Of a DNA stretch of 64,000 nucleotides, positions 1 through 64,000 are shown piece by piece. The notes beneath the pieces were generated by a model. It saw only the letters and a program-made list of their open reading frames with translations, was not told where the DNA came from and ran no database searches. Every line of letters begins with the position of its first letter. Position 1 is the first letter of the stretch. This stretch comes from Linnemannia hyalina (lineage: Eukaryota; Mortierellomycota; Mortierellomycetes; Mortierellales; Mortierellaceae), in assembly GCA_019671135.1 (NCBI GenBank), contig JAHRHY010000007.1:124001-188000 (forward strand). Reading direction: 5' to 3'. The position numbers and the translations under genes were made by a program.

Positions 1-696
1 CTTCTTTCAAGGAAGTTCAAGGATCGCCGCTCTTTAAGACAAGGGCAAACAAACGACAAGTGTAAGGATTGACACATTTCATATGAATGACCCCTAATGG
101 GTCTATTACGAAACAGACGAGGATATATTCGCCGCATCTGTTGATATCGACCAGGTTTTACAGACGGCAAGTCATACAACAGTTGAGTTGGAACCAACTG
201 TTACGACGCAATTAGTGGATAAGGGCTAAGATGAATTGCGGAGGGAGAACAACTGGCCACTGCCGTTGTACAGAAACACAATGCCCTACTTCAAGGTATC
301 CAATTAAAAAAAAGGTAAAAAAACAGCTCCAATAAAATTGATGTGTCACCACTGACGGGCATATTTACCCTAAAAAAAAAACAGATTACAAACAAAAAAA
401 AATTACAAAACAAAAAAATTACGCGTTACTGCCGCTTACAGATTGCTATGGATTACGTTGCTACCGGATTGGCAGATTCTGCTAAGTCAGATTCCTCCAA
501 CTTGCTCCAAGCCAATCGAGATATCATTTCCTCAAGCGCAACTGCTCAAGCGTCACCTCTTCCGTCAAGACTTAAATAGCAGAGCTTTCTGAAGCAGTTT
601 TTTTAGTTTCTTATCAGAATTTCTTTGACTTACCCGCCTTCACTCTAGGTCACCTTTCCTACAAAACTTTATAGTCTATTCCTCTACACGCCTTCA
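1..696. other. Intergenic, no gene recognised
   Basis: No convincing coding region was found. The stretch 300-430 is rich in A-runs. The region 430-580 reads open for about 50 codons but matches no family I know and looks like chance. The 5' half may be the decayed end of a repeated sequence, since one frame around 230-305 is open and basic, but this is not supported further. The promoter of the hydrolase gene at 697 must lie here. Confidence 0.4.
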
Positions 697-1506
697 ATGG
701 AGAGCACACTCACCACGCAATCGGTGCAGATACAGCATATCCGCAATGCTACCGCCAAGATCAAGTACGCAGATACGACCTTCCTTGTCGATCCCATGCT
801 TGCCAGGAAGGATGCATATCCAGGCTTTGAGGGGACGTATCGCAGCCATCTGCGCAATCCGATGATCGAGCTTCCGATGCCGGTTGAGGACGTTATGGAG
901 GGCGTGGATGCGGTGATCGTGAGCCATACGCACCTCGACCACTGGGACGATGCGGCTCAGGAGCTACTCCCTAAAGGCATTCCTCTGTTTGCACAGGATG
1001 AAGTCGATGCCCAAGTTATTCGCGCACAGGGCTTCACCGATGTTCGAGTTTTGGGCGAGGACACAGTTTTCGGAGGCGTTCACTTGGCAAAGACAGGAGG
1101 GCAGCACGGTACGGATGCTATGTACTCCGTACATGAGGTGGCGGATATTCTTGGCAAGGTCATGGGCATTGTCTTTTGGGCACCGGGCACGAAAACCGTC
1201 TACGTCGCCGGTGATACCGTCTGGGACAGCGACGTCGATCAGACCTTGGCGAAGTTCAACCCCGACGTGATCATCCTGAATACCGGCGATGCTCGTTTGA
1301 TTGGCTTCAGCGACTCCATCATCATGAGCAAGGACGACACACTCCGCGCTCATCAGGCTGCGCCAAACGCAACCATCATCGCCGTGCATATGGATGCTAT
1401 CAACCACACAGCGTTGAGCCGCGAGGAACTGCGAGAATATGTTCAGCTGAAGAACATTCAGGATCGTGTCTTGGTCCCCGCTGATGGCGAAAGTCTGACG
1501 TTTTGA
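697..1506 (+). CDS. Metallo-beta-lactamase-fold hydrolase (UlaG/MBL-like), intronless
   Basis: A 269-aa single-exon protein of the metallo-beta-lactamase superfamily. The zinc motif SHTHLDHWDD lies at about residues 76-85, followed by a GGQHG segment near 133 and AGDTVWD near 170, where the second metal-binding Asp is expected. A late VHMDAINH segment near 228 supplies the last histidine position. The layout is that of small UlaG-like or L-ascorbate-6-phosphate-lactonase-like hydrolases, which are common in bacteria. There is no signal peptide. The substrate cannot be told from sequence. The ATG at 697 is the only start that gives the expected N-terminal beta strands. The gene lacks introns while most neighbours have three to nine, which would fit horizontal transfer but does not prove it. 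Confidence 0.85.
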   Translation: MESTLTTQSVQIQHIRNATAKIKYADTTFLVDPMLARKDAYPGFEGTYRSHLRNPMIELPMPVEDVMEGVDAVIVSHTHLDHWDDAAQELLPKGIPLFAQDEVDAQVIRAQGFTDVRVLGEDTVFGGVHLAKTGGQHGTDAMYSVHEVADILGKVMGIVFWAPGTKTVYVAGDTVWDSDVDQTLAKFNPDVIILNTGDARLIGFSDSIIMSKDDTLRAHQAAPNATIIAVHMDAINHTALSREELREYVQLKNIQDRVLVPADGESLTF

Positions 1507-2274
1507 ACCATAGGGTCCACTCCAATCTAGCTGCGCATTGTCGCATATCTTGTCACACACTAAGTAGCAATAGACACACTACTAGCGTAGCAGCCAACGA
1601 AAGACCCTTGTCTTATCGTTTCTCGAATACATAACCTTATTTTATCGTATATATTCTTTATTCTTTTTGAGCAGTGCAACAGTCAAAGGGGAAGACAAGG
1701 GGACAAGGGGACTAGGGAAGGAACGAAGAAGAAAGTCAGATGGTTGGGTGTGGAGGTGGTTAGATGTGAAGGCGGTTCAACCGATGCAAGCAGATTCATG
1801 AAAAAAGCATTGACATTTCGTGGTACCTTCTTTTGCCATACAAAGATTTTTTCGCGATTTTCGACGTTTTTGGGAGATGCTCGTCCTCCATCGCTGCGAT
1901 CAACCCCGCATCGTTCTCACACCTATATGTTATTTCTATCTTTTAGCTCCCTCGTCGCCGTTGACGTCAGAGGAACCTATTCTCATTCACTCTTTGCTCT
2001 TTCATCATATGTAATTTCCGTCACTCCTCCCGCCACCTGTTACGATGCCACCAGTAGAACACAACAATAATAAAAGATGACAAGCGAATTCCACTCGCAA
2101 CTGTCGCCAACGCTATCTAACAACTCGTTCAAGGTCATTCTGTTGGGAAGTGTGAAAAGTACAGGGGAGATGGAGACGGGAAAGAAAGGAGATTTTATTC
2201 AATTTGGCGAAGACAGGATCCTTTTAGTGATCCTGTCAAGCCACATTTGATTCTCAGTTCGTCAATTAAAAAAG
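1507..2274. other. Intergenic between hydrolase gene and rDNA relic
   Basis: No gene is supported. Short open frames at 1744-2070 and 2014 have no recognisable content. The sequence near 2190-2240 contains a small inverted repeat around ggatccttttagtgatcctg, just outside the point where similarity to 28S rRNA is lost. Confidence 0.4.
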
Positions 2275-2958
2275 GCTGCTGCATAATTGCAGCACCTAAC
2301 CTCAACGGATCCCATAGCACCCAGTCAGCCTTGCCCAGAGAGCACACACTGCGAACACCTCAATCCACTCCACTGTATCATCCCAGGGCTATAACACAGC
2401 CTAAGCTGCCACCTTCCCTTGGGGGTTTGTCCAGCAAAGTAAATTGATGTTGACCTGCAAAATGAAAAAGTGCATCACTTACAACAAAGACGAAACAAAC
2501 GCCAGCCTTACGCCCATAACCCCCTACTGCAAAAGGCCGATTTTACACCCGCATAACTGGTGTTTAACTCTCCTTTCAAAGTCTTTTCATCTTTCCCTCA
2601 TGGTACTTGTTCGCTATCGGTCTCTCGCCAATATTTAGCCATAGATGAAAATTTACCACTCATTTTGAGCTGCATTCCCAAACAACCCGACCCTTTGAAA
2701 ACGTGTCACATAGTGGCATGCACTGAGTCAAAGACGGGATTCTCACCCTCAATGATACCCTATTCCAAAGGATTTATACCCAGGCTGTCACCGAAAACGC
2801 TTCTATAAACTACAATTCGGACTAGTAAACCAGTCAGATTTTAAATTTGAGCTCATCCCGCTTCACTCGCCGTTACTAGGGGAATCCTTGTTAGGTTCTT
2901 TTCCTCCGCTTATTGATATGCTTAAGTTCAGCGGGTAGTCTTACTTGATTTGAGATCG
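2275..2958 (-). rRNA. 28S rRNA 5' fragment (D1/D2 region), decayed
   Basis: The minus strand contains the conserved 28S start, including the site of the universal ITS4 primer at about 2903-2922 and the block that reads AACAAGGATTCCCCTAGTAA. Similarity runs through D1 and into D2 and ends near 2275, after which only unrelated sequence follows. About 80% of a 28S gene is therefore missing. Conserved core positions are changed: the usual GTACCGTGAGGG reads GTACCATGAGGG, and one A is lost in the following GAAAAGAACTTTG block. This is a relic and not a working gene. Confidence 0.85.
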
Positions 2959-3236
2959 AGTTTAACAAGGGTTTTTGAAGACTCTTGTGAAAATCCTGCA
3001 TCAGTCAGCCAAAATGGTCAAACTCCCTTTATGTTAGCTGCAGCAGAAAGTAATCATCCGTTTGACGGGACTAAATGAATATGCTTTTAGCTCAGGAGAA
3101 AGTCCAGCTGCACCTGCATTTCAAACAACAACAACCCCCCCCCCCCCCCCGCCTCCCCGACCTTGAAAAAAGATTGGTGCTGGGATTGTTCAAGTCCAAA
3201 GCCTATTCCAACAAAGAAAAAAGCTTTGAGGTGTGC
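2959..3236 (-). other. ITS2 of the relic rDNA unit
   Basis: Spacer between the 5.8S and 28S fragments on the minus strand. The segments GAAATGCAGGTGCAGCTGGA and CTCCTGAGCTAAAAGCATAT, and the block around GGATGATTACTTTCTGCTGC, are familiar from Mortierellaceae ITS2 and are the best taxonomic clue in the window. A run of 18 C (plus strand, near 3137-3154) has expanded inside it. Confidence 0.75.
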
Positions 3237-3394
3237 ACTGATACTCAAACAAGAATGCTCTTCGGTATACCAAAGAGCGCAATATGCGTTCAAATATTTG
3301 ATGATTTACTGAATTCTGCAATTCACATTGCGTATCGCATTTCGCTGCGTTCTTCATCGATGCGAGAGCCAAGAGGTCCGTTGTTGGAAGTTGT
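3237..3394 (-). rRNA. 5.8S rRNA, decayed copy
   Basis: Full-length 5.8S (about 158 nt) on the minus strand, recognised from GAAGAACGCAGCGAAATGCG and the 3' GAGTATCAGT block. Several almost invariant positions differ from functional 5.8S: the segment normally read GTGAATCATCGAATCTTTG appears as GTAAATCATCAAATATTTG, and GAGCATGC reads GAGCATTC. So many changes in so conserved a molecule show the copy is not under selection. Confidence 0.85.
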
Positions 3395-3563
3395 ATTTTG
3401 AATTGCTTTATTCATAATATTTTTCAGACAAAGGAGTTAAAAGATACGGTTGATGCTTGGGCCGACCCCCTTTTTTTTTTTTTTTTAAAAAATAAGAGAA
3501 CCAACCTGACATTGCACAAAAGGTGGATATGGATTTAAAAAAGTGCCATAAAACACTTATTAT
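3395..3563 (-). other. ITS1 of the relic rDNA unit
   Basis: Spacer between the 18S and 5.8S fragments, about 169 nt, with a long poly-T tract near 3471-3486 on the plus strand. The position and length fit Mortierellaceae ITS1. Confidence 0.7.
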
Positions 3564-3569
3564 GAATGG

Positions 3570-3621
<52 letters not shown>

Positions 3622-4030
3622 AATGACCAAGTTTGGATGACTTTTTAGTCCTTAGCTGCTGTTGCTAGCTGCCAAAGTCCAATCCGAAAGCCTCACTAAG
3701 CCATTCAATCGGTAGTAGCGGCGGACGGTGTGTACTGTACAAAGGGCAGGGACGTAATCAACGCGAGCTGATGACTCATGCTTACTAGGAATTCCTAGTT
3801 AAAATCTAATAGTTGCAATGGACTATCTCCAGCACGATCAAGTTTCAAAAGATTACCCAGACCTTCCGGCCAAGGTTGTAAACTCGTTGACTTGATCAGT
3901 GTAGCGCGCGTGCGGCCCAGAACATTTAAGGGCATCACAGACCTGTTATTGCCTCAAACTTCCATTGACTAATAGTCAATAGTCCCTCTAAGAAGTTGAC
4001 GACCAACAAACGTTGGCCTAACTACTCGAG
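3564..4030 (-). rRNA. 18S rRNA 3' fragment, decayed
   Basis: The minus strand carries the 18S 3' end (GTTTCCGTAGGTGAACCTGC, then GGACCATT where GGATCATT is normal) and upstream blocks such as AACAGGTCTGTGATGCCC and GAGGGACTATTG. Identity fades near 4010-4030, so about 75% of the gene is missing. The decoding-region segment CTTTGTACACACCGCCCGTC appears with a 4-nt insertion and with substitutions. It is a truncated, mutated copy continuous with the relic ITS1-5.8S-ITS2-28S. Confidence 0.85.
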
Positions 4031-4351
4031 AAAATGACAACGCCCAGTCGAACTAAAGTTCACTCAGTCTTGAAGGTGGAGGTATGACCAAGAAAAATAG
4101 TGAAAAATGCGGGCGCTTAAACCATACCCGGATTATCTTGTCAGTTTGTCGATCTCAATCCCTCCCTCGGACATTATGAGAAGTAAATATGAAATAAACA
4201 GTCTGCTGGTCAACAGCAGTGTGGAGGATCTTTTATTGGTATCCTGTATATGAAGGAAAACGAAGGATAGAATGTCTAAAGAGGCGGATGGGGAAGAGGA
4301 GGACAAAAAACAAAGGCGGAGAGGATCCCGACAGCGAACGCGGCCTAGGAT
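4031..4351. other. Intergenic between rDNA relic and PXMP4
   Basis: No gene is seen. The sequence to about 4150 could be heavily decayed 18S, but I could not align it. The remainder is probably the PXMP4 3' untranslated region. Confidence 0.35.
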
Positions 4352-6203
4352 TTATTTGTTGTGCCACAAAAAGTTCTTGAGGGTGTTCCAGCGGTTAGAG
4401 TCGATGTAGATGTACTGCATCGATGCCTGGAGCGAGGGCTGGAGGACATCGCGCTCGTTCTGGAACAAGAACATCACCGTCGCCCACACCAACGACGCAA
4501 AAATAGGGAACGTCTGTGTTGGTTCTGCAATCACATTCTTCTTCACTGGCAGCTTGGCCAATCCGATCATAATACGCGAAAACAGGTACAACACGATCTA
4601 ATTTGGTTAAGAGGTTGGTAGGAGAAGGGCTGTTAGTCTTTGTCCGTTTGTGGTAGTGGTCTGAGGGAGGTGGAGGAAGAGAGAGAGGGGGAGGAAGAGA
4701 GAGAGGGCGAGCAGGATGGCGATGTCTGATTGCTCAAGTGCCTTTCACGATTGTCCGTGAGAATGAAAAGAGTCCGGTGTTCCTGCACCAAGTGTCCGTG
4801 CGATCGATCGCATCCACTGATCCCGACTAGAAATAAGCAGGCCAACTGTAAAAGCAACTCGTCTCCCGAAAAAAGTAATAGGTCGCTGTAAAGAGTAACA
4901 ACAAAAAATGTGATGCTCTTCCGCTGTCTAAACTGAACAAGAAATGAGATAACAAACACAAAAAAAGAGCATGTCCATGTGCAATTGAGCGCAACAAAGT
5001 CGACAGCTGTTTGCTGGTCCGTGACAAGGCAGAGTTGCAAACTCGAATGTGCTTTTGTAGCATTGCTGAGCTGCCGTCGTTTGAATCGAATCGGTTGGAG
5101 TCGATCGGTTGAGTCGATGGGTCGGACAGCTGCTGCCTGTGTTCGGTTCCCGTCTTCTTTTGTTCCCTCCCCTCTGCGCCTATAATAGTTTGGAGATGTC
5201 CGCCCAATCATATCTCGTTCCTGATTCTTCTTGCACCAAGTGAAGTGGAGGGAGAAGAGTGCCGATAAAAAACAGGGTTCGTCATGAGCTTGTTTCCCCA
5301 GCCGATCGGGTCACTCCCTGGTTCTGAGTAATCATACAACCGCAACCGGTGAACAGAAGATTGGGTGCAGGGGGAAAGGAGGGACAGGGATTGGAGAAAG
5401 GCTCGGGGCGGAGACAAAAAAAAAAAAAAAGAGTAACGAAGCGAAACCAAAAAAAAAAAAAAAAAAAAAAACGCCCATGAGATGTTTCGGCGTAATTGTC
5501 GTGAGAGAGGGGGAAGGTCATAATTAATTACCTGCTGGTTGACATTGTTGTTCTCGCCAAAGACCACGTAACCTCCAACAAGACCAGCGAGGAAAGAATC
5601 CAAGGGACGCTCCTTGCCGTGCATTCTGCGCTGGACAATCAACAGGGTCTTGTAGATGGTGGCGAAGAAGGCCAGGTTCTTGGCGTGCTGCTTAGTCGCC
5701 TTCAGAACAAATCTTGCCATATCCTTGAAGCTATTTTGTTCGTTCACATGGTAGGGGGCAAAGGATATCGTGTAAGTAAAAAAGAACAACAAAGAGAGCA
5801 CAGGTTGAAGTGAGGGGTGAGTGTATGACAGGCAGAGAGATCTGATTTGATCCGGTTGGCATGTCTCCGATATGTTGCTTCATTCCCTCTTTGCATTCCT
5901 TTGTGTGCAGCTGTCTCATTCGACACTGTCCTTTTCTCCTGTTGTCCGTGTGTATGTCTGTGTGCCCACGCCCTACCCTGTCTGTGTCTGTGTCTGTGTC
6001 TGCGTAAAGTATCGAAAAACAACAACCAAAGCTCCAGCTGCTTACTTGGAGCGACGGAAGAGCAAGGTCATGATGAGGGCATGAGGAAAACGGATCTTCG
6101 CTCCGTAAACAAGACCGTTCCTGAAACCCTTGACGATCGACAGCAAGTCATGGTACTCGGGCGTCAGGATGAAATGTGTTGCGGCGTTCTTGATTGAGTC
6201 CAT
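4352..6203 (-). CDS. PXMP4: Peroxisomal membrane protein 4 (PMP24 family)
   Basis: Three exons on the minus strand: 6203-6046, 5730-5532 and 4597-4352, joined in frame to 200 aa (animal PXMP4 is about 212 aa). PXMP4 is an integral peroxisomal membrane protein of the Tim17/22/23-related group, and its exact role is unclear. Family signatures seen are VKGFRNGLVYGAKIRFPHAL in exon 1, GGYVVFGENNNVNQQ at the end of exon 2, and LYLFSRIMIGLAKL and LQPSLQASMQYIYIDSN in exon 3. The exon 2/3 join gives NNNVNQQIVLYLFSR, matching the family. Intron 1 (315 nt) and intron 2 (934 nt) are long for this genome and contain poly-A/T tracts. The upstream poly-A tract at 6485-6512 lies in the promoter. Confidence 0.92.
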
Positions 6204-6807
6204 TGTTGGTATGTTCTTGGTGATGTGGTGTTGTTGGTGATGGAGAGGGTAAGAATGCGAAACAAGAGCAAAGTTAGGAACGTCGGGGCGGATAAGTAGA
6301 GAAGAGAAAGGTGGAGAAGGGGTATCGGCGAGTATGGAGTGGAGTGGAGAGAAAGAGTGAAGAAGTAAAGGAGAAAGAAGAAAAGGAAAAGGAAAAAAGA
6401 GAAAAAGAGTTGCGGTTTTAGAAGTACATAGGAGTTGTGTCCGTGGAGAAGGAAGGAAGTCTCAAGTAACGACATCTTGCTCAAATAAAAAAAAAAAAAA
6501 AAAAAAAAAAAAGATTTGCCCAACTCGCACTCGCTTCACTATGACATCTGGGCTCATGTTTTCCTTCCTCTTCAAACATACCTCCCCGCACTCTTGTTCA
6601 AAGTGTCTTTGTCATTCAGCATGTCATTCCGACACCCTGATTGGCTCCTGTGCGCTGGAGGACGCACGTGAAAACTCGCATTTATTCTTTTCTCGTGTCT
6701 TTCACCCCTCGTACGACAATTGAACCCTTCGAGTCATTCGATCTCTTTTCTTCCTTTCCTTTTCTTCGTTGGTACCCACGGAAAAAGAAAAAGAAAAAGA
6801 AAGAGAG

Positions 6808-6853
<46 letters not shown>

Positions 6854-7215
6854 ATTTGTTCCTGCCTTGCTCAATCGCATACCTGTTTGTTTGTTTGTAC
6901 TCTTGTTCTCACAGAATGAAAAATTACTCCGAAGTGGAGGAAATGTGTCCGTGGGTCGATCACATCCGGACAGCATAGATCCCACTTTCTATTGACCCAT
7001 TGGCTGTTGTCTTTGGTCGTTCTCGCATTCTTTGATACCCACAAAAAAAGTGCCTTTATATATGTTTATAGTTGTGTGTGTGCTGGTGTGTGCTAAGATA
7101 TAGGTGTTTCCTGTTGTTGTTGTCTTGACGCGCCCTGATACCCAAACGATATTACATCGTCCTTGCCATAAACTAACATTCGCCTCCTCTCACTCATGGT
7201 AGAAAATTCACGAAT
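6204..7215. other. Intergenic with a (GA)n microsatellite at 6810-6851
   Basis: This region holds the PXMP4 promoter (minus strand) and the 3' flank of the Ariadne gene. It contains a 28-nt A run at 6485-6512 and an uninterrupted GA dinucleotide array at about 6810-6851. Predicted open frames here are made of repeat-derived Arg-Glu or Ser-Leu runs and are not genes. Confidence 0.6.
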
Positions 7216-9810
7216 TTACTTGTTAAAGTCGACAAAGAACTCCCAACGACCATCAACGAGCCCCTTGGCAGTATCCTCAAGCACAACCTCACGACGACTC
7301 TCCACATACACAGTTTTGTCCAACACCTGCTGACGAAGCTCAGCAATCTTTTCCCGCTCAATCGGCTTCTCAAGCAACTCACTCAATGCCTCAACCGCCA
7401 CCTCAAGATCGCGCTGGTTGTCCTCAAACAGCTCCGTCATATTGTTCCGGGCCAAATAGAACGCAAACGCATATGTCCATCGCAATGTCATACGGCATGA
7501 TGTCAACACATCCACAGCCCTCTTCAAGAACTGCACCTCGATCCACGACAAATCGCTCGTCCTCTGCATCTCCTCCATCTTCTTCTCTGTCTTTGTATAC
7601 AAGTCCCGATCCAGCTTCGCCGAGTGTTCATGATTCGCGTAACGGTTGTAGTACTATTTGTTGCATCATTTGGAAGTAGGATGAAGGGTGGTGATGATTA
7701 GTAAACGGTCACAACATCGAATACACAATGATGGACAAAAAATCATCGAAAAGAAAAGGAAGAGATATTGATGGAGGCATCAAAAGAAAAAGTAGAAGAG
7801 GGAAAGTACGACGAAAGAGAACAAGACATAAATGAGGACATGAAGGCAATCAATGACAATATGTAGAACAGGGCACACAACAAAAAAGAAAGGCGTACGT
7901 GGAGGTAGCGCTCGAGGGAGGCGCGTGATTTGGCTTGCTGGTCGCGGGCATCGGCACTGCTAGACTCCTCGAAACGGTTGCAGTTGTACCACGAGGTACC
8001 GTGCTCAGACCAAGGGCCCATGCAGACCCAGCAGAACTCGTATTTACACTTGCGACACGTCATATGGTTACATCCTCCGTTCTTCTCGATCGTCGATTGA
8101 CATTTACTGCACTCCTTAGTATGAGCCGAAATCCAGTTGGCCGTCTCTGAATCATCCGCGCATTTCTTCTTCCACATCTTGACCAGTCCGCAGGGCGCAG
8201 GCTGGTGGTCGTCCAGAGTACAGTTGAAGCAGAACTTGTGTCCGCAGTCGCAAGACACTGTCGGAACAATAGTCGTAAACGAAGAATGTGAAAGTCGGCA
8301 TTCGATTGCGTATTCGCAGTTGGGTGCAGGGCACCAAACCAGGTTGTCCAAGTCTGACACATATACCCTGTCTTGCAACTGGCGGTATCTATGGTCATTT
8401 GAATTGAATGGTTCGTGTGTTTTGGTTAGATTAAGGAGCACAAATGAAATCAAATGACATATGCGTGGTTATGAAATGGAGAGAGCAAAGGGGAACGGAC
8501 AACGAGAGCACTAGCAAAGAACGCAGTAGAGGGAGTAACTTACTTGGACATGACGGCTGCGGGGACGACTTTCTTGATGGTAGGTTCATCGACGACGACA
8601 TTACATCCAGTCTCGGGACAGAGAATACGACGGCACTCGCCCTCCTCGACAATCTTTTGGCGCAGATAGTGCTCGTAGCAGGGTTGGCAAAAGACGTGTC
8701 CACAGCGCAATCCAAATGCAGGGCCGGCACTGCTGTCGTCAAAGCAGATCATGCAGACGAATCCTCTGGGCCGCTTCACCTGAGGAGTGTGAACATCATC
8801 CAGAACCACACCGGCCTTGTCCAGGATCTCTTGGGCGTGGTCCATGTACCGCTCGACGAGGCGTTCCTTGTTCCACTTGAAGTTTCTCAAAAGAGCCGCT
8901 GCTTGATCCTGCGTCATGCCGAGAATACCGGCGACATGGCTCGACGCACTCGCCTGAGCTGACACAATATCGGAAAGGGGCAGGACAGAAAAGTCGACCT
9001 GGTACGCCTTCCTGCGCTGCTTTTCCGTGATCATGTCCGAGAACCCAATATCTTCTGTCTGCTCGTATTCCAGGTCTATTATGAAAATGTTGATTAAACA
9101 AGTTTCCAGGGTGATTGTTAGTTGAGGCTTGTCCAATTGACCCACTATTGGTGGCGTTTTTCATCGTGTTTTCATCAGTGCCCAAACGAGGGATTTTATC
9201 CTTCTAGAAGCCTCTTATGCGTGCTTTTTGAACATTGTCGCCGTTGGTATGGATGCCATATACAAGTCCCGACAATGGACGACTTTGTTTCTCTCCTTAC
9301 CCGATCCTTCCTCCTGTGAATCGAAGTCGTCATAGTCAGACGAGCCTATGAAGCAAGGCAATGAGAGAAAAGGAGTGTGCGATTCCATTAGTCATCGTTG
9401 AGCAAGAGACAAAAAAAAAGGCTAGCTGCGACCAAAGAGAAACACCTGTTGCAAGTGATCCTCCTCTGCTTGCAAGTCAGTATACGTGTGAATGCAGCCC
9501 CCATGGCATTGTGCATTTGGGTGATGAGGTTAGAGTGGGTGAATACGAGTATGCGAGAAGAGGGAAAGGGGATGGGTGGCATGCTCCAACTCTCACCCAG
9601 CTGGTACTCAACCACTCTGTTCATTCACAGTCTTGTGTTCCGTGCGTATGTGCGTCCTTCCTCTCCTTTCAACAGTGCTGAGTCTCCTTGTTTTGCGTCA
9701 TTATGTCCTTGGCTGTGTACAAGTGAAGGGCGAGTTTATTGTTGATGTTGTCGTTGTTCTTCATGTCTCTTACCAGCAAAGTCATCGTCGCTGAGTGTTC
9801 CTGTGCTCAT
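7216..9810 (-). CDS. ARI1: Ariadne-type RBR E3 ubiquitin ligase
   Basis: Five exons on the minus strand: 9810-9774, 9345-9301, 9075-8544, 8388-7899 and 7653-7216, giving 513 aa (human ARIH1 is 557 aa). The family transfers ubiquitin through a RING-HECT hybrid mechanism. Order of parts: an acidic N-terminus (LSDDDFAGSSDYDDFD), a UBA-like segment with GMTQDQAAALLRNFKWN, RING1 (FVCMICFDDS...LRCGHVFCQPC), the IBR with CPAPNCEYAIEC and CDCGHKFCFNC, then RING2 (CSKCQSTIEKNGGCNHMTC, with the catalytic Cys expected at GGCNHM), then the Ariadne domain of long helices to the C-terminus. All zinc ligands appear present. The start ATG at 9810 gives the typical acidic head. Introns are 155-428 nt. Confidence 0.93.
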
Positions 9811-10210
9811 TTGAAGTAAAGGTTGTTGTCGAGTTTCTTTGTTTGTCTTGTTGGTTGTTGAAAGTGTGGGAGTGCGAGTGAATGAAATGAGTAAGAGTGC
9901 GTCTATGGGGAATGGAGTCTAAAGGGAAAAAGAGAAAAGGAAGAAAAAGGAGTCGACTGAAGAAATTGGGAATCATATCGCGCTTTTGCTCTTGCGCTGT
10001 GTCGTTACACTGTCTCACCACAGGTCACATGGCTCACACACTCGATGTCACAGAAGGATAAAGCATAAAGGCGAAATGACAGCTCGCGTGTTCAACGAAA
10101 TCACACAACATAGACACACACACACACAAGCACAGAAAATAATAAAAATGTTTGTACGGACGTTGGTGATGACAATATAGTAATAAAAGTACAGAGCGGT
10201 AGAGGGAATT
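9811..10210. other. Intergenic between EXO1 3' end and ARI1 promoter
   Basis: About 400 nt with no gene. It should hold the ARI1 promoter (minus strand) and the EXO1 3' untranslated region. A short CA microsatellite lies at about 10111-10130. Confidence 0.5.
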
Positions 10211-12931
10211 CTAATGCTGGGCACGGATAGGTGTTGAGGACGAGGAGGATGTAAATCGGAACCGATCAAGACACAGCTTTGGCCGTACATCCTCTTCTTC
10301 CTCAGCTATCGACTGGGACGTATCTGTCGATGACGATGAAGGAGTGAACGAAGGAGACGGGGAGGAGGATCCTGATGACCGCCTGGTAGAGTCTACAGGG
10401 CACACTGTCGTCATTCCAGTTGTCGCCTTACTCGCAGGAATCACATTATGAGCTCGGTGACCGGCGTCGAAGTGATAAATAGATAGTCCTGGCTGTGCCT
10501 CGGCAGCTTCCAATTGGGTATCCACTGTTTCGGCGACCGACTCAGCAGTCCTTGAACTTCCTGTGCTAGCACCAGTCAAGGTGATGGTAAGGGAGGTTGA
10601 TTGTACTCCTAAGGACGCAGGGGTTGATGCTGCTGGCTTGGCCTTGGGGTTGAGTTGGATCCGTCCGCAGTTCTGAAAGGCTCGCTTCAAACCGGGTGTC
10701 CGTCCAGGCTGAGCTGTGTTGGAGAACTTTTCCCGCCACCCCTGAATCACCTTGGCCTCTGCCCGCTTATACTCAATGACTTCCTCTTCCACTGCCTTTG
10801 ACTCGACTGGTACAGAAACCTTTTTAGGACTGGCAACGGTTTCCTTTGCAATTGCGGGCCGAGACTTCTTGGGGCTCTCGGTCATGGACTCGCGATGCTT
10901 TGAAGGTGACTTCGCCTTGGACATGTCCACTGCGTGTAATAAGGCAGCCTCGTCTAGGCCAATGCCACTGTCTACCCTCGGGGTTGAAGATCGCGTATCC
11001 TGGGCAGTCGGAGCTGTCGTTGTCAAGGTGTCGCAGTCGTCCGATGTGTCGATTGTATCAAACTGCCCAAAGAACCGACTCCTTGCTTCTACAATGACAT
11101 TCCGAGGCTGGGGTGCTGATTCTGGCAAGTATTTGAGTTGATAGGGCTGTGTTGTTGGCGGAAAGATGCTGGGCATGTTGGCAAATGAATTGGGTACTGG
11201 AGATGCCTCAAGCACGCGCCGCTTAATAGTCGCAAAGTTGTTGTTCTTGGGAAGCTCGCGCTTTTGCGTTCCAGTAAGTGTCGAGGTTGTTGTCACAGAG
11301 GTTTTTTGAAAATACGTGTTGATAGCCTTTCCAGCAGCCTGTTTAGCGTGAGCAAGTATAAAGATTATGTTAGCAGCGCGTTTCATTTTGCCTGTGACAA
11401 CGACCAATCTAGAATTCAGTTGTAGTGTTACTTACAGGTCGGTTCTCCTTGCCAACATAGTTATGTTTTACATAATGATTAGGTCTTTGGTTGACTGGTC
11501 CGTTGAGTGGTGTCTTGTCGATTGGGTTGATCCTTCCCTCCGCGATTCCTAGCATTACAGTTGGATCCAATGGTCTAGTCATCGAAATAAACCATTATAT
11601 CATCAGTTATCACCTCGAATGAAGCCTCACAAACTGACGTATCAACAAAGACAAATAGAAACTTACGGGCCCAAGAAGTGGTACTCTTCGGTTTGCATTA
11701 GCTCCTGCAGGTCGTCTGGGATAGGATTGAGATGGACCATTGACTTTGATCTAGGATCAAAAACTCGGGCATAGAGGAAAGTCAAGTCGGCTTGCCGGAA
11801 GTCCATCTCATAGCCTGGTGGGATCTTCATACTGGTATTCTCCATGCGCACATGCCGAAGGACCTTGTCGTATGTCTTGTATCGTCGTAAAAGTCGCTGT
11901 GCTGTTTTGAGACCCATCCCCGGAATCGATGGCAGATAGTCGCATCCGGCGAGAATACACATGTGGCGAATCTCGGTCAGTGTCCAGTCCTGGAAAGATA
12001 CCTCCTGCACTCTGCCCAGCTTGTCAAACAGGATCTCTGCTCCTGCGCCAAACTGATCCAACTTGAAAATCACCTAAGAGCATTTGGGAAGGCAAAAAAG
12101 TGAGTGGGTGCCGATTCGCACAGCGAGCTCATATCCACGTAACACAGAGACAGTAGGTACCTTCTTGCAGCCAAAGACGAGGAGATCAGAGTCCTCGGTG
12201 ATAATGCCGTCAACGATCCCATGCTTCTCCAGATATGCCAACTGTGCATCAGCCTCATAGGGTGCCACCACAAATTCGACTCCTGCGGCCTTTAGAGCTT
12301 GAATAACTTCAAAGGCCATCTCTGGTGTTACATCCACACACTTGCGAAACTGGTCCATTGCTTGCTTTGACTTTCCTGCTCGATGAAGATCTAATGCTTG
12401 TTTCTTGCTCTCTTCTCTTCGACTATTATTATTCAATTAGAGAATTGATATGTTAATCCTTTTTTGTCCGCGACCAAAAAAAAACCCTGGCAAACGATAA
12501 ACGTTAAATGTTGCTTCGTGGAAGTGGTTGCTATTTGCCTCAGTCGCTCCTGTTCTGTTGATGCCTTTGATGGTAGATATCCGCCGTCAAAGACCACGTA
12601 GGGCTTGACGCCAAAGAACTTGAACATCTCAATCTTGCGCATAAAATACGTGACATATCTACTTGGAATGATTTGATGTATGTTGCATTATGCAGCGTCA
12701 GAAGGTTGGAATGAGATTGCCCTCGCTCTTCAGCAAAGGAACGGAAAAGTGTGATGAAAAGGACGCGTACTTGATGGTAGGCTGACCGAGACAGAGTTCC
12801 TGTGCACAGGAGAAGGCGCCCTTGTGGAGCCAGACGTATCCGTCGACAGCGAGGGTCTTTCCTGCATAGTCTTTGAGATGTACTGGTCTCTCGATTGACT
12901 TTATCAGGGGCAACAGACCCTGAATTCCCAT
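10211..12931 (-). CDS. EXO1: Exonuclease 1 (XPG/FEN1 family), mismatch repair and end resection
   Basis: Six exons on the minus strand: 12931-12771, 12658-12539, 12422-12161, 12073-11667, 11574-11436 and 11338-10211, giving 738 aa. EXO1 is a 5'-3' exonuclease and flap endonuclease in mismatch repair and double-strand-break resection. The N-terminus MGIQGLLPLIKS, the VFDGGYLPSK acidic site, the XPG-I box APYEADAQLAYL...ITEDSDLLVFG and the helix-two-turn-helix ILAGCDYLPSIPGMGLKTA are all present. The C-terminal ~375 aa are low-complexity Ser/Thr/Pro-rich sequence, as usual for EXO1. The intron after exon 2 appears to use a GC donor (CTGAG|GCAAAT) because no usable GT exists nearby. The AG at 12423-12424 closes it in frame. 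Confidence 0.93.
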
Positions 12932-14252
12932 TGCGTCCTCCTTGCTGTTGTCCTTGTTGTTGTTTGTTTGAGTGAATGTATTGCTGTGTTGGCTGAAGCG
13001 AGTGGTGGATGGTCGCCAGGCAAGTAAAAGTGAGGAGCGTCAAGTAGAAGTGTGGTGTGGCAAGTAGAAGTGTGGAGTGGCAAGTAAGACGAGAGTAGTT
13101 TTTGGTGGCAATTATGGGCGGACAGGATGTGTCTTTGTTTGTGTGTGCCTGAGCCTCGAGTGTCTTCAGGGTTCAAGAGAAACAAAAACGCGACATTGAG
13201 ATGGGAGTGGCTTGGGGTATGGGTCACGTGCAAAATAGGCTCATTTATCATCTCCGAATTGTGGTAGGTGCAGGTGGACAAAGGGTCAGGCACCGAAGGA
13301 AATAGGAACGCTTCTCTCGAACGAACCAGGCAAACTCATTCGCCCAGATCGCCCAGATCACCCAGATCAATTGGAGGAAGAGAGGAGGATGGTGCATTCG
13401 GAAGCAAGGGAAGGATCCATCGACGATCTGCTTTATTTTTGAGAGAAGAAGAGGAACCACAGGGGAGAGAGACAGAAAGAGAATGTTGTTGTTTCGATCC
13501 CCATCAAGATATGAGAGAACATGAATGGGGGTCTTTGTCTAGTTGACCAGTCGACAAGCAAAGAGAACAAGGGAACCCATCATCATGGATGACAAAGAGA
13601 AGAAAGTACCGAACCAATTGTTGAGCTTGACAGATCAGAGAGAAACCCCGGAGGAAGAAAAGATAACTCTTTCCCCTTTGGCTATGCGAAAAGACGAAAA
13701 ATGTCGCCATCCTTCGTGAAAGTGATGGCTCTCCCCATAGATACACAGTCACATCCATCCAATCATTGCGGCCCATTTCTCCTAATTCCGAATGATCTTT
13801 GCCCTCTGTTGCCCTCCTCTTGACTTGTTCTACTTCGCGATGTATCCGTTCATTTGCTTACTGCTTACTGCTTACTGCTGACTGTTGACTGTTGACTGTT
13901 GACTGTGCTGACATGGATATGCCTTTGTCCCTGCCCTCTTTGCCCATTCCTTTGTCTGGGCGATGGCGCGATCGTTTAATCGCCATGCAATTGTCCGTCC
14001 CCCCCCCCAAAGATCGATCTTTTCCTTTGTTTATCTTGGCCTCATACTTAAGAAGGACAGGCCCTTGCTCACTTCTACTTTTCTTTCTTTCCTCTTCTTC
14101 TTCACTCCTCCTCACTCTCTCCACCCACCCCGTCAACCCTCCTTCCTCCTCTCCTCCTCCCTTCTCCTCTCCCTTTCATCTTTTTTTTTTCTCTTTTCAT
14201 TTCATTTCCTCGCATTTTTTTTTCTATTGTAATATAACATACACAAACCAAC
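12932..14252. other. Divergent promoter region between EXO1 and MET10
   Basis: About 1.3 kb between genes read in opposite directions. No gene is supported. A short tandem array of tactgct/gactgtt units lies at about 13857-13907. A strongly CT-rich tract covers 14070-14225, immediately upstream of the MET10 start, as in many fungal promoters. An imperfect repeat of agtggcaagta/gtgtggcaagtag units occurs at about 13020-13090. Confidence 0.55.
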
Positions 14253-17200
14253 ATGTTGACAGTCTTGCACACCCTCGCCAACTCGGCAGGTCTCTTCTCC
14301 AAGAACCAAACCGCCATCGCCAACTCCTCCGCCGACCCCTCCCAAAAGATCAACAAGGCCCTCCAGAACCTCCACGTCGTCCGCAAGATCATCCTCACCC
14401 AGAACTTATCCGAGAACAACGAACAGGCTGCTCTTGCTCGTCTTGACCAGATCCTTGACCAGATCTCAGTCAACTCGCTCTCTGTCTTGACTTATTCCCA
14501 GCTCCAGGATCTTGCTACCGCCTTGACTGTTTCTACGACCTCGACTACGACCACTTCAAAGGAGTTGACCCAGATTCTTTCGACTATTCGCTCTTCGACT
14601 GTTACTACCACCACCACGAGAAAGGTTATCACAAAGACTGTCAATGGAACGATCATCAACGAGGACGACACCGTCTCGGTCACCAGCTCTGAGGGCCCTT
14701 CCTCAGCCGTCACCGTCGTCGATGAGCTCGACCACCTCTCGCTCTCCGTCCGATCCAACATCGCCCTCGGCATCCAGGGAGAGTCCAAGGCCAGCGCCCT
14801 TCAGTTGACTTCTGGAAACCTTGCCGTCGAGCATGTCGCTTACGCCCTCAGTGACCTCCTCTTCGTCTACCCTTCCTCGGCCTCCCAGCACTCTTACCTC
14901 GGACATGGCGCGGAGCAGTGGGCAAAGGCTGGACTGAGCAACGCCACCAACTCTGTCTTGGCCCCCCAGGTCCTTCAGATGTCGACCCGTGCCAACGCTG
15001 CCTCTGCTGTCCTCGGTGCCGTTTCCTCGGCTGCCTCTGCAAAGGCCACATCTGCCATCTCGACCTTGGCCTCCTCCGCTGCGATCGTCAACATGGTCCC
15101 CAACCTGTACCAGATTGCCCAAGCCAACCGCCCTGTTGTCTTCCATGTTACTGCCGAGTCGGTCGATTCCAACTTGAACGTTCTCCGTGGCGATTACTCT
15201 GATGTCCTTGTCGCCCGCGAGACCGGTCTCTTGTACTTGGCTTCCAACTCTGTCCAGGAGGCCTACAACATTTCGGTCCTCGCCCACGCTGTCGCTGCCG
15301 GCACCAACCAGTCCGTCATTCATGTCCTGGACGGTGTTCAGACTAGCCAGCAAGTCGAGGCCATCAAGACTGTTGGCGACCAGGCTCTTGCTGCCCTTAT
15401 CAAGCAAGAGCAGCACAATGCAGTTTTCGCTCAGGATGAGGAGGCCTTGGTCTCTGCGATCGAAGGTATCTTTGAACGTGCTTCATCTCTTCTTGGACAC
15501 ACTTACAAGGCCTTTGAATACTCTGGCCCTAAGGATGCCGAGACCGTCGTTGTAGTCTACGGCCCCGCTGCCAACGTCGCCCACCACCTCGGTGACAAGG
15601 TAACTATTTCTTTTTGTTGCAGCGTTTTATTTGTTCGTTCTGTAAGGTCTAATTGGCATCGACACTAACTCCTTGACTCTCTTGTGACTACCTTTCAATC
15701 AAATTAGGTCGGAGTGTTGAACATTCGTTTGTACCGCCCATGGTCATTCTCGCACTTCTTGAAGTCCATCCCCACATCGACCAAGAACGTCATCGTCGTC
15801 GAGCCCGTCGCCAACACCGCCGCCCACGGCCCCATCTTCCTCGACGTCTCGGCTTCCTTCAACCTCTGGACCGGTGCCCACCGCCCCACCGTCACCGACG
15901 TCAAGTACGGTCTCCACGGCGCTTCTCTCACCCAGGGCTGGATCAAGGCTCTCGTCCACCAGGTTCGTTCCTCCAAGGGTGCCAAGTTGGATCTGACTTC
16001 GATTGTTGTCGCAGAACCCGAGGTCGCTCAGGAGGATGTCAACCAGGTCATCTTCTGGGAGACTGCCGCCTCGACCGCCGTTTCTGCCCATGTCGCCAAG
16101 CACTTCCACTCTGCCCTCGGTCAGCGTACTCAGCACAGCTCTCGTATCAATTCTTACCGCCACTCGGCTGTCATCGAGACCCGCGTCCAGTACTCCAAGT
16201 CCAACACTACTGCCTTTGGCGAGTCTTCCTTGGCCAACTATGCGACCGTTCAGGATGTTGCCATCTTGGACGAGTACAACGTTGTTGCGTCTTTGAAGCA
16301 GGGCGCTGTCCTTGTTTTGAACACCCCCTGGAGTGTGGAAGAGTTGGAGGCCAAGACCTCCGCTGCTTTCCGTTTCGCCTTGGGAGCCAAGCAGATCCAG
16401 GTCCTTCTCATCGACTTGAACAACGTTGCCAAGGAGTTGGGTCTCTCGGGTGCTGGCAAGACCGTTCTGGGCCAGATCACCTTCCTCAAGACCCACTCTT
16501 CCAACTTGCAGGATGCCGCCTTTGGTGCCATTGCCCGCCAGTACGAGACCTCCAACAACAAGCTGCTCAACGATTTGATCACTTCCCTCGTCGACCGTGT
16601 CGACAAGGAGGTCATCGAGGTGCCCCAGAACCCCAACTGGTTGGCCATTGAGCTCGGTGAGGCCGATCAGGCCGCCCTTGCCCTCCCCAAGCACGTCACC
16701 TCGACTGTCCGTGGTATCGCCAACGCCTTCGAGGGCTCCAACACTACAATTGTTGAGGAGTCTGTCTCTGAGGAAGGAGAGGTCGCTCTTGGAAAGACCT
16801 CGAACTGGCACCAAGCTGCCTGGCAGCTCATGTTCTCCGAGGCCCACGAGACCCGCCAGGCCCTCTCTGATGGCGACCACTCGTACTTGGTCAAGATCAC
16901 CGAGAACCGTCGTCTCACCCCCTCAACCTACGACCGTAACGTCTTCCACCTCGAGTTCGACACCACCAACACGGGTCTCAAGTACGATATCGGAGATGCT
17001 CTCGGCATCCACGGCTGGAATGATACCCAGGAGGTCCTCGACTTCATCGAGTTCTACGGTGAGAAGCCCGAGACCGTCGTCATCGTCCCCCGTGCATTGG
17101 CTAAGAACGCCCCCGAGGGCACCGTCGCCCGCCACCAGACCAACTCACTCCTCCAGGTTCTCCAACAGACTTTGGATCTCTTTGGTCGCCCCTCCAAGCG

Positions 17201-18059
17201 TTTCTATGCAGACTTGATCCCCTATGCGACCAACGCTGCCGAGAAGGAACGCCTCACCCACTTGATCTCTGCCGAGGGCGCCCAAGAGTTCAAGGACCGT
17301 GTCGACGAGACCCTTACCCACGCCGATATCCTTCGCGAGTTCCCCTCTGCCCACCCTTCGATCCCCCAGCTGATCAACATGTTGCCCGCCATCAAGCCTC
17401 GCCACTACTCGATCGCCTCCTCCCAAAAGGCGCACCCCAACTCGGTCCATCTTCTGATCGTCGCTGTCGAGTGGACCTCCCCTTCAGGCAAGGCCCGCCT
17501 TGGTCAGTGCACTCGCTACTTGACCTCCTTGAGCGTCGGCGCCAATGTCACCGTCTCCATCAAGCCCTCTGTCATGACCCTGCCCCCATCGCCCCACCAG
17601 CCTGTCATCATGGCCGGTCTCGGTACAGGCATGGCCCCCTTCCGCGCCTTCATCCAGGAGCGCGCCTGGCAAAAGGCCCAAGGCATGGATGTCGGTCCCA
17701 TGATCCTCTACTTTGGTTCCCGCAACCGTTCCAACGAATACTTGTACGGTGAAGAACTCGAAGCCTACCACGCCGACGGACTTTTGACCCACCTCCGCCT
17801 TGCCTTCTCGCGTGACCAAAAGGAAAAGATCTACATTCAGCACAAGATGAACGAGGACGGCAGCCTGTTGCACAAGTACCTTTTGGATGCCCAGTTGAAC
17901 GGACACTTCTACTTGTGCGGACCTACCTGGCCCGCTGGAGATGTCAAGGATGCGATTGTGCAGAGTTTCATGGACGGTGAGGCTTGCGCTGCGATTGATG
18001 CCAACCGTATTGTCAACAAGTTGAAGGAGGAGGAGCGCTATGTTCTTGAGGTCTACTAA
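14253..18059 (+). CDS. MET10: Sulfite reductase (NADPH) flavoprotein alpha subunit
   Basis: Two exons, 14253-15599 and 15708-18059, joined in frame to 1232 aa. The intron runs GTAACT...ATTAG. The subunit carries electrons from NADPH through FAD to the sulfite reductase haemoprotein in assimilatory sulfate reduction. The middle part resembles the pyruvate:ferredoxin oxidoreductase-like domains of fungal Met10 (blocks such as RPVVFHVTAES and VKYGLHGASLTQGW). The C-terminal third is a CysJ-like FAD/NADPH module: RNVFHLEFDTTNTGLKYDIGDALGIH, RHYSIASS for FAD binding, GTGMAPFRAFIQER for NADPH, and a terminal RYVLEVY. An N-terminal extension of about 150 aa, rich in Thr/Ser, precedes the conserved part and makes the protein longer than yeast Met10 (about 1035 aa). 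Codon use is strongly C-ending, which suggests high expression. Confidence 0.92.
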
Positions 18060-18152
18060 AGAGGAGGATGCTTATTGTTCATCCCCCCTCTTTTTGTACC
18101 AGTATCACTTTTTTCATCTCTTGTAAACATTCCCATTTCATTTTGTCTTTGT

Positions 18153-18158
18153 AATAAA
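18153..18158 (+). terminator. Polyadenylation signal AATAAA for MET10
   Basis: A canonical AATAAA about 95 nt after the MET10 stop codon, in an otherwise T-rich 3' flank. Assigned from motif and position only. Confidence 0.55.
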
Positions 18159-18412
18159 AGCAAGCTAGTCATACCCCCCATGTCCATTCTCATTGTCTTT
18201 CTCTCCTTCTTGAAAAATGAGCGCCACCAACCTCAAAAGTGATCAAGCGTGAGTCAGTTCCTGTTCATTTTCCCAGGCACGATGATCCTATTCCATCCTA
18301 TCTTTTTTCAGAAAGGAAATTTCCGTTCGTCCTCTTTACTTCTTTCTTCCTCTCTCTCTTAATCTTCATCCTTCAACCTCCCCTCATTCCATCTCTTACA
18401 CCCTCATTCACA

Positions 18413-19188
18413 ATGACCACCGAGACACAACCCCCCACAGCCACAGTCATCATCCGCCTCGCACGCCCAGAAGACGACGCCCTCTATGGCGACGATATCT
18501 ACCGAATCGTTAACGCCGCCTACCGCTCCAGTAAATGTCTACTCACACCTCCCTTTCATTGCTCATTTTTTCTTTTGTCCTGTCCCTCCTCTCCCAGCAT
18601 GGTCTATTCATCGGTCTAACCTAACCTCTTTCATTTTTTTTTTACTACATCAAATATTCTCACCACACACCCCTAATAGACGCAGGATGGACACACGAAT
18701 CCCACTTGATTGCAAAAGACCGTATCTCCCGTGCAAATGTAAAATCAGTCCTCTCCGACACCATCAACCCCGTCCTCCTCGCCTTTGACTCTGTGTCCAA
18801 CAGTGTTCTCGGAACCCTCCAACTCGACCCCGCAGAACATTACCCCGATTTCGGTCACTACACCGCCAACTCTACCTACTCTTTTGACTACACCACCTCT
18901 GAGGCTGTCCCGCGCACAGAACAGATCATGCTCGGCTTAATCTCTGTCGACCCCACCCAACAATCCCGTGGTACCGGTAGGAAGCTTGTCGAAGCCGGGT
19001 TGAAGCACGCAAGGGAAGCCATGGGCAGGAGACAGGCCGTGGTGTATGTGTTGTACCAGAGGACGGAATTGAGGGAGTGGTATCAGAGGGTTGGGTTTGT
19101 CGATTATGGAGAGAAGAGACCTTACCCGGATGTTGGGAATACTAAGCAGGAGGATGTTCATTTCAATGTTTTGAGATTGGCCTTGTAA
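18413..19188 (+). CDS. GNAT-family N-acetyltransferase
   Basis: Two exons, 18413-18530 and 18680-19188, giving 208 aa. The join (TCC A|AC GCA) yields AYRSNAGWTHESHL, typical of this fungal GNAT group, where a short N-terminal strand-helix (IIRLARPEDDALYGDDIYRIVNAAYR) is followed by a WT.ES.L segment. The acetyl-CoA binding motif A is LGLISVDPTQQSRGTGRKLV at about residues 136-155, followed by the VLYQRTELREWYQRVGF motif B. The substrate is unknown. The intron (149 nt) is T-rich and ends CTAATAG. The start lies in a good context (CACAATGACC) after a CT-rich leader. Confidence 0.85.
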
Positions 19189-19474
19189 ACGGTGATGGAG
19201 GTTGCGGAGGTCAGCGCAGAGTGCATCTTCTCCCTTTTTAGAATACAAACATACCCCCATAGATTTATCTAATGTCCGATGGATGGTCAATTCATTCTTG
19301 CAGCCTTGTTTCCTGTTTCTTGTTTCCCCCACATTGTCATTGTCGCCACCGAGAAACAACGTTCCGCGCCATACAAATGTACTTTGTTGCTTGTTTGATA
19401 TTTTATTCCTTTTTTCTTCCCACACACTCTCTCCGTCATCTTCGGCCCAACAAAAAATGCAAAAGTACCTGTTT

Positions 19475-21119
19475 CTAAAAGATGCGGATGATAAAGAACA
19501 TAAAGACAAAGACAACACTGACACCCAAGACAATCCCCCAAATCATCCATTTGGTCTTTCGACTCTGCTTCGAGTACAACTCCAACCGTGCCCGCTCCTT
19601 TCCCAACCGCGAAATATTCGTATCCAGTGCCTGATCAGCATCATCAAACACCTATTTTGTTTTGTTTCGCCAAAAGCAAGATAGAGGTGAAAGAACAAAA
19701 CATGTCAGTGTCGCACTTTGCATTTCGTCTCCATTGTCAATTTGCATTGCATCATGAGCACGAAAGACGTAACGTTATATTATGATATCTTACCCCGGAC
19801 TTTTGTTCATCGACAAGGGTCTGCTGGATCGCAAGGGCATTGTGCCGGAGCTGCTGCATCAATGCCGAAATTCCAGCCTCCATCTCCTCACGCGCCGCAC
19901 GATCGTTCTGGAGCGCTGCTTCCACTTGTGCCTGATCCCCGCGCACAGTATTGCTGTTGTTATTGTTGTTGCTGGCACTGGCTCCACCACCACTTCGACC
20001 CGTCGTGATTCCCAAGCTGTTCTGGTGGTTGCTATTGCTGTTCCCGTAGAGTCCGTTCCTGTCAGATCTAATGGTTCATGTAAACGAAGGCGAAAAAAAG
20101 GATACATGCATGATGTCAGCATTGCCCTCGTCCTGACTGCGTTCTTGAAAAACCAGCATAGTCCTTCCAGTGTTCTCATACCTCCGTTCCCGAATTTGTG
20201 ATGCTGGGTCAGTTGGTGCATGTGTATGTTGCTTCTATATTCATAAATCAATAGTAAAACCATATCAGCCTCATCCATTTGTCATCAGTCGGCAGCGAGC
20301 ATCCATACGTCTGAGCAACCCGTTCACAAAAAAAAATAATTCTTGCGACCCACATACCAGTTCGTGATGCTTCTCAGTGTCAACGGCGACAGACGGCCGC
20401 CTCAGTGCATAATCCTGTCCTCCATGTCTCCCATCAACAAGCTGCGACGCGTCCGACACCATCCTGGTCTGAACCAATCCCTTATGACTAGGTTGCACCT
20501 ATTTTGATTAATTGAAGTCAAAAAAGAGAATTTTCCAGTCAGAGAATGCAGTATCTCGTTTGTCTTGCTGCTCTGTCTACCGCCGTTGCGCTATTCCTTA
20601 CGGTTGTAGGTCCACCGACGGCGCTTGTCAATGCCTCGATTTTGTCCGCATATCCTTGGATCGCTGCCTTGTCGATCCTACCACTAGAAAAATAATAAAA
20701 GTGCAATAATGAAATACGTTAGTTTTCGCCTATTACGCAAGGTGCGTGTGGTTCAACATCTCTTGCAATTTAAAAGGTACGGCTCTTGTACCTTCTTGAA
20801 AGATCCTCCTCCAGTCCTATAAGCATCTCCTCCAGCGCTTTAATGTTCTATAACCCAAAAACGCAAAGCGAAATTCTAGTCAGCCAACGGCCACTTCAAT
20901 CGCACACAAGGTCATAAAGCAAAAACAAAACTGTATCTTTATAAAGAAGAAACAAAACAAAAAAAGGTGTACCATGAGGTATTTGCTCCGCTCTGAGCCT
21001 TGGAGGATCCTATCTGCTTGCACTTTGGCGTCGCACTTGGCCATCAGTCGCCGCATGTTGATCTCCTTCACTGAGGGTGACCCATACGGTAGCATGGGTG
21101 GGAGACTTGCAGATGGCAT
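19475..21119 (-). CDS. USE1: ER SNARE USE1 (Golgi-to-ER retrograde transport)
   Basis: Seven exons on the minus strand: 21119-20973, 20847-20792, 20683-20602, 20498-20358, 20234-20182, 20067-19794 and 19651-19475, giving 309 aa. All junctions are GT-AG and in frame. USE1 is an unconventional SNARE of the ER that fuses COPI vesicles returning from the Golgi. The N-terminus (EINMRRLMAKCDAKV, then IKALEEMLIGLE) fits the family. The middle is a low-complexity linker with an Asn run. The SNARE helix runs from about residue 215 (AREEMEAGISALMQQLRHNA, then DEQKSGVFDDADQALDTNIS). A single C-terminal anchor, MIWGIVLGVSVVFVFMFFII, ends two residues before the stop. The 34-44 nt minimum exon spacing seen elsewhere is respected. 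The exon 5 donor (GGAG|GTATGAG) was chosen because it alone keeps frame with exon 6. Confidence 0.88.
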
Positions 21120-21334
21120 CTCTTCCTTGTTATGCTGAGGGAGGGGTATATGTTGGTTGCTTGTTGAGAGTTGTTGCCTGCCTGCTGATGTTCCTGCTGG
21201 TAGTTGGTGGGTTGCTTGATGCAGAATGAATGTAAGTCGTGAAGAGTGGAATGGGGAGACGGTTTGCTTGCCTATTCACGTTCCTCCACGTTTCAAAAGT
21301 GGGTGACTGCTGGCCAAAATTAGGATCTAGTCGA

Positions 21335-22971
21335 CTACGAAAAATCGTCGTCTTCCCAGAAGAACATCGATTGCGACGAGGTATGCCCAAAGTCCATATC
21401 ATCATCTTCCTGCCCAACACGGGCACCACTTCCCTTGACCTTGACAGGTTCAGGATCAACAATATCTGAGATCCCGTCCTTTCCAATATGAAACGAGACG
21501 GTCTGTTCTTGCATCGTCGGTGATTTGAACACTCGCGCGTATCGCTGTTGACCGTGTCCTCCTTGATCGTACAGCCGTATCCGGTGTGTGCATATGTTGC
21601 CCCACGTCTCGCCTAGTGCTGGATGGACATTGTCGTCTAGTGGGTCGAATGGCCGTTTTCCTGTTGCAGGTGCGTCTATTGTTGTCGTCATCTGGTTAAT
21701 CACCACCACCTACAAAAAAGATCAAGCAGAATTAGTCGAAGGACTTTGGAGAGAGAGTCGTTGGTGTACAAGTATAATTGAGATGAATCCTCAAGGCTTA
21801 CCGCCAAGTCGTGCTGCCGTGCTAGATCCGCCAGCTGTCGACCAAGTGATACCACAAGTTTGGTCCGTAAGCGCGTATCACTAAAATTCGACCTGAACAA
21901 AAACGAAATCGAGTCCACTACCACCAACTTGACCTATATGGTAGGAAAAGAGAAATGCGAATACCTTGTGTCAGCACTTCTACCCTTCTGAAATGTCATT
22001 AAAACGACCTGATCCAGGATAATTTGATTAAGAACATACGTTGGGGTGTTCCTGCAATATGCCGGCGAGGATCCTGACCATCGCAATGAACTCTACTGGA
22101 CTGTGAACGCGACAATACTGAATCCCTCTCAGTAAGTCATCGGTCGTTAATGATGGCTTCGCCCCTGCAGCCTTGGATGACTCGCTCAGTCTCGCCGCAC
22201 ATGCGCTAGCCAGCTGAGAGGCGCGTCGTGCCACAAAACTGCCCTCTGTATCAATATAGATCGACGATCCTCCAGCGCCACCCATGGACCTGGGCATCTG
22301 GGCATTAACCGATAGTTGAATCCTATACAGTATCGAACAGGCTCCATGTCAGCTCGCATGTTGAAGAATTGTCAAAATCAATGAACAACCGGTTAAAGTG
22401 AAGGCATGCTAGGAGGTCATACCCGAGCTGCGTTTTGCCAGATCCCGGGAGTCCACAAATTTCGGTAATCTTTCCTGGAGGGATCCCATGTGAGCCACCA
22501 AAGAGACTGTCGATTGCTGGACTGGATGTGGTGATGGGCGCCAGTTTCTTTTCCTGCTCCCATGTCTGATCCGCTGTGAACGATTTCACTCCAAGGCCTA
22601 CAAGTTCAAACGAGATCATTAGGTTTTTGTTCGTTGTCAGAGGTATCATTGTAGTTTCTTCCTGACGTGTTTCCTCAGTATGTACTTTTAGGGTGTAGTT
22701 GATCCAAAAGTTCTTGCGCTTGCTCCGGAGTCAACTTCAGTTCTATTTGTTCACAGAAAGAAAATATGGTACTTATAAGTAAAAAGAAAAAAAAACACGA
22801 CGGTTACCGCACGAAGCAGTAGCAGGTAAATAAGGATAGGTAAGTACCTTTTGCAAGGTCAGCGGTGGGGATGGCAGAGAGGTCTCCAACAGTGGTGTAT
22901 CCGGACCGGATGATTTTTTCCCGGAGTTGGATTGTGAGACGGAGGGTGACAGCCGGTCGGGAGGAAGCCAT
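21335..22971 (-). CDS. RAD51C: RAD51C-like RecA-family recombination protein
   Basis: Six exons on the minus strand: 22971-22848, 22742-22686, 22597-22423, 22322-22040, 21933-21802 and 21709-21335, giving 381 aa. RAD51 paralogues assist homologous recombination. An N-terminal helical domain (LRLTIREKIIRSGYTTVGDL) is followed by IDSLFGGSHGIPPGKITEIC, Walker A GLPGSGKTQ, the YIDTEGSF motif, Walker B VKLVVVDSISFLFR, then VVINQMTTT and HPALGETWGNICTHRIRL. This order and the GGSHGIPPGKITEI wording are closest to RAD51C as I recall it, but RAD55-like paralogues cannot be excluded. The tail is very acidic (GQEDDDMDFG...WEDDDFS). Confidence 0.85.
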
Positions 22972-23416
22972 TGTTGGAGGTTGTCGAAAAAGTGTGAATG
23001 TATTGGTGTCAAGAGAGGGAGAATGCTGTGTTGGCGGGCGTTTTCAAGAAAGTGTCATTCCTGGGTGGCGTTGTGCTTGTTGGCTGAGAAGGTGAGCGAT
23101 GAGTGTCATTGAGATTCTAAGAGGAGAAAAAGTAAAAGGGTAAAAAGTGGTGGCGTTGAGAGGGTGACATGTCATATACCAAATTCAGCGCCACGAAAAC
23201 ATCGCGCAGAAGAGAGGGTAAGTGGGAGCAGTCACCACTAGAAAAAATACTTTTGAGCATTCTGGGGAGGCGTGAGGTCTGTCCATCTCTTGCTTCTTGA
23301 CTTTCAGCTCACTTCACCAACAGGAATCAGGACCAAGGAAGTAACATTCACACAATACCACCAAAGGAAGAGCCATAGCAAGAGAAGAAACTCACGAAAA
23401 CCAAACAAGAATAAAC
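22972..23416. promoter_or_regulatory. Divergent promoter RAD51C / ELP5
   Basis: A 445-nt space between two genes read away from each other. It must hold both promoters. No specific element is recognised apart from A-rich stretches. Confidence 0.5.
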
Positions 23417-25237
23417 ATGGCGCCTATCTTGGAAAAGATTATGACGGGGAAGGAGGCGTCGCCTTTTATCCTCGTCAAGGACACTCTTGAACAGTCCGGA
23501 CAGGTCCTCGGTCTCGAACTCCTCAGCAACTCGCCCTCCGAGTATGTCACATCCATCATTCCCATTCGCCATGCTCGCCTGATTTCATCTTCAATTGGAA
23601 CTTTCAGAGCAAAGGGACTAACTAGTAGAAACTATCTTCAAATGGATTAGCCACGCTATCATTCTCGTATGCGCAGAGACAGCACCAGATCGACTCCTGC
23701 CTCTCGTCAAGGGAAACCAAAAGTAAGCACCACTTCTTTATGCAGGAGCCAATATATTTTCACTTCTCGCGCTCTGCTCTCATGTCACATTGATCGACCT
23801 AACCGTGTTCGTGTCTTTAATTGATAGGAAGGCGATTGTAGACTGCTACTCGAACCCTCTTGGATGGGTCAAGGATACCACCTCTACAACAAACACATCT
23901 TCAAATCGGGACGCGCCCTCGGACAACACGACAACCGTAACATTGACTTTGCGCAATATCAGGAAGGCTACCAAAGTCATCACAGACCTTATCACCTCTC
24001 GTAAGTGTCTCTCCTTGACCAACTAGCGTGCCAACAACGCGACAGTGCAAACTTTTCTGGCCTCGACCTGGTTGCTTACAACTTCATGTTTTTTTCTTCG
24101 TTTTTAGAACGTTCAAACTTCACGATTTACTTTGATTCCTTGTCCCAGTTCTTGATCGCCTCGGTCCCGGACACCTTCAATTTGCTCCGCTCCATCACCG
24201 CCCTCCTCACAGGTACATACTTTGACCTTTCCTACATTTTCTTCGTACGAATCCAGCCTGCGCGTACTTAACCTTCTACAGACAAATACTCACCCTACCA
24301 ACCAATATCATATACCACCCCCAAAACAGATACATCACGTATAATCGCCATTCACCATGAAGACATCCCAGACGCAGACTCCTACCTCTCCAACTCTTCG
24401 TCCAAACCCCAAGCCTCAAACTCCCTCGCCCACATCGCCACCACCCTCATCACCCTCAAATCCAGCGAAGCCCTCCGACAGGATCAGGAGGATTTCCGGA
24501 AGGGTACTGTGGCGGCCAAGGAGTTTTGTTATCTGACTGTGGATGGCAATGCATGGGATTCGGCCGTTTGTGAAGTGGAACATAAACGCAAGTCTGGAAA
24601 AGTCGCCAAGGAGGTAACTTCCATTTGTATTTCGACATTCGAAAAAAAGAGGAGCAATGAGAAGCGCGATTGGAAGAATGACTGACGTACTAAGGCGGTT
24701 ATTTGCACTGGTTTATTTTGTCACTGCGTTATATTAGACGAATGCGTACCATCAGGGAACGCCGACAGGAAACTTGACGGTCGTCAATGTCTGGGACGTT
24801 GTTGGCGACTTGCCCGATATCGAAAAGATGGATCTGGAAGAGTCGCAGACCGTAAGAGCAATATTTTTTTATCGTTTTTGTTGGGTCTATTCGTGGATCA
24901 AAAAAAACGATGTTTTATGTTTGATATGATTTGAATTCTCACATCTTTTCTTTTGAATGTAGTCTGATCCGGCCGCAAACTTGTCGTTCAATTTGAACTT
25001 GACTGAGGAGCAGAGGAAGGCCAAGAACGACACTGTCTTGCCATACCTCAAAACACAAGGTAAGCCACTATCAAAACTGCATGTGAACAAAAGACAACAA
25101 CCAGCATGGTTTTGCTAACATCATCTTTTATGTGTTGAATCTTTGCTACGATAGAATCAACGGGAGCGATCTACTATGAGCCAGACGCAGCGGACGACTT
25201 TGACGACGATGACCCAGATGACGATCTCACCATCTAA
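23417..25237 (+). CDS. ELP5: Elongator complex subunit 5
   Basis: Eight exons: 23417-23541, 23651-23722, 23828-24000, 24108-24212, 24282-24613, 24738-24851, 24963-25059 and 25155-25237, in frame to 366 aa. ELP5 belongs to the RecA-like ELP4-5-6 ring of Elongator, needed for wobble-uridine modification of tRNA. Family features are an N-terminus like SPFILVKDTLEQSGQ, a central HHEDIPDADSYLSN segment, the basic CEVEHKRKSGKVAKE motif, FNLNLTEEQRKAKN near the end, and a C-terminus GAIYYEPDAADDFDDDDPDD with the extreme acidic tail typical of ELP5. As in other ELP5 proteins there is no intact Walker A. Introns are 49-124 nt, several with clear CTAAC/CTTAC-like branch sites. Confidence 0.88.
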
Positions 25238-25390
25238 AAAGCCATTTTCCAACTTCTCACCCATAGAAATAAAACATTCCCAACACATCCATAAAACCAC
25301 CTCCTTGAACCAGCTTTTGTTTGCAAATTATGCACAAGTGTGTGTTTATTTTGCTTATGCATGTTAGTTATTGCGTCAGAATGAATTTCT
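25238..25390. terminator. Shared 3' region between convergent ELP5 and dipeptidyl peptidase genes
   Basis: The 153-nt space between two convergent stop codons contains AATAAA at 25268-25273 for ELP5 and, on the opposite strand, AATAAA (plus-strand TTTATT at 25345-25350) for the peptidase gene. Both sites are within 50 nt of their stops. Confidence 0.55.
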
Positions 25391-28300
25391 CTAATGGTGA
25401 TGGGCAGGAGCGACAAACCCACCCATGATATCCCAAAGGTTCTCCGCAAGCAACCAGTAGATCTCATGGTTGGCATTATGTGTGCGGATGCCGTGGTCGC
25501 TGTCGGTAAAGAAGTGGGACTTGTAGCGGTGGTTGCCTGCAAGTGTCAACCTATCCATCAATACAAACGCGTTTTGGACGTGCACGTTGTCTATTGGAGG
25601 TACGATTGTAAAAAAAAAAAGACGTATGGGTTAGCACTAGTGCCCACTCACTCACTTTCGTGTTTCATGAAACAACAAAGAAAAAGTCAACAAAGAAGGC
25701 TTACCATCGCCGGTGCCGTGGACGAGGAGGAAGTCGGTGTTCTCAAAGCCGGTCATGTTGGTGACGGCGGTGGTCTCGTATCCTTTCAAATTGGTCGTGG
25801 GCAGGTTCATGTATCTCTCGGTGTAGACAGAGTCATAGAACCGGAAGTCGGTGACTGGTGCAACCGACATCGCTGCCCTGAACACCCCGCTGTTTGCCTC
25901 CGTAATCTTGGCCGCCATGAAACCTCCATACGACTAATTGCAATGTAGAATACTTGAATGTTAGGCAATGTCGCAGGTTGTAGTAAATCTCATATCGGTA
26001 ATGTGAATGGAGGAATGTGACTTACCCAGCCCCAGATGGCAACGCGCTCGGGATCGACATAAGGAAGAGTCTTCCAGTGCTCACCAGCAGCAATCTGATC
26101 CTGCGTCTCATACTTCCCCAGCTGGTTGACAACACTAATCCTGAAGTCACGTCCACGGACACCCGTACCACGTCCATCAACAACCACAACAACATACCTC
26201 AACTTCTCAGCCGACGACATCATTGCACTGAATCCTAGCTGGAACTGAGTATCGACCAACTGTGATCCGGGACCACCATAGACCTGGAACAGAACAGGGT
26301 GCTTCTGCTCAGGTGCGAAACCGGGGGGCAAGAACTCCATGTAGTTACACTCACGACCGTTCAACTCAACAGTTCCCCAACGACGGGTCGGGTGCTGGGT
26401 TTCATCCAAGAGAGCACGGAGAGAGACGTTATCCTCGACGTTGGTGTTGAACTTTTCGTCAGAGATCTTCTTGACCTTTTGCCATGGGACGTCAGGTCCG
26501 CGGTACGAGAGCAAGTAGTATCCAGCGCCAGTCGAGAACGATGCCGTGTAGTATCCTAGCTCAGTGACATCCGTCAGCGCCTTGCGTTTTATCGTATCCA
26601 TCGCCACGCTAAGATATACATGAAGATAAATAAACATGTTGGTTAGACCTCGAAACAAGGCACGGGTCGGCCTAGCAAGTACAAATAGAGTTACACATAC
26701 CTGTAGAGGTGACGCTCGGTGCTGGCTTTCTCGGTGGAGATATAGTAGACGAGACCATCCTGCTCATTGACAGCAGCCATGGACTGAACCTCCCACTCGC
26801 CGTTAGTCAGCCACTTGGGGTGGGGGTTCTCGACAGGGGTATAGAGCGCAATGTGGTTGTATCCGTTGTTGTTGCCAATGTCAAGGTAACCTCCCTCAGG
26901 AACAGCATCCGAGGGGCGAACATAGCGGATACTCTGCTGCATATCAATCCAGCCACCATCCTGCTTGCCTGCATTCCACTCGCGCACAATCTTTCCATTC
27001 AGCGACACAGGATCAACAAGGACAAGCTTCTCGTGGTTCTGAACACGGTTCTGGACCTTGACAAGCAACGCTGATGATCCCTCAGTGGCCCACTTGACTT
27101 CAGCAATGATCCTGTTGTTATCGTCAAAGGTGTTGCCAAGGTGGATGGGCTCCAAGGGTTGGACGGCAGTGGGTCGAAGGGCGGTCTTGACGTTGTAGAG
27201 GTGCAAGTTGACAATGGGGTTTGGGAATCCGACCTTGGGGTACTTCATTATGATGTCCTTGGGGTAAGAGGGGGCATTGAGCTGGTTGTTCATGTAGAGC
27301 GAGTAATGGAACTCGGGCACCTCAGTCTCATCAAAGCGCAAGAAGGCAATGGCGGTGCCGTCGGGCGACCACCACAATGCTGCGGGTGATCCATAGACCT
27401 CTTCCTCATAGACCCAGTCAGTGATTCCGTTAAAGATGGTGGCGGCGCCGTCGTAGGTGACCTGGTGACGGAGGAGAAGCTCTTCATAGAGATACAAGTT
27501 GTTGTTCTGGACATAGGCCAAGGTGTGGCCAACAGGACTCCATTCAACATACTCGACTCCCGGTTGGTTGGGCGTATCCAAGAGGGGTGTCAACTCGTAG
27601 TTCTCCATGTTGTAAACGAAGTATGTCGCATTGAAGGAGTGGCGCCATTGCTGCATAAAAATAAAAAAAGGGGGTTGAGGTGGGTATTAGACAGCTATTT
27701 GCATATCTCGCATGAATATGGTATTGTCGTAGTGTTAACTTGCGCCAAATTACCTTGCGGCGGTCAGTGCCCAAGAGCACATACTTCTGATCTGGAGACA
27801 CTTGAAACGAAAAGAAGGGGATACGTTTACCATGGGCCTAAAGGGGTGCAAAGTTGAACAAAACAATAATGGTTAGTTACTTAGGGCGCTCAGGAGGTGG
27901 ATTCGTGGATAGAAAGAAAAGAAGGGGGAGCGAGCTGAGATATATTGTTGTCTGTCCGTTGATAGTTGGCACGTCAAAGCGAAAGATTGAGAACGGCAAG
28001 ACTTACATCTGTCACATTGGCGCCAGGAAGGAAGACCTTGGGTTCAGATCCATCGACGTTGCTGAGGATGATATCGCCATTGTCATTGACAGTCGAATAC
28101 ACGCCATCGTCACCTAGAATGAGCAAAACCACAAGTTGGAAAAGGGTCAGCTGTGTCTCTCTCTCGGGACCCTTACAGAAGAGTGAACGGATGCCCAATT
28201 GCTCATTAATAACGGCTGCTGAGGTACAATTTTGGGTTGCTTACCATAGGGCATCCAGGCCAGGGATTGGTACTTTGGTGTGAAGGATTGGTTGAACATG

Positions 28301-29157
28301 TCATCGAGCTGGTACGATGGTCTCATATCTGCCATGGATGCGTGGGAGAGTACGACTGTTGTTCCGCGGCGATGACAATTGTGTTCCCATGAAAAAAATG
28401 GAGGGTGGCGTCCCAAAGTAGCATAGATGAATGGCCAACAGAACAGAGTTGACAGACAGGGTTCATGAAGAAGAAAAAAAAAAAGAAGAGCGGCAGTTAG
28501 CCGAGCTGCGGACTTTGGGTTCCATTAAAGGAAAGCATTCGATCCCTCCTTTTTTTTTGCAGAGTGTACGAGCAGGAAAACAAAGCAACTTACTCAGGCG
28601 TCGAACGCCGAGGATGACTGCAATGACGACCCAGATAGCGAGGATAGCACCAAAGATGGTCAGACAGACACGGTTGCATCGGGTGAGCTACGAAGGAATA
28701 GAAGGTAACAATAACAATAGGAGAAGATGAGATATTGAGCTCATCTCCGTAACATGATCATCAATTTAACACGGGTGGTTCGCGTTCAATTGATGCAAAG
28801 GAGCAGGGAGGAAGGTGCGCTTACGATGGGCGTCTCGATATAAGGGCCTCTGTTCGAGCGACGACGACGAGAGGTGGGGAGGTAGCCCTTCTCGTTGTTG
28901 TTGCCATCATCGTCAGAGGAAGAGTAGATATAGCGTTCACTGTCGTCGCTGTCGTCGTCGCCATAGTCCTCCTCGTCGTCGTGGGTCGAGGGTCTCTTTT
29001 GGAGAAGCGAGGCTGACCTGTCACCGTGTTGGTGTTGTGATGTGTTGCTGGAGAGGTCGAACTGGTCAGAAGTCAAAACGGTCTGGAGGTCGTCAAAGTC
29101 GTGGTCATCACCAGCCAGGGTCTCGTACTGGCCGCCGTTGCCACGTGGACGAGACAT
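25391..29157 (-). CDS. Type II membrane dipeptidyl aminopeptidase (DPP4/DAP2/STE13 family)
   Basis: Nine exons on the minus strand: 29157-28825, 28687-28594, 28355-28245, 28113-28007, 27837-27754, 27650-26701, 26608-26026, 25933-25705 and 25590-25391, giving 896 aa. A cytosolic N-terminus (about 115 aa, rich in Asp/Ser) is followed by one transmembrane helix, VCLTIFGAILAIWVVIAVIL, and a lumenal or vacuolar beta-propeller plus alpha/beta hydrolase. The serine site GWSYGG is split by an intron between W and S. The Asp is expected in VHGTGDGNVH and the His in FFTDSDHGI. The double-Glu motif that anchors the substrate N-terminus is likely DWVYEEEVYG. The enzyme removes X-Pro or X-Ala dipeptides. 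Whether it is vacuolar (DAP2-like) or Golgi (STE13-like) cannot be decided. Confidence 0.9.
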
Positions 29158-29424
29158 GGAGAGAATGTGTGGGAAGGAGAGAGAGAGAGAGAGTGAGAAG
29201 GTGGTGTGTGAATGAATGCGGCGGAGTATTAAGTGGGAGTGTGAAAGGTGTGAGTGTGTGAGAGAGAAGGGAGGGGAGTGGGGTAGGTGTAGTTGGTTGG
29301 TTGAGTGAAGAGAAGGGGAATAAAGGATCGAAGGGGAGGCGATGGAGTGAATGAAAGAGAAAGAGGGGGTGGACTGGCTAATTGAACGGCCGGAAGAGGA
29401 AGCGTTGAAGAGGGAGGCAGACAA

Positions 29425-29455
<31 letters not shown>

Positions 29456-29895
29456 AGATTGCTGAGCCCCAAGAGCGACAAATAAAAAAGGGTCGGGTCT
29501 GTCGCATGAATTCAAAGATTCAAGGGGGGACTGAAAGAAGGGATCTGATTGGATAACGAGATGGGTCGGGGGTGAGAGAGAGGGGGGGAAACAGTCAAGA
29601 AAAGAAGGGTGAAGGGGTGCACACATGAAACACTGAGGCAAAAGACAGAAAACGGTAGACAGAGCCACGTTTTGTCTCTTTGTTCTTTGCCTAAACAACA
29701 AAGGACCACAACCTGGCAACCACTGCGAACGCAACGAGAAACAGTTCGCTTGAGGAATATGGCTCCGATACCTGAGAAGATCGATTGCAATCGCTATTTT
29801 TTATTAATCAAAGCTGTTGTGAAAGTATACGTGTGTCAATGACCATGTGGTGCTTTTCAAAGGGAAGGGATAGGATAAAAGAGAAGATGGACGTT
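29158..29895. other. Upstream region of the peptidase gene, GA-rich, with (GA)n at 29427-29451
   Basis: The strand upstream of the minus-strand peptidase gene is purine-rich (plus-strand view) for about 450 nt and includes a GA array. Open frames over it encode repeat-derived Ser-Leu runs and are not genes. This is the last stretch before the transposon-rich region. Confidence 0.5.
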
Positions 29896-30330
29896 TTATA
29901 TGCAAAAGTCCTTCTTCTTGACCATGCTCTTACTGGAAAGCATTACGCGTTTCCAGTCGTCCTCCGTCCAGTCACTGTGCTCCAGTGGGAATGCATACCG
30001 CTTCTGCACACGATTCGGTTTGAGATCTGGCGTCCTCTATTGGACCTACGCCCTGGTTCCTTGTAGCCGTTGATTCCTTTGGATCGTTTCAACATGCACC
30101 TGTACTCCATCCGTGACTTGAATGAGTTGTTGGTCATCGTCTTTTGTTAGTATTAAGATGGCGAACGAGAAGTTCCATCGACCTTGGGGAGATCTTGGGG
30201 AGCGCACCTTTTTTTCAAGGACGGATGTTTTCCTCGTTCTTCTTCCTGATTTTGACTGCAGATCCGAGAGAGATTCCGCCACCTCTCCGGTGGAATATCC
30301 TTGGATCAATTCTTAGCAGCATCAAATTCT
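29896..30330 (-). pseudogene. Tc1/mariner-type transposase relic
   Basis: The minus strand reads as a Tc1-like transposase N-terminus with breaks. The C-proximal frame gives TPDLKPNRVQKRYAFPLEHS followed by DWTEDDWKRVML, which is the block just before the first catalytic Asp of Tc1 elements. Upstream, in another frame, GRTRKTSVLEKKV and TDGVQVHVETIQRNQRL fit the paired-like DNA-binding domain. At least one frameshift separates the two parts. The position of the first catalytic Asp (normally W-S-D-E) reads LSSKS, and the catalytic core downstream is missing, so the copy is dead. No terminal repeats were identified. Confidence 0.65.
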
Positions 30331-30712
30331 TTGGTAAGAAATTTGTCTGTTATATTTATTATTTTCGTTTGCTGTTTGTGGCATTGTGTCTAGGGTGTGA
30401 AGAATGAATGAATGTAAGGGGCGTGGTTGAACTTGGGTGAAAGGGATAAATGAAAGCGTAAATGATTGCAATATTCACTTTATTTACACAAATGATCCAT
30501 CCAACGTCAATATTTCAAAGCGCGTTTTCTCGCGTTTGGTTTTCCTGACGTCAATGGCGATCAAAGAAGAAAAATACAGAAATAAAATCAAAGCCTGAAG
30601 GGGATCTGGGAGGTTGATTACTAGTGAGGGTGAAAGATGATCACATATTTTTTTTAAAAAAAGAAAGCCGGAATCGTGAATCGATGAATCTTTTTTTGTT
30701 GCAAACCCTCGC
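30331..30712. other. Intergenic before the left inverted-repeat arm
   Basis: AT-rich sequence with no gene. A small imperfect palindrome, aaagcgcgttttctcgcgttt, sits at about 30515-30536. The left arm of the large inverted repeat begins close to 30713. Confidence 0.4.
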
Positions 30713-31442
30713 TTTTGTCACACCCTTGAGTGGTGTGGAGAGGTCGAAAACGGAACGTTTGTCAAAAGTGGGAAGTTTGATCTTATCAATTCAATGCATG
30801 AAGCAAGGTGGGCACACAGAGATGGATTTAAGGTTCCCCAGACGCACGATGTAGCTCATGTCTGGTGAGATATTCGAGACGTTGACAGAAAGGGATTGGA
30901 GGGTGAGAGATGCCACCAATGGCTACATCGGAAGAGGGGCCGCTATCATCAATGTAAAGATGGAATGAACGAGGGGAGGGGATGGAGACAAAGTAAAGCG
31001 AGAGCGTGAACTTCAAAACAGAGCAACCTGGCAATGAGAAAAGAGAGAGGGGTCAGTTAAAAAGTGATGGATTGAATGTAGACGATGCTGTTGGCGACGA
31101 GCAGGAAGGCAGGGGAGGCAGATTGGAGAAGTAGATTGACATGAATGAAAATGAAGTTGACCATGAAGTTAGGTGGGTTGTGCTGGTTTAGCAAACGGTT
31201 TGCGATGGCTCGCTATAGGTTTGCGTTGCTCAAACAACCACCCGAGGTTGCTTTTGGAACAGTGTGCTATTTCCATCCCAGGACTGGCCTCAGCTCGAAA
31301 CATGTACCCAAACCCTCAAGCCCTTTCCTTTGGTTTTACCATCCACTCTACGATTAAGCCTACATTGGAAATACGTCTATTATTTATTTATCTACGCCAT
31401 TAGGCGTTAATAGAGGAGACGGAATGAAAATAAAGGCTCGGT

Positions 31443-31841
31443 CTAGGAGGCGCCGTGCTTGCGTTTGCAAGCCTCGAACATTTCCATTTTGCACCAACCG
31501 GGAGCGTATTTGTCATTGTAACATCCCCAGGCGACGCTCTTCTTTCCCCAGTCGTACTTCGACATCCACCAGAAACCGCCCCAGTCCGTTCCATCGAAAG
31601 CGGCACTCCATCCTCCACCAGTATCAAGATCAACACGGCCTCGGCGGTTCGTGAAAGTTTGGGTCTTGGTGCTGACGAAATGCTCTCCAGACTGATCCAT
31701 AATAGGGTTGGCCTCGTTGCTGTGTGTCAAAGTAACGTGATAGTCGTCTGTAAAATCGCCGTACTTTTTGTAGGCACACATGTTATGGCTTGCGGCTACC
31801 GAGCCAACAAGGGCCAAAAGGCCAACCAAAGTGAAACGTAT
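31443..31841 (-). CDS. Small secreted cysteine-containing protein, left-arm copy
   Basis: Minus-strand reading frame of about 130 aa: a hydrophobic signal peptide (RFTLVGLLALVGSVAAS) then a mature part of about 113 aa with four cysteines, in the contexts NMCAYK, WGCYND, GWCKME and EACKRK, and Gly/Trp-rich motifs (GGGWSAAFDGTDWGGFWW). I know no family for it. The codon where a start would be expected, directly before RFTL, is ATA, not ATG. A CTAAC branch site and AG just upstream suggest an upstream exon, but no in-frame ATG exon was found. It is identical to the right-arm copy at 47243-47641. Confidence 0.6.
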   Translation of the reverse strand: MRFTLVGLLALVGSVAASHNMCAYKKYGDFTDDYHVTLTHSNEANPIMDQSGEHFVSTKTQTFTNRRGRVDLDTGGGWSAAFDGTDWGGFWWMSKYDWGKKSVAWGCYNDKYAPGWCKMEMFEACKRKHGAS

Positions 31842-32208
31842 CGTGTTGCTATTGTATTGTTAGAGTACGAATTGGACAAGGGTCAGGCATGAGAGATCCA
31901 TTTGCTTTCCCTTCATAGTGTATTCATGGAAGTCTGGTAACATGGCCTTACAAGAGTCAAGGTCTGGTGAGATTTGAAGAGGGTTTCTGTGCCAGTTCTT
32001 GTTCTTGCGGTGGTTCTTGCGAAGGAGGGTTTTGTGGTGGTTCTTGCGGATCGAGAGGGTACAGGGACGGAACAGGAGATAGGAGGGTGTAGACGAAGTA
32101 GTAGAGTAACTTGGTGAAGATCAAATTCGTGTTTGGGGAACGATGGACTATTTATGTGTCTTTTTCTTGTGGGAGTGCAAGCGCAACATCGCTTGCATGA
32201 CCGGTTAT

Positions 32209-32545
32209 GCCAATAGTTGACCGTACACTTGCAAATACACAAGAGATGCCAATAGTTGACCCTACACTTGCAAATACACAAAGGATGCCAAGAGTTGACC
32301 GTACACTTACAAATGCACAAGAGTGGATAAGTTGCTAACTCTAATACCAGAAAGAGACACCGACAATCTGCTGCTCTGAACAAGTACGGAAAGAAGAAAT
32401 ACCAGGCATGGTTCGATATAAAGTTGACTCCAATTTCTCGGAAAGAGGTACCGGCAAGTCGACAACCCGTAGCTCTGAGGACGTACGAAAAGCAGAATAC
32501 CATGCATGGTTCGATGTAGAGTTGGGCTGTTGCGAAAAAATGCCA
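32209..32545. repeat. Two tandem repeat blocks in the left arm
   Basis: At 32209-32320 there are three copies of a unit of about 38 nt built on gccaatagttgaccgtacacttgcaaatacacaag. At 32345-32545 there are two copies of a unit of about 110 nt containing accatgc(a/c)tggt and the flanking sequence, with roughly 75% identity. Both blocks recur in the right arm (46539-46875). They lie upstream of the secreted protein gene. Confidence 0.75.
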
Positions 32546-34084
32546 GTGCTTGAAAATGCGCTACTCATCTCGATATCCTTGCTTCCTAAGTGTGGCAGTG
32601 CATGTGCCCCAGAAAAAAAAAGTCATACAGTATACCATTTGGATATCAAATCATACCATTCGCTCTTCATTATTGACCGTTTGGCAATGAAACGAATGCG
32701 GCATTACAAAAAAGTACACGCTTATATCCGATTGCTTTCTTACAGGTTACGGCACACTGTTACTGAAGTAAAAATACTGAATTTCATCTATTCGTGAAAG
32801 AATAAACGCAGGTCCTCAGCTTTATCCCCATTTTGAGTGTGTTTGGGCGAAGTCCAGTATCAGCGCGGCGGTTTAGATCCTTGACTGAGAGGAACAATAG
32901 GACGCATGCTCATGGTGGCAGATGGAATTGGTACCGGTACCTAGTAGACAAGTCTAAGATGAGCTCGAGAGGTTAAAAGTAAGTCGCATGTTGTCCTGGA
33001 AGTGTGGGAGAAAAAAGTGCCAAGGAAGAAAAGAAGGGCTCACAAGAAAACAATGGCGCAAAGTCATCTTGAGAAGATGAGCCCATATTGACTCGATTGT
33101 CTGTGCAAGCGGTGATGAGAGGTAAAAATTCAAACGCCCAAGAGGAAGGAGATTCTCCCAACGCTAATGTAACTTTCTTATTCTTCTTTGCCGAGGTTAT
33201 GTACAAGGGAGAAAAGTACGAGATCTTATGCTTCTGTGGTGTCGCTACATGTAGACGGCGCAAGATGTGAGGAAATGACTGTACTTCTTAATTTTATTAG
33301 CTTTTGATTTCTGTTGTGCGCGATGTCCCTCCTAGCAATAGAGTAAGGCTTTTTTTTTCTTTCTCGGCATTACAAAGAGTAAAAGAGAGTGAAGGAGTGA
33401 GAGTGAGACGAGAAGGCAAGTGACTTGATCGACGTACATCACTTGACAGGAACAACGTTACTCCCATATTCGTGGGCATGTATTCAATTGTGTGTTGTGT
33501 TCTAAGCGGTTCAAATAACCTTTTTTTCAGTTAAACTTTAGCTAGGGCTGTTGTGCATAGGAAGAACGTGTTTGCTCTTCATTCCAATCGATAGACAAAC
33601 ACAATCCATTCTTTTACAGTACCCTTCATTTCACCTTTATTTTTTAAAGTTTACGGCACTACAACTCCTAACCTCCCTGTCCTTATTAAGTTTTAATAGT
33701 AGTCTAGTTTCTTTCCTTTCAGTCAGCAACACCAAACACGCCTATCTAGCCTTCCTTTCTAGTTAGTTTCCTCCTAATTCGCATTGATGTTCTTTCTCAT
33801 ATTCTTGAATTTTTTTTTCCTATAAAAATGTGCCCGACATAATACTAGAACACATTTTTTTCAAGCAATTACAATGACATAGACTTGGGAGGGAGAAGGT
33901 TGTCGGCGAGCACTTCCAGCGTTACACAAAATACGTTCCGTTAACTACTTTGGGCGTAAGAAAAGGACAGTGCCCACTCTACTCCACCCACATTATCCGC
34001 CTATGGCGAAGAACAAACGCTGCTACAAATCAGTTGTCCCGCGCGGCCACTCGGCGCGCCGAGAACAATATTCACCCCGAAAAC

Positions 34085-34690
34085 ATACTTGCCAAAGGAG
34101 TCGAGGGCAAAGGCATACATGAGCTCATGGAGGTTGACCACAGTCCCAGAGGCAGCAGCCTTGCCAAAGTAGTGCCGAAAGCCCTAGCTACACAGTGAGG
34201 CAAGGTGTCCATGGACGTACCAGAGAGCATTACCCAGCACGTGAACCGTGTCTTTTCCCGATTTATCAAGAAGGAGGCCACGGAGCAGTTATGGAAGCCA
34301 CGCTGCGAGATGAGCGCACACGCACAATCATGGACCAGAGGGCACAGTGGACAGGGACTCAAAGGCGGCAATAGATCTATAGGCGGAAACCCCGAGAGGA
34401 TGAGCGCCTTTGCGGACAAGCCGTAACAGAACACAGGGAACAGCGGTGCCCAGGCGAGCAGAGCGATATTCAAGTGACTGATCGAACAGTCGCCGACACC
34501 CTGTTGGGACTGAGGCGCATGGATATTATGGATTGGAGAGGCAACATGGCCATCACGGAGTTGGAAGAGAAGCACACCTAGATCTGTTGAACGGGTCCCA
34601 CAATGCAACAAAGATCGTCTGGACTCGCACGCGTCGTCCCCGGTGAGGACGGGCTGTACAATCCTCATGTACTGTTTAGGATACATCACT
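34085..34690 (+). pseudogene. Relic of a repeated coding family (possible LINE-like C-terminus)
   Basis: A plus-strand frame reads SITQHVNRVFSRFIKKEATE followed by QLWKPRCEMSAHAQSW. It aligns with a second relic at 49936-50301 (SIAKTVLHKFVGYLEAQALE then LIWKPRCSATIAWEQS). The pattern V...F..++...E.+WKPRC...W resembles the C-terminal end of some fungal non-LTR reverse transcriptases, but this identification is weak. Several stops and frameshifts follow. The minus-strand 205-aa frame over the same place is a shadow. Confidence 0.35.
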
Positions 34691-35865
34691 GAGTTAGATA
34701 AGCTATGTGCGTGTACGAGGAATACTTAGACAACTCTATTTTTAATCGGATTTTACCTTGAAAAAAAAAAAATTCAGATTTCACGCGACGGATAGACAAA
34801 CAGGACGCGATTTGGTTGAGACGAGGTGGACTGCGTTTGATCCCTTGGACGCTAACATATCGCGTGTTTTATCAGTATCAATGATATGATGGCAATGCAT
34901 TGTCATTCATTATGAAGCAAAGGTATAGATATCCCCTCCCTGTCCCCCTCTTTTTTATTCACTTTCCTCTTCTTATTTTCACATTCTCATTTTCCTTTCA
35001 TTTCTTTTCTTTCATTTTATTTCTTCCATTTTATTTTTTGCTCTCTTTTTTTTACTATCCTGCGACTCAAGATCCTCCGTTTCCATCGAGTAGTCATGGA
35101 AGAAGTCATCATTACCAACCAATTCCCGGACCTCAAATATGACCAACCCACTGCACCACTTGCAACAAGTTCGTAAGAAGGAAGAGGGAGAGAAGAAACG
35201 GACAAAGAGACGAGTAGACGAGTACCAATGAGGAATGGCATGAGGAACAAATACTAGAGAGCATATCTTTTAGTAAATAAAAGTAACTATGGACGAGGAA
35301 ACTGCCTTTGGTTTAATATATGTAGTGTGGTGGTTGCCTCTAGTCCCGTTTGAAAAGGCCCCTACTGTATTTTCGAACGTCCTTTATGCATGTAGTCTTC
35401 GCAGCCTTACTACCAGAAGGACAAGCGCCGATGGAAGAGTCAATATCACCCATTGCCGATATAATAAAGAGGCATGAAGAGTTCTTGTGATCCCGGCCAG
35501 GGGAAAAAAATGAGGGAATCAAATTAACGCCGTTTGCTGGAAAGAATGAGAAGGGTTATCCTTTCGTACTGTACGCCCAATCCTCCATGTCTGGTGGTAC
35601 AAGGGCTGAGATTTTACTATTGGGACGAAAAGAGCAACGCAAATCTGCACTGCAGACTGTGTATAGTGGATGACGGGAGAGTAGGAGAAGACGAAGCGCA
35701 CAAAAGAGACAGGCTATGCTTCCAAGCCTATCTTTCATATCTTTGTAGAAAATAATTACAAAGAACGAAGCAACGATAAAAAATGTTGTATTGAGTTGTT
35801 TAGGGATATAGTAGGTGTCCGCTCTATCCACATCGCCATTCTTGACACGTCGCGGAGCAACAGCC
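34691..35865. other. Intergenic downstream of the NLR gene
   Basis: No gene is supported. The section 34930-35060 is TC-rich. The section 35520-35800 has no recognised feature and should include the 3' untranslated region of the NLR gene. Confidence 0.4.
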
Positions 35866-38800
35866 CTACTCGCTCTTCCCTTCCTCTGGCTCATCTCCCT
35901 CCGGCAATACTGAAGCGCCAATGGCACCGCGCTGGACCAACAACTTGCTGTAGATCGGACTGAGACCAACGGCTCCCTTGAAAGTCAGATCCGTGATGCA
36001 CAATCGTCCAATGTGAGATCCCCACTGCATACGAACCGACACATCTCCTGCCTTGGCACCCGAAATCTGCCAGACTCGAACAGACCCATCTTTGGAACCA
36101 GTGACAAACTCCAAGGGGACCACCGGATTCCATGCAACGCTTACAACGGCCTCTAAACATCCACTGACAACAGCAACACAGGACCAACTGTCAACCTCGC
36201 CTGACCAGAGACGCACAGTCTTGTCGTCACTGCCGGAAAGGATCCACTTGCTACAAGGAGAATAGGCGACGCTATTCACCGTATCTGTGTGGCCTTCCAG
36301 TTTGACATTAGGCTTGTCTGACTGAAGGTCCCAGAGGAGCAGGGCCTCGGATATACCAGTGCCGATTACGAGTCGCTGGCCATCTGGTGAGTAGTTCAAT
36401 GCGAATAGCGTGTCTGATAGACACAGTTCCTTCAGAGGTTGTCGAAAGTCTGTAGCTCGGGGATCAAAAAGACGAATTCGAGCTGAACGGGATAGAAATG
36501 CGACTGCAATCTGGTCTCCGGCGGGGGAGAAGGCCACGTAAGCTCTCGCGTGCTCATCGCTCGCCTCTGCCACCACTTTGACTTGATCATTGGTACTATC
36601 AAGATCCCACAACAGCACCCCTCTGTCGCATGAGGCCAACCACCGACCACAGCGTGAGAAACTCAAGCCAATAATTGGGTCGCTGGAAGGTCCGAGGAGA
36701 AGGCGCTCATCTACATCGGTTCGGACATTCAACAACCGAATATTCCCGTTCCTGCAACCGTTCGCAAACCAACGGCCATTTGGTGAAATCGCGACCGAGA
36801 TGACATCGAATGTGGACGAGCACGGAATGGATCTGGAAGCTCCTGTGGAAGAGTCCCAGCGTAGGACGGTGTAGTCGTCATGATAAGAGATTACAAACAG
36901 ACCATCATGAGAGTATGCTGCAGTTCCCTCGGCGCGTTTTTGTGTGACAGGACTCGACCGGTTGATGTTCACCTCCCAGAGTCGTATAATCCCGCCCAGA
37001 TCTCCTGAGGCAATTTGTAGGCCGTCTGGGGAAATGGCACAGGTGGTGATCCGTTTGCCATGACCCGTGAACCTGGAGATGAGTTGTCCACTCGATGAGT
37101 CCCACAGTCGAACGGTCTCGTCCTCGCTCGACGAAACAATCAAATCGCCAATTGGAGAGAATACAATAACTTGTACCCTGGTGCCATCATCACTGAGAAT
37201 CAGACCCGTCTCTCCGGTGATTGCATCCATCAGGCAAATCTCATTTCTCCTCTCACTAATTCTCAGGGCGAACTGCTTTCCATCTGAAGAAGGTGCCACG
37301 CGCGTACCATGAACATGAGGAATGACCCAATCAGCCTCTGGTGCTCCTGTCTCCGGATCCCACACCCGAATCGTGCCATCGTGGCTGGTCGAAACAAGTC
37401 TCCGTCCATCGGCTGAGTACTCAGCACTCAAAACAGCCTTTTCGTGACCGTTCAATACAAACAAGCACTCTCCTGTCTCCGAGCTCCACAACCGAATCGT
37501 GCTGTCGTCGCTGCCCGACGCGATCTGCTTGCCGCAGGGTGAAAATGCCACTGACCGCAACCACTTAGTGTGCCCTTCCATGACCAACAAAGTCTCGCCA
37601 CTGACAGAATCCCATAATCGACAGGTCGTGTCTTTGTTCCCAAATGCAAGATGTTGGTTGTTAGGCGAAAAGGCGAAACTCGTCACCTTACTCTGTTGTT
37701 CGTATTGATGAACTCGAGTCCATGTTGTAGTGTCGTAAGTAATGACACCTCCGTTACCTAGACAGACAGCAAACATCTTCCCATTGGGCGAAAAGGCGAC
37801 GCGTTTGACTAAGGTTTGCATGTCCAAATGTGGCAGCTCCTCGAACCGAACACCGTCCATCTGTGCATTGCCGAAATCCGCCCGCCTCAGCCAACTTCGT
37901 GCAAAGTTGACTCCTCTCAGATCGGCTCCTTGAAACTCCGCGTGATCGAACTGGCCGTCGGAAAGATCTGCTCCTTTGATCCGACTACCACGGAGGTCAG
38001 CGCTATTGAATCGGACTCCGGCTCGGACAAGGATAGAAATGGCGTTGGCGGCAGCGGTGGCAACAGTGGCATCGGTCTTGGACTGCTCGATGACGGCTAG
38101 GAGCTGCTTCTCGAAATCGGGGTGCTGTTTGACTCGCTCGCACAGGAACTGAATGACCGATGGCTCGGTGAGAAGGTTACGCTTGAACAAAGGACCTTCG
38201 GTGTCGAGCAACGCAGGGTCAGTGGAACCAATATCGGACTGCGGACCAAATTGGTCGTGGTCGTCATGGCTGCTGGGGTCAAAGACGGAGCGCGAGTAGA
38301 AGTATTCCTGCATGGATCGATGAAGGAAGCGGAACAGGCTGCCAGAGCGTGTCAATGGGGATGACTCGCGTAAGAGTCGCACCTCTGGATCGGGACCGAA
38401 GAAATCGACGCGCCATGTGTTGTTGTCCTTGAGGTGGGTATATCGAACGACCGGGTTTCCGTTCTGCTTCTCAAAGATCGCCGATGCCAGCCCAATAGAA
38501 TAGTCAACACCCATCGATGTGAATCCTGCCTCCAAAAGCTGGTCCAGAATCTCGCGGTCTTTGGCGGACAATGCGTTGCTCTCGAGACGTCGCTTATTAA
38601 CGTCCAGCCAATGTTTCACGAACGTGTCGTAAAGCTGGACTCGAGAAATATCGATGGCCGATAGATCCTGCTTGCCCTCGGTGACGAGTGGCAGCGCCTC
38701 CAAGGCAAGGGTTAGGACGAAGGGGTTCCTGACCAAATCCATGAGGTTCGGGATGGTGGTCAACCTGTCCATGTAGTCCTTGGTAGTCCAGGTGCGCGGC

Positions 38801-41187
38801 TCGAGAGGGACGTACTGTTCGATGTAGCTCTGGATCTGCTCCCTGGAGAACGGAGTAATGACAGCCTCTTGGAAGAGCTCGACAGCTGGATAGGCGTAGT
38901 GGTCGCGGCTCTGAGGCATGAATCGGCTTCGGTAATCCTGACCGAGATACTGTGTTCTACAGCTGATGACCATCTTGGTATCCCACCGGCCTGGCTGGTT
39001 CAACATGTTGGACTTGTGAAGGTTGACCAGTTGCTGACTTTCGTCATAACCGTCGCAGATGAGGATGAACTGGCGGTGCAATTTGAGCTCACGGATCTGT
39101 TCGTCGTTGAAGTTGTCAGACCTCAGTTGCTTCTCGATCATGTCGCAGTTGGGTTCGTCGATTGCAGGCAAGTTGATAAACAGGGGAATCGAACTACCAC
39201 AGGCGTAAGATTTCCAGAGTTTCGCCTCGAGATGTGTGTTGAATGTCGACTTTCCTGATCCAGAATCACCCAGAATCAGCATGACGTGACGGTCGCTGGC
39301 CAGGAACTCCTGGACCTTCTCCATGAGGGGAAAAATGTCGTCGTCGCGGGCCTGCGGGTTTGCCTTGGCCATAGGAGGGATGAAAACTGACAAATGTTCC
39401 TCCGCCAGTCGCTGAAGTCGGAACTTGTGCAGCTCGTACTCTAGATACTGGATGTTTTGGACCTTGGCAAGGAGTGGCGATGCGGAAGGCAAGGGAAGAC
39501 GGGTATTCAATGGATAAGGGTGCTTGATCAAGGCACTTTGGTCCACCGTCAGATCCTGCAGCAAAGCACTGGCAGTCGCGTTGACGGATCGGTCAGAGGT
39601 TCCAAGCTTGGTGATGATAGTCAGCATCCATGCCTTGACGCTCTCATCCTGGCCCCAGTCTTTATCGTGCTGGCAGAGATGACCGAAGAGACCGACAGTC
39701 TGCTGACGTGCAGAAATAGACCAGGCTGGATCCACCGCAATCTCGCCCAACAACTGGCAGACGCCCCATTGGAACAAGGGATCGCGACGGCATGGGGCCT
39801 CAAAGATAAGCTTCTTCAGATCCTCCAGCTGACCAGCTTGGGCAAAAGCAGAGGCAGCCTTGACAGCAGGATACCAAAGTCGCCTCTGGCCAGATCCAAG
39901 TCCCTCCTTCAAACTGCCCAGAACCCCTCGGCCGCTCTCCATCAGCGAAGACACGCCTTCGTATACAATACCAGCCACTGATATCATGCCTCCAAGAGCT
40001 TCCTGCAGGTTACCCAGACCCTCAAGAACTGACGCCAGATCCAGCTTGAAGACGGCAGTGACATTGACCAAACCGTGAACCACACCGGTCGAGTGCCTCA
40101 ATACAGCCCGAAGAGCGCTCTCGTCATCAGGCACATACTGAAGAGCCTGAAAGGCATAACAGGCCTGGTAAAGTAGATAGGGATCCGAGCTACCCTTCAG
40201 TCCCGACAAAACATCCGACAACGGCTCGTGCTCAAGAACGCGATATAGATCTTGCACTTTGTGGTCCGCCATGACATCGAGGATCCTGGAGACAGCCAGA
40301 GTGAGGTGGTACGAGTGCTCGGCCGACTGTTGGTGAGTGCCTTGCAGGTGAACTCTGAGGATGCCAAGGATCTTGATCAGGTCGTCAGAAACGAGATAGC
40401 CAGGCGAAGCATCCTGCACCAATTGGACAAGTCCCTGAAGTATAACAACGTCAAGGGTACAAGAATCGTCAAACTCCTTGATAAAGGTCACGAGTAGCTT
40501 GTGGTAAGGCTCCTTCTCTAAGACAGGTCCAAGAGCGATAATATCGGCGATCTTGGTAGAGTCCTTACCGGCATCAGCGACAAACTCTTCCACCATTCGA
40601 GTGGCCAGCCAGCGCAAACGGTCTGCTTCCATCCGGTCCTTCTTCGTCGCCTCGATCCAGTCGAGCTCGGTCTTGTCGAGAACGGGTTCCCGAAGAACGA
40701 GGGAACCACCGCACTTTGCAGCTTCTCCTGTAGCAGCCTTCAGTGGGGACAATGTATCCCGTAGGAGCAAGGCATTGCAGTAGACCAATTGCTGCGTCAT
40801 CTCGATGCGTTGCTGAAGTTGAGGCAGCTCAGTCTTCATGGTGGGCTTGGGGACATTTTCGGCAAAGATCATCTCGAGAACACGTGCCTCGTTAAGAGGC
40901 GCTGATAGTGCCTTCTCTTGTGCAGTCCTGGAAGGGGTGGACTGATTGTCTCCTGAAGGCAAGTTGCTGGCTTGGGAGAGTACAGACAAAGGTCGCGTCA
41001 ATTGTTGAGATGAGAGTCGAGAGTGCGGCGACTGGTTCGAGATCTTGAGCTTGACCTCTTTGGTCTTGGATTTGGATAGGCTCCAGAACTCGCGGAACTT
41101 GTCACGCCTCCTGATGCGAACGATGCTGCTAGCGCTGTCGCTGCTAGGGGTGTGGGAATTCAATTGGTCGAGAGGATGGTCGGACAT
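35866..41187 (-). CDS. NLR-type protein: NACHT NTPase, pentapeptide repeats, WD40 repeats
   Basis: Intronless, 1773 aa from the ATG at 41187 (context CTCACCATGTCC). An in-frame ATG at 41244 would add 19 residues. The N-terminal ~600 aa are mostly helical and unassigned (Arm/TPR-like). The NACHT domain starts with Walker A LILGDSGSGKST at about residue 647, with Walker B FILICDGYDE about 80 residues later. Pentapeptide repeats (ADLRGS, GADLSDGQFDHAEFQGADLR, then RRADFGNAQMDGVRF) precede about 14 WD40 repeats, enough for two seven-bladed propellers, for example GSDDSTIRLW and SGSDDKTVRLW. Fungal NLRs of this layout are proposed to act in non-self recognition. It lies between the two arms of the inverted repeat and has no visible break. 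Confidence 0.9.
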   Translation of the reverse strand: MSDHPLDQLNSHTPSSDSASSIVRIRRRDKFREFWSLSKSKTKEVKLKISNQSPHSRLSSQQLTRPLSVLSQASNLPSGDNQSTPSRTAQEKALSAPLNEARVLEMIFAENVPKPTMKTELPQLQQRIEMTQQLVYCNALLLRDTLSPLKAATGEAAKCGGSLVLREPVLDKTELDWIEATKKDRMEADRLRWLATRMVEEFVADAGKDSTKIADIIALGPVLEKEPYHKLLVTFIKEFDDSCTLDVVILQGLVQLVQDASPGYLVSDDLIKILGILRVHLQGTHQQSAEHSYHLTLAVSRILDVMADHKVQDLYRVLEHEPLSDVLSGLKGSSDPYLLYQACYAFQALQYVPDDESALRAVLRHSTGVVHGLVNVTAVFKLDLASVLEGLGNLQEALGGMISVAGIVYEGVSSLMESGRGVLGSLKEGLGSGQRRLWYPAVKAASAFAQAGQLEDLKKLIFEAPCRRDPLFQWGVCQLLGEIAVDPAWSISARQQTVGLFGHLCQHDKDWGQDESVKAWMLTIITKLGTSDRSVNATASALLQDLTVDQSALIKHPYPLNTRLPLPSASPLLAKVQNIQYLEYELHKFRLQRLAEEHLSVFIPPMAKANPQARDDDIFPLMEKVQEFLASDRHVMLILGDSGSGKSTFNTHLEAKLWKSYACGSSIPLFINLPAIDEPNCDMIEKQLRSDNFNDEQIRELKLHRQFILICDGYDESQQLVNLHKSNMLNQPGRWDTKMVISCRTQYLGQDYRSRFMPQSRDHYAYPAVELFQEAVITPFSREQIQSYIEQYVPLEPRTWTTKDYMDRLTTIPNLMDLVRNPFVLTLALEALPLVTEGKQDLSAIDISRVQLYDTFVKHWLDVNKRRLESNALSAKDREILDQLLEAGFTSMGVDYSIGLASAIFEKQNGNPVVRYTHLKDNNTWRVDFFGPDPEVRLLRESSPLTRSGSLFRFLHRSMQEYFYSRSVFDPSSHDDHDQFGPQSDIGSTDPALLDTEGPLFKRNLLTEPSVIQFLCERVKQHPDFEKQLLAVIEQSKTDATVATAAANAISILVRAGVRFNSADLRGSRIKGADLSDGQFDHAEFQGADLRGVNFARSWLRRADFGNAQMDGVRFEELPHLDMQTLVKRVAFSPNGKMFAVCLGNGGVITYDTTTWTRVHQYEQQSKVTSFAFSPNNQHLAFGNKDTTCRLWDSVSGETLLVMEGHTKWLRSVAFSPCGKQIASGSDDSTIRLWSSETGECLFVLNGHEKAVLSAEYSADGRRLVSTSHDGTIRVWDPETGAPEADWVIPHVHGTRVAPSSDGKQFALRISERRNEICLMDAITGETGLILSDDGTRVQVIVFSPIGDLIVSSSEDETVRLWDSSSGQLISRFTGHGKRITTCAISPDGLQIASGDLGGIIRLWEVNINRSSPVTQKRAEGTAAYSHDGLFVISYHDDYTVLRWDSSTGASRSIPCSSTFDVISVAISPNGRWFANGCRNGNIRLLNVRTDVDERLLLGPSSDPIIGLSFSRCGRWLASCDRGVLLWDLDSTNDQVKVVAEASDEHARAYVAFSPAGDQIAVAFLSRSARIRLFDPRATDFRQPLKELCLSDTLFALNYSPDGQRLVIGTGISEALLLWDLQSDKPNVKLEGHTDTVNSVAYSPCSKWILSGSDDKTVRLWSGEVDSWSCVAVVSGCLEAVVSVAWNPVVPLEFVTGSKDGSVRVWQISGAKAGDVSVRMQWGSHIGRLCITDLTFKGAVGLSPIYSKLLVQRGAIGASVLPEGDEPEEGKSE

Positions 41188-42550
41188 GGTGAGAGTGCTA
41201 GCAGTGTCGATGTGAGCAATAGATAATACCATTAGCAATTGCATCTTTTTTTTTAGCAAAAAGTATCATTCTTTTGACGATCTGAAGCAGCATAGGTTTA
41301 CTTTGTTATTTAAGAAATGGGCCTGTAAGTTTGGTCAAAGAAGTAGCAGCTGCAGAGGCGACAAAAATAAAATAATTAGTTTTCCTGCCTTCGAATGTGT
41401 GTACTACCGCCAGAGAGAACGTGCAAGTGTACTGCACTTACACAAAGGAAGAGCAAGGGTCTATTTGTACGTGTTGGTTCGGGTGCTGGCTATGCGTGAG
41501 CAATGGAGTTGTTGGGTTCTATAGACTGTCTAAAAGAGAAATAGAGGGGAGAGGTGAGCAGAGGTCCGTAAGCGGGCGCTTGCTATATGTCTGGCAAAAA
41601 AAAGTGTCTCTCCTAACTTACTTTGGATTTGACGTATGACTTTTTTCCTTTTGCTTGACCAGTTTGAGTCTGTTATGCCTGTGTTCGTGTTGAGTTTTGG
41701 ATTGGTCGTTCAGAGGAGAAAGTCTCCTGAACGTGGTTTTTTAGAGAGCTGTAGACTGTCTATAAGTGTAATAGGAAAGGGGTGAGTAGAGGTCAGCATG
41801 AGGAGCAATCGCTATCTGAGCGGCGAAAAAAGTGTTTCTCTCGATGTACTTTTTGAGTAGAGGCTTGCGGAATTTGTGCTTTTGTTGAATTGGTTTGTTC
41901 TGTATCGGTGATATTGAAGGTTGCTTTGCCGGTCAAGGGAGACCGTTTTTTTTGAAAATGGATAATAAGGAGAGGAACAGTTGTTGAAAGGGGACAGTTT
42001 TGTGTGTATGTGTGTGTGTCCTTGGATGAACCCAGAAGAGCACGATATTGCAATGCAATGAACTGTGAGAAGAGAGCGAAAAGAGCGAGGAAAAAAGTGG
42101 AGCTGAGAAAAGTGACAAAGGAAAAGAAAAGAAGAATCAGCGAGGGTGGTGTGAGAAAAATGAAAAGGGAAGAGATGAAAAAAGGGAGGAGGGAGACCCG
42201 ACTCGCTCTCGTTTGTTTGTTTATTTGTTTGGGTGCATGGTCCAAGATTACGCCATTTGCGGACTTTTATTTTTTTTATTGCTTACTTTCCCGTGCATGC
42301 GTGCATGCTGCTACCGCTTCCTTTTTCTATTTCTATGTTATGGTTTATAATAAAAAGCCAAGAAGCAAGGAAAATAAAGAAAAAACAGTGTGATCTCGCC
42401 ATAAGGCATGTCATAAAAGAACACATCACTAAGAGAACTACCGCATCGTCCGTAACACTCGATTCTTTTAACATCCCAAACTCCCCTGCTTCCTGCTTCC
42501 TGCTTTGAAGGCAGCACAAAACTGGTGTGCACGTCCTTGTAATTGTTGGC
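41188..42550. other. Upstream region of the NLR gene
   Basis: About 1.3 kb without a gene. It contains a diverged tandem duplication of about 230 nt (units starting near 41520 and 41753, each with tagactgtct...gagaggtgagcagaggtc-like sequence and later aaaaaagtgt(c/t)tctct). A CT-poor, A/G-rich block covers 42050-42200. The NLR promoter must lie in this region. Confidence 0.5.
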
Positions 42551-42559
42551 AGCCTGTTG

Positions 42560-44028
42560 GGTCCTCGGCACAGCAATCAACCCTCGAGCCGTAATATCCT
42601 CCCACCCCATCCAGGATCCAATCCTCAACATTCGTAAACATCCCTTTCATAAAGTCCAGAATGTACGCGATCGTTCATAATCCACCGACCCCGCAGACTC
42701 AACCGTCCGAGTGAAGGGACAGCGGTCCTTGTTTGGAAAGAAGTAGGGTCCCCGCAGATGAAGGGCTCGACCAGGTCCTCAGGGATCATGGTCAGGCTGT
42801 CATTGTCGACCGAGTGCATGTCCAACGACAAAGACCGCAACGACGGGCAACCCGAGAGGAATTGGAACTGGCAAACTTAGAAGTCAGCTGCAAATCCGGC
42901 AGACAGGGAAGATACCAATCCCACGTCCATCGAGGTCGCAAGATAGCGCAGGGGCTCCTTGGACTCTGTACCCACTCGACTGTCGTCGTCGATTCCATAG
43001 GACTTTTCAACTCGCCTGGTGGAATAAAGCACCCATCCTCGCTGTCCAATTCCAGCGCCACTTCCAGCTTGGTCAACTTGTTTGCCGAAGGAAGGGTCGC
43101 CCGGTGGAAAGTAAGTGCTCCATCCCGTCAGAGTCAAGGTCTCCACATGGGCAAGGTGCGCTACCTGACAGGGCACGATATCCTTGCACCCATCCCCGTA
43201 CGTCCTGTCGGAAAGTCTCACACACGTCATATTCAGAAAGACGACAGTGTGTCAGAAGCTCTGGGTGGAGGTCCAGACGTGCAAAATCGGACTGGATCTC
43301 GAGGCGAGTCAACATAGGAAGATCCACCCATCCTCGTCCGAATTTTGATCCAGTGCACCTCCGTGTCAGTTCCTGAAGTCGTGACCATGATAGCAGCCAG
43401 TGTTTGACTGAAGGCAACATCGTTGACCTCGCCCATGAGAGCTTTGAGTTGTTCTTCCATAGTTAGGTTCTCGAGAGACACCAGACCGTAAGATAGAGGA
43501 TCCTCTCCCATGATACCACTCCCTCTCCCTTGCTGGCGATGATCCTGCCCTCGTGGTCTCTCTTTTCCTGAACTGCTCAAGCGAAACTGCCTTGTCCCAA
43601 CGGTGATATATCCAAGCTTTTCAGGATTCGACACATCGGCAACAGTTGCTGATAATCGTTTGCTGGGGACTGAATGATTATTGTACTGGTATATTATTAA
43701 GTAGCGTCTCGAGAAATTACAGATCGGTCGCCTCTGGATGTGCAGCGACTTGCATGCAGTTGTCTCCCGCCAATTATTTCATCCATTGGACCGGTTACAG
43801 CATCCGAAAGATTTCCAGTTGAACACCCTTGGGAATCGAATGTCTTGAAAGCACTGTTCGTTTGTCCCAGTTAAAGCTGGATACCATCCTGAGCCGCCTG
43901 GGAGGAGCAGCAGCATGACCCTTGACCAACTGATCCGCCAAACACAACACCTCCTCCTCCTTCCGCCCATCCGTCTCCTCAGCACTGTCACTGTTCCTGA
44001 TGACAGGATGCGTCCAGACGTCATCCAA
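42560..44028 (-). pseudogene. LRR/F-box-like protein relic
   Basis: Minus-strand fragments in different frames look like one leucine-rich-repeat protein of the F-box type expanded in Mortierellales: MLTRLEIQSDFARLDLHPEL, then AHVETLTLTGWSTYFPPGD, then LTKLEVALELDSEDG, then AVPSLGRLSLRGRWIMNDR. Frame changes between them occur near 43200, 43080 and 42850, and some could hide introns. A separate minus-strand fragment at 43795-44028 (LRMVSSFNWDKRTVLSRHS then IPKGVQLEIFRM) resembles the C-terminus of such proteins and may belong to a second, truncated copy. Degenerate or mis-spliced; the family call is tentative. Confidence 0.4.
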
Positions 44029-44245
44029 GTAGGTTAGGGGAAAAAGTGTTCATCATCTGTATACATTCATATTACTCCGAGGCGTGGGCGGGTATAAGAA
44101 CCCCTGGGTCCTCGCTAATTTTTTCTCTTCATGATACGCATCATCCGCAGCTCATGTAATTAATTACATCTCTCACAACGCTCCTACCCTTATCCACTCA
44201 CTGACAAACTCTCATTTTTCCTGAAAAAATTGCACAGACACAAGG

Positions 44246-44689
44246 ATGTTCAGGTCCACACTTATTCTCACCCTCGCATTTGCTGCCTCAATTTCCAACG
44301 CCGCAGCGATCAACCTTTTCCTACACCACGTCCTTAACAACCCCATCATACCCTGCTAATAGGCAATAAAGCTCGACACATGCTACCGCACTGCTGCCAA
44401 CGTCTATAATATAGGCATCTCCTCCGCCCGCTTTGTAAACTCGGAGCTATTCCTGAAGCGTTTCAGCAGCACGTTCAATTCTAGTCCCATCCGAAACGGC
44501 TACGACAACATATGGCCCTTTCAGCGTCCTTATGGCAGTGACCCATACAACATCAACAATTTCCCGACCGTAAATGATAACGTTCGAAGCGTCAAGATTG
44601 CCAATTATGAGACTTCGAACACCAGTGGCCATGCTGGTAATTCTGGAGAGCCATCAGAGCTTGTTGGGTGCATCCTCGCCAATAACTAG
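44246..44689 (+). CDS. Small secreted protein with an in-frame 33-nt stop-containing segment
   Basis: Signal peptide MFRSTLILTLAFAASISNA at the start, then a segment with two consecutive in-frame stops (TAA TAG) at about 44357-44362, then about 108 more codons in the same frame to TAG at 44689. The stops lie inside a 33-nt stretch that begins GTCCTT and ends CTAATAG. If removed as an unusually short intron it leaves a 136-aa secreted protein with two cysteines (DTCYRT, VGCILA). Otherwise the gene is a recent pseudogene. No family is recognised. A TATA-like tataagaacc lies at about 44093. Confidence 0.55.
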
Positions 44690-46538
44690 TGCTTTGCATT
44701 GTGTTGCGGCAAGATAAGCTGCCAACGACGTCTTTTCTCGCGCTGAGGCGCTTTTTATTAGCTAGGAAGTTTTTTTTGTACTACATTCTCTCATTGGCAA
44801 CTGGCGACCTCATCTCCACTCTCGCGCATTTCTTCTCTCCCGTCAGAGTTACTAATGGTATATGCTAGTATGAGACGCAACGAGAAAAAGTAGGCTAACA
44901 GACGACACAGGGATTGACCAAATGATCAAGTTTCGTTGTTTTGGCAGTGACAACGGCGCTCAATCCAATTGTACGGTCATGGCTTCAGTGAAGACTGACA
45001 GCTTGGGGGTGAATATTGTTCTCGGCGCGCCGAGTGGCCGCGCGGGACAACTGATTTGTAGCAGCGTTTGTTCTTCGCCATAGGCGGATAATGTGGGTGG
45101 AGTAGAGTGGGCACTGTCCTTTTCTTACGCCCAAAGTAGTTAACGGAACGTATTTTGTGTAACGCTGGAAGTGCTCGCCGACAACCTTCTCCCTCCCAAG
45201 TCTATGTCATTGTAATTGCTTGAAAAAAATGTGTTCTAGTATTATGTCGGGCACATTTTTATAGGAAAAAAAAATTCAAGAATATGAGAAAGAACATCAA
45301 TGCGAATTAGGAGGAAACTAACTAGAAAGGAAGGCTAGATAGGCGTGTTTGGTGTTGCTGACTGAAAGGAAAGAAACTAGACTACTATTAAAACTTAATA
45401 AGGACAGGGAGGTTAGGAGTTGTAGTGCCGTAAACTTTAAAAAATAAAGGTGAAATGAAGGGTACTGTAAAAGAATGGATTGTGTTTGTCTATCGATTGG
45501 AATGAAGAGCAAACACGTTCTTCCTATGCACAACAGCCCTAGCTAAAGTTTAACTGAAAAAAAGGTTATTTGAACCGCTTAGAACACAACACACAATTGA
45601 ATACATGCCCACGAATATGGGAGTAACGTTGTTCCTGTCAAGTGATGTACGTCGATCAAGTCACTTGCCTTCTCGTCTCACTCTCACTCCTTCACTCTCT
45701 TTTACTCTTTGTAATGCCGAGAAAGAAAAAAAAAGCCTTACTCTATTGCTAGGAGGGACATCGCGCACAACAGAAATCAAAAGCTAATAAAATTAAGAAG
45801 TACAGTCATTTCCTCACATCTTGCGCCGTCTACATGTAGCGACACCACAGAAGCATAAGATCTCGTACTTTTCTCCCTTGTACATAACCTCGGCAAAGAA
45901 GAATAAGAAAGTTACATTAGCGTTGGGAGAATCTCCTTCCTCTTGGGCGTTTGAATTTTTACCTCTCATCACCGCTTGCACAGACAATCGAGTCAATATG
46001 GGCTCATCTTCTCAAGATGACTTTGCGCCATTGTTTTCTTGTGAGCCCTTCTTTTCTTCCTTGGCACTTTTTTCTCCCACACTTCCAGGACAACATGCGA
46101 CTTACTTTTAACCTCTCGAGCTCATCTTAGACTTGTCTACTAGGTACCGGTACCAATTCCATCTGCCACCATGAGCATGCGTCCTATTGTTCCTCTCAGT
46201 CAAGGATCTAAACCGCCGCGCTGATACTGGACTTCGCCCAAACACACTCAAAATGGGGATAAAGCTGAGGACCTGCGTTTATTCTTTCACGAATAGATGA
46301 AATTCAGTATTTTTACTTCAGTAACAGTGTGCCGTAACCTGTAAGAAAGCAATCGGATATAAGCGTGTACTTTTTTGTAATGCCGCATTCGTTTCATTGC
46401 CAAACGGTCAATAATGAAGAGCGAATGGTATGATTTGATATCCAAATGGTATACTGTATGACTTTTTTTTTCTGGGGCACATGCACTGCCACACTTAGGA
46501 AGCAAGGATATCGAGATGAGTAGCGCATTTTCAAGCAC

Positions 46539-46875
46539 TGGCATTTTTTCGCAACAGCCCAACTCTACATCGAACCATGCATGGTATTCTGCTTTTCGTA
46601 CGTCCTCAGAGCTACGGGTTGTCGACTTGCCGGTACCTCTTTCCGAGAAATTGGAGTCAACTTTATATCGAACCATGCCTGGTATTTCTTCTTTCCGTAC
46701 TTGTTCAGAGCAGCAGATTGTCGGTGTCTCTTTCTGGTATTAGAGTTAGCAACTTATCCACTCTTGTGCATTTGTAAGTGTACGGTCAACTCTTGGCATC
46801 CTTTGTGTATTTGCAAGTGTAGGGTCAACTATTGGCATCTCTTGTGTATTTGCAAGTGTACGGTCAACTATTGGC
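46539..46875. repeat. Tandem repeat blocks, right-arm copy
   Basis: The mirror of the blocks at 32209-32545: two units of about 110 nt (46562-46740) and three units of about 38 nt with cttgtgtatttgcaagtgta (46764-46875). A TATA-like cataaatag sequence follows at about 46928, upstream of the secreted protein gene. Confidence 0.75.
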
Positions 46876-47242
46876 ATAACCGGTCATGCAAGCGATGTTG
46901 CGCTTGCACTCCCACAAGAAAAAGACACATAAATAGTCCATCGTTCCCCAAACACGAATTTGATCTTCACCAAGTTACTCTACTACTTCGTCTACACCCT
47001 CCTATCTCCTGTTCCGTCCCTGTACCCTCTCGATCCGCAAGAACCACCACAAAACCCTCCTTCGCAAGAACCACCGCAAGAACAAGAACTGGCACAGAAA
47101 CCCTCTTCAAATCTCACCAGACCTTGACTCTTGTAAGGCCATGTTACCAGACTTCCATGAATACACTATGAAGGGAAAGCAAATGGATCTCTCATGCCTG
47201 ACCCTTGTCCAATTCGTACTCTAACAATACAATAGCAACACG

Positions 47243-47641
47243 ATACGTTTCACTTTGGTTGGCCTTTTGGCCCTTGTTGGCTCGGTAGCCGCAAGCCATA
47301 ACATGTGTGCCTACAAAAAGTACGGCGATTTTACAGACGACTATCACGTTACTTTGACACACAGCAACGAGGCCAACCCTATTATGGATCAGTCTGGAGA
47401 GCATTTCGTCAGCACCAAGACCCAAACTTTCACGAACCGCCGAGGCCGTGTTGATCTTGATACTGGTGGAGGATGGAGTGCCGCTTTCGATGGAACGGAC
47501 TGGGGCGGTTTCTGGTGGATGTCGAAGTACGACTGGGGAAAGAAGAGCGTCGCCTGGGGATGTTACAATGACAAATACGCTCCCGGTTGGTGCAAAATGG
47601 AAATGTTCGAGGCTTGCAAACGCAAGCACGGCGCCTCCTAG
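47243..47641 (+). CDS. Small secreted cysteine-containing protein, right-arm copy
   Basis: Identical in protein to the left-arm copy on the opposite strand: signal peptide RFTLVGLLALVGSVAAS, then a mature region with four cysteines ending KRKHGAS. The codon before RFTL is ATA at 47243-47245, as in the other arm. An intron-like 3' end (ctctaac...caatag, AG at 47234-47235) precedes it. A good donor (cttGTAAGG at 47133) lies upstream, but the frame it would join contains a TGA eight nt before the donor. The true start is unresolved. Confidence 0.6.
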   Translation: MRFTLVGLLALVGSVAASHNMCAYKKYGDFTDDYHVTLTHSNEANPIMDQSGEHFVSTKTQTFTNRRGRVDLDTGGGWSAAFDGTDWGGFWWMSKYDWGKKSVAWGCYNDKYAPGWCKMEMFEACKRKHGAS

Positions 47642-48253
47642 ACCGAGCCTTTATTTTCATTCCGTCTCCTCTATTAACGCCTAATGGCGTAGATAAATAA
47701 ATAATAGACGTATTTCCAATGTAGGCTTAATCGTAGAGTGGATGGTAAAACCAAAGGGAAGGGCTTGAGGGTTTGGGTACATGTTTCGAGCTGAGGCCAG
47801 TCCTGGGATGGAAATAGCACACTGTTCCGAAAGCAACATCGGGTGGTTGTTTGAGCAACGCAAACCTATGGCGAGCCATCGCAAACTGTTTGCAAAACCA
47901 GGACAACCCACCTAACTTCATTGCCAACATGGCTTCATTTTCATTAATGTCAATCTACTTCTCCAATCTGCCTCCCCTGCCTTCCTGCTCGTCGCCAACA
48001 GCATCGTCTACATTCAATCCATCACTTTTTAACTGACCCCTCTCTCTTTTCTCATTGCCAGGTTGCTCTGTTTTGAAGTTCACGCTCTCGCTTTACTTTG
48101 TCTCCATCCCCTCCCCTCGTTCATTCCATCTTTACATTGATGATAGCGGCCCCTCTTCCGATGTAGCCATTGGTGGCATCTCTCACCCTCCAATCCCTTT
48201 CTGTCAACGTCTCGAATATCTCACCAGACATGAGCTACATCGTGCGTCTGGGG

Positions 48254-48543
48254 AACCTTAAATCCATCTCTGTGTGCCCACCTTGCTTCATGCATTGAAT
48301 TGATAAGATCAAACTTCCCACTTTTGACAAACGTTCCGTTTTCGACCTCTCCACACCACTCAAGGGTGTGACAAAAACGAAGCTTCGGAGTTTATAGAAG
48401 CTAAAGTGCGCAACAAACCTTTTTTTCACACCCTTGAGTGGTGTGGAGAGGTCGAAAACGGAACGTTTGTCAAAAGTGGGAAGTTTGATCTTATCAATTC
48501 AATGCATGAAGCAAGGTGGGCACACAGAGATGGACTTAAGGTT
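48254..48543. repeat. 117-nt inverted repeat with a 56-nt loop at the right-arm end
   Basis: Positions 48254-48370 are the reverse complement of 48427-48543, with one mismatch noticed (paired coordinates sum to 96797). The same 117 nt, beginning cacacccttgagtggtgtgg, also opens the left arm at 30719-30835. There are therefore three copies in the window, two forming a hairpin-capable palindrome. The outer copy runs directly into the Fanzor N-terminal relic. Confidence 0.85.
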
Positions 48544-48544
48544 T

Positions 48545-49217
48545 ATTGGACTGGGATCGTTGGTTGAGGCGGGCAAGGCTGCCGGTGCGGATATGGCGGT
48601 AGAGGCTGGTCTGATCCAAACATCAACTGTTCAAGTCAAAGCTGGTGTGGCAGAGCGGGCTGATGTGGCCAACGCTGTGGTCGCTTGTCTGAGAGGCCCT
48701 GCTCGCCAAGCCTGCAAGGTCAAGAGACGGTGTCAGGACGTCTTTGGAAGGTACGTAGAGCGAGTGACTGCAGGGAGGTTCCTCCCACTGAACCGTCGGT
48801 TCTTGGACTTATCTGTCATTATCTGTCCCAGCATCCCTCTCAAGGACTTGATCAGTATGGGTGGCACTAATCAGAAATAGGACGATGACGATCACAAACC
48901 GGACCAACAGGAAGCCTTTATCGAATAATTTGTGCGTTATCTGTACTCAGGCAAGGCCCCTGTCACTTCTTATTCTGGCGCTTCGACGGCTTCTTCTGGC
49001 AAGACACCAAGGGCTTCTGTGGTGGGACACAGCGTCATGGAGTTCATTACGCGCCTCAAGCAGATGAAAATCCTAGAGCCGCGTGACCAGCCACTGATGA
49101 AGGAGGATCCCGATTACACTTGTCAGATCAGTTGCCACCGAGCTTGCAACCGAACTGAAAAAAAAATTATCATCATGGAACTTACGAGCTTCAGGAACAG
49201 GTAACAAACAAACTCGA
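48545..49217 (+). pseudogene. Fanzor-like protein, N-terminal relic
   Basis: Fragments align with the N-terminal half of the Fanzor gene at 52135. The frame with KAGVAERADVANAVVACLRG matches NIDRVLTDRPDLQLEVINCI. The block FVRYLYSGKAPVT...EFITRLKQMKIL matches FLAYLYSSNLPD...FINILVGLQLF. LVRSVATELATELKK followed by HHGTYELQEQ matches LVRSVAGQLSVELKK followed by KNGTHLLYDQ. A GTAACA donor follows GAACAG at the same relative place as the first intron of the intact-length copy. Stop codons and frameshifts interrupt it, and the C-terminal nuclease half is absent. A short basic tail-like frame follows at 49230-49483. Confidence 0.65.
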
Positions 49218-49483
49218 TGTTGCCTTTTAATGACTTTTATATATGGATTGAGTTGAAACAAGCCATTAACCTCAAGGCCGTAGTTGGTCCAGCTCAAAGA
49301 GTCAGCAAGCGCAAGTGTAGCGATGGTTCCATGCAAGGAGACAGCTCAGTTCAACAAGGCAAGAAGCGCAAAGCAGTGACGGAACCAAAGCCAAGAATGA
49401 GCCAACCCCGAGGTTCCAGAAAGAATTCACAAGTCAAGGACACGATTATCGATAACGGATACTATTGCCCGGCCACCCCATAG

Positions 49484-49935
49484 TTAGGATGTGAGGGAGT
49501 TGTACGTGAAGTTGTGACTAAAAAATCTTAATTTTGTCAACACCTACCACTTCTTTTCCGTGTAGCTCTTCTCGCCCTCTCCATCATGTTAATGACCGGG
49601 AATGGCAAAAACAGAAACAGGCGCTAGGTGGAGGTGTTGAGTGCAGTATGATAGAAAAGAGGTCGCGGAATAACACCCCGGTGGCAGAAAAGTGAAAAAA
49701 AAAAATCGGAAAGGTATGATGATGGCTAATTCATGCAAAACGAACCCCCATGCCTATAACAAGGAGGTGCAACAGAGCAAAAAGAACAAGCTAGTTGGAT
49801 AGAGGAAGTCTTGAATACCACCTCAGTGGCAGTGAAAAAAAGTGTGTGTGTGTATGGAATCTCCGTTTTTTTTTCAAATATCAGCCTCGTGTGTGAGCAC
49901 AAGGTGAACAAGGGTCCGCAGTCTTCCGGACTCCA
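49484..49935. other. Intergenic between Fanzor relic and second repeated-family relic
   Basis: No gene is recognised. There are A-runs near 49693 and a short TG array near 49841-49852. Confidence 0.4.
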
Positions 49936-50301
49936 ATGTCCATCGCCAAGACGGTCCTGCACAAGTTTGTTGGCTACCTGGAGGCGCAGGCCTTGGAGTT
50001 GATCTGGAAACCTCGATGCTCCGCGACGATCGCGTGGGAACAGAGCCAGGTCATCTCTGCCAAGGACAAGACATCCAAGTAAACAGGACCCCGAGGTGAC
50101 TGGAGTCAAGGATACGGTTACATCACCCACGATGGTTTCTGCCCGTGTGGCGCTTCGCTAGCCACACATGATGAAGGAAGGTGCCCTGGAGCGACCAAGG
50201 ACCCACGCGCTGCTGACGAGCGGTTGTTGGGGAGTTTGTTAGGAAGGAGGAGGTTGTCAATGATGGAGGGGATGGGAAGAATCCCCTTCATTCGTATCTA
50301 G
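49936..50301 (+). pseudogene. Second copy of the WKPRC-type relic
   Basis: One frame of 122 codons, ATG at 49936 to TAG at 50299-50301, with a single internal TAA at about 50080. It reads LHKFVGYLEAQALELIWKPR, then TGPRGDWSQGYGYITHDGFC and PCGASLATHDEGRCPG (a possible four-Cys/His metal site), then ADERLLGSLLGRRRLSMM. It is homologous to the relic at 34085. I cannot name the family with confidence; a retroelement C-terminus is one possibility. Confidence 0.45.
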
Positions 50302-50503
50302 TTTTATTTTCTTCCGCTTAAGCTGTGAAGAGCAGCGACAATTGCTGCGCAGAGCCAGGTTCAGGACGCGACTGGTGGATCGTGCACTGAAGAGTTTGTG
50401 GTCTCTTACTTCTCCATGGTGTAGAAATAAAATTGTGTACAAAAAAAAAATTTAACACTTCACTTACACACATTCTACTTTGTGTAATTTAAGCGTCCGG
50501 GTA

Positions 50504-50523
50504 CAGGACAATGGACGCCATAA
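50504..50523 (+). repeat. Left terminal inverted repeat
   Basis: A 20-nt terminal sequence matching the reverse complement of 55111-55130 with two mismatches. It defines the proposed 5' end of the XPG-Fanzor unit. Confidence 0.6.
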
Positions 50524-50696
50524 TTCTCTTATTGGCTGAAGCTACACGTGAAATATTTCCTAATATGGGTCATACAAGACTTCGTGTACTTGCTTCGGTG
50601 ACGTGAGAAATGCGCCCACTGTCCCATAAACAGCTCGCAAAGTGCGCGTACACAACAACGACTCTCTCTCCTTTCTTCAACACATGTGCAACCGCC

Positions 50697-52075
50697 ATGG
50701 GTCTATCTTTTTGGTACCCATTCATACGACGCAAGGGCTACAACCCTGCTCAATTGTACCAGTCGATCGTCGCCAAAGTCGCTCCCAACAGACGTCGCAG
50801 ACTCGATGTCCTCGGAACATGCTACCGTGTCATTCGCAACAGTTACTCCAACAATCCTCCAGATGTCGCGCACCGTAAGCTCGAGAAGGAAGTGAGCCGG
50901 TATGGGTCTTCTCTGGATATGTCACTCTATATCGACGGCTATCAAGCAGTGGAAAAGAGTCACACGGCCGCCGAGCGAGAAGGAGTACGGGACAGAGCAA
51001 TAGAACGCACCACCACAGCCCTGGACACACTCGAGTCCCGTCTGGACAACGGTCTCCGCATTAGAAAACGCCACTTTGTTGACGTTCGGTCGGGACTGAC
51101 GTCGTCTTTTTACTGGTCTCGGGAAAGTCGCTTGGGATTTGCACAGTACATGCAGAACGCGGGCTGGACTGTCAAAGTTGCCGACACTGAAGCGGACTTG
51201 GCCATTGCGATCGATGCGGAGCCAGACGATATTGTCATTTCTAGTGACTCGGATATGATGGCGTACGCCTCCATCCAAACTCTATGGCGTCCCGTATCCG
51301 GAGGTCTCATCCTCGCTTACACCGTTCCAGATCTTTTAAAAGCTCTTGGTGTCACCCGTTCCCAGTTGACTGCTCTGGCAGTTGTGAGTCGCAACGACTA
51401 TAACAGGAACATTCACTCCCTCGGCCCGGCGACTAATTTTTCTATTATCAAGTCCATTGACCGTACAGGTAATGATCAAATGGGGAAATTTTATCCCTTG
51501 ATATTGATTGCTTTTTCATATGAAATTCTGACAGTGCTCGATATCTTGCATTACTTAATAGACCCGAAGGACATCGTGTTGAGTTATCTATCTAACAGCA
51601 GGGTTGTCTCAAAAAACACCAACAATCAGGACTTCGCCTTCTCGACCAGAGTCTTTGTGGATCTCCGACAAACCAGACTTGAAATCGACGGATCCCGGCC
51701 CGGTTCTCAGATCCTGTTCCAGCAACTACAGGACCGATTTCAGGATTTCTGCACGCGATATGACCAATATAAACAGAGTCAAACGCGGGGAGTTCAGCCC
51801 AAGTAACTATTTACTGTTGGGCCAATCGAGATCAGGCTATATACGTGAACTGTATCTCATCATGTTTGTATTTTTTTAAAAAAATTGATAGGTCCTCCGA
51901 CGATACTATCGCACGATTGCGAGTTCCGGGCTCTTTTAATCGGTATCGGACTATCGAATCCCCAGCACCGGTTTCCAAGGACTCTGAATCCTTTCCTCAG
52001 AGGCCACCCACTGCTAGTTTGGAGCCTACTACTTCGACTTCTTCGGATCCGCAAGATCATAGCCATCCACATTAA
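50697..52075 (+). CDS. XPG/FEN1-like PIN-fold nuclease on the mobile unit
   Basis: Start ATG at 50697 in a strong context (GCCATGGGT). MG at the N-terminus is expected for this family, in which Gly2 lies in the active site. Likely exons are 50697-51468, 51535-51802 and 51892-52075 (about 407 aa). If the last intron is not removed, the protein ends at 51806. Expected acidic residues are present: D37 (RRLDVLGTC), D80 (SLYIDGYQ), E165 and D167 (ADTEADLA), D184 and D186 (ISSDSDMM) and D234 (SRNDYNRN) in a helix-two-turn-helix-like LGVTRSQLTALAVVSRNDYN. The protein differs strongly from EXO1 or FEN1 and shares its whole central part with the relic at 59830-60377. Flap or structure-specific nuclease activity is inferred only. 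No break is seen. Confidence 0.75.
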
Positions 52076-52134
52076 CCAGAACACGGATACCTCGACATCG
52101 TCAACGATTTTCCTTCAAGGAGCGACGAGGGAAC

Positions 52135-55024
52135 GTGGCTCATGACCCCCCACCCAAGGCCAAGCAATTGGTTTGGAAACCGCCCAAGAAGGCTCCCGAG
52201 TCCCCCGACGACACTTCCACCAGCAGCACCAAGGACAGCAAAAAGAAGGATGCAAAGACTAAGAAGACTCGAGAAAAGCCGTCATCTAATGAAGGATCGA
52301 ACTCGTACGGGGAGAAGGGCAAGCAAAGTCTCGTGAGGTCTCTCGGCTGGCACCACCCCATATCATCGCTGGAGGTCGGTACTTTGAAGACCAACATCGA
52401 TAGAGTCTTAACGGATCGGCCTGATCTACAGCTTGAGGTGATCAACTGTATCAGCGAGGGTTCAGAGCTTGCAGTGGATATCAAGAGAAAAGCTCAGGGC
52501 CTCATTGGTGGGTTTCTGGAGAAGTTGCGGAATCGTATGAAGGCAGCGGAGGAGTTTAAGCGACAGGAACTGAGGAAATCAGGCAAGACCATGTCGGAGT
52601 CGGAGCGGCTGGAGGCACGGCAGGATGCGGTGACGATGGACGAGCGAGATACTCTGGATTATCTGTGTGAGAGGGTTGAGCCCAAAGTCAACAAGTGTGG
52701 TGACGACGACGTCGACGACAGTCAAGAGGATTCAGACGACCTGGATACAGAAGGGAAGGGTAACAAATACTTCCAATTCCTTCTGTCTTTCTTGGCCTAC
52801 TTGTACTCAAGTAACCTTCCAGACAAGAACTCGAAAATCGGAAAAGTCGTCAACACCTTCATCAACATCCTGGTAGGGCTTCAACTCTTCGACATCTGTA
52901 GAAATCGAAACGAGCTCAACGAAAGAATGCCGTTCACGGCGAGCTATCTGGTGCGGTCCGTCGCTGGACAGCTCTCGGTGGAACTGAAGAAGATGTATAA
53001 AAATGGCACCCACCTTTTGTATGATCAGGTAAGGATACAAGGGCTATTAACAAAATGGGCTGAAGTTCATTGCTGCAAAATATATAGCTCATGCTTCTTA
53101 ACTTTTCGCTATAGGTCAAGACCTTAAAGGATAAGGGACGACTAGAGGACCATATCGATATCCGGATTCAGGAAAACATCTCGGCCGCGGAAAACTACCT
53201 TGCCTTCAACGAGCTCATACCGAACAGCTGGCGACTCGCTCCCATCACCTCCTCGCAGCAACCGTTTGTGACATTCTCGGAGCGAGAGCTGGCTCTTTTC
53301 TTTTGGAAGCGACCTTTGTTGAAACAGAGACTGGTCTAGCTGGCCCTCTCGGACGAAGATAGTACCACCCTCCCGTCTACTAAGGATCTCGAGGACTGGA
53401 TCGGAGGACGAGAGCCTGGGGTTATCGTCAAGAAGTTCATCTCCGACACTGATCCAGTTGGGCTGTCAAACCGTCAAAAGCGCAAGACTGGTCATCGCGG
53501 GGCCATCAAGCTGCTCTCCTTGAGTCAGATTCGGGATCATTTGGAGTTGGTTGAAGAGACAAAGCCAAAGGACTATCACCATAGCGGCTACATCCCTCAA
53601 GGATCGATACGGACGGACGGTTTCCTGGTCCAGGTTATGGCCTTCAAGTTGCGTGAACGACAGGACGCTCGATTCAAAAGACTGGCCGAGGAGGATATAC
53701 CCTCACGAATCACTACAACCGTTGCAGGGGTTAACGGTTTCCTTCAAGAAATTCGGAATGTGATCAAGAGCGAGCAGGACATCAAAGAACTTTGGCCTGG
53801 AAAGAACGTGGACAGGATGGAGATTCTAACCTTGGATGGGGGCCAAGCGTGTGTGGTTGGCGCGTTCGCACATCTACCCAATGGCTTGGGTGGCAAGGAG
53901 AAGGCTGAGGAGGAGTCCAGCATGGACGGAATCATCACCACCAACCAAGAATCGACCAGCCTCGCCAGCCAAGGGTTAGCGTCCGTGGATGCAGTGCCCG
54001 CGTCAGCCTCCACCATCACCTCTGCGCAGCCTCCAGTAACGGATTCGCTCGTGACCATTCGAGACCTGCCTACTATAACTTGGCGGTGAAGCAGAAGGCC
54101 GCATATCAGCCAACATTTCGCTTCAGAAGGTGGCTCGAGAACGAGAAGATGGCTACACCACAAGGCGACGAGGAGAAGTCGATTACTTACATCGAAACCC
54201 ATCTGCCACCTCTTTGAGGACAAGATGCGAGCGTTATTGAGTATGTGACAGAGCTGGAGCAGGTCGAGCAACGGCTGAAAAAGTTCTATACTGGAGACGA
54301 CCATCGGTATCAAAGACGTCGTTGGGATATGGCACGGGCCCGACAAGCAGAGTATCAAACGATCGCGGAGAGACTGCTTGGGATTGTTGGTGGTAGTCTA
54401 GGTCGGCGTGTGGAAGATAACAAGGACACCGACCCTATCCTAATTGGCGTTGGTCTTGGACAGTTCGCAAGCAAGTCTAGGCTCTCGTCCCTACACTCGA
54501 CCTTCCTATCGTACTTCATTCAGAAGGTAGGCTTGTTTTTATCGATACCTTTGATACAAGGCACTGCAAGTGAATGTCATTGAATGAAAAAAAAAAAACT
54601 AACATGGTTATTTATTCGCGATTTTCAGGCACGCTCGTTGGGCTATGTGGTTGTTGGCCTGAACGAGTTTTATACCTCCAAGAAGTGTCCGAGGTGCACT
54701 CACTTTGTCGCACAGGTGACCTTACGGACCTTGTACTGCTTCCACTGCCAGATATACCACCACAAAGATGTCATGGCAGCCGAAAACATGTCCAAGATCG
54801 CTCTAAGACACCTGGTGAGGCAGGAGAGACCCGATTACCTCCAGCCTATCAACGCAGATGGATCGTACCCTTGGAAGGCTAGGTCGGGCGAGGGATCCAG
54901 TACAAGTTCGAGCAGTATGGCCACCGGCAGCACCCCCACCGATCGAGTCCCAGGACGTCGCAAGAGGGCCATTACCGCTTCCAGTCAGGATCAGGGCAGG
55001 AAAGGCAAATCGGCCCGAGCTTAG
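52135..55024 (+). pseudogene. Fanzor (eukaryotic TnpB homologue), disrupted copy
   Basis: Exons about 52135-53028, 53115-54526 and 54629-55024, introns GT-AG. Order: a basic Ser/Lys-rich head (the first ATG is uncertain; 52135 is a GTG), a long helical N-terminal region, a TnpB-like core with GSIRTDGFLVQV, RuvC-I MEILTLDGGQ (Asp codon at about 53835), LIGVGLGQFA, then GLNEFYTSKKCPRC (Glu at about 54665), a four-Cys zinc ribbon (CPRC...CFHC) and RuvC-III HHKDVMAAENM (Asp at about 54767). Fanzors are RNA-guided DNA endonucleases. This copy is broken by TAG at 53337-53339, TGA at 54215-54217 and a frameshift between about 54040 and 54075. Both stops could come from single C-to-T changes. The C-terminal tail is basic and low-complexity. 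Confidence 0.8.
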
Positions 55025-55130
55025 ACTAGTTTTTTACGCGTGTGCGAAACCACGCATTAGTGCAGGATTGTGGGACTGGGTTCTACGATGGCGTTACTTC
55101 GGTGACGTCATTTTGGCGCCCATTGTCCTG
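55025..55130 (+). promoter_or_regulatory. 3' end of the Fanzor unit, candidate guide-RNA (omega-RNA) region
   Basis: In IS605-type and Fanzor systems the guide RNA scaffold is usually encoded at the 3' end of the nuclease gene, next to the element end. Here the 106 nt after the stop contain the inverted motifs gcaggattgtggg and gcgcccattgtcctgc around ggtgacgtca, able to pair. Assignment is by analogy and position only. Confidence 0.3.
55111..55130 (-). repeat. Right terminal inverted repeat
   Basis: Inverted partner of 50504-50523 (18 of 20 identical). It marks the proposed 3' end of the unit. Confidence 0.6.
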
Positions 55131-55881
55131 CAGCCAACCATTCTACTGCTCAATTATGCTCCTCTTTGCACCTTTCATCAATCACACTCGTTCTCATCAT
55201 TTGCTTTTGCCTTTCTTGACTCATTCCTGTGGCGCATATCACATCACCTCTGTCTTCATCGCTCAGTATTATTTTATTTTTTGTTTTCGCTGTTGTCACC
55301 ACTCCACGCCCTTATCTTAATCTTTTGCTGTTGCATTATACACGCGTTTCATTTCACTGAAGGTAATGTTTGCCATTACCACTAAGTCATTACTCTTTAA
55401 ACCGCATTGTGAGTAGTATAAGAAGCTGGAGTCCTCTTAGATTGGTTGCGGATTCGCGCTAATCGCCTTACTGAAGCGAGTGCAACATCTTTGTTGCCTC
55501 GATATACCCCCACGACCTTACGTTAAGATGCTCAAACTTGTCCTTTTCAGGATCTTCAACATGGTCTTAATGCATCACGCACTGTGTTGTATTTCGTGAA
55601 GGATTGAGCAACCACTGGTGATGGCTATGTGTCATATGGGGCACCTGTTCTTCAACAGAATGTGGTGGTTGGACTCGATTCAGCTTGTTGGTTGTCCCCT
55701 CTTGTATCGCTGTTGGATGGGACTCTGAGATGCTCGAGTCGCAGGGTGTCATCCATTACTTTGGTGCTGTTATTTGGTGAAAAAGGGTTTTCGTTTTATT
55801 AGAGTCATGTATCCTCCTAACTATCTGAATTGATTGGTGAGAATTAGGGCCAAGCCTCGATTCATTCGTGTGTCACTCCTA
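55131..55881. other. Region between the Fanzor unit and the PD-(D/E)XK-like gene
   Basis: No gene is seen. TC-rich sequence lies at 55180-55340. The remainder probably includes the promoter of the next gene. Confidence 0.35.
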
Positions 55882-57700
55882 ATGGCATCGACACCAACCG
55901 ACACGCGACGCAAACGTCAACGCACCAAGTCCATGAATCTGTTGTTATCCGATCCTTCCGGTGTAGCCCCATATTTTCTTGAAGTTCCTCCTCACCTTTG
56001 GTCAGTGCGCGGATTTTGCGATGCAGAGTTCGACAAGGATCACAGGATTGGAGGTGATGGTCTTTATGACCATTTTCAGAGCAACACACGGCGCATTCGG
56101 GATTCTGTCGAGGTGTCTCAAGTAATACGTAGCATTGCAAGTAACCTCGTGTCGGCCAAGCGCGCCTCCGTCAAATGTGCCTGGCAACAATGTTATGACG
56201 ATAACATGGCTCGACAATCAGAAATCCGACTGAAAAAACGTAAAGGAGCGCAGCTACATTTCGAGAAGCAGCAGCACTGTCACCAACGCTCAACCAGCAA
56301 CTCGAGGGTGGTGATGCTACTGCCCAGTCCAGTGCAAGTGACGACGAGAAGACACCATTTGTACTTCTCAGCTTTGATGACAGCGGAGACTCGGATTTTT
56401 ACCCTGGGAATGAGAAGGATCAGGAGACAACAGTCAGTATATTGGGCGGTTTTGGAGAGCCACCAGAAAAGGTCAATTGGATTGTCGGCCCTGGCGATTC
56501 ATCCTCACGGCTAAAGACTCAGAAGCCATGGAAGGTCAAGGACGTCAACGTTTCACAAGATCTAGCCGACCGTCGTTCAGAAGTGATGTTGGTACTGGAG
56601 AAGCTAGAGGACCCGGATATATTGGCCGTTAGAAATTCTATCTGTACGCCCAAAGTTTTGCAGGACGTCATGTCTATCGATCATTGGACAGAAGAAGTGG
56701 AATTGTGGCAGGAGGAGCATGACGCCAACGTGATTGAGGCGGAGCTAGCTGATGTTGTCTCGTTTGTTTTTAATATGCATGCGAAGACAACGTTGAGTGA
56801 CGCCATTGCATGTGCGCGTCGCATGGACACCACCAGCCCCCTTCACTCAATTATCGACAATCATCTGAGGACGTCAGTTCTGTGGAGTACGACTACGGAC
56901 GTTCCAGGACAGCTCCGCCAAGTTAATGAAGACACGTTCATCAACGATTTTTTCAAGCCATTGATGATTGGTTTGTTAGGAGGTCTTGCCACTTGTACAA
57001 TGCACTGGTATGTTTTCATTATATTATTGTTATTGGTAAAAGAAAGCGCACCATGATTCATATCTCTTAGTTTTAACAAATTCTTTATTCAAATTCTATA
57101 TTAAGGACAAGGGATGAGTTGCAGTGTGGTCCGTCTTACAAGAATGAAGAGAAGTTGTATCCTGGCTTCTTTCTTTCAGTTAAAGGACATGCTGTTGCCA
57201 TTATGGAGGCCAAGGCTCCGAACAGGAGTATTGCCGGGTACAGAGATGATAGACGAAAACTATACGATCAAATGAAACTGGCAGTTGATGGATTATTAAG
57301 CTCTGGGATCAACGCATCTGCTGTGGGGTTTTTAGTATCTAGTAGGTTAACATACGTTCACTTTTTGCCTTCGTTTGCAAAGACAAATTACTGACATTTA
57401 GGGCCCTACTGACGTTGTTTAACTTTTTCCATCCTATAAGTCAAAGAGTAGAGGTTTTCGCTATGTCGTTGAGGTACGAAGCGTGTTATCTAGTCGTTCA
57501 TATTGGGGAGGTCGATCTAGTGACTTCTCGGTATCAGTTTGGAAATAGATAGCCCCCTTTTTGCTTCTGATGTTAGAAAATCGTCGTGGAGGCGCTGGGA
57601 AAGTTGCGTAAGATGAGTGCTGCAATGGCCGAGCCAATCAATGCTGACTTGCGACGTGGAACGTATCATACAGTGCCATGCAGGGTGCCTGATGAGCAAT
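55882..57700 (+). pseudogene. PD-(D/E)XK-like nuclease-domain protein, probably broken
   Basis: ATG at 55882 opens a frame reading SVRGFCDAEFDKDHRIGGDG. A frame change near 56250-56300 (no clear splice sites) leads into DDEKTPFVLLSFDDSGDSDF and on to EDTFINDFFKPLMIGLLGGL. An intron (57008-57105) gives WTRDELQCGPS, then YPGFFLSVKGHAVAIMEAKA, where E-A-K after a hydrophobic strand suits a PD-(D/E)XK active site. RRKLYDQMKLAVDGLLSSG follows, then, after another likely intron, VEVFAMSLRYEACYLV and a helix VVEALGKLRKMSAAMAEP. This architecture is expanded in Mucoromycota, where I know it only as uncharacterised protein. The fold assignment is by pattern. Confidence 0.5.
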
Positions 57701-57849
57701 AAATCATTATTTCTTTCCCATTGGTATGTCCTTTGTGCAATTATCTTCGATATAGACCAGTGTAACATCATTAGGGAGTGGAGTAACTATGCCATACCCC
57801 TCAAAAAAAATTGAGCCTTGCTCCTTAGGACCTTATCTGAAGAGTGAGC

Positions 57850-59406
57850 AGCCCATTGATAAATTTACATCGACACTGTCCCAATGCTCACGGCGGACTC
57901 GTGGACAAGCGAGGCCGGCAGAAAATTTCAAGCTGTATCCTATCATTATTTGACTCCAGATTTTGAGATGGGCAAGGTGCTTGTTGGTATGGACCAGATC
58001 GAGGAGCCACAGGTCCTTTTGAAGAGTCTAAGCAAGTGCAATGGCGTTGTAATGTCAAATCATTGACAACCTATTTGCAATCTATTATGTATTCGATTTT
58101 TCTAACCTTTGCCGCCTTTTTTCCATTTTTTTTGTTCTTTTACTCGAAGACACACCCTTGCGCGAATGGAGCCTCGAGGATAACGTGGTTTCGACTACTA
58201 CCGACCAAGGGTCGAACATGAAGAAGTGCATGGCGCTTTTTAGCGGTATTTCTGGAGCTACGTGGCCCCCCATGTGCTGCTCACAAGGTCCAGATCGCCA
58301 TCAACAACGCCTGGAGGGATTGAGGAGCTTTGCCATTGCTGGACAAGTGCAAGAGAATCTCAAAGATGTTCAAGAACAAGGACGCGGTAGCGGATCGACT
58401 TACCAAGTCCCGGCAAACCGCTGGAACGGACGACATCAAGCCAATCACCATGGATGAAACCCGCTGGAGTTTTCGTTATGAGTTGAAAAAGCGGATTACC
58501 AAGCTCAAGGACACATTGATAGAACCATCAGCCACTCCACCATCAGCCACTCCACCAACAACACCTCCCCACCTCCCGCACATATCGGTCTTGACGAGCT
58601 CTAAAGTTGCTCACTATCGCACGAGGAGCTCGATACTCTTCACGACATCGAAATCCTTCTGGAAAAGCAAGCGAATACGGGAACAAAATAAGAGCATCGA
58701 CCACACCAACAATATCAACCATGTACACACAGGCGCTCAAACTTCTACCCGACTTCAGCGCCATGAAAACAGATATCGGCAAGAAGGTCTTCAATAATCT
58801 GGAAGCAGGAATCAGATCTCGCTGGTCCCTTACTCCTCCAACACGTCCAGTTGCCCTGGTCGCCAAAAAAAGTAAACGGGATCGATGTCCGATCTCCCCT
58901 AACAAGCAAGCCGAATATCAGGCCCAGATGGATAGATTCAATATCACCAATCGACAACTCGATTCTCTTCTTGTCGCCATGTACTTGAGCCCCACTCTCT
59001 TAAACAACAACGTCTGGAAGGGCGAAAGTGGCGAAGAGGCCAAAAAAGGGCGCAGGCTCTTCTCGTAATCGAAATTCTCAAGGATCTGGACAAGGGCAAC
59101 AAAGAACAAGGCCTGGAGGACCTTGATATGTCGGAACCAGCGGGGGCGGCTATTGAACACGAAGTGGTGGTGTTGAGGATCAGGAATGAGTTGAGGGCAA
59201 GCTACATCTTTTTTTGGAGGAAATACAAGGGCCGCCACGAGATGATAGCTAACGTTGCACGGCGCTTTTTGTACATTTGGTCGACGTCGTGTGAGGCTGA
59301 GCGTGTCTTCAACAAGGCCAGATATGTTACATCGAACCGCAGGGCCAATCTCAGTATATCCAATCTTCGTTACATCCTGTTCTCTAACAATATTACCAAG
59401 GTCTAA
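57850..59406 (+). pseudogene. hAT-family transposase relic
   Basis: Recognisable hAT blocks in order: MLTADSWTSEAGRKFQAVSY, then DNVVSTTTDQGSNMKKCMAL, then (frame changed) CAAHKVQIAINNAWR, then KPITMDETRWSFRYELKKRI, and at the end the dimerisation region ANVARRFLYIWSTSCEAERV with NKARYVTSNRRANLS. Frameshifts near 58260 and 59065, stops, and a Thr/Pro expansion (repeated SATPP) near 58530-58565 break it. The N-terminal BED-type zinc finger is not seen. No terminal repeats or 8-nt target duplication were identified. Confidence 0.7.
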
Positions 59407-59829
59407 ACAGCACTGCTGGAGGAGAGAAAGAAGGTCACGGGCACAGTGAGGGCAGCAAAGTTCTTATACTAATACCAGTTTTTATTTCAGCTGGATATTG
59501 CAATGTGTATGTGTATGTGTATGTTATATGTGTCTTCCTGATGAGTAAATGAACGAACGATTGAGAGATGGACGGAAGGAGGAAGGGTGGGAGAGAGAGA
59601 GAGAAAGAAAGAGAGAGAGAGAGAGAGAAGGGAACAAAGAGAAAAAATGTGTACGTAGGTCCAGATGAAAGAATATAACGAGAGAGAGGGGGAGAAAAAG
59701 GCAGAGTGGGAGAAGGGAAAGAGGACAAGGTCTTGACTTTGAGGCACTTTGTCATGAAGATTTTTTGGTGAGTTTGGATGATAGGAAACAAGCCTAGATT
59801 GTATTAGGGTCCTGGTCTGGCACTCTTCG
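59407..59829. other. Spacer between hAT relic and XPG relic, GA-rich
   Basis: Contains gtgtat repeats at about 59505-59530 and GA-rich sequence at 59590-59720. Open minus-strand frames are repeat-derived. No gene. Confidence 0.45.
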
Positions 59830-60377
59830 TCTTTGGATGCCGCTAACAAGCTCGTATTGAGACGCATCAAGCAGCTTGGTGGCCGTGAGGACTTGGTCTT
59901 GTATTTGACGGCAATCCGGCAAAAGAAAAGCAGGAAACACATCAACTATGAGTGAACGCCCGCGAGAAGGCTCTAAAGGATACAAATAAGAAGGTCGATG
60001 AGTTTGCCGAGGGAATGGAGAATGGCCTTAGGATTTGAAAGCAACACTACATCGACATACACATGAACCTTTCGAGGCATTTGAATGGGACCCGAAGACT
60101 CGCGAGTCTTTGATCGCCCATTTCGAAAAGGAAAACTGGAGCGTGGTTCGATCCCCAACGGAGGCGGATGTCCAAATTGCTGCGGATTGCAAGGAATGTG
60201 ACATCGGGAGTTCTGGCGATTCAAATTTGGCTATCCATCCATGATCTGGTGCTTGGTATCCGGCGACCGATTTCTCGAGTAAAAGATGGAAGACGTCATG
60301 GCAACCTTGAGAGTGATTAGTAGGGCTATAACTGAAATATCTATGGCCTATGATGCGCTACTTGCGTTTAATACTTG
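59830..60377 (+). pseudogene. Decayed XPG-like nuclease of the mobile-unit family
   Basis: Homologous to residues about 65-240 of the XPG-like gene at 50697. ANKLVLRRIKQLGGREDLVL, then after a frameshift DGNPAKEKQETHQ, a stop, and REKALKDTNKKVDEFAEGME with NGLRI matches IERTTTALDTLESRLDNGLRI. HYIDIHMNL matches HFVDVRSGL. In another frame, FEKENWSVVRSPTEADVQIA with GDSNLAIHP matches the XPG-I region TEADLAIAI...SDSDMMAY. VMATLRVISRAITEISMAYD matches LLKALGVTRSQLTALAVVSR. At least three frameshifts and three stops are present. Confidence 0.65.
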
Positions 60378-60920
60378 ACAAAGGGATATGTTACATTCAT
60401 TTTCACAGTTATGAATGAGCTTTGGCCTTGAACAAAAATAAAAATACATTCAACCGGGTATTGTTTTTGAGTACAACCTTGAGCAACCAATGGTACAAGT
60501 TCCATCAATTCTTTCCCCCCATTTCTCCATATAATCACGAGAAGAGCATCACTTATGGAGAAGAAAACAAGCGTGAAAACGTGGCTGAGACGCGATTTGT
60601 CTAAGCCTTTTGAAACGCGTGAGGGGAAGGTTAGGTAAGTGGAAGGTGTTGGATCAGTACGCGTTTGAAGGCGCCCCTGTGTTTTGAGCGACTGCGAATC
60701 AAGGATGTATCCTTTGGACGTAAACAATGCGGTGTGGTTCACGAACAAAGACAGGGATGTTAATCAACCTAGACCCTGACTACGGCCTGACAACGCAAGT
60801 ACTCCACGAACTCAATGACAGCACGAAAAGTCAACAGTATGCCTCCGAAACGACATATTTCCAAAATACATGGTTTATTATCTTTTCATCCCGTCCAGAC
60901 AGTCATTTTACCAAGGCACT
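60378..60920. other. Intergenic, end of the accessory island
   Basis: No gene is recognised. It includes the 3' flank of the minus-strand glutaredoxin gene. Confidence 0.4.
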
Positions 60921-62710
60921 CTATGCAGTGGGAACCTTGACCTCAGCGACGACCTGAGCAAACTCGCCGTTCTCAACCATCTCAGAAACGATATCCAAAC
61001 CACCCAAAAGCTCGCCCTTGAAAAAGACCATGGGGAAGGTGGGCCAGTCAACATGAGTCTTCAGTCCCTGACGGATATCATCGTCCTCCAGAATGTCGAA
61101 CGAGTCGTAGGTCACACCCTGATCCGCCAACAATGCCACCAATTTCCTATTTGTTGAATGATACATCAACGAGTAGGTATATGTTAGTTCTCTGGACTCC
61201 TGAACAGCAATATGAACGTGAACGGGATCTGAAAATGGTCCTGGTTCCAGAGGTAGAATAAGGAGATGCCTTACTTTGAGAAACCGCAGCGGGGGGTCTC
61301 TGGGCTGCCCTTGATAAAGATCATGACGGGGGCCTTTTGGATGAGCTCGTCCATGCGGGTCTTGAGATCCTTCTCTGCTGGCACAAGGGCCTGGAACTCT
61401 CCTGTAGCGACCAGCTCCTTGACAACATCCAATCCTCCTACAAACTCTCCCTTGACATACACCTATTATTTCAAGCAAAAACGAGTAGTAAATTAGTACT
61501 AATGCACGAAGGTGTAACAAGAACGAGGAAAGAAAACAAGAGTCGAGTGGCAAAGAAAGAAAGGTTACCTGGGGGAAGGTGGGCCAGTCGGAAAAGGTCT
61601 TCATGGCTTGACGGACCTCATCATCAGCCAAAATGTTGAACGAGCTGAAGCGAATGTTCTGGGAAGTCAAGATTTCGAGTAACTGGCGCGAGAACTGGCA
61701 GCGAGGGGCAGTGGGGGTTCCTTTGATAAAGACCATGACGCTCGAGCTGCTGGTCAATTCCTTGAGTCTGGCGTTCATCTCCTCTGCGGACATAGTGGGG
61801 GCTGCTGCTACCGAAGGGCTAGCAGCAGCAGTGGTTCCATTGGTTGCTGATGAGGCTGGCGACTTTGAGTACTTGGCGACGGTCTTGGACAGCTCTGGTG
61901 GGTTGGCACCCTCAACACGATCCACCACCTTGCCCTCCTATTCATGTTTATGTAATGGGATGAAGTAATGTGTGAGTTGCTTGTTCTTGCACCTGTTCCT
62001 TTTGATTGTGTTGGTGTCAATGAGGAAAAGTATGCGCTTGTTGCTGTTTGTCTTTCCTGTAGATGTCTTTCCTGCAGTGAACGAGGATGTGTAAGCATCT
62101 ATATCTCACCCCATCCCCTTCCCACCGTCTCCTCCTGTCTCCCTCCTCCTAATCGTCTCAAGAGTGACCGCCGATGGTGTTATTTATCCTGCTGCGCTGT
62201 GGATATCTGTTTGTGTGGATGGTCTGGCCTTCTGCTTCGAGGTAATAAAGTCGTATCCTGAGTACGCTAGCGATAGCACTTCCAATTTCCTGCTCTGCGT
62301 GCTTCCTTTCTTCCTATGTCTTTACCTTGACGAAGACAAAACTGGGGACGGCGGCAATCTCATATTCTTCAGAAATATCAGGGAACTTTTCCGCCTCGAT
62401 CTATTCCCACACAGATTGTCACAATCAGCAAAACAAATGATTAGTCAACAATCCAAATGATCGGCAAAACAGGACGCCCATTCTTGCTTTTCACTCCATT
62501 TGCAAACGAATAGGAAAAAAGGGGTACCTTGATGAACTTGATGTTGGAGTTCTTGGAGGCGAGTTCCTCAAAGACGTCGTTCATTTGGACACAGGGAGGG
62601 GCCCAGGCAGCCCAGAAGTTCATGGCATAGACGGTTGAGGTTGTGGGCTGGTAAACGGCGGAGAAGTCGTCGTCTGTACCGATGACGGTGTAGTTTGAGA
62701 TGGCAGCCAT
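60921..62710 (-). CDS. GRX4: Monothiol glutaredoxin, Trx-Grx-Grx (GRX3/4, PICOT family)
   Basis: Five exons on the minus strand: 62710-62528, 62400-62326, 61937-61569, 61462-61275 and 61146-60921, giving 346 aa (human GLRX3 is 335). These cytosolic/nuclear proteins bind [2Fe-2S] clusters with glutathione and act in iron sensing and cluster delivery. A thioredoxin-like domain comes first, with WAAWAPPC in place of a WCGPC site. The first glutaredoxin domain (VMVFIKGTPTAPRCQFSRQL) has CQFS and the second (PVMIFIKGSPETPRCGFSKK) has the canonical CGFS. WPTFPQVYVKGEFVGGLD and WPTFPMVFFKGELLGGLD complete the two glutathione-binding regions. Two-Grx members are known in basal fungi and animals, and ascomycete Grx3/4 have one. 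Confidence 0.92.
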
Positions 62711-63400
62711 ATTGTATGTAGTGTTGTTGTGAGCTGGGTGGGTTGTCGTTAATTAGAGGTGTGTGATAGAGTGTCGACTGATTGAAAGCGGAACGAGAAG
62801 TGAGGAGAGAGGAAGGGGGAATGAAGAAGAAGGAAGAAGAGAAGCGTGGCCCTTGAAACAGTGCAGCAAGAAAAGGGCAAAAAGACGACAAGTTAGTCAG
62901 CTCGCACCTCATTGGACAGAAGCCTATCACTCTGACCACTTGGACAGAGGGTATCTGATCGGAAGATATCGCAACACAGGGGGAACAAGGGGAACTTGCT
63001 CTGAAAGATTGAAGGACTGGCTTCGTCATGGATCATGGTTCACAAATGACCCAGGATATGAACAATCGAACCCACTCCTCATACACAAACTCATTCTTCT
63101 CCGCCTGGATACATACACATTCAAATAAGCATAGAAGAGGACGCATAGGATATTTTTTTTCTGCTTCTGCAAGAGTACAGAAGGATTTGTTTTTATTTTA
63201 CAAGAACCAGGGGCTGTGGGCTGGCAAAAAAAAAGCAACTTGGAAAGATAAAGACTGATCTTTGAAAGCTTGGGCGGTCCCGGGGGGTTTGGTTGGTTGG
63301 TTGGTTGGGTTGGATTAAAACAATAAAAGGGAGAAGAAAAGAGAATTGGTTCTATACATAAGGAAGGAGGACAAGGATGCGGCAGAGTAGAGCTGCATAT
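62711..63400. other. Glutaredoxin promoter and histone H4 3' flank
   Basis: 690 nt with no gene. GA-rich sequence lies at 62790-62850. A ggttggttggttggttggg short tandem repeat lies at about 63290-63308. Confidence 0.5.

Positions 63401-64000
<600 letters not shown>

What the first reader, a model, noticed from the sequence alone, without database searches (positions are those of the whole stretch)
50504..55130. A TIR-bounded unit that pairs an XPG/FEN1-like nuclease with a Fanzor and no visible transposase
Seen: matching inverted 20-mers (18/20) at 50504 and 55130, and inside them only two genes on one strand, a full XPG-type nuclease and a Fanzor. Known: Fanzors are RNA-guided nucleases found as passengers in several eukaryotic transposon classes. 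I know of no described element that couples one to an XPG/FEN1-fold enzyme. Inference: the pair could be a two-nuclease mobile or selfish system in which the structure-specific nuclease processes ends or flaps made by Fanzor cutting, with a transposase supplied in trans. Relics of both proteins nearby show both families have spread in this genome.
Basis: partly seen in the sequence, partly recalled or inferred. Interest (0 to 1): 0.9.

Follow-up and report, generated by a model that had tools for sequence, protein, structure and literature searches.

The report
Fused Fanzor–FEN1 nuclease in fungal transposons
In a soil fungus, apparently Linnemannia hyalina, jumping genes of apparently two kinds carry versions of one gene that is likely spliced into a single protein joining a predicted RNA-guided DNA cutter (Fanzor) to a predicted FEN1-like DNA-end trimmer, which would help the element copy itself back after a cut; the copy in this window has no recognisable transposase and a broken Fanzor part.

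Summary
The TIRs, the XPG-like frame and the Fanzor are real, but they read better as one gene than two. The XPG "stop" lies inside a phase-2 intron; removing it joins XPG in frame to a Fanzor frame that often lacks a start codon of its own. Such an intron was found at 11 of 12 loci from six families. Of 33 Mortierellaceae relatives, 18 hold both halves in one annotated protein; one is predicted to fold as EXO1/FEN1 followed by Fanzor. In this genome 63 of 97 Fanzor hits have an XPG hit upstream on the same strand (0.64 expected).

Longer relatives with the same kind of ends carry a divergent MULE-like transposase, with 8-9-bp target duplications in three copies. A second group carries the gene beside a piggyBac-like transposase. 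The window copy is a decayed, transposase-less derivative: XPG part open, Fanzor part broken, no target duplication.

Proposed function (inferred): Fanzor cuts the empty site; the fused FEN/EXO domain resects the break so that the element is copied back. Engineered Cas12a–T5-exonuclease fusions resemble this; nine literature searches showed me no natural one. No transcript or activity data; 34 of 97 Fanzor hits have no XPG hit.

The parts
50504..50520 (+). left terminal inverted repeat (core 17-mer)
   Evidence: 97% match over 65 bp at C6 and 98% over 51 bp at C13
50697..51468 (+). exon 1: XPG/FEN1-like nuclease core, open
51535..51802 (+). exon 2: C-terminal part of the XPG region, open
51803..51891 (+). 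predicted phase-2 junction intron; the apparent XPG stop codon starts at its second base
51892..53028 (+). predicted exon 3: linker and N-terminal part of Fanzor; one frame break in this copy
53115..54526 (+). predicted exon 4: central Fanzor part with RuvC-I; two in-frame stops and one frame break in this copy
54629..55024 (+). predicted exon 5: TNB zinc finger and end of RuvC; open
   Evidence: PF07282 1.4e-10
55072..55129 (+). right-end sequence that folds into a strong hairpin as RNA; guide-RNA end or palindromic TIR, undecided
   Evidence: the 111-nt stretch 55020-55130 folds at z -4.07; no covariation by RNAalifold
55114..55130 (-). right terminal inverted repeat (core 17-mer)

Best explanation
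This unit is a transposase-less, partly decayed copy of a transposon family whose XPG/FEN1-like and Fanzor reading frames are likely spliced into one protein, predicted to make RNA-guided cuts and to trim the cut ends so that the cell would copy the element back in. Shown from sequence: the TIRs, the open XPG part, the broken Fanzor part, the recurring XPG-then-Fanzor order, a frame-keeping phase-2 intron at the junction in 11 of 12 loci, and relatives with MULE-like or piggyBac-like transposase sequence in the same unit. Predicted: splicing into one protein and the two folds. Inferred: that a MULE-type transposase moves the window's family; that the Fanzor half, with a guide RNA from the right end, cuts the site that lacks the element; and that the FEN/EXO1-like half then removes flaps or resects 5' ends, pushing repair towards homologous copying and so keeping or spreading the element.
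Against: No transcripts, no activity, no guide RNA shown. Annotated fusions can be prediction artefacts: P0001 and P0002 also swallow part of a piggyBac transposase, P0030 and P0032 are joined to unrelated sequence. L051 lacks a good junction donor. 34 of 97 Fanzor hits have no XPG hit. One catalytic acid of the FEN1 set (recalled numbering E158) is not acidic in families B, C, D and G. The window copy has no target duplication. Family B ends show no TTAA. The MULE matches are below Pfam cut-offs.
Confidence: 0.55

Rival explanations
1. Two separate neighbouring genes: XPG and Fanzor are made as two proteins and kept side by side as a cassette; annotated fusions are gene-prediction artefacts.
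For: The XPG frame closes with its own stop. Annotators do merge neighbours (P0001, P0002, P0030, P0032). Family B has a Met 33 codons after the junction.
Against: Phase-2 frame-keeping junction intron at 11 of 12 loci; no in-frame Met for 57-218 codons in six of seven loci although the sequence there is conserved; conserved motif across the junction.
Confidence: 0.15
2. One fused protein, but the XPG part does something else: it trims the guide RNA, resolves the R-loop, or opens the transposon's hairpin-forming ends rather than resecting the cut.
For: The same fold class includes RNA exonucleases (XRN1, XRN2 and Rat1 rows), and the unit's ends fold into hairpins.
Confidence: 0.2
3. The XPG-like domain is itself a new kind of transposase that moves the unit.
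For: The window unit holds no known transposase and its family has moved.
Against: Relatives with the same kind of ends carry MULE-like transposase pieces, target duplications of 8-9 bp fit such an enzyme, and piggyBac-like units carry a separate DDE transposase.
Confidence: 0.03
4. A passenger without function for the element: the fused gene is only hitch-hiking and decaying.
For: The window, C44 and C47 copies are all broken; some close copies show little constraint (C4 against C17 dN/dS 1.77 on very few changes).
Against: Catalytic acids and domain order are kept across six families, amino-acid change is far below near-saturated synonymous change between lineages, fused relatives occur in eight genera, and family D has ten copies identical in the XPG part with no decay seen in five of them.
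Confidence: 0.07

Closest known systems
[quoted passage not shown] passages)
   Same: A Fanzor in a TIR unit with MuDR/MULE-like ends, 9-bp duplications and no transposase of its own.
   Different: No XPG/FEN1 partner or fusion is mentioned in the passages seen; here some relatives also carry the transposase.
Fanzor1 proteins with extra domains: PpFz1 with a RuvC insertion that binds cyclophilin (PMC11423790; passages)
   Same: A fungal Fanzor with an added domain; its structure is among the matches of P0026.
   Different: The added part is an insertion without nuclease role; here it is an N-terminal nuclease fold.
FEN1/EXO1/XPG (Rad2) family of structure-specific 5' nucleases
   Different: Carried by transposons, about 15-17% identical to EXO1/FEN1, joined to a Fanzor.
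Engineered FnCas12a–T5 exonuclease and enIscB–T5 exonuclease fusions (PMC11471210; passages)
   Same: An RNA-guided nuclease joined to a 5' exonuclease of the FEN fold class (T5 D15 appears; that D15 is T5 exonuclease is recalled).
   Different: Man-made editing tools; this one appears natural and is carried by transposons.
TnpB in IS200/IS605 acting as a retention and gene-drive nuclease (PMC11870625 abstract; PMC10432273 passages)
   Same: An RNA-guided nuclease cutting the site without the element is the mechanism proposed here.
   Different: Bacterial, no attached exonuclease; the role is only inferred for this protein.

Membership tests
Fanzor | TNB zinc finger of the Cas12f/TnpB type | tested here: met
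   window exon 5: PF07282 1.4e-10, above cut-off; 10 of 27 members of alignment A3 match
Fanzor | D-X(125-275)-[TS][TS]XX-C4-X-RD motif (Bao and Jurka) | tested here: met
   8 of 33 database relatives have it whole, spacing 167-252; the other 25 did not match, most of them partial proteins. The window copy has KD instead of RD and is broken
Fanzor | Fanzor fold | tested here: met
Fanzor | guide RNA and RNA-guided cutting | not testable with these tools
   right-end hairpin seen but no covariation
XPG/FEN1/EXO1 nucleases | fold | tested here: met
XPG/FEN1/EXO1 nucleases | catalytic acidic residues | tested here: inconclusive
   D80, D167, D184, D186, D234 (window numbering) invariant in six families; one further acid is Q in B, C, D and G; the N-terminal one was not in that alignment; numbering against FEN1 partly recalled
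XPG/FEN1/EXO1 nucleases | Pfam XPG models above cut-off | tested here: not met
   window 15.7 bits against 24.9; L050 19.8
MULE (Mutator-like) transposons | TIRs with 8-10-bp target duplications | tested here: met
   9 bp at C13, 8 bp at C22, 8-9 bp at the C1 unit; 7 bp at a short C1 copy; none at the window, C8 left end not found
MULE (Mutator-like) transposons | MULE transposase domain | tested here: inconclusive
   L050 PF10551 25.1 bits against 27.6, C6 14.5; SWIM 16.8 and 19.3 against 19.6; absent from the window copy
piggyBac transposons (second carrier group) | DDE_Tnp_1_7 transposase | tested here: met
   family B PF13843 2.8e-44
piggyBac transposons (second carrier group) | TTAA target duplication (recalled) | tested here: not met
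   8 of 8 family B copies read end TATCCC...GGGATA without TTAA; hence 'piggyBac-like' only

The most novel reading that the evidence does not exclude
Fungal transposons evolved a natural cut-and-resect gene-drive enzyme: a single Fanzor–FEN/EXO1 fusion that finds the empty allele by guide RNA, cuts it and resects the break so that repair copies the element in, a module carried by both MULE-like and piggyBac-like elements; keeping the junction intron would make the free FEN-like nuclease from the same message.
Probability: 0.35. Interest if true: 0.93.

Novelty: new variant of a known kind. Interest (0 to 1): 0.82.

Why it matters
The biological role of Fanzor cutting is called unknown in PMC10432273 (passage). 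A conserved fusion to a flap/5'-exonuclease fold would say what is meant to happen after the cut, and makes the retention or gene-drive idea testable with proteins from culturable soil fungi. It also looks like a natural counterpart of engineered Cas12a–exonuclease editors (PMC11471210 passages), with fused relatives annotated in eight genera as starting points for tools. The same gene in two transposon groups points to a portable module rather than a single capture.

Tried and rejected
Two independent genes: my starting view; less likely because of the junction intron, missing start codons and conserved junction.

XPG as transposase: rejected because relatives carry MULE-like pieces.

Guide-RNA search: RNAalifold on 10 right ends gave 5 pairs in a conserved stretch and no pair changed on both sides. 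Single-sequence folds of four right ends had z -4.07, -6.08, -3.36 and -6.71, and some paired positions differ on both sides between groups, but those pairs were chosen by the fold and the TIR is palindromic, so I claim nothing.

Plasmid collection: no match, as expected for a fungus. First XPG tree: one row (A_C4) was read out of frame and became a long branch; corrected and rerun. In one search the L050 row was read out of frame and is not used. 'PB' and 'MULE' labels of database proteins in the trees rest on similarity; only P0001 and P0002 show transposase sequence. Target duplications of family B: none consistent by eye.

Not done: only 7 of 34 unpaired Fanzor hits were read. The protein searches kept candidates of 0.55-1.75 times the query length and scored under 8,000 each, so separate short XPG predictions and distant relatives may be missed. 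No viral or metagenome scan was run.

Literature: nine searches. 'Fanzor'+'XPG' 0 papers; 'Fanzor'+'FEN1' 1 paper, seen in the listing only; 'Fanzor'+'Mucoromycota' 0; listings showed me none describing such a fusion. PMC10711439 and PMC12730594 were searched for terms only. Most subscription papers and bioRxiv are not held.
Full report
OBSERVATION. The 17-mers CAGGACAATGGACGCCA (50504-50520, +) and CAGGACAATGGGCGCCA (55114-55130, -) are the only matches at up to two mismatches in the window; 0.03 are expected and none of 100 shuffles had two. Between them on the + strand lie an XPG-like frame and a Fanzor. In the window's own genome (51.5 Mb) the 16-mer CAGGACAATGGGCGCC has 121 matches at up to two mismatches against 7 for the reversed control. 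Of the 100 sites listed there, 29 have an XPG or Fanzor hit within 7 kb inward and 71 do not. So the end sequence belongs to a wider family, with short and fold-back members.

ORGANISM. Contig C6 is 1,824,220 bases long, the same as the longest contig given for protein P0001 of Linnemannia hyalina, a Mortierellaceae fungus. That identity is inferred.

COPIES. The unit has near copies at C44 (98%) and C47 (97%), an 86% copy at C22, and diverged copies (63-77% in longer aligned pieces) at C13, C17, C4, C22, C23, C49 and elsewhere. The pairing count used XPG hits (93 and 70, merged to 83 loci) and 97 Fanzor TNB hits: 63 of 97 have an XPG hit upstream on the same strand, 1.1-3.9 kb away, 0.64 expected by chance; 20 of 83 XPG loci had no TNB partner. 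Two further XPG queries gave largely the same places. Many copies are recent duplicates, so these are not 63 independent events.

UNPAIRED FANZORS. I read 7 of the 34 unpaired hits. Four (L020, L037, L071, L072) are 3' fragments. Three (L031, L073, L074) keep much of the Fanzor body with no XPG found by tblastn; L073 still matches part of the linker. Truncation is likely but not shown.

ONE GENE. In family B the XPG frame ends AAATCCAG|GTAAGA and the Fanzor frame resumes after TTAATTAG|; joining them keeps the frame. Of 12 loci from six families (window group A six, E two, B, C, D, G one each), 11 have a frame-keeping phase-2 GT-AG intron at the junction: ten and family D. The exception is L051. 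In 9 of 12 the XPG stop codon starts one base into that intron, as a phase-2 GTAA or GTGA donor always gives. The first in-frame Met after the junction lies 33 (B), 114 (C), 137 (D), 90 (G), 218 (C44), 88 (C13) and 57 (C4) codons downstream, with no stop before it. The sequence is conserved on both sides: KW..S[RM]F[RK][SR]RTD-like in the piggyBac-like group and relatives, FNRYRTVESP in the linker of the window group. pN/pS of the linker region is 0.38-0.45 in three group A pairs and 0.25-0.69 in six piggyBac-like pairs, with synonymous sites near saturation.

DATABASE FUSIONS. Three searches returned 33 distinct relatives, all named to genera of Mortierellaceae (genera checked). 18 of 33 hold both an XPG and a Fanzor part in one annotated protein, some only partly. 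They come from Linnemannia, Dissophora, Entomortierella, Podila, Modicella, Mortierella, Gryganskiella and Actinomortierella. These are annotations, not transcripts, and annotators do merge neighbours: P0001 and P0002 include part of a piggyBac transposase, and P0030 and P0032 unrelated sequence.

TRANSPOSASES. L050 and the C6 unit carry MULE-like pieces on the opposite strand upstream of XPG, below Pfam cut-offs. A query from the C6 pieces found ten loci at 1e-12 or better; comparing coordinates by eye, at 8 of these 10 the transposase diverges from an XPG or Fanzor hit, some of them weak. At C23:978k nothing is near, and at C23:2957k the Fanzor hit is on the same strand. The C1 unit 601623-609574 has both TIRs and the duplication GACATTGG(G), and spans MULE, XPG and Fanzor hits. 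Other duplications: ATTTGCATG (C13), AGGCATCC (C22), TATATTT (short C1 copy); none at the window. Family B is 7.37 kb with a DDE_Tnp_1_7 transposase (2.8e-44). Six other continuous copies share both ends, one more lies in three pieces and one lacks the first 0.5 kb. Its ends are TATCCC...GGGATA without TTAA in 8 of 8 copies read, two of which share flanks. Pieces of that transposase also lie upstream of families D and G.

THE WINDOW COPY. XPG part open, 348 codons; Fanzor part with two in-frame stops and two frame breaks; the C44 and C47 copies are broken too.

HISTORY. Trees of 17 XPG and 13 Fanzor sequences both separate the piggyBac-like from the MULE-like carriers with 100/100 support. This fits one old fusion carried by two transposon groups. 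XPG dN between group A lineages is 0.31-0.36 with synonymous sites near saturation; among near-identical copies dN/dS runs from 0.16 to 1.77 on few changes.

MECHANISM (inferred). SpuFz1 leaves 5' overhangs; for TnpB, a break at the sister copy lets the element copy itself by homologous recombination (PMC10432273 passages); TnpB acts as a gene drive of insertion sequences in plasmids (PMC11870625 abstract). A fused FEN/EXO1 domain would resect such a break and favour copying over end joining. T5 exonuclease joined to FnCas12a raises editing 2-3 fold (PMC11471210 passages). Nothing of this was tested here for the fungal protein.

PRIOR WORK. Bao and Jurka 2013 report Fanzor1 in several transposon superfamilies, including transposase-less MuDR-like units with 9-bp duplications in Mucorales (PMC3627910 passages). 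No XPG/FEN1 partner appeared in the searches listed under Tried and rejected.

Noticed in passing
48614-49163 and 59898-60278: A Fanzor relic and an XPG relic flank the unit in the window.
   Followed up: partly
G000:C13:857698, C22:229872, C1:601623, C1:79905: TGACGT lies exactly 5 bp outside the left target duplication in 3 of 4 copies that have one (9 bp in the fourth); the same motif sits inside the TIR. A target-site preference is possible.
   Followed up: no
window 50504-50625: The left end also folds back on itself: the TIR recurs inverted about 100 bp inside.
   Followed up: no
L047 (G000:C1:239129-240602): A near-perfect 1.5-kb palindrome with the same TIRs and no long reading frame.
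   Followed up: no
L048 (G000:C8:1329105-1336753): A piggyBac-like XPG-Fanzor element sits inside a small element with CAGGACARTGGGCGCG ends.
   Followed up: partly
L069 (G000:C6:24900-31900) and relatives: Family D: ten copies with 100% identical XPG parts (416 aa), five of those rows showing one stop; the piggyBac-like transposase frame in L069 is cut short. Looks like a very recent burst.
   Followed up: partly
L049 (G000:C4:810900-819900), 1703-2111: A stretch shared at 70-87% identity with over 20 other places, some near contig ends by MULE hits; nature unknown.
   Followed up: no
L002 (G000:C44:131971-139547): The 98% copy lies right beside remains of another, diverged XPG-Fanzor unit.
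   Followed up: no
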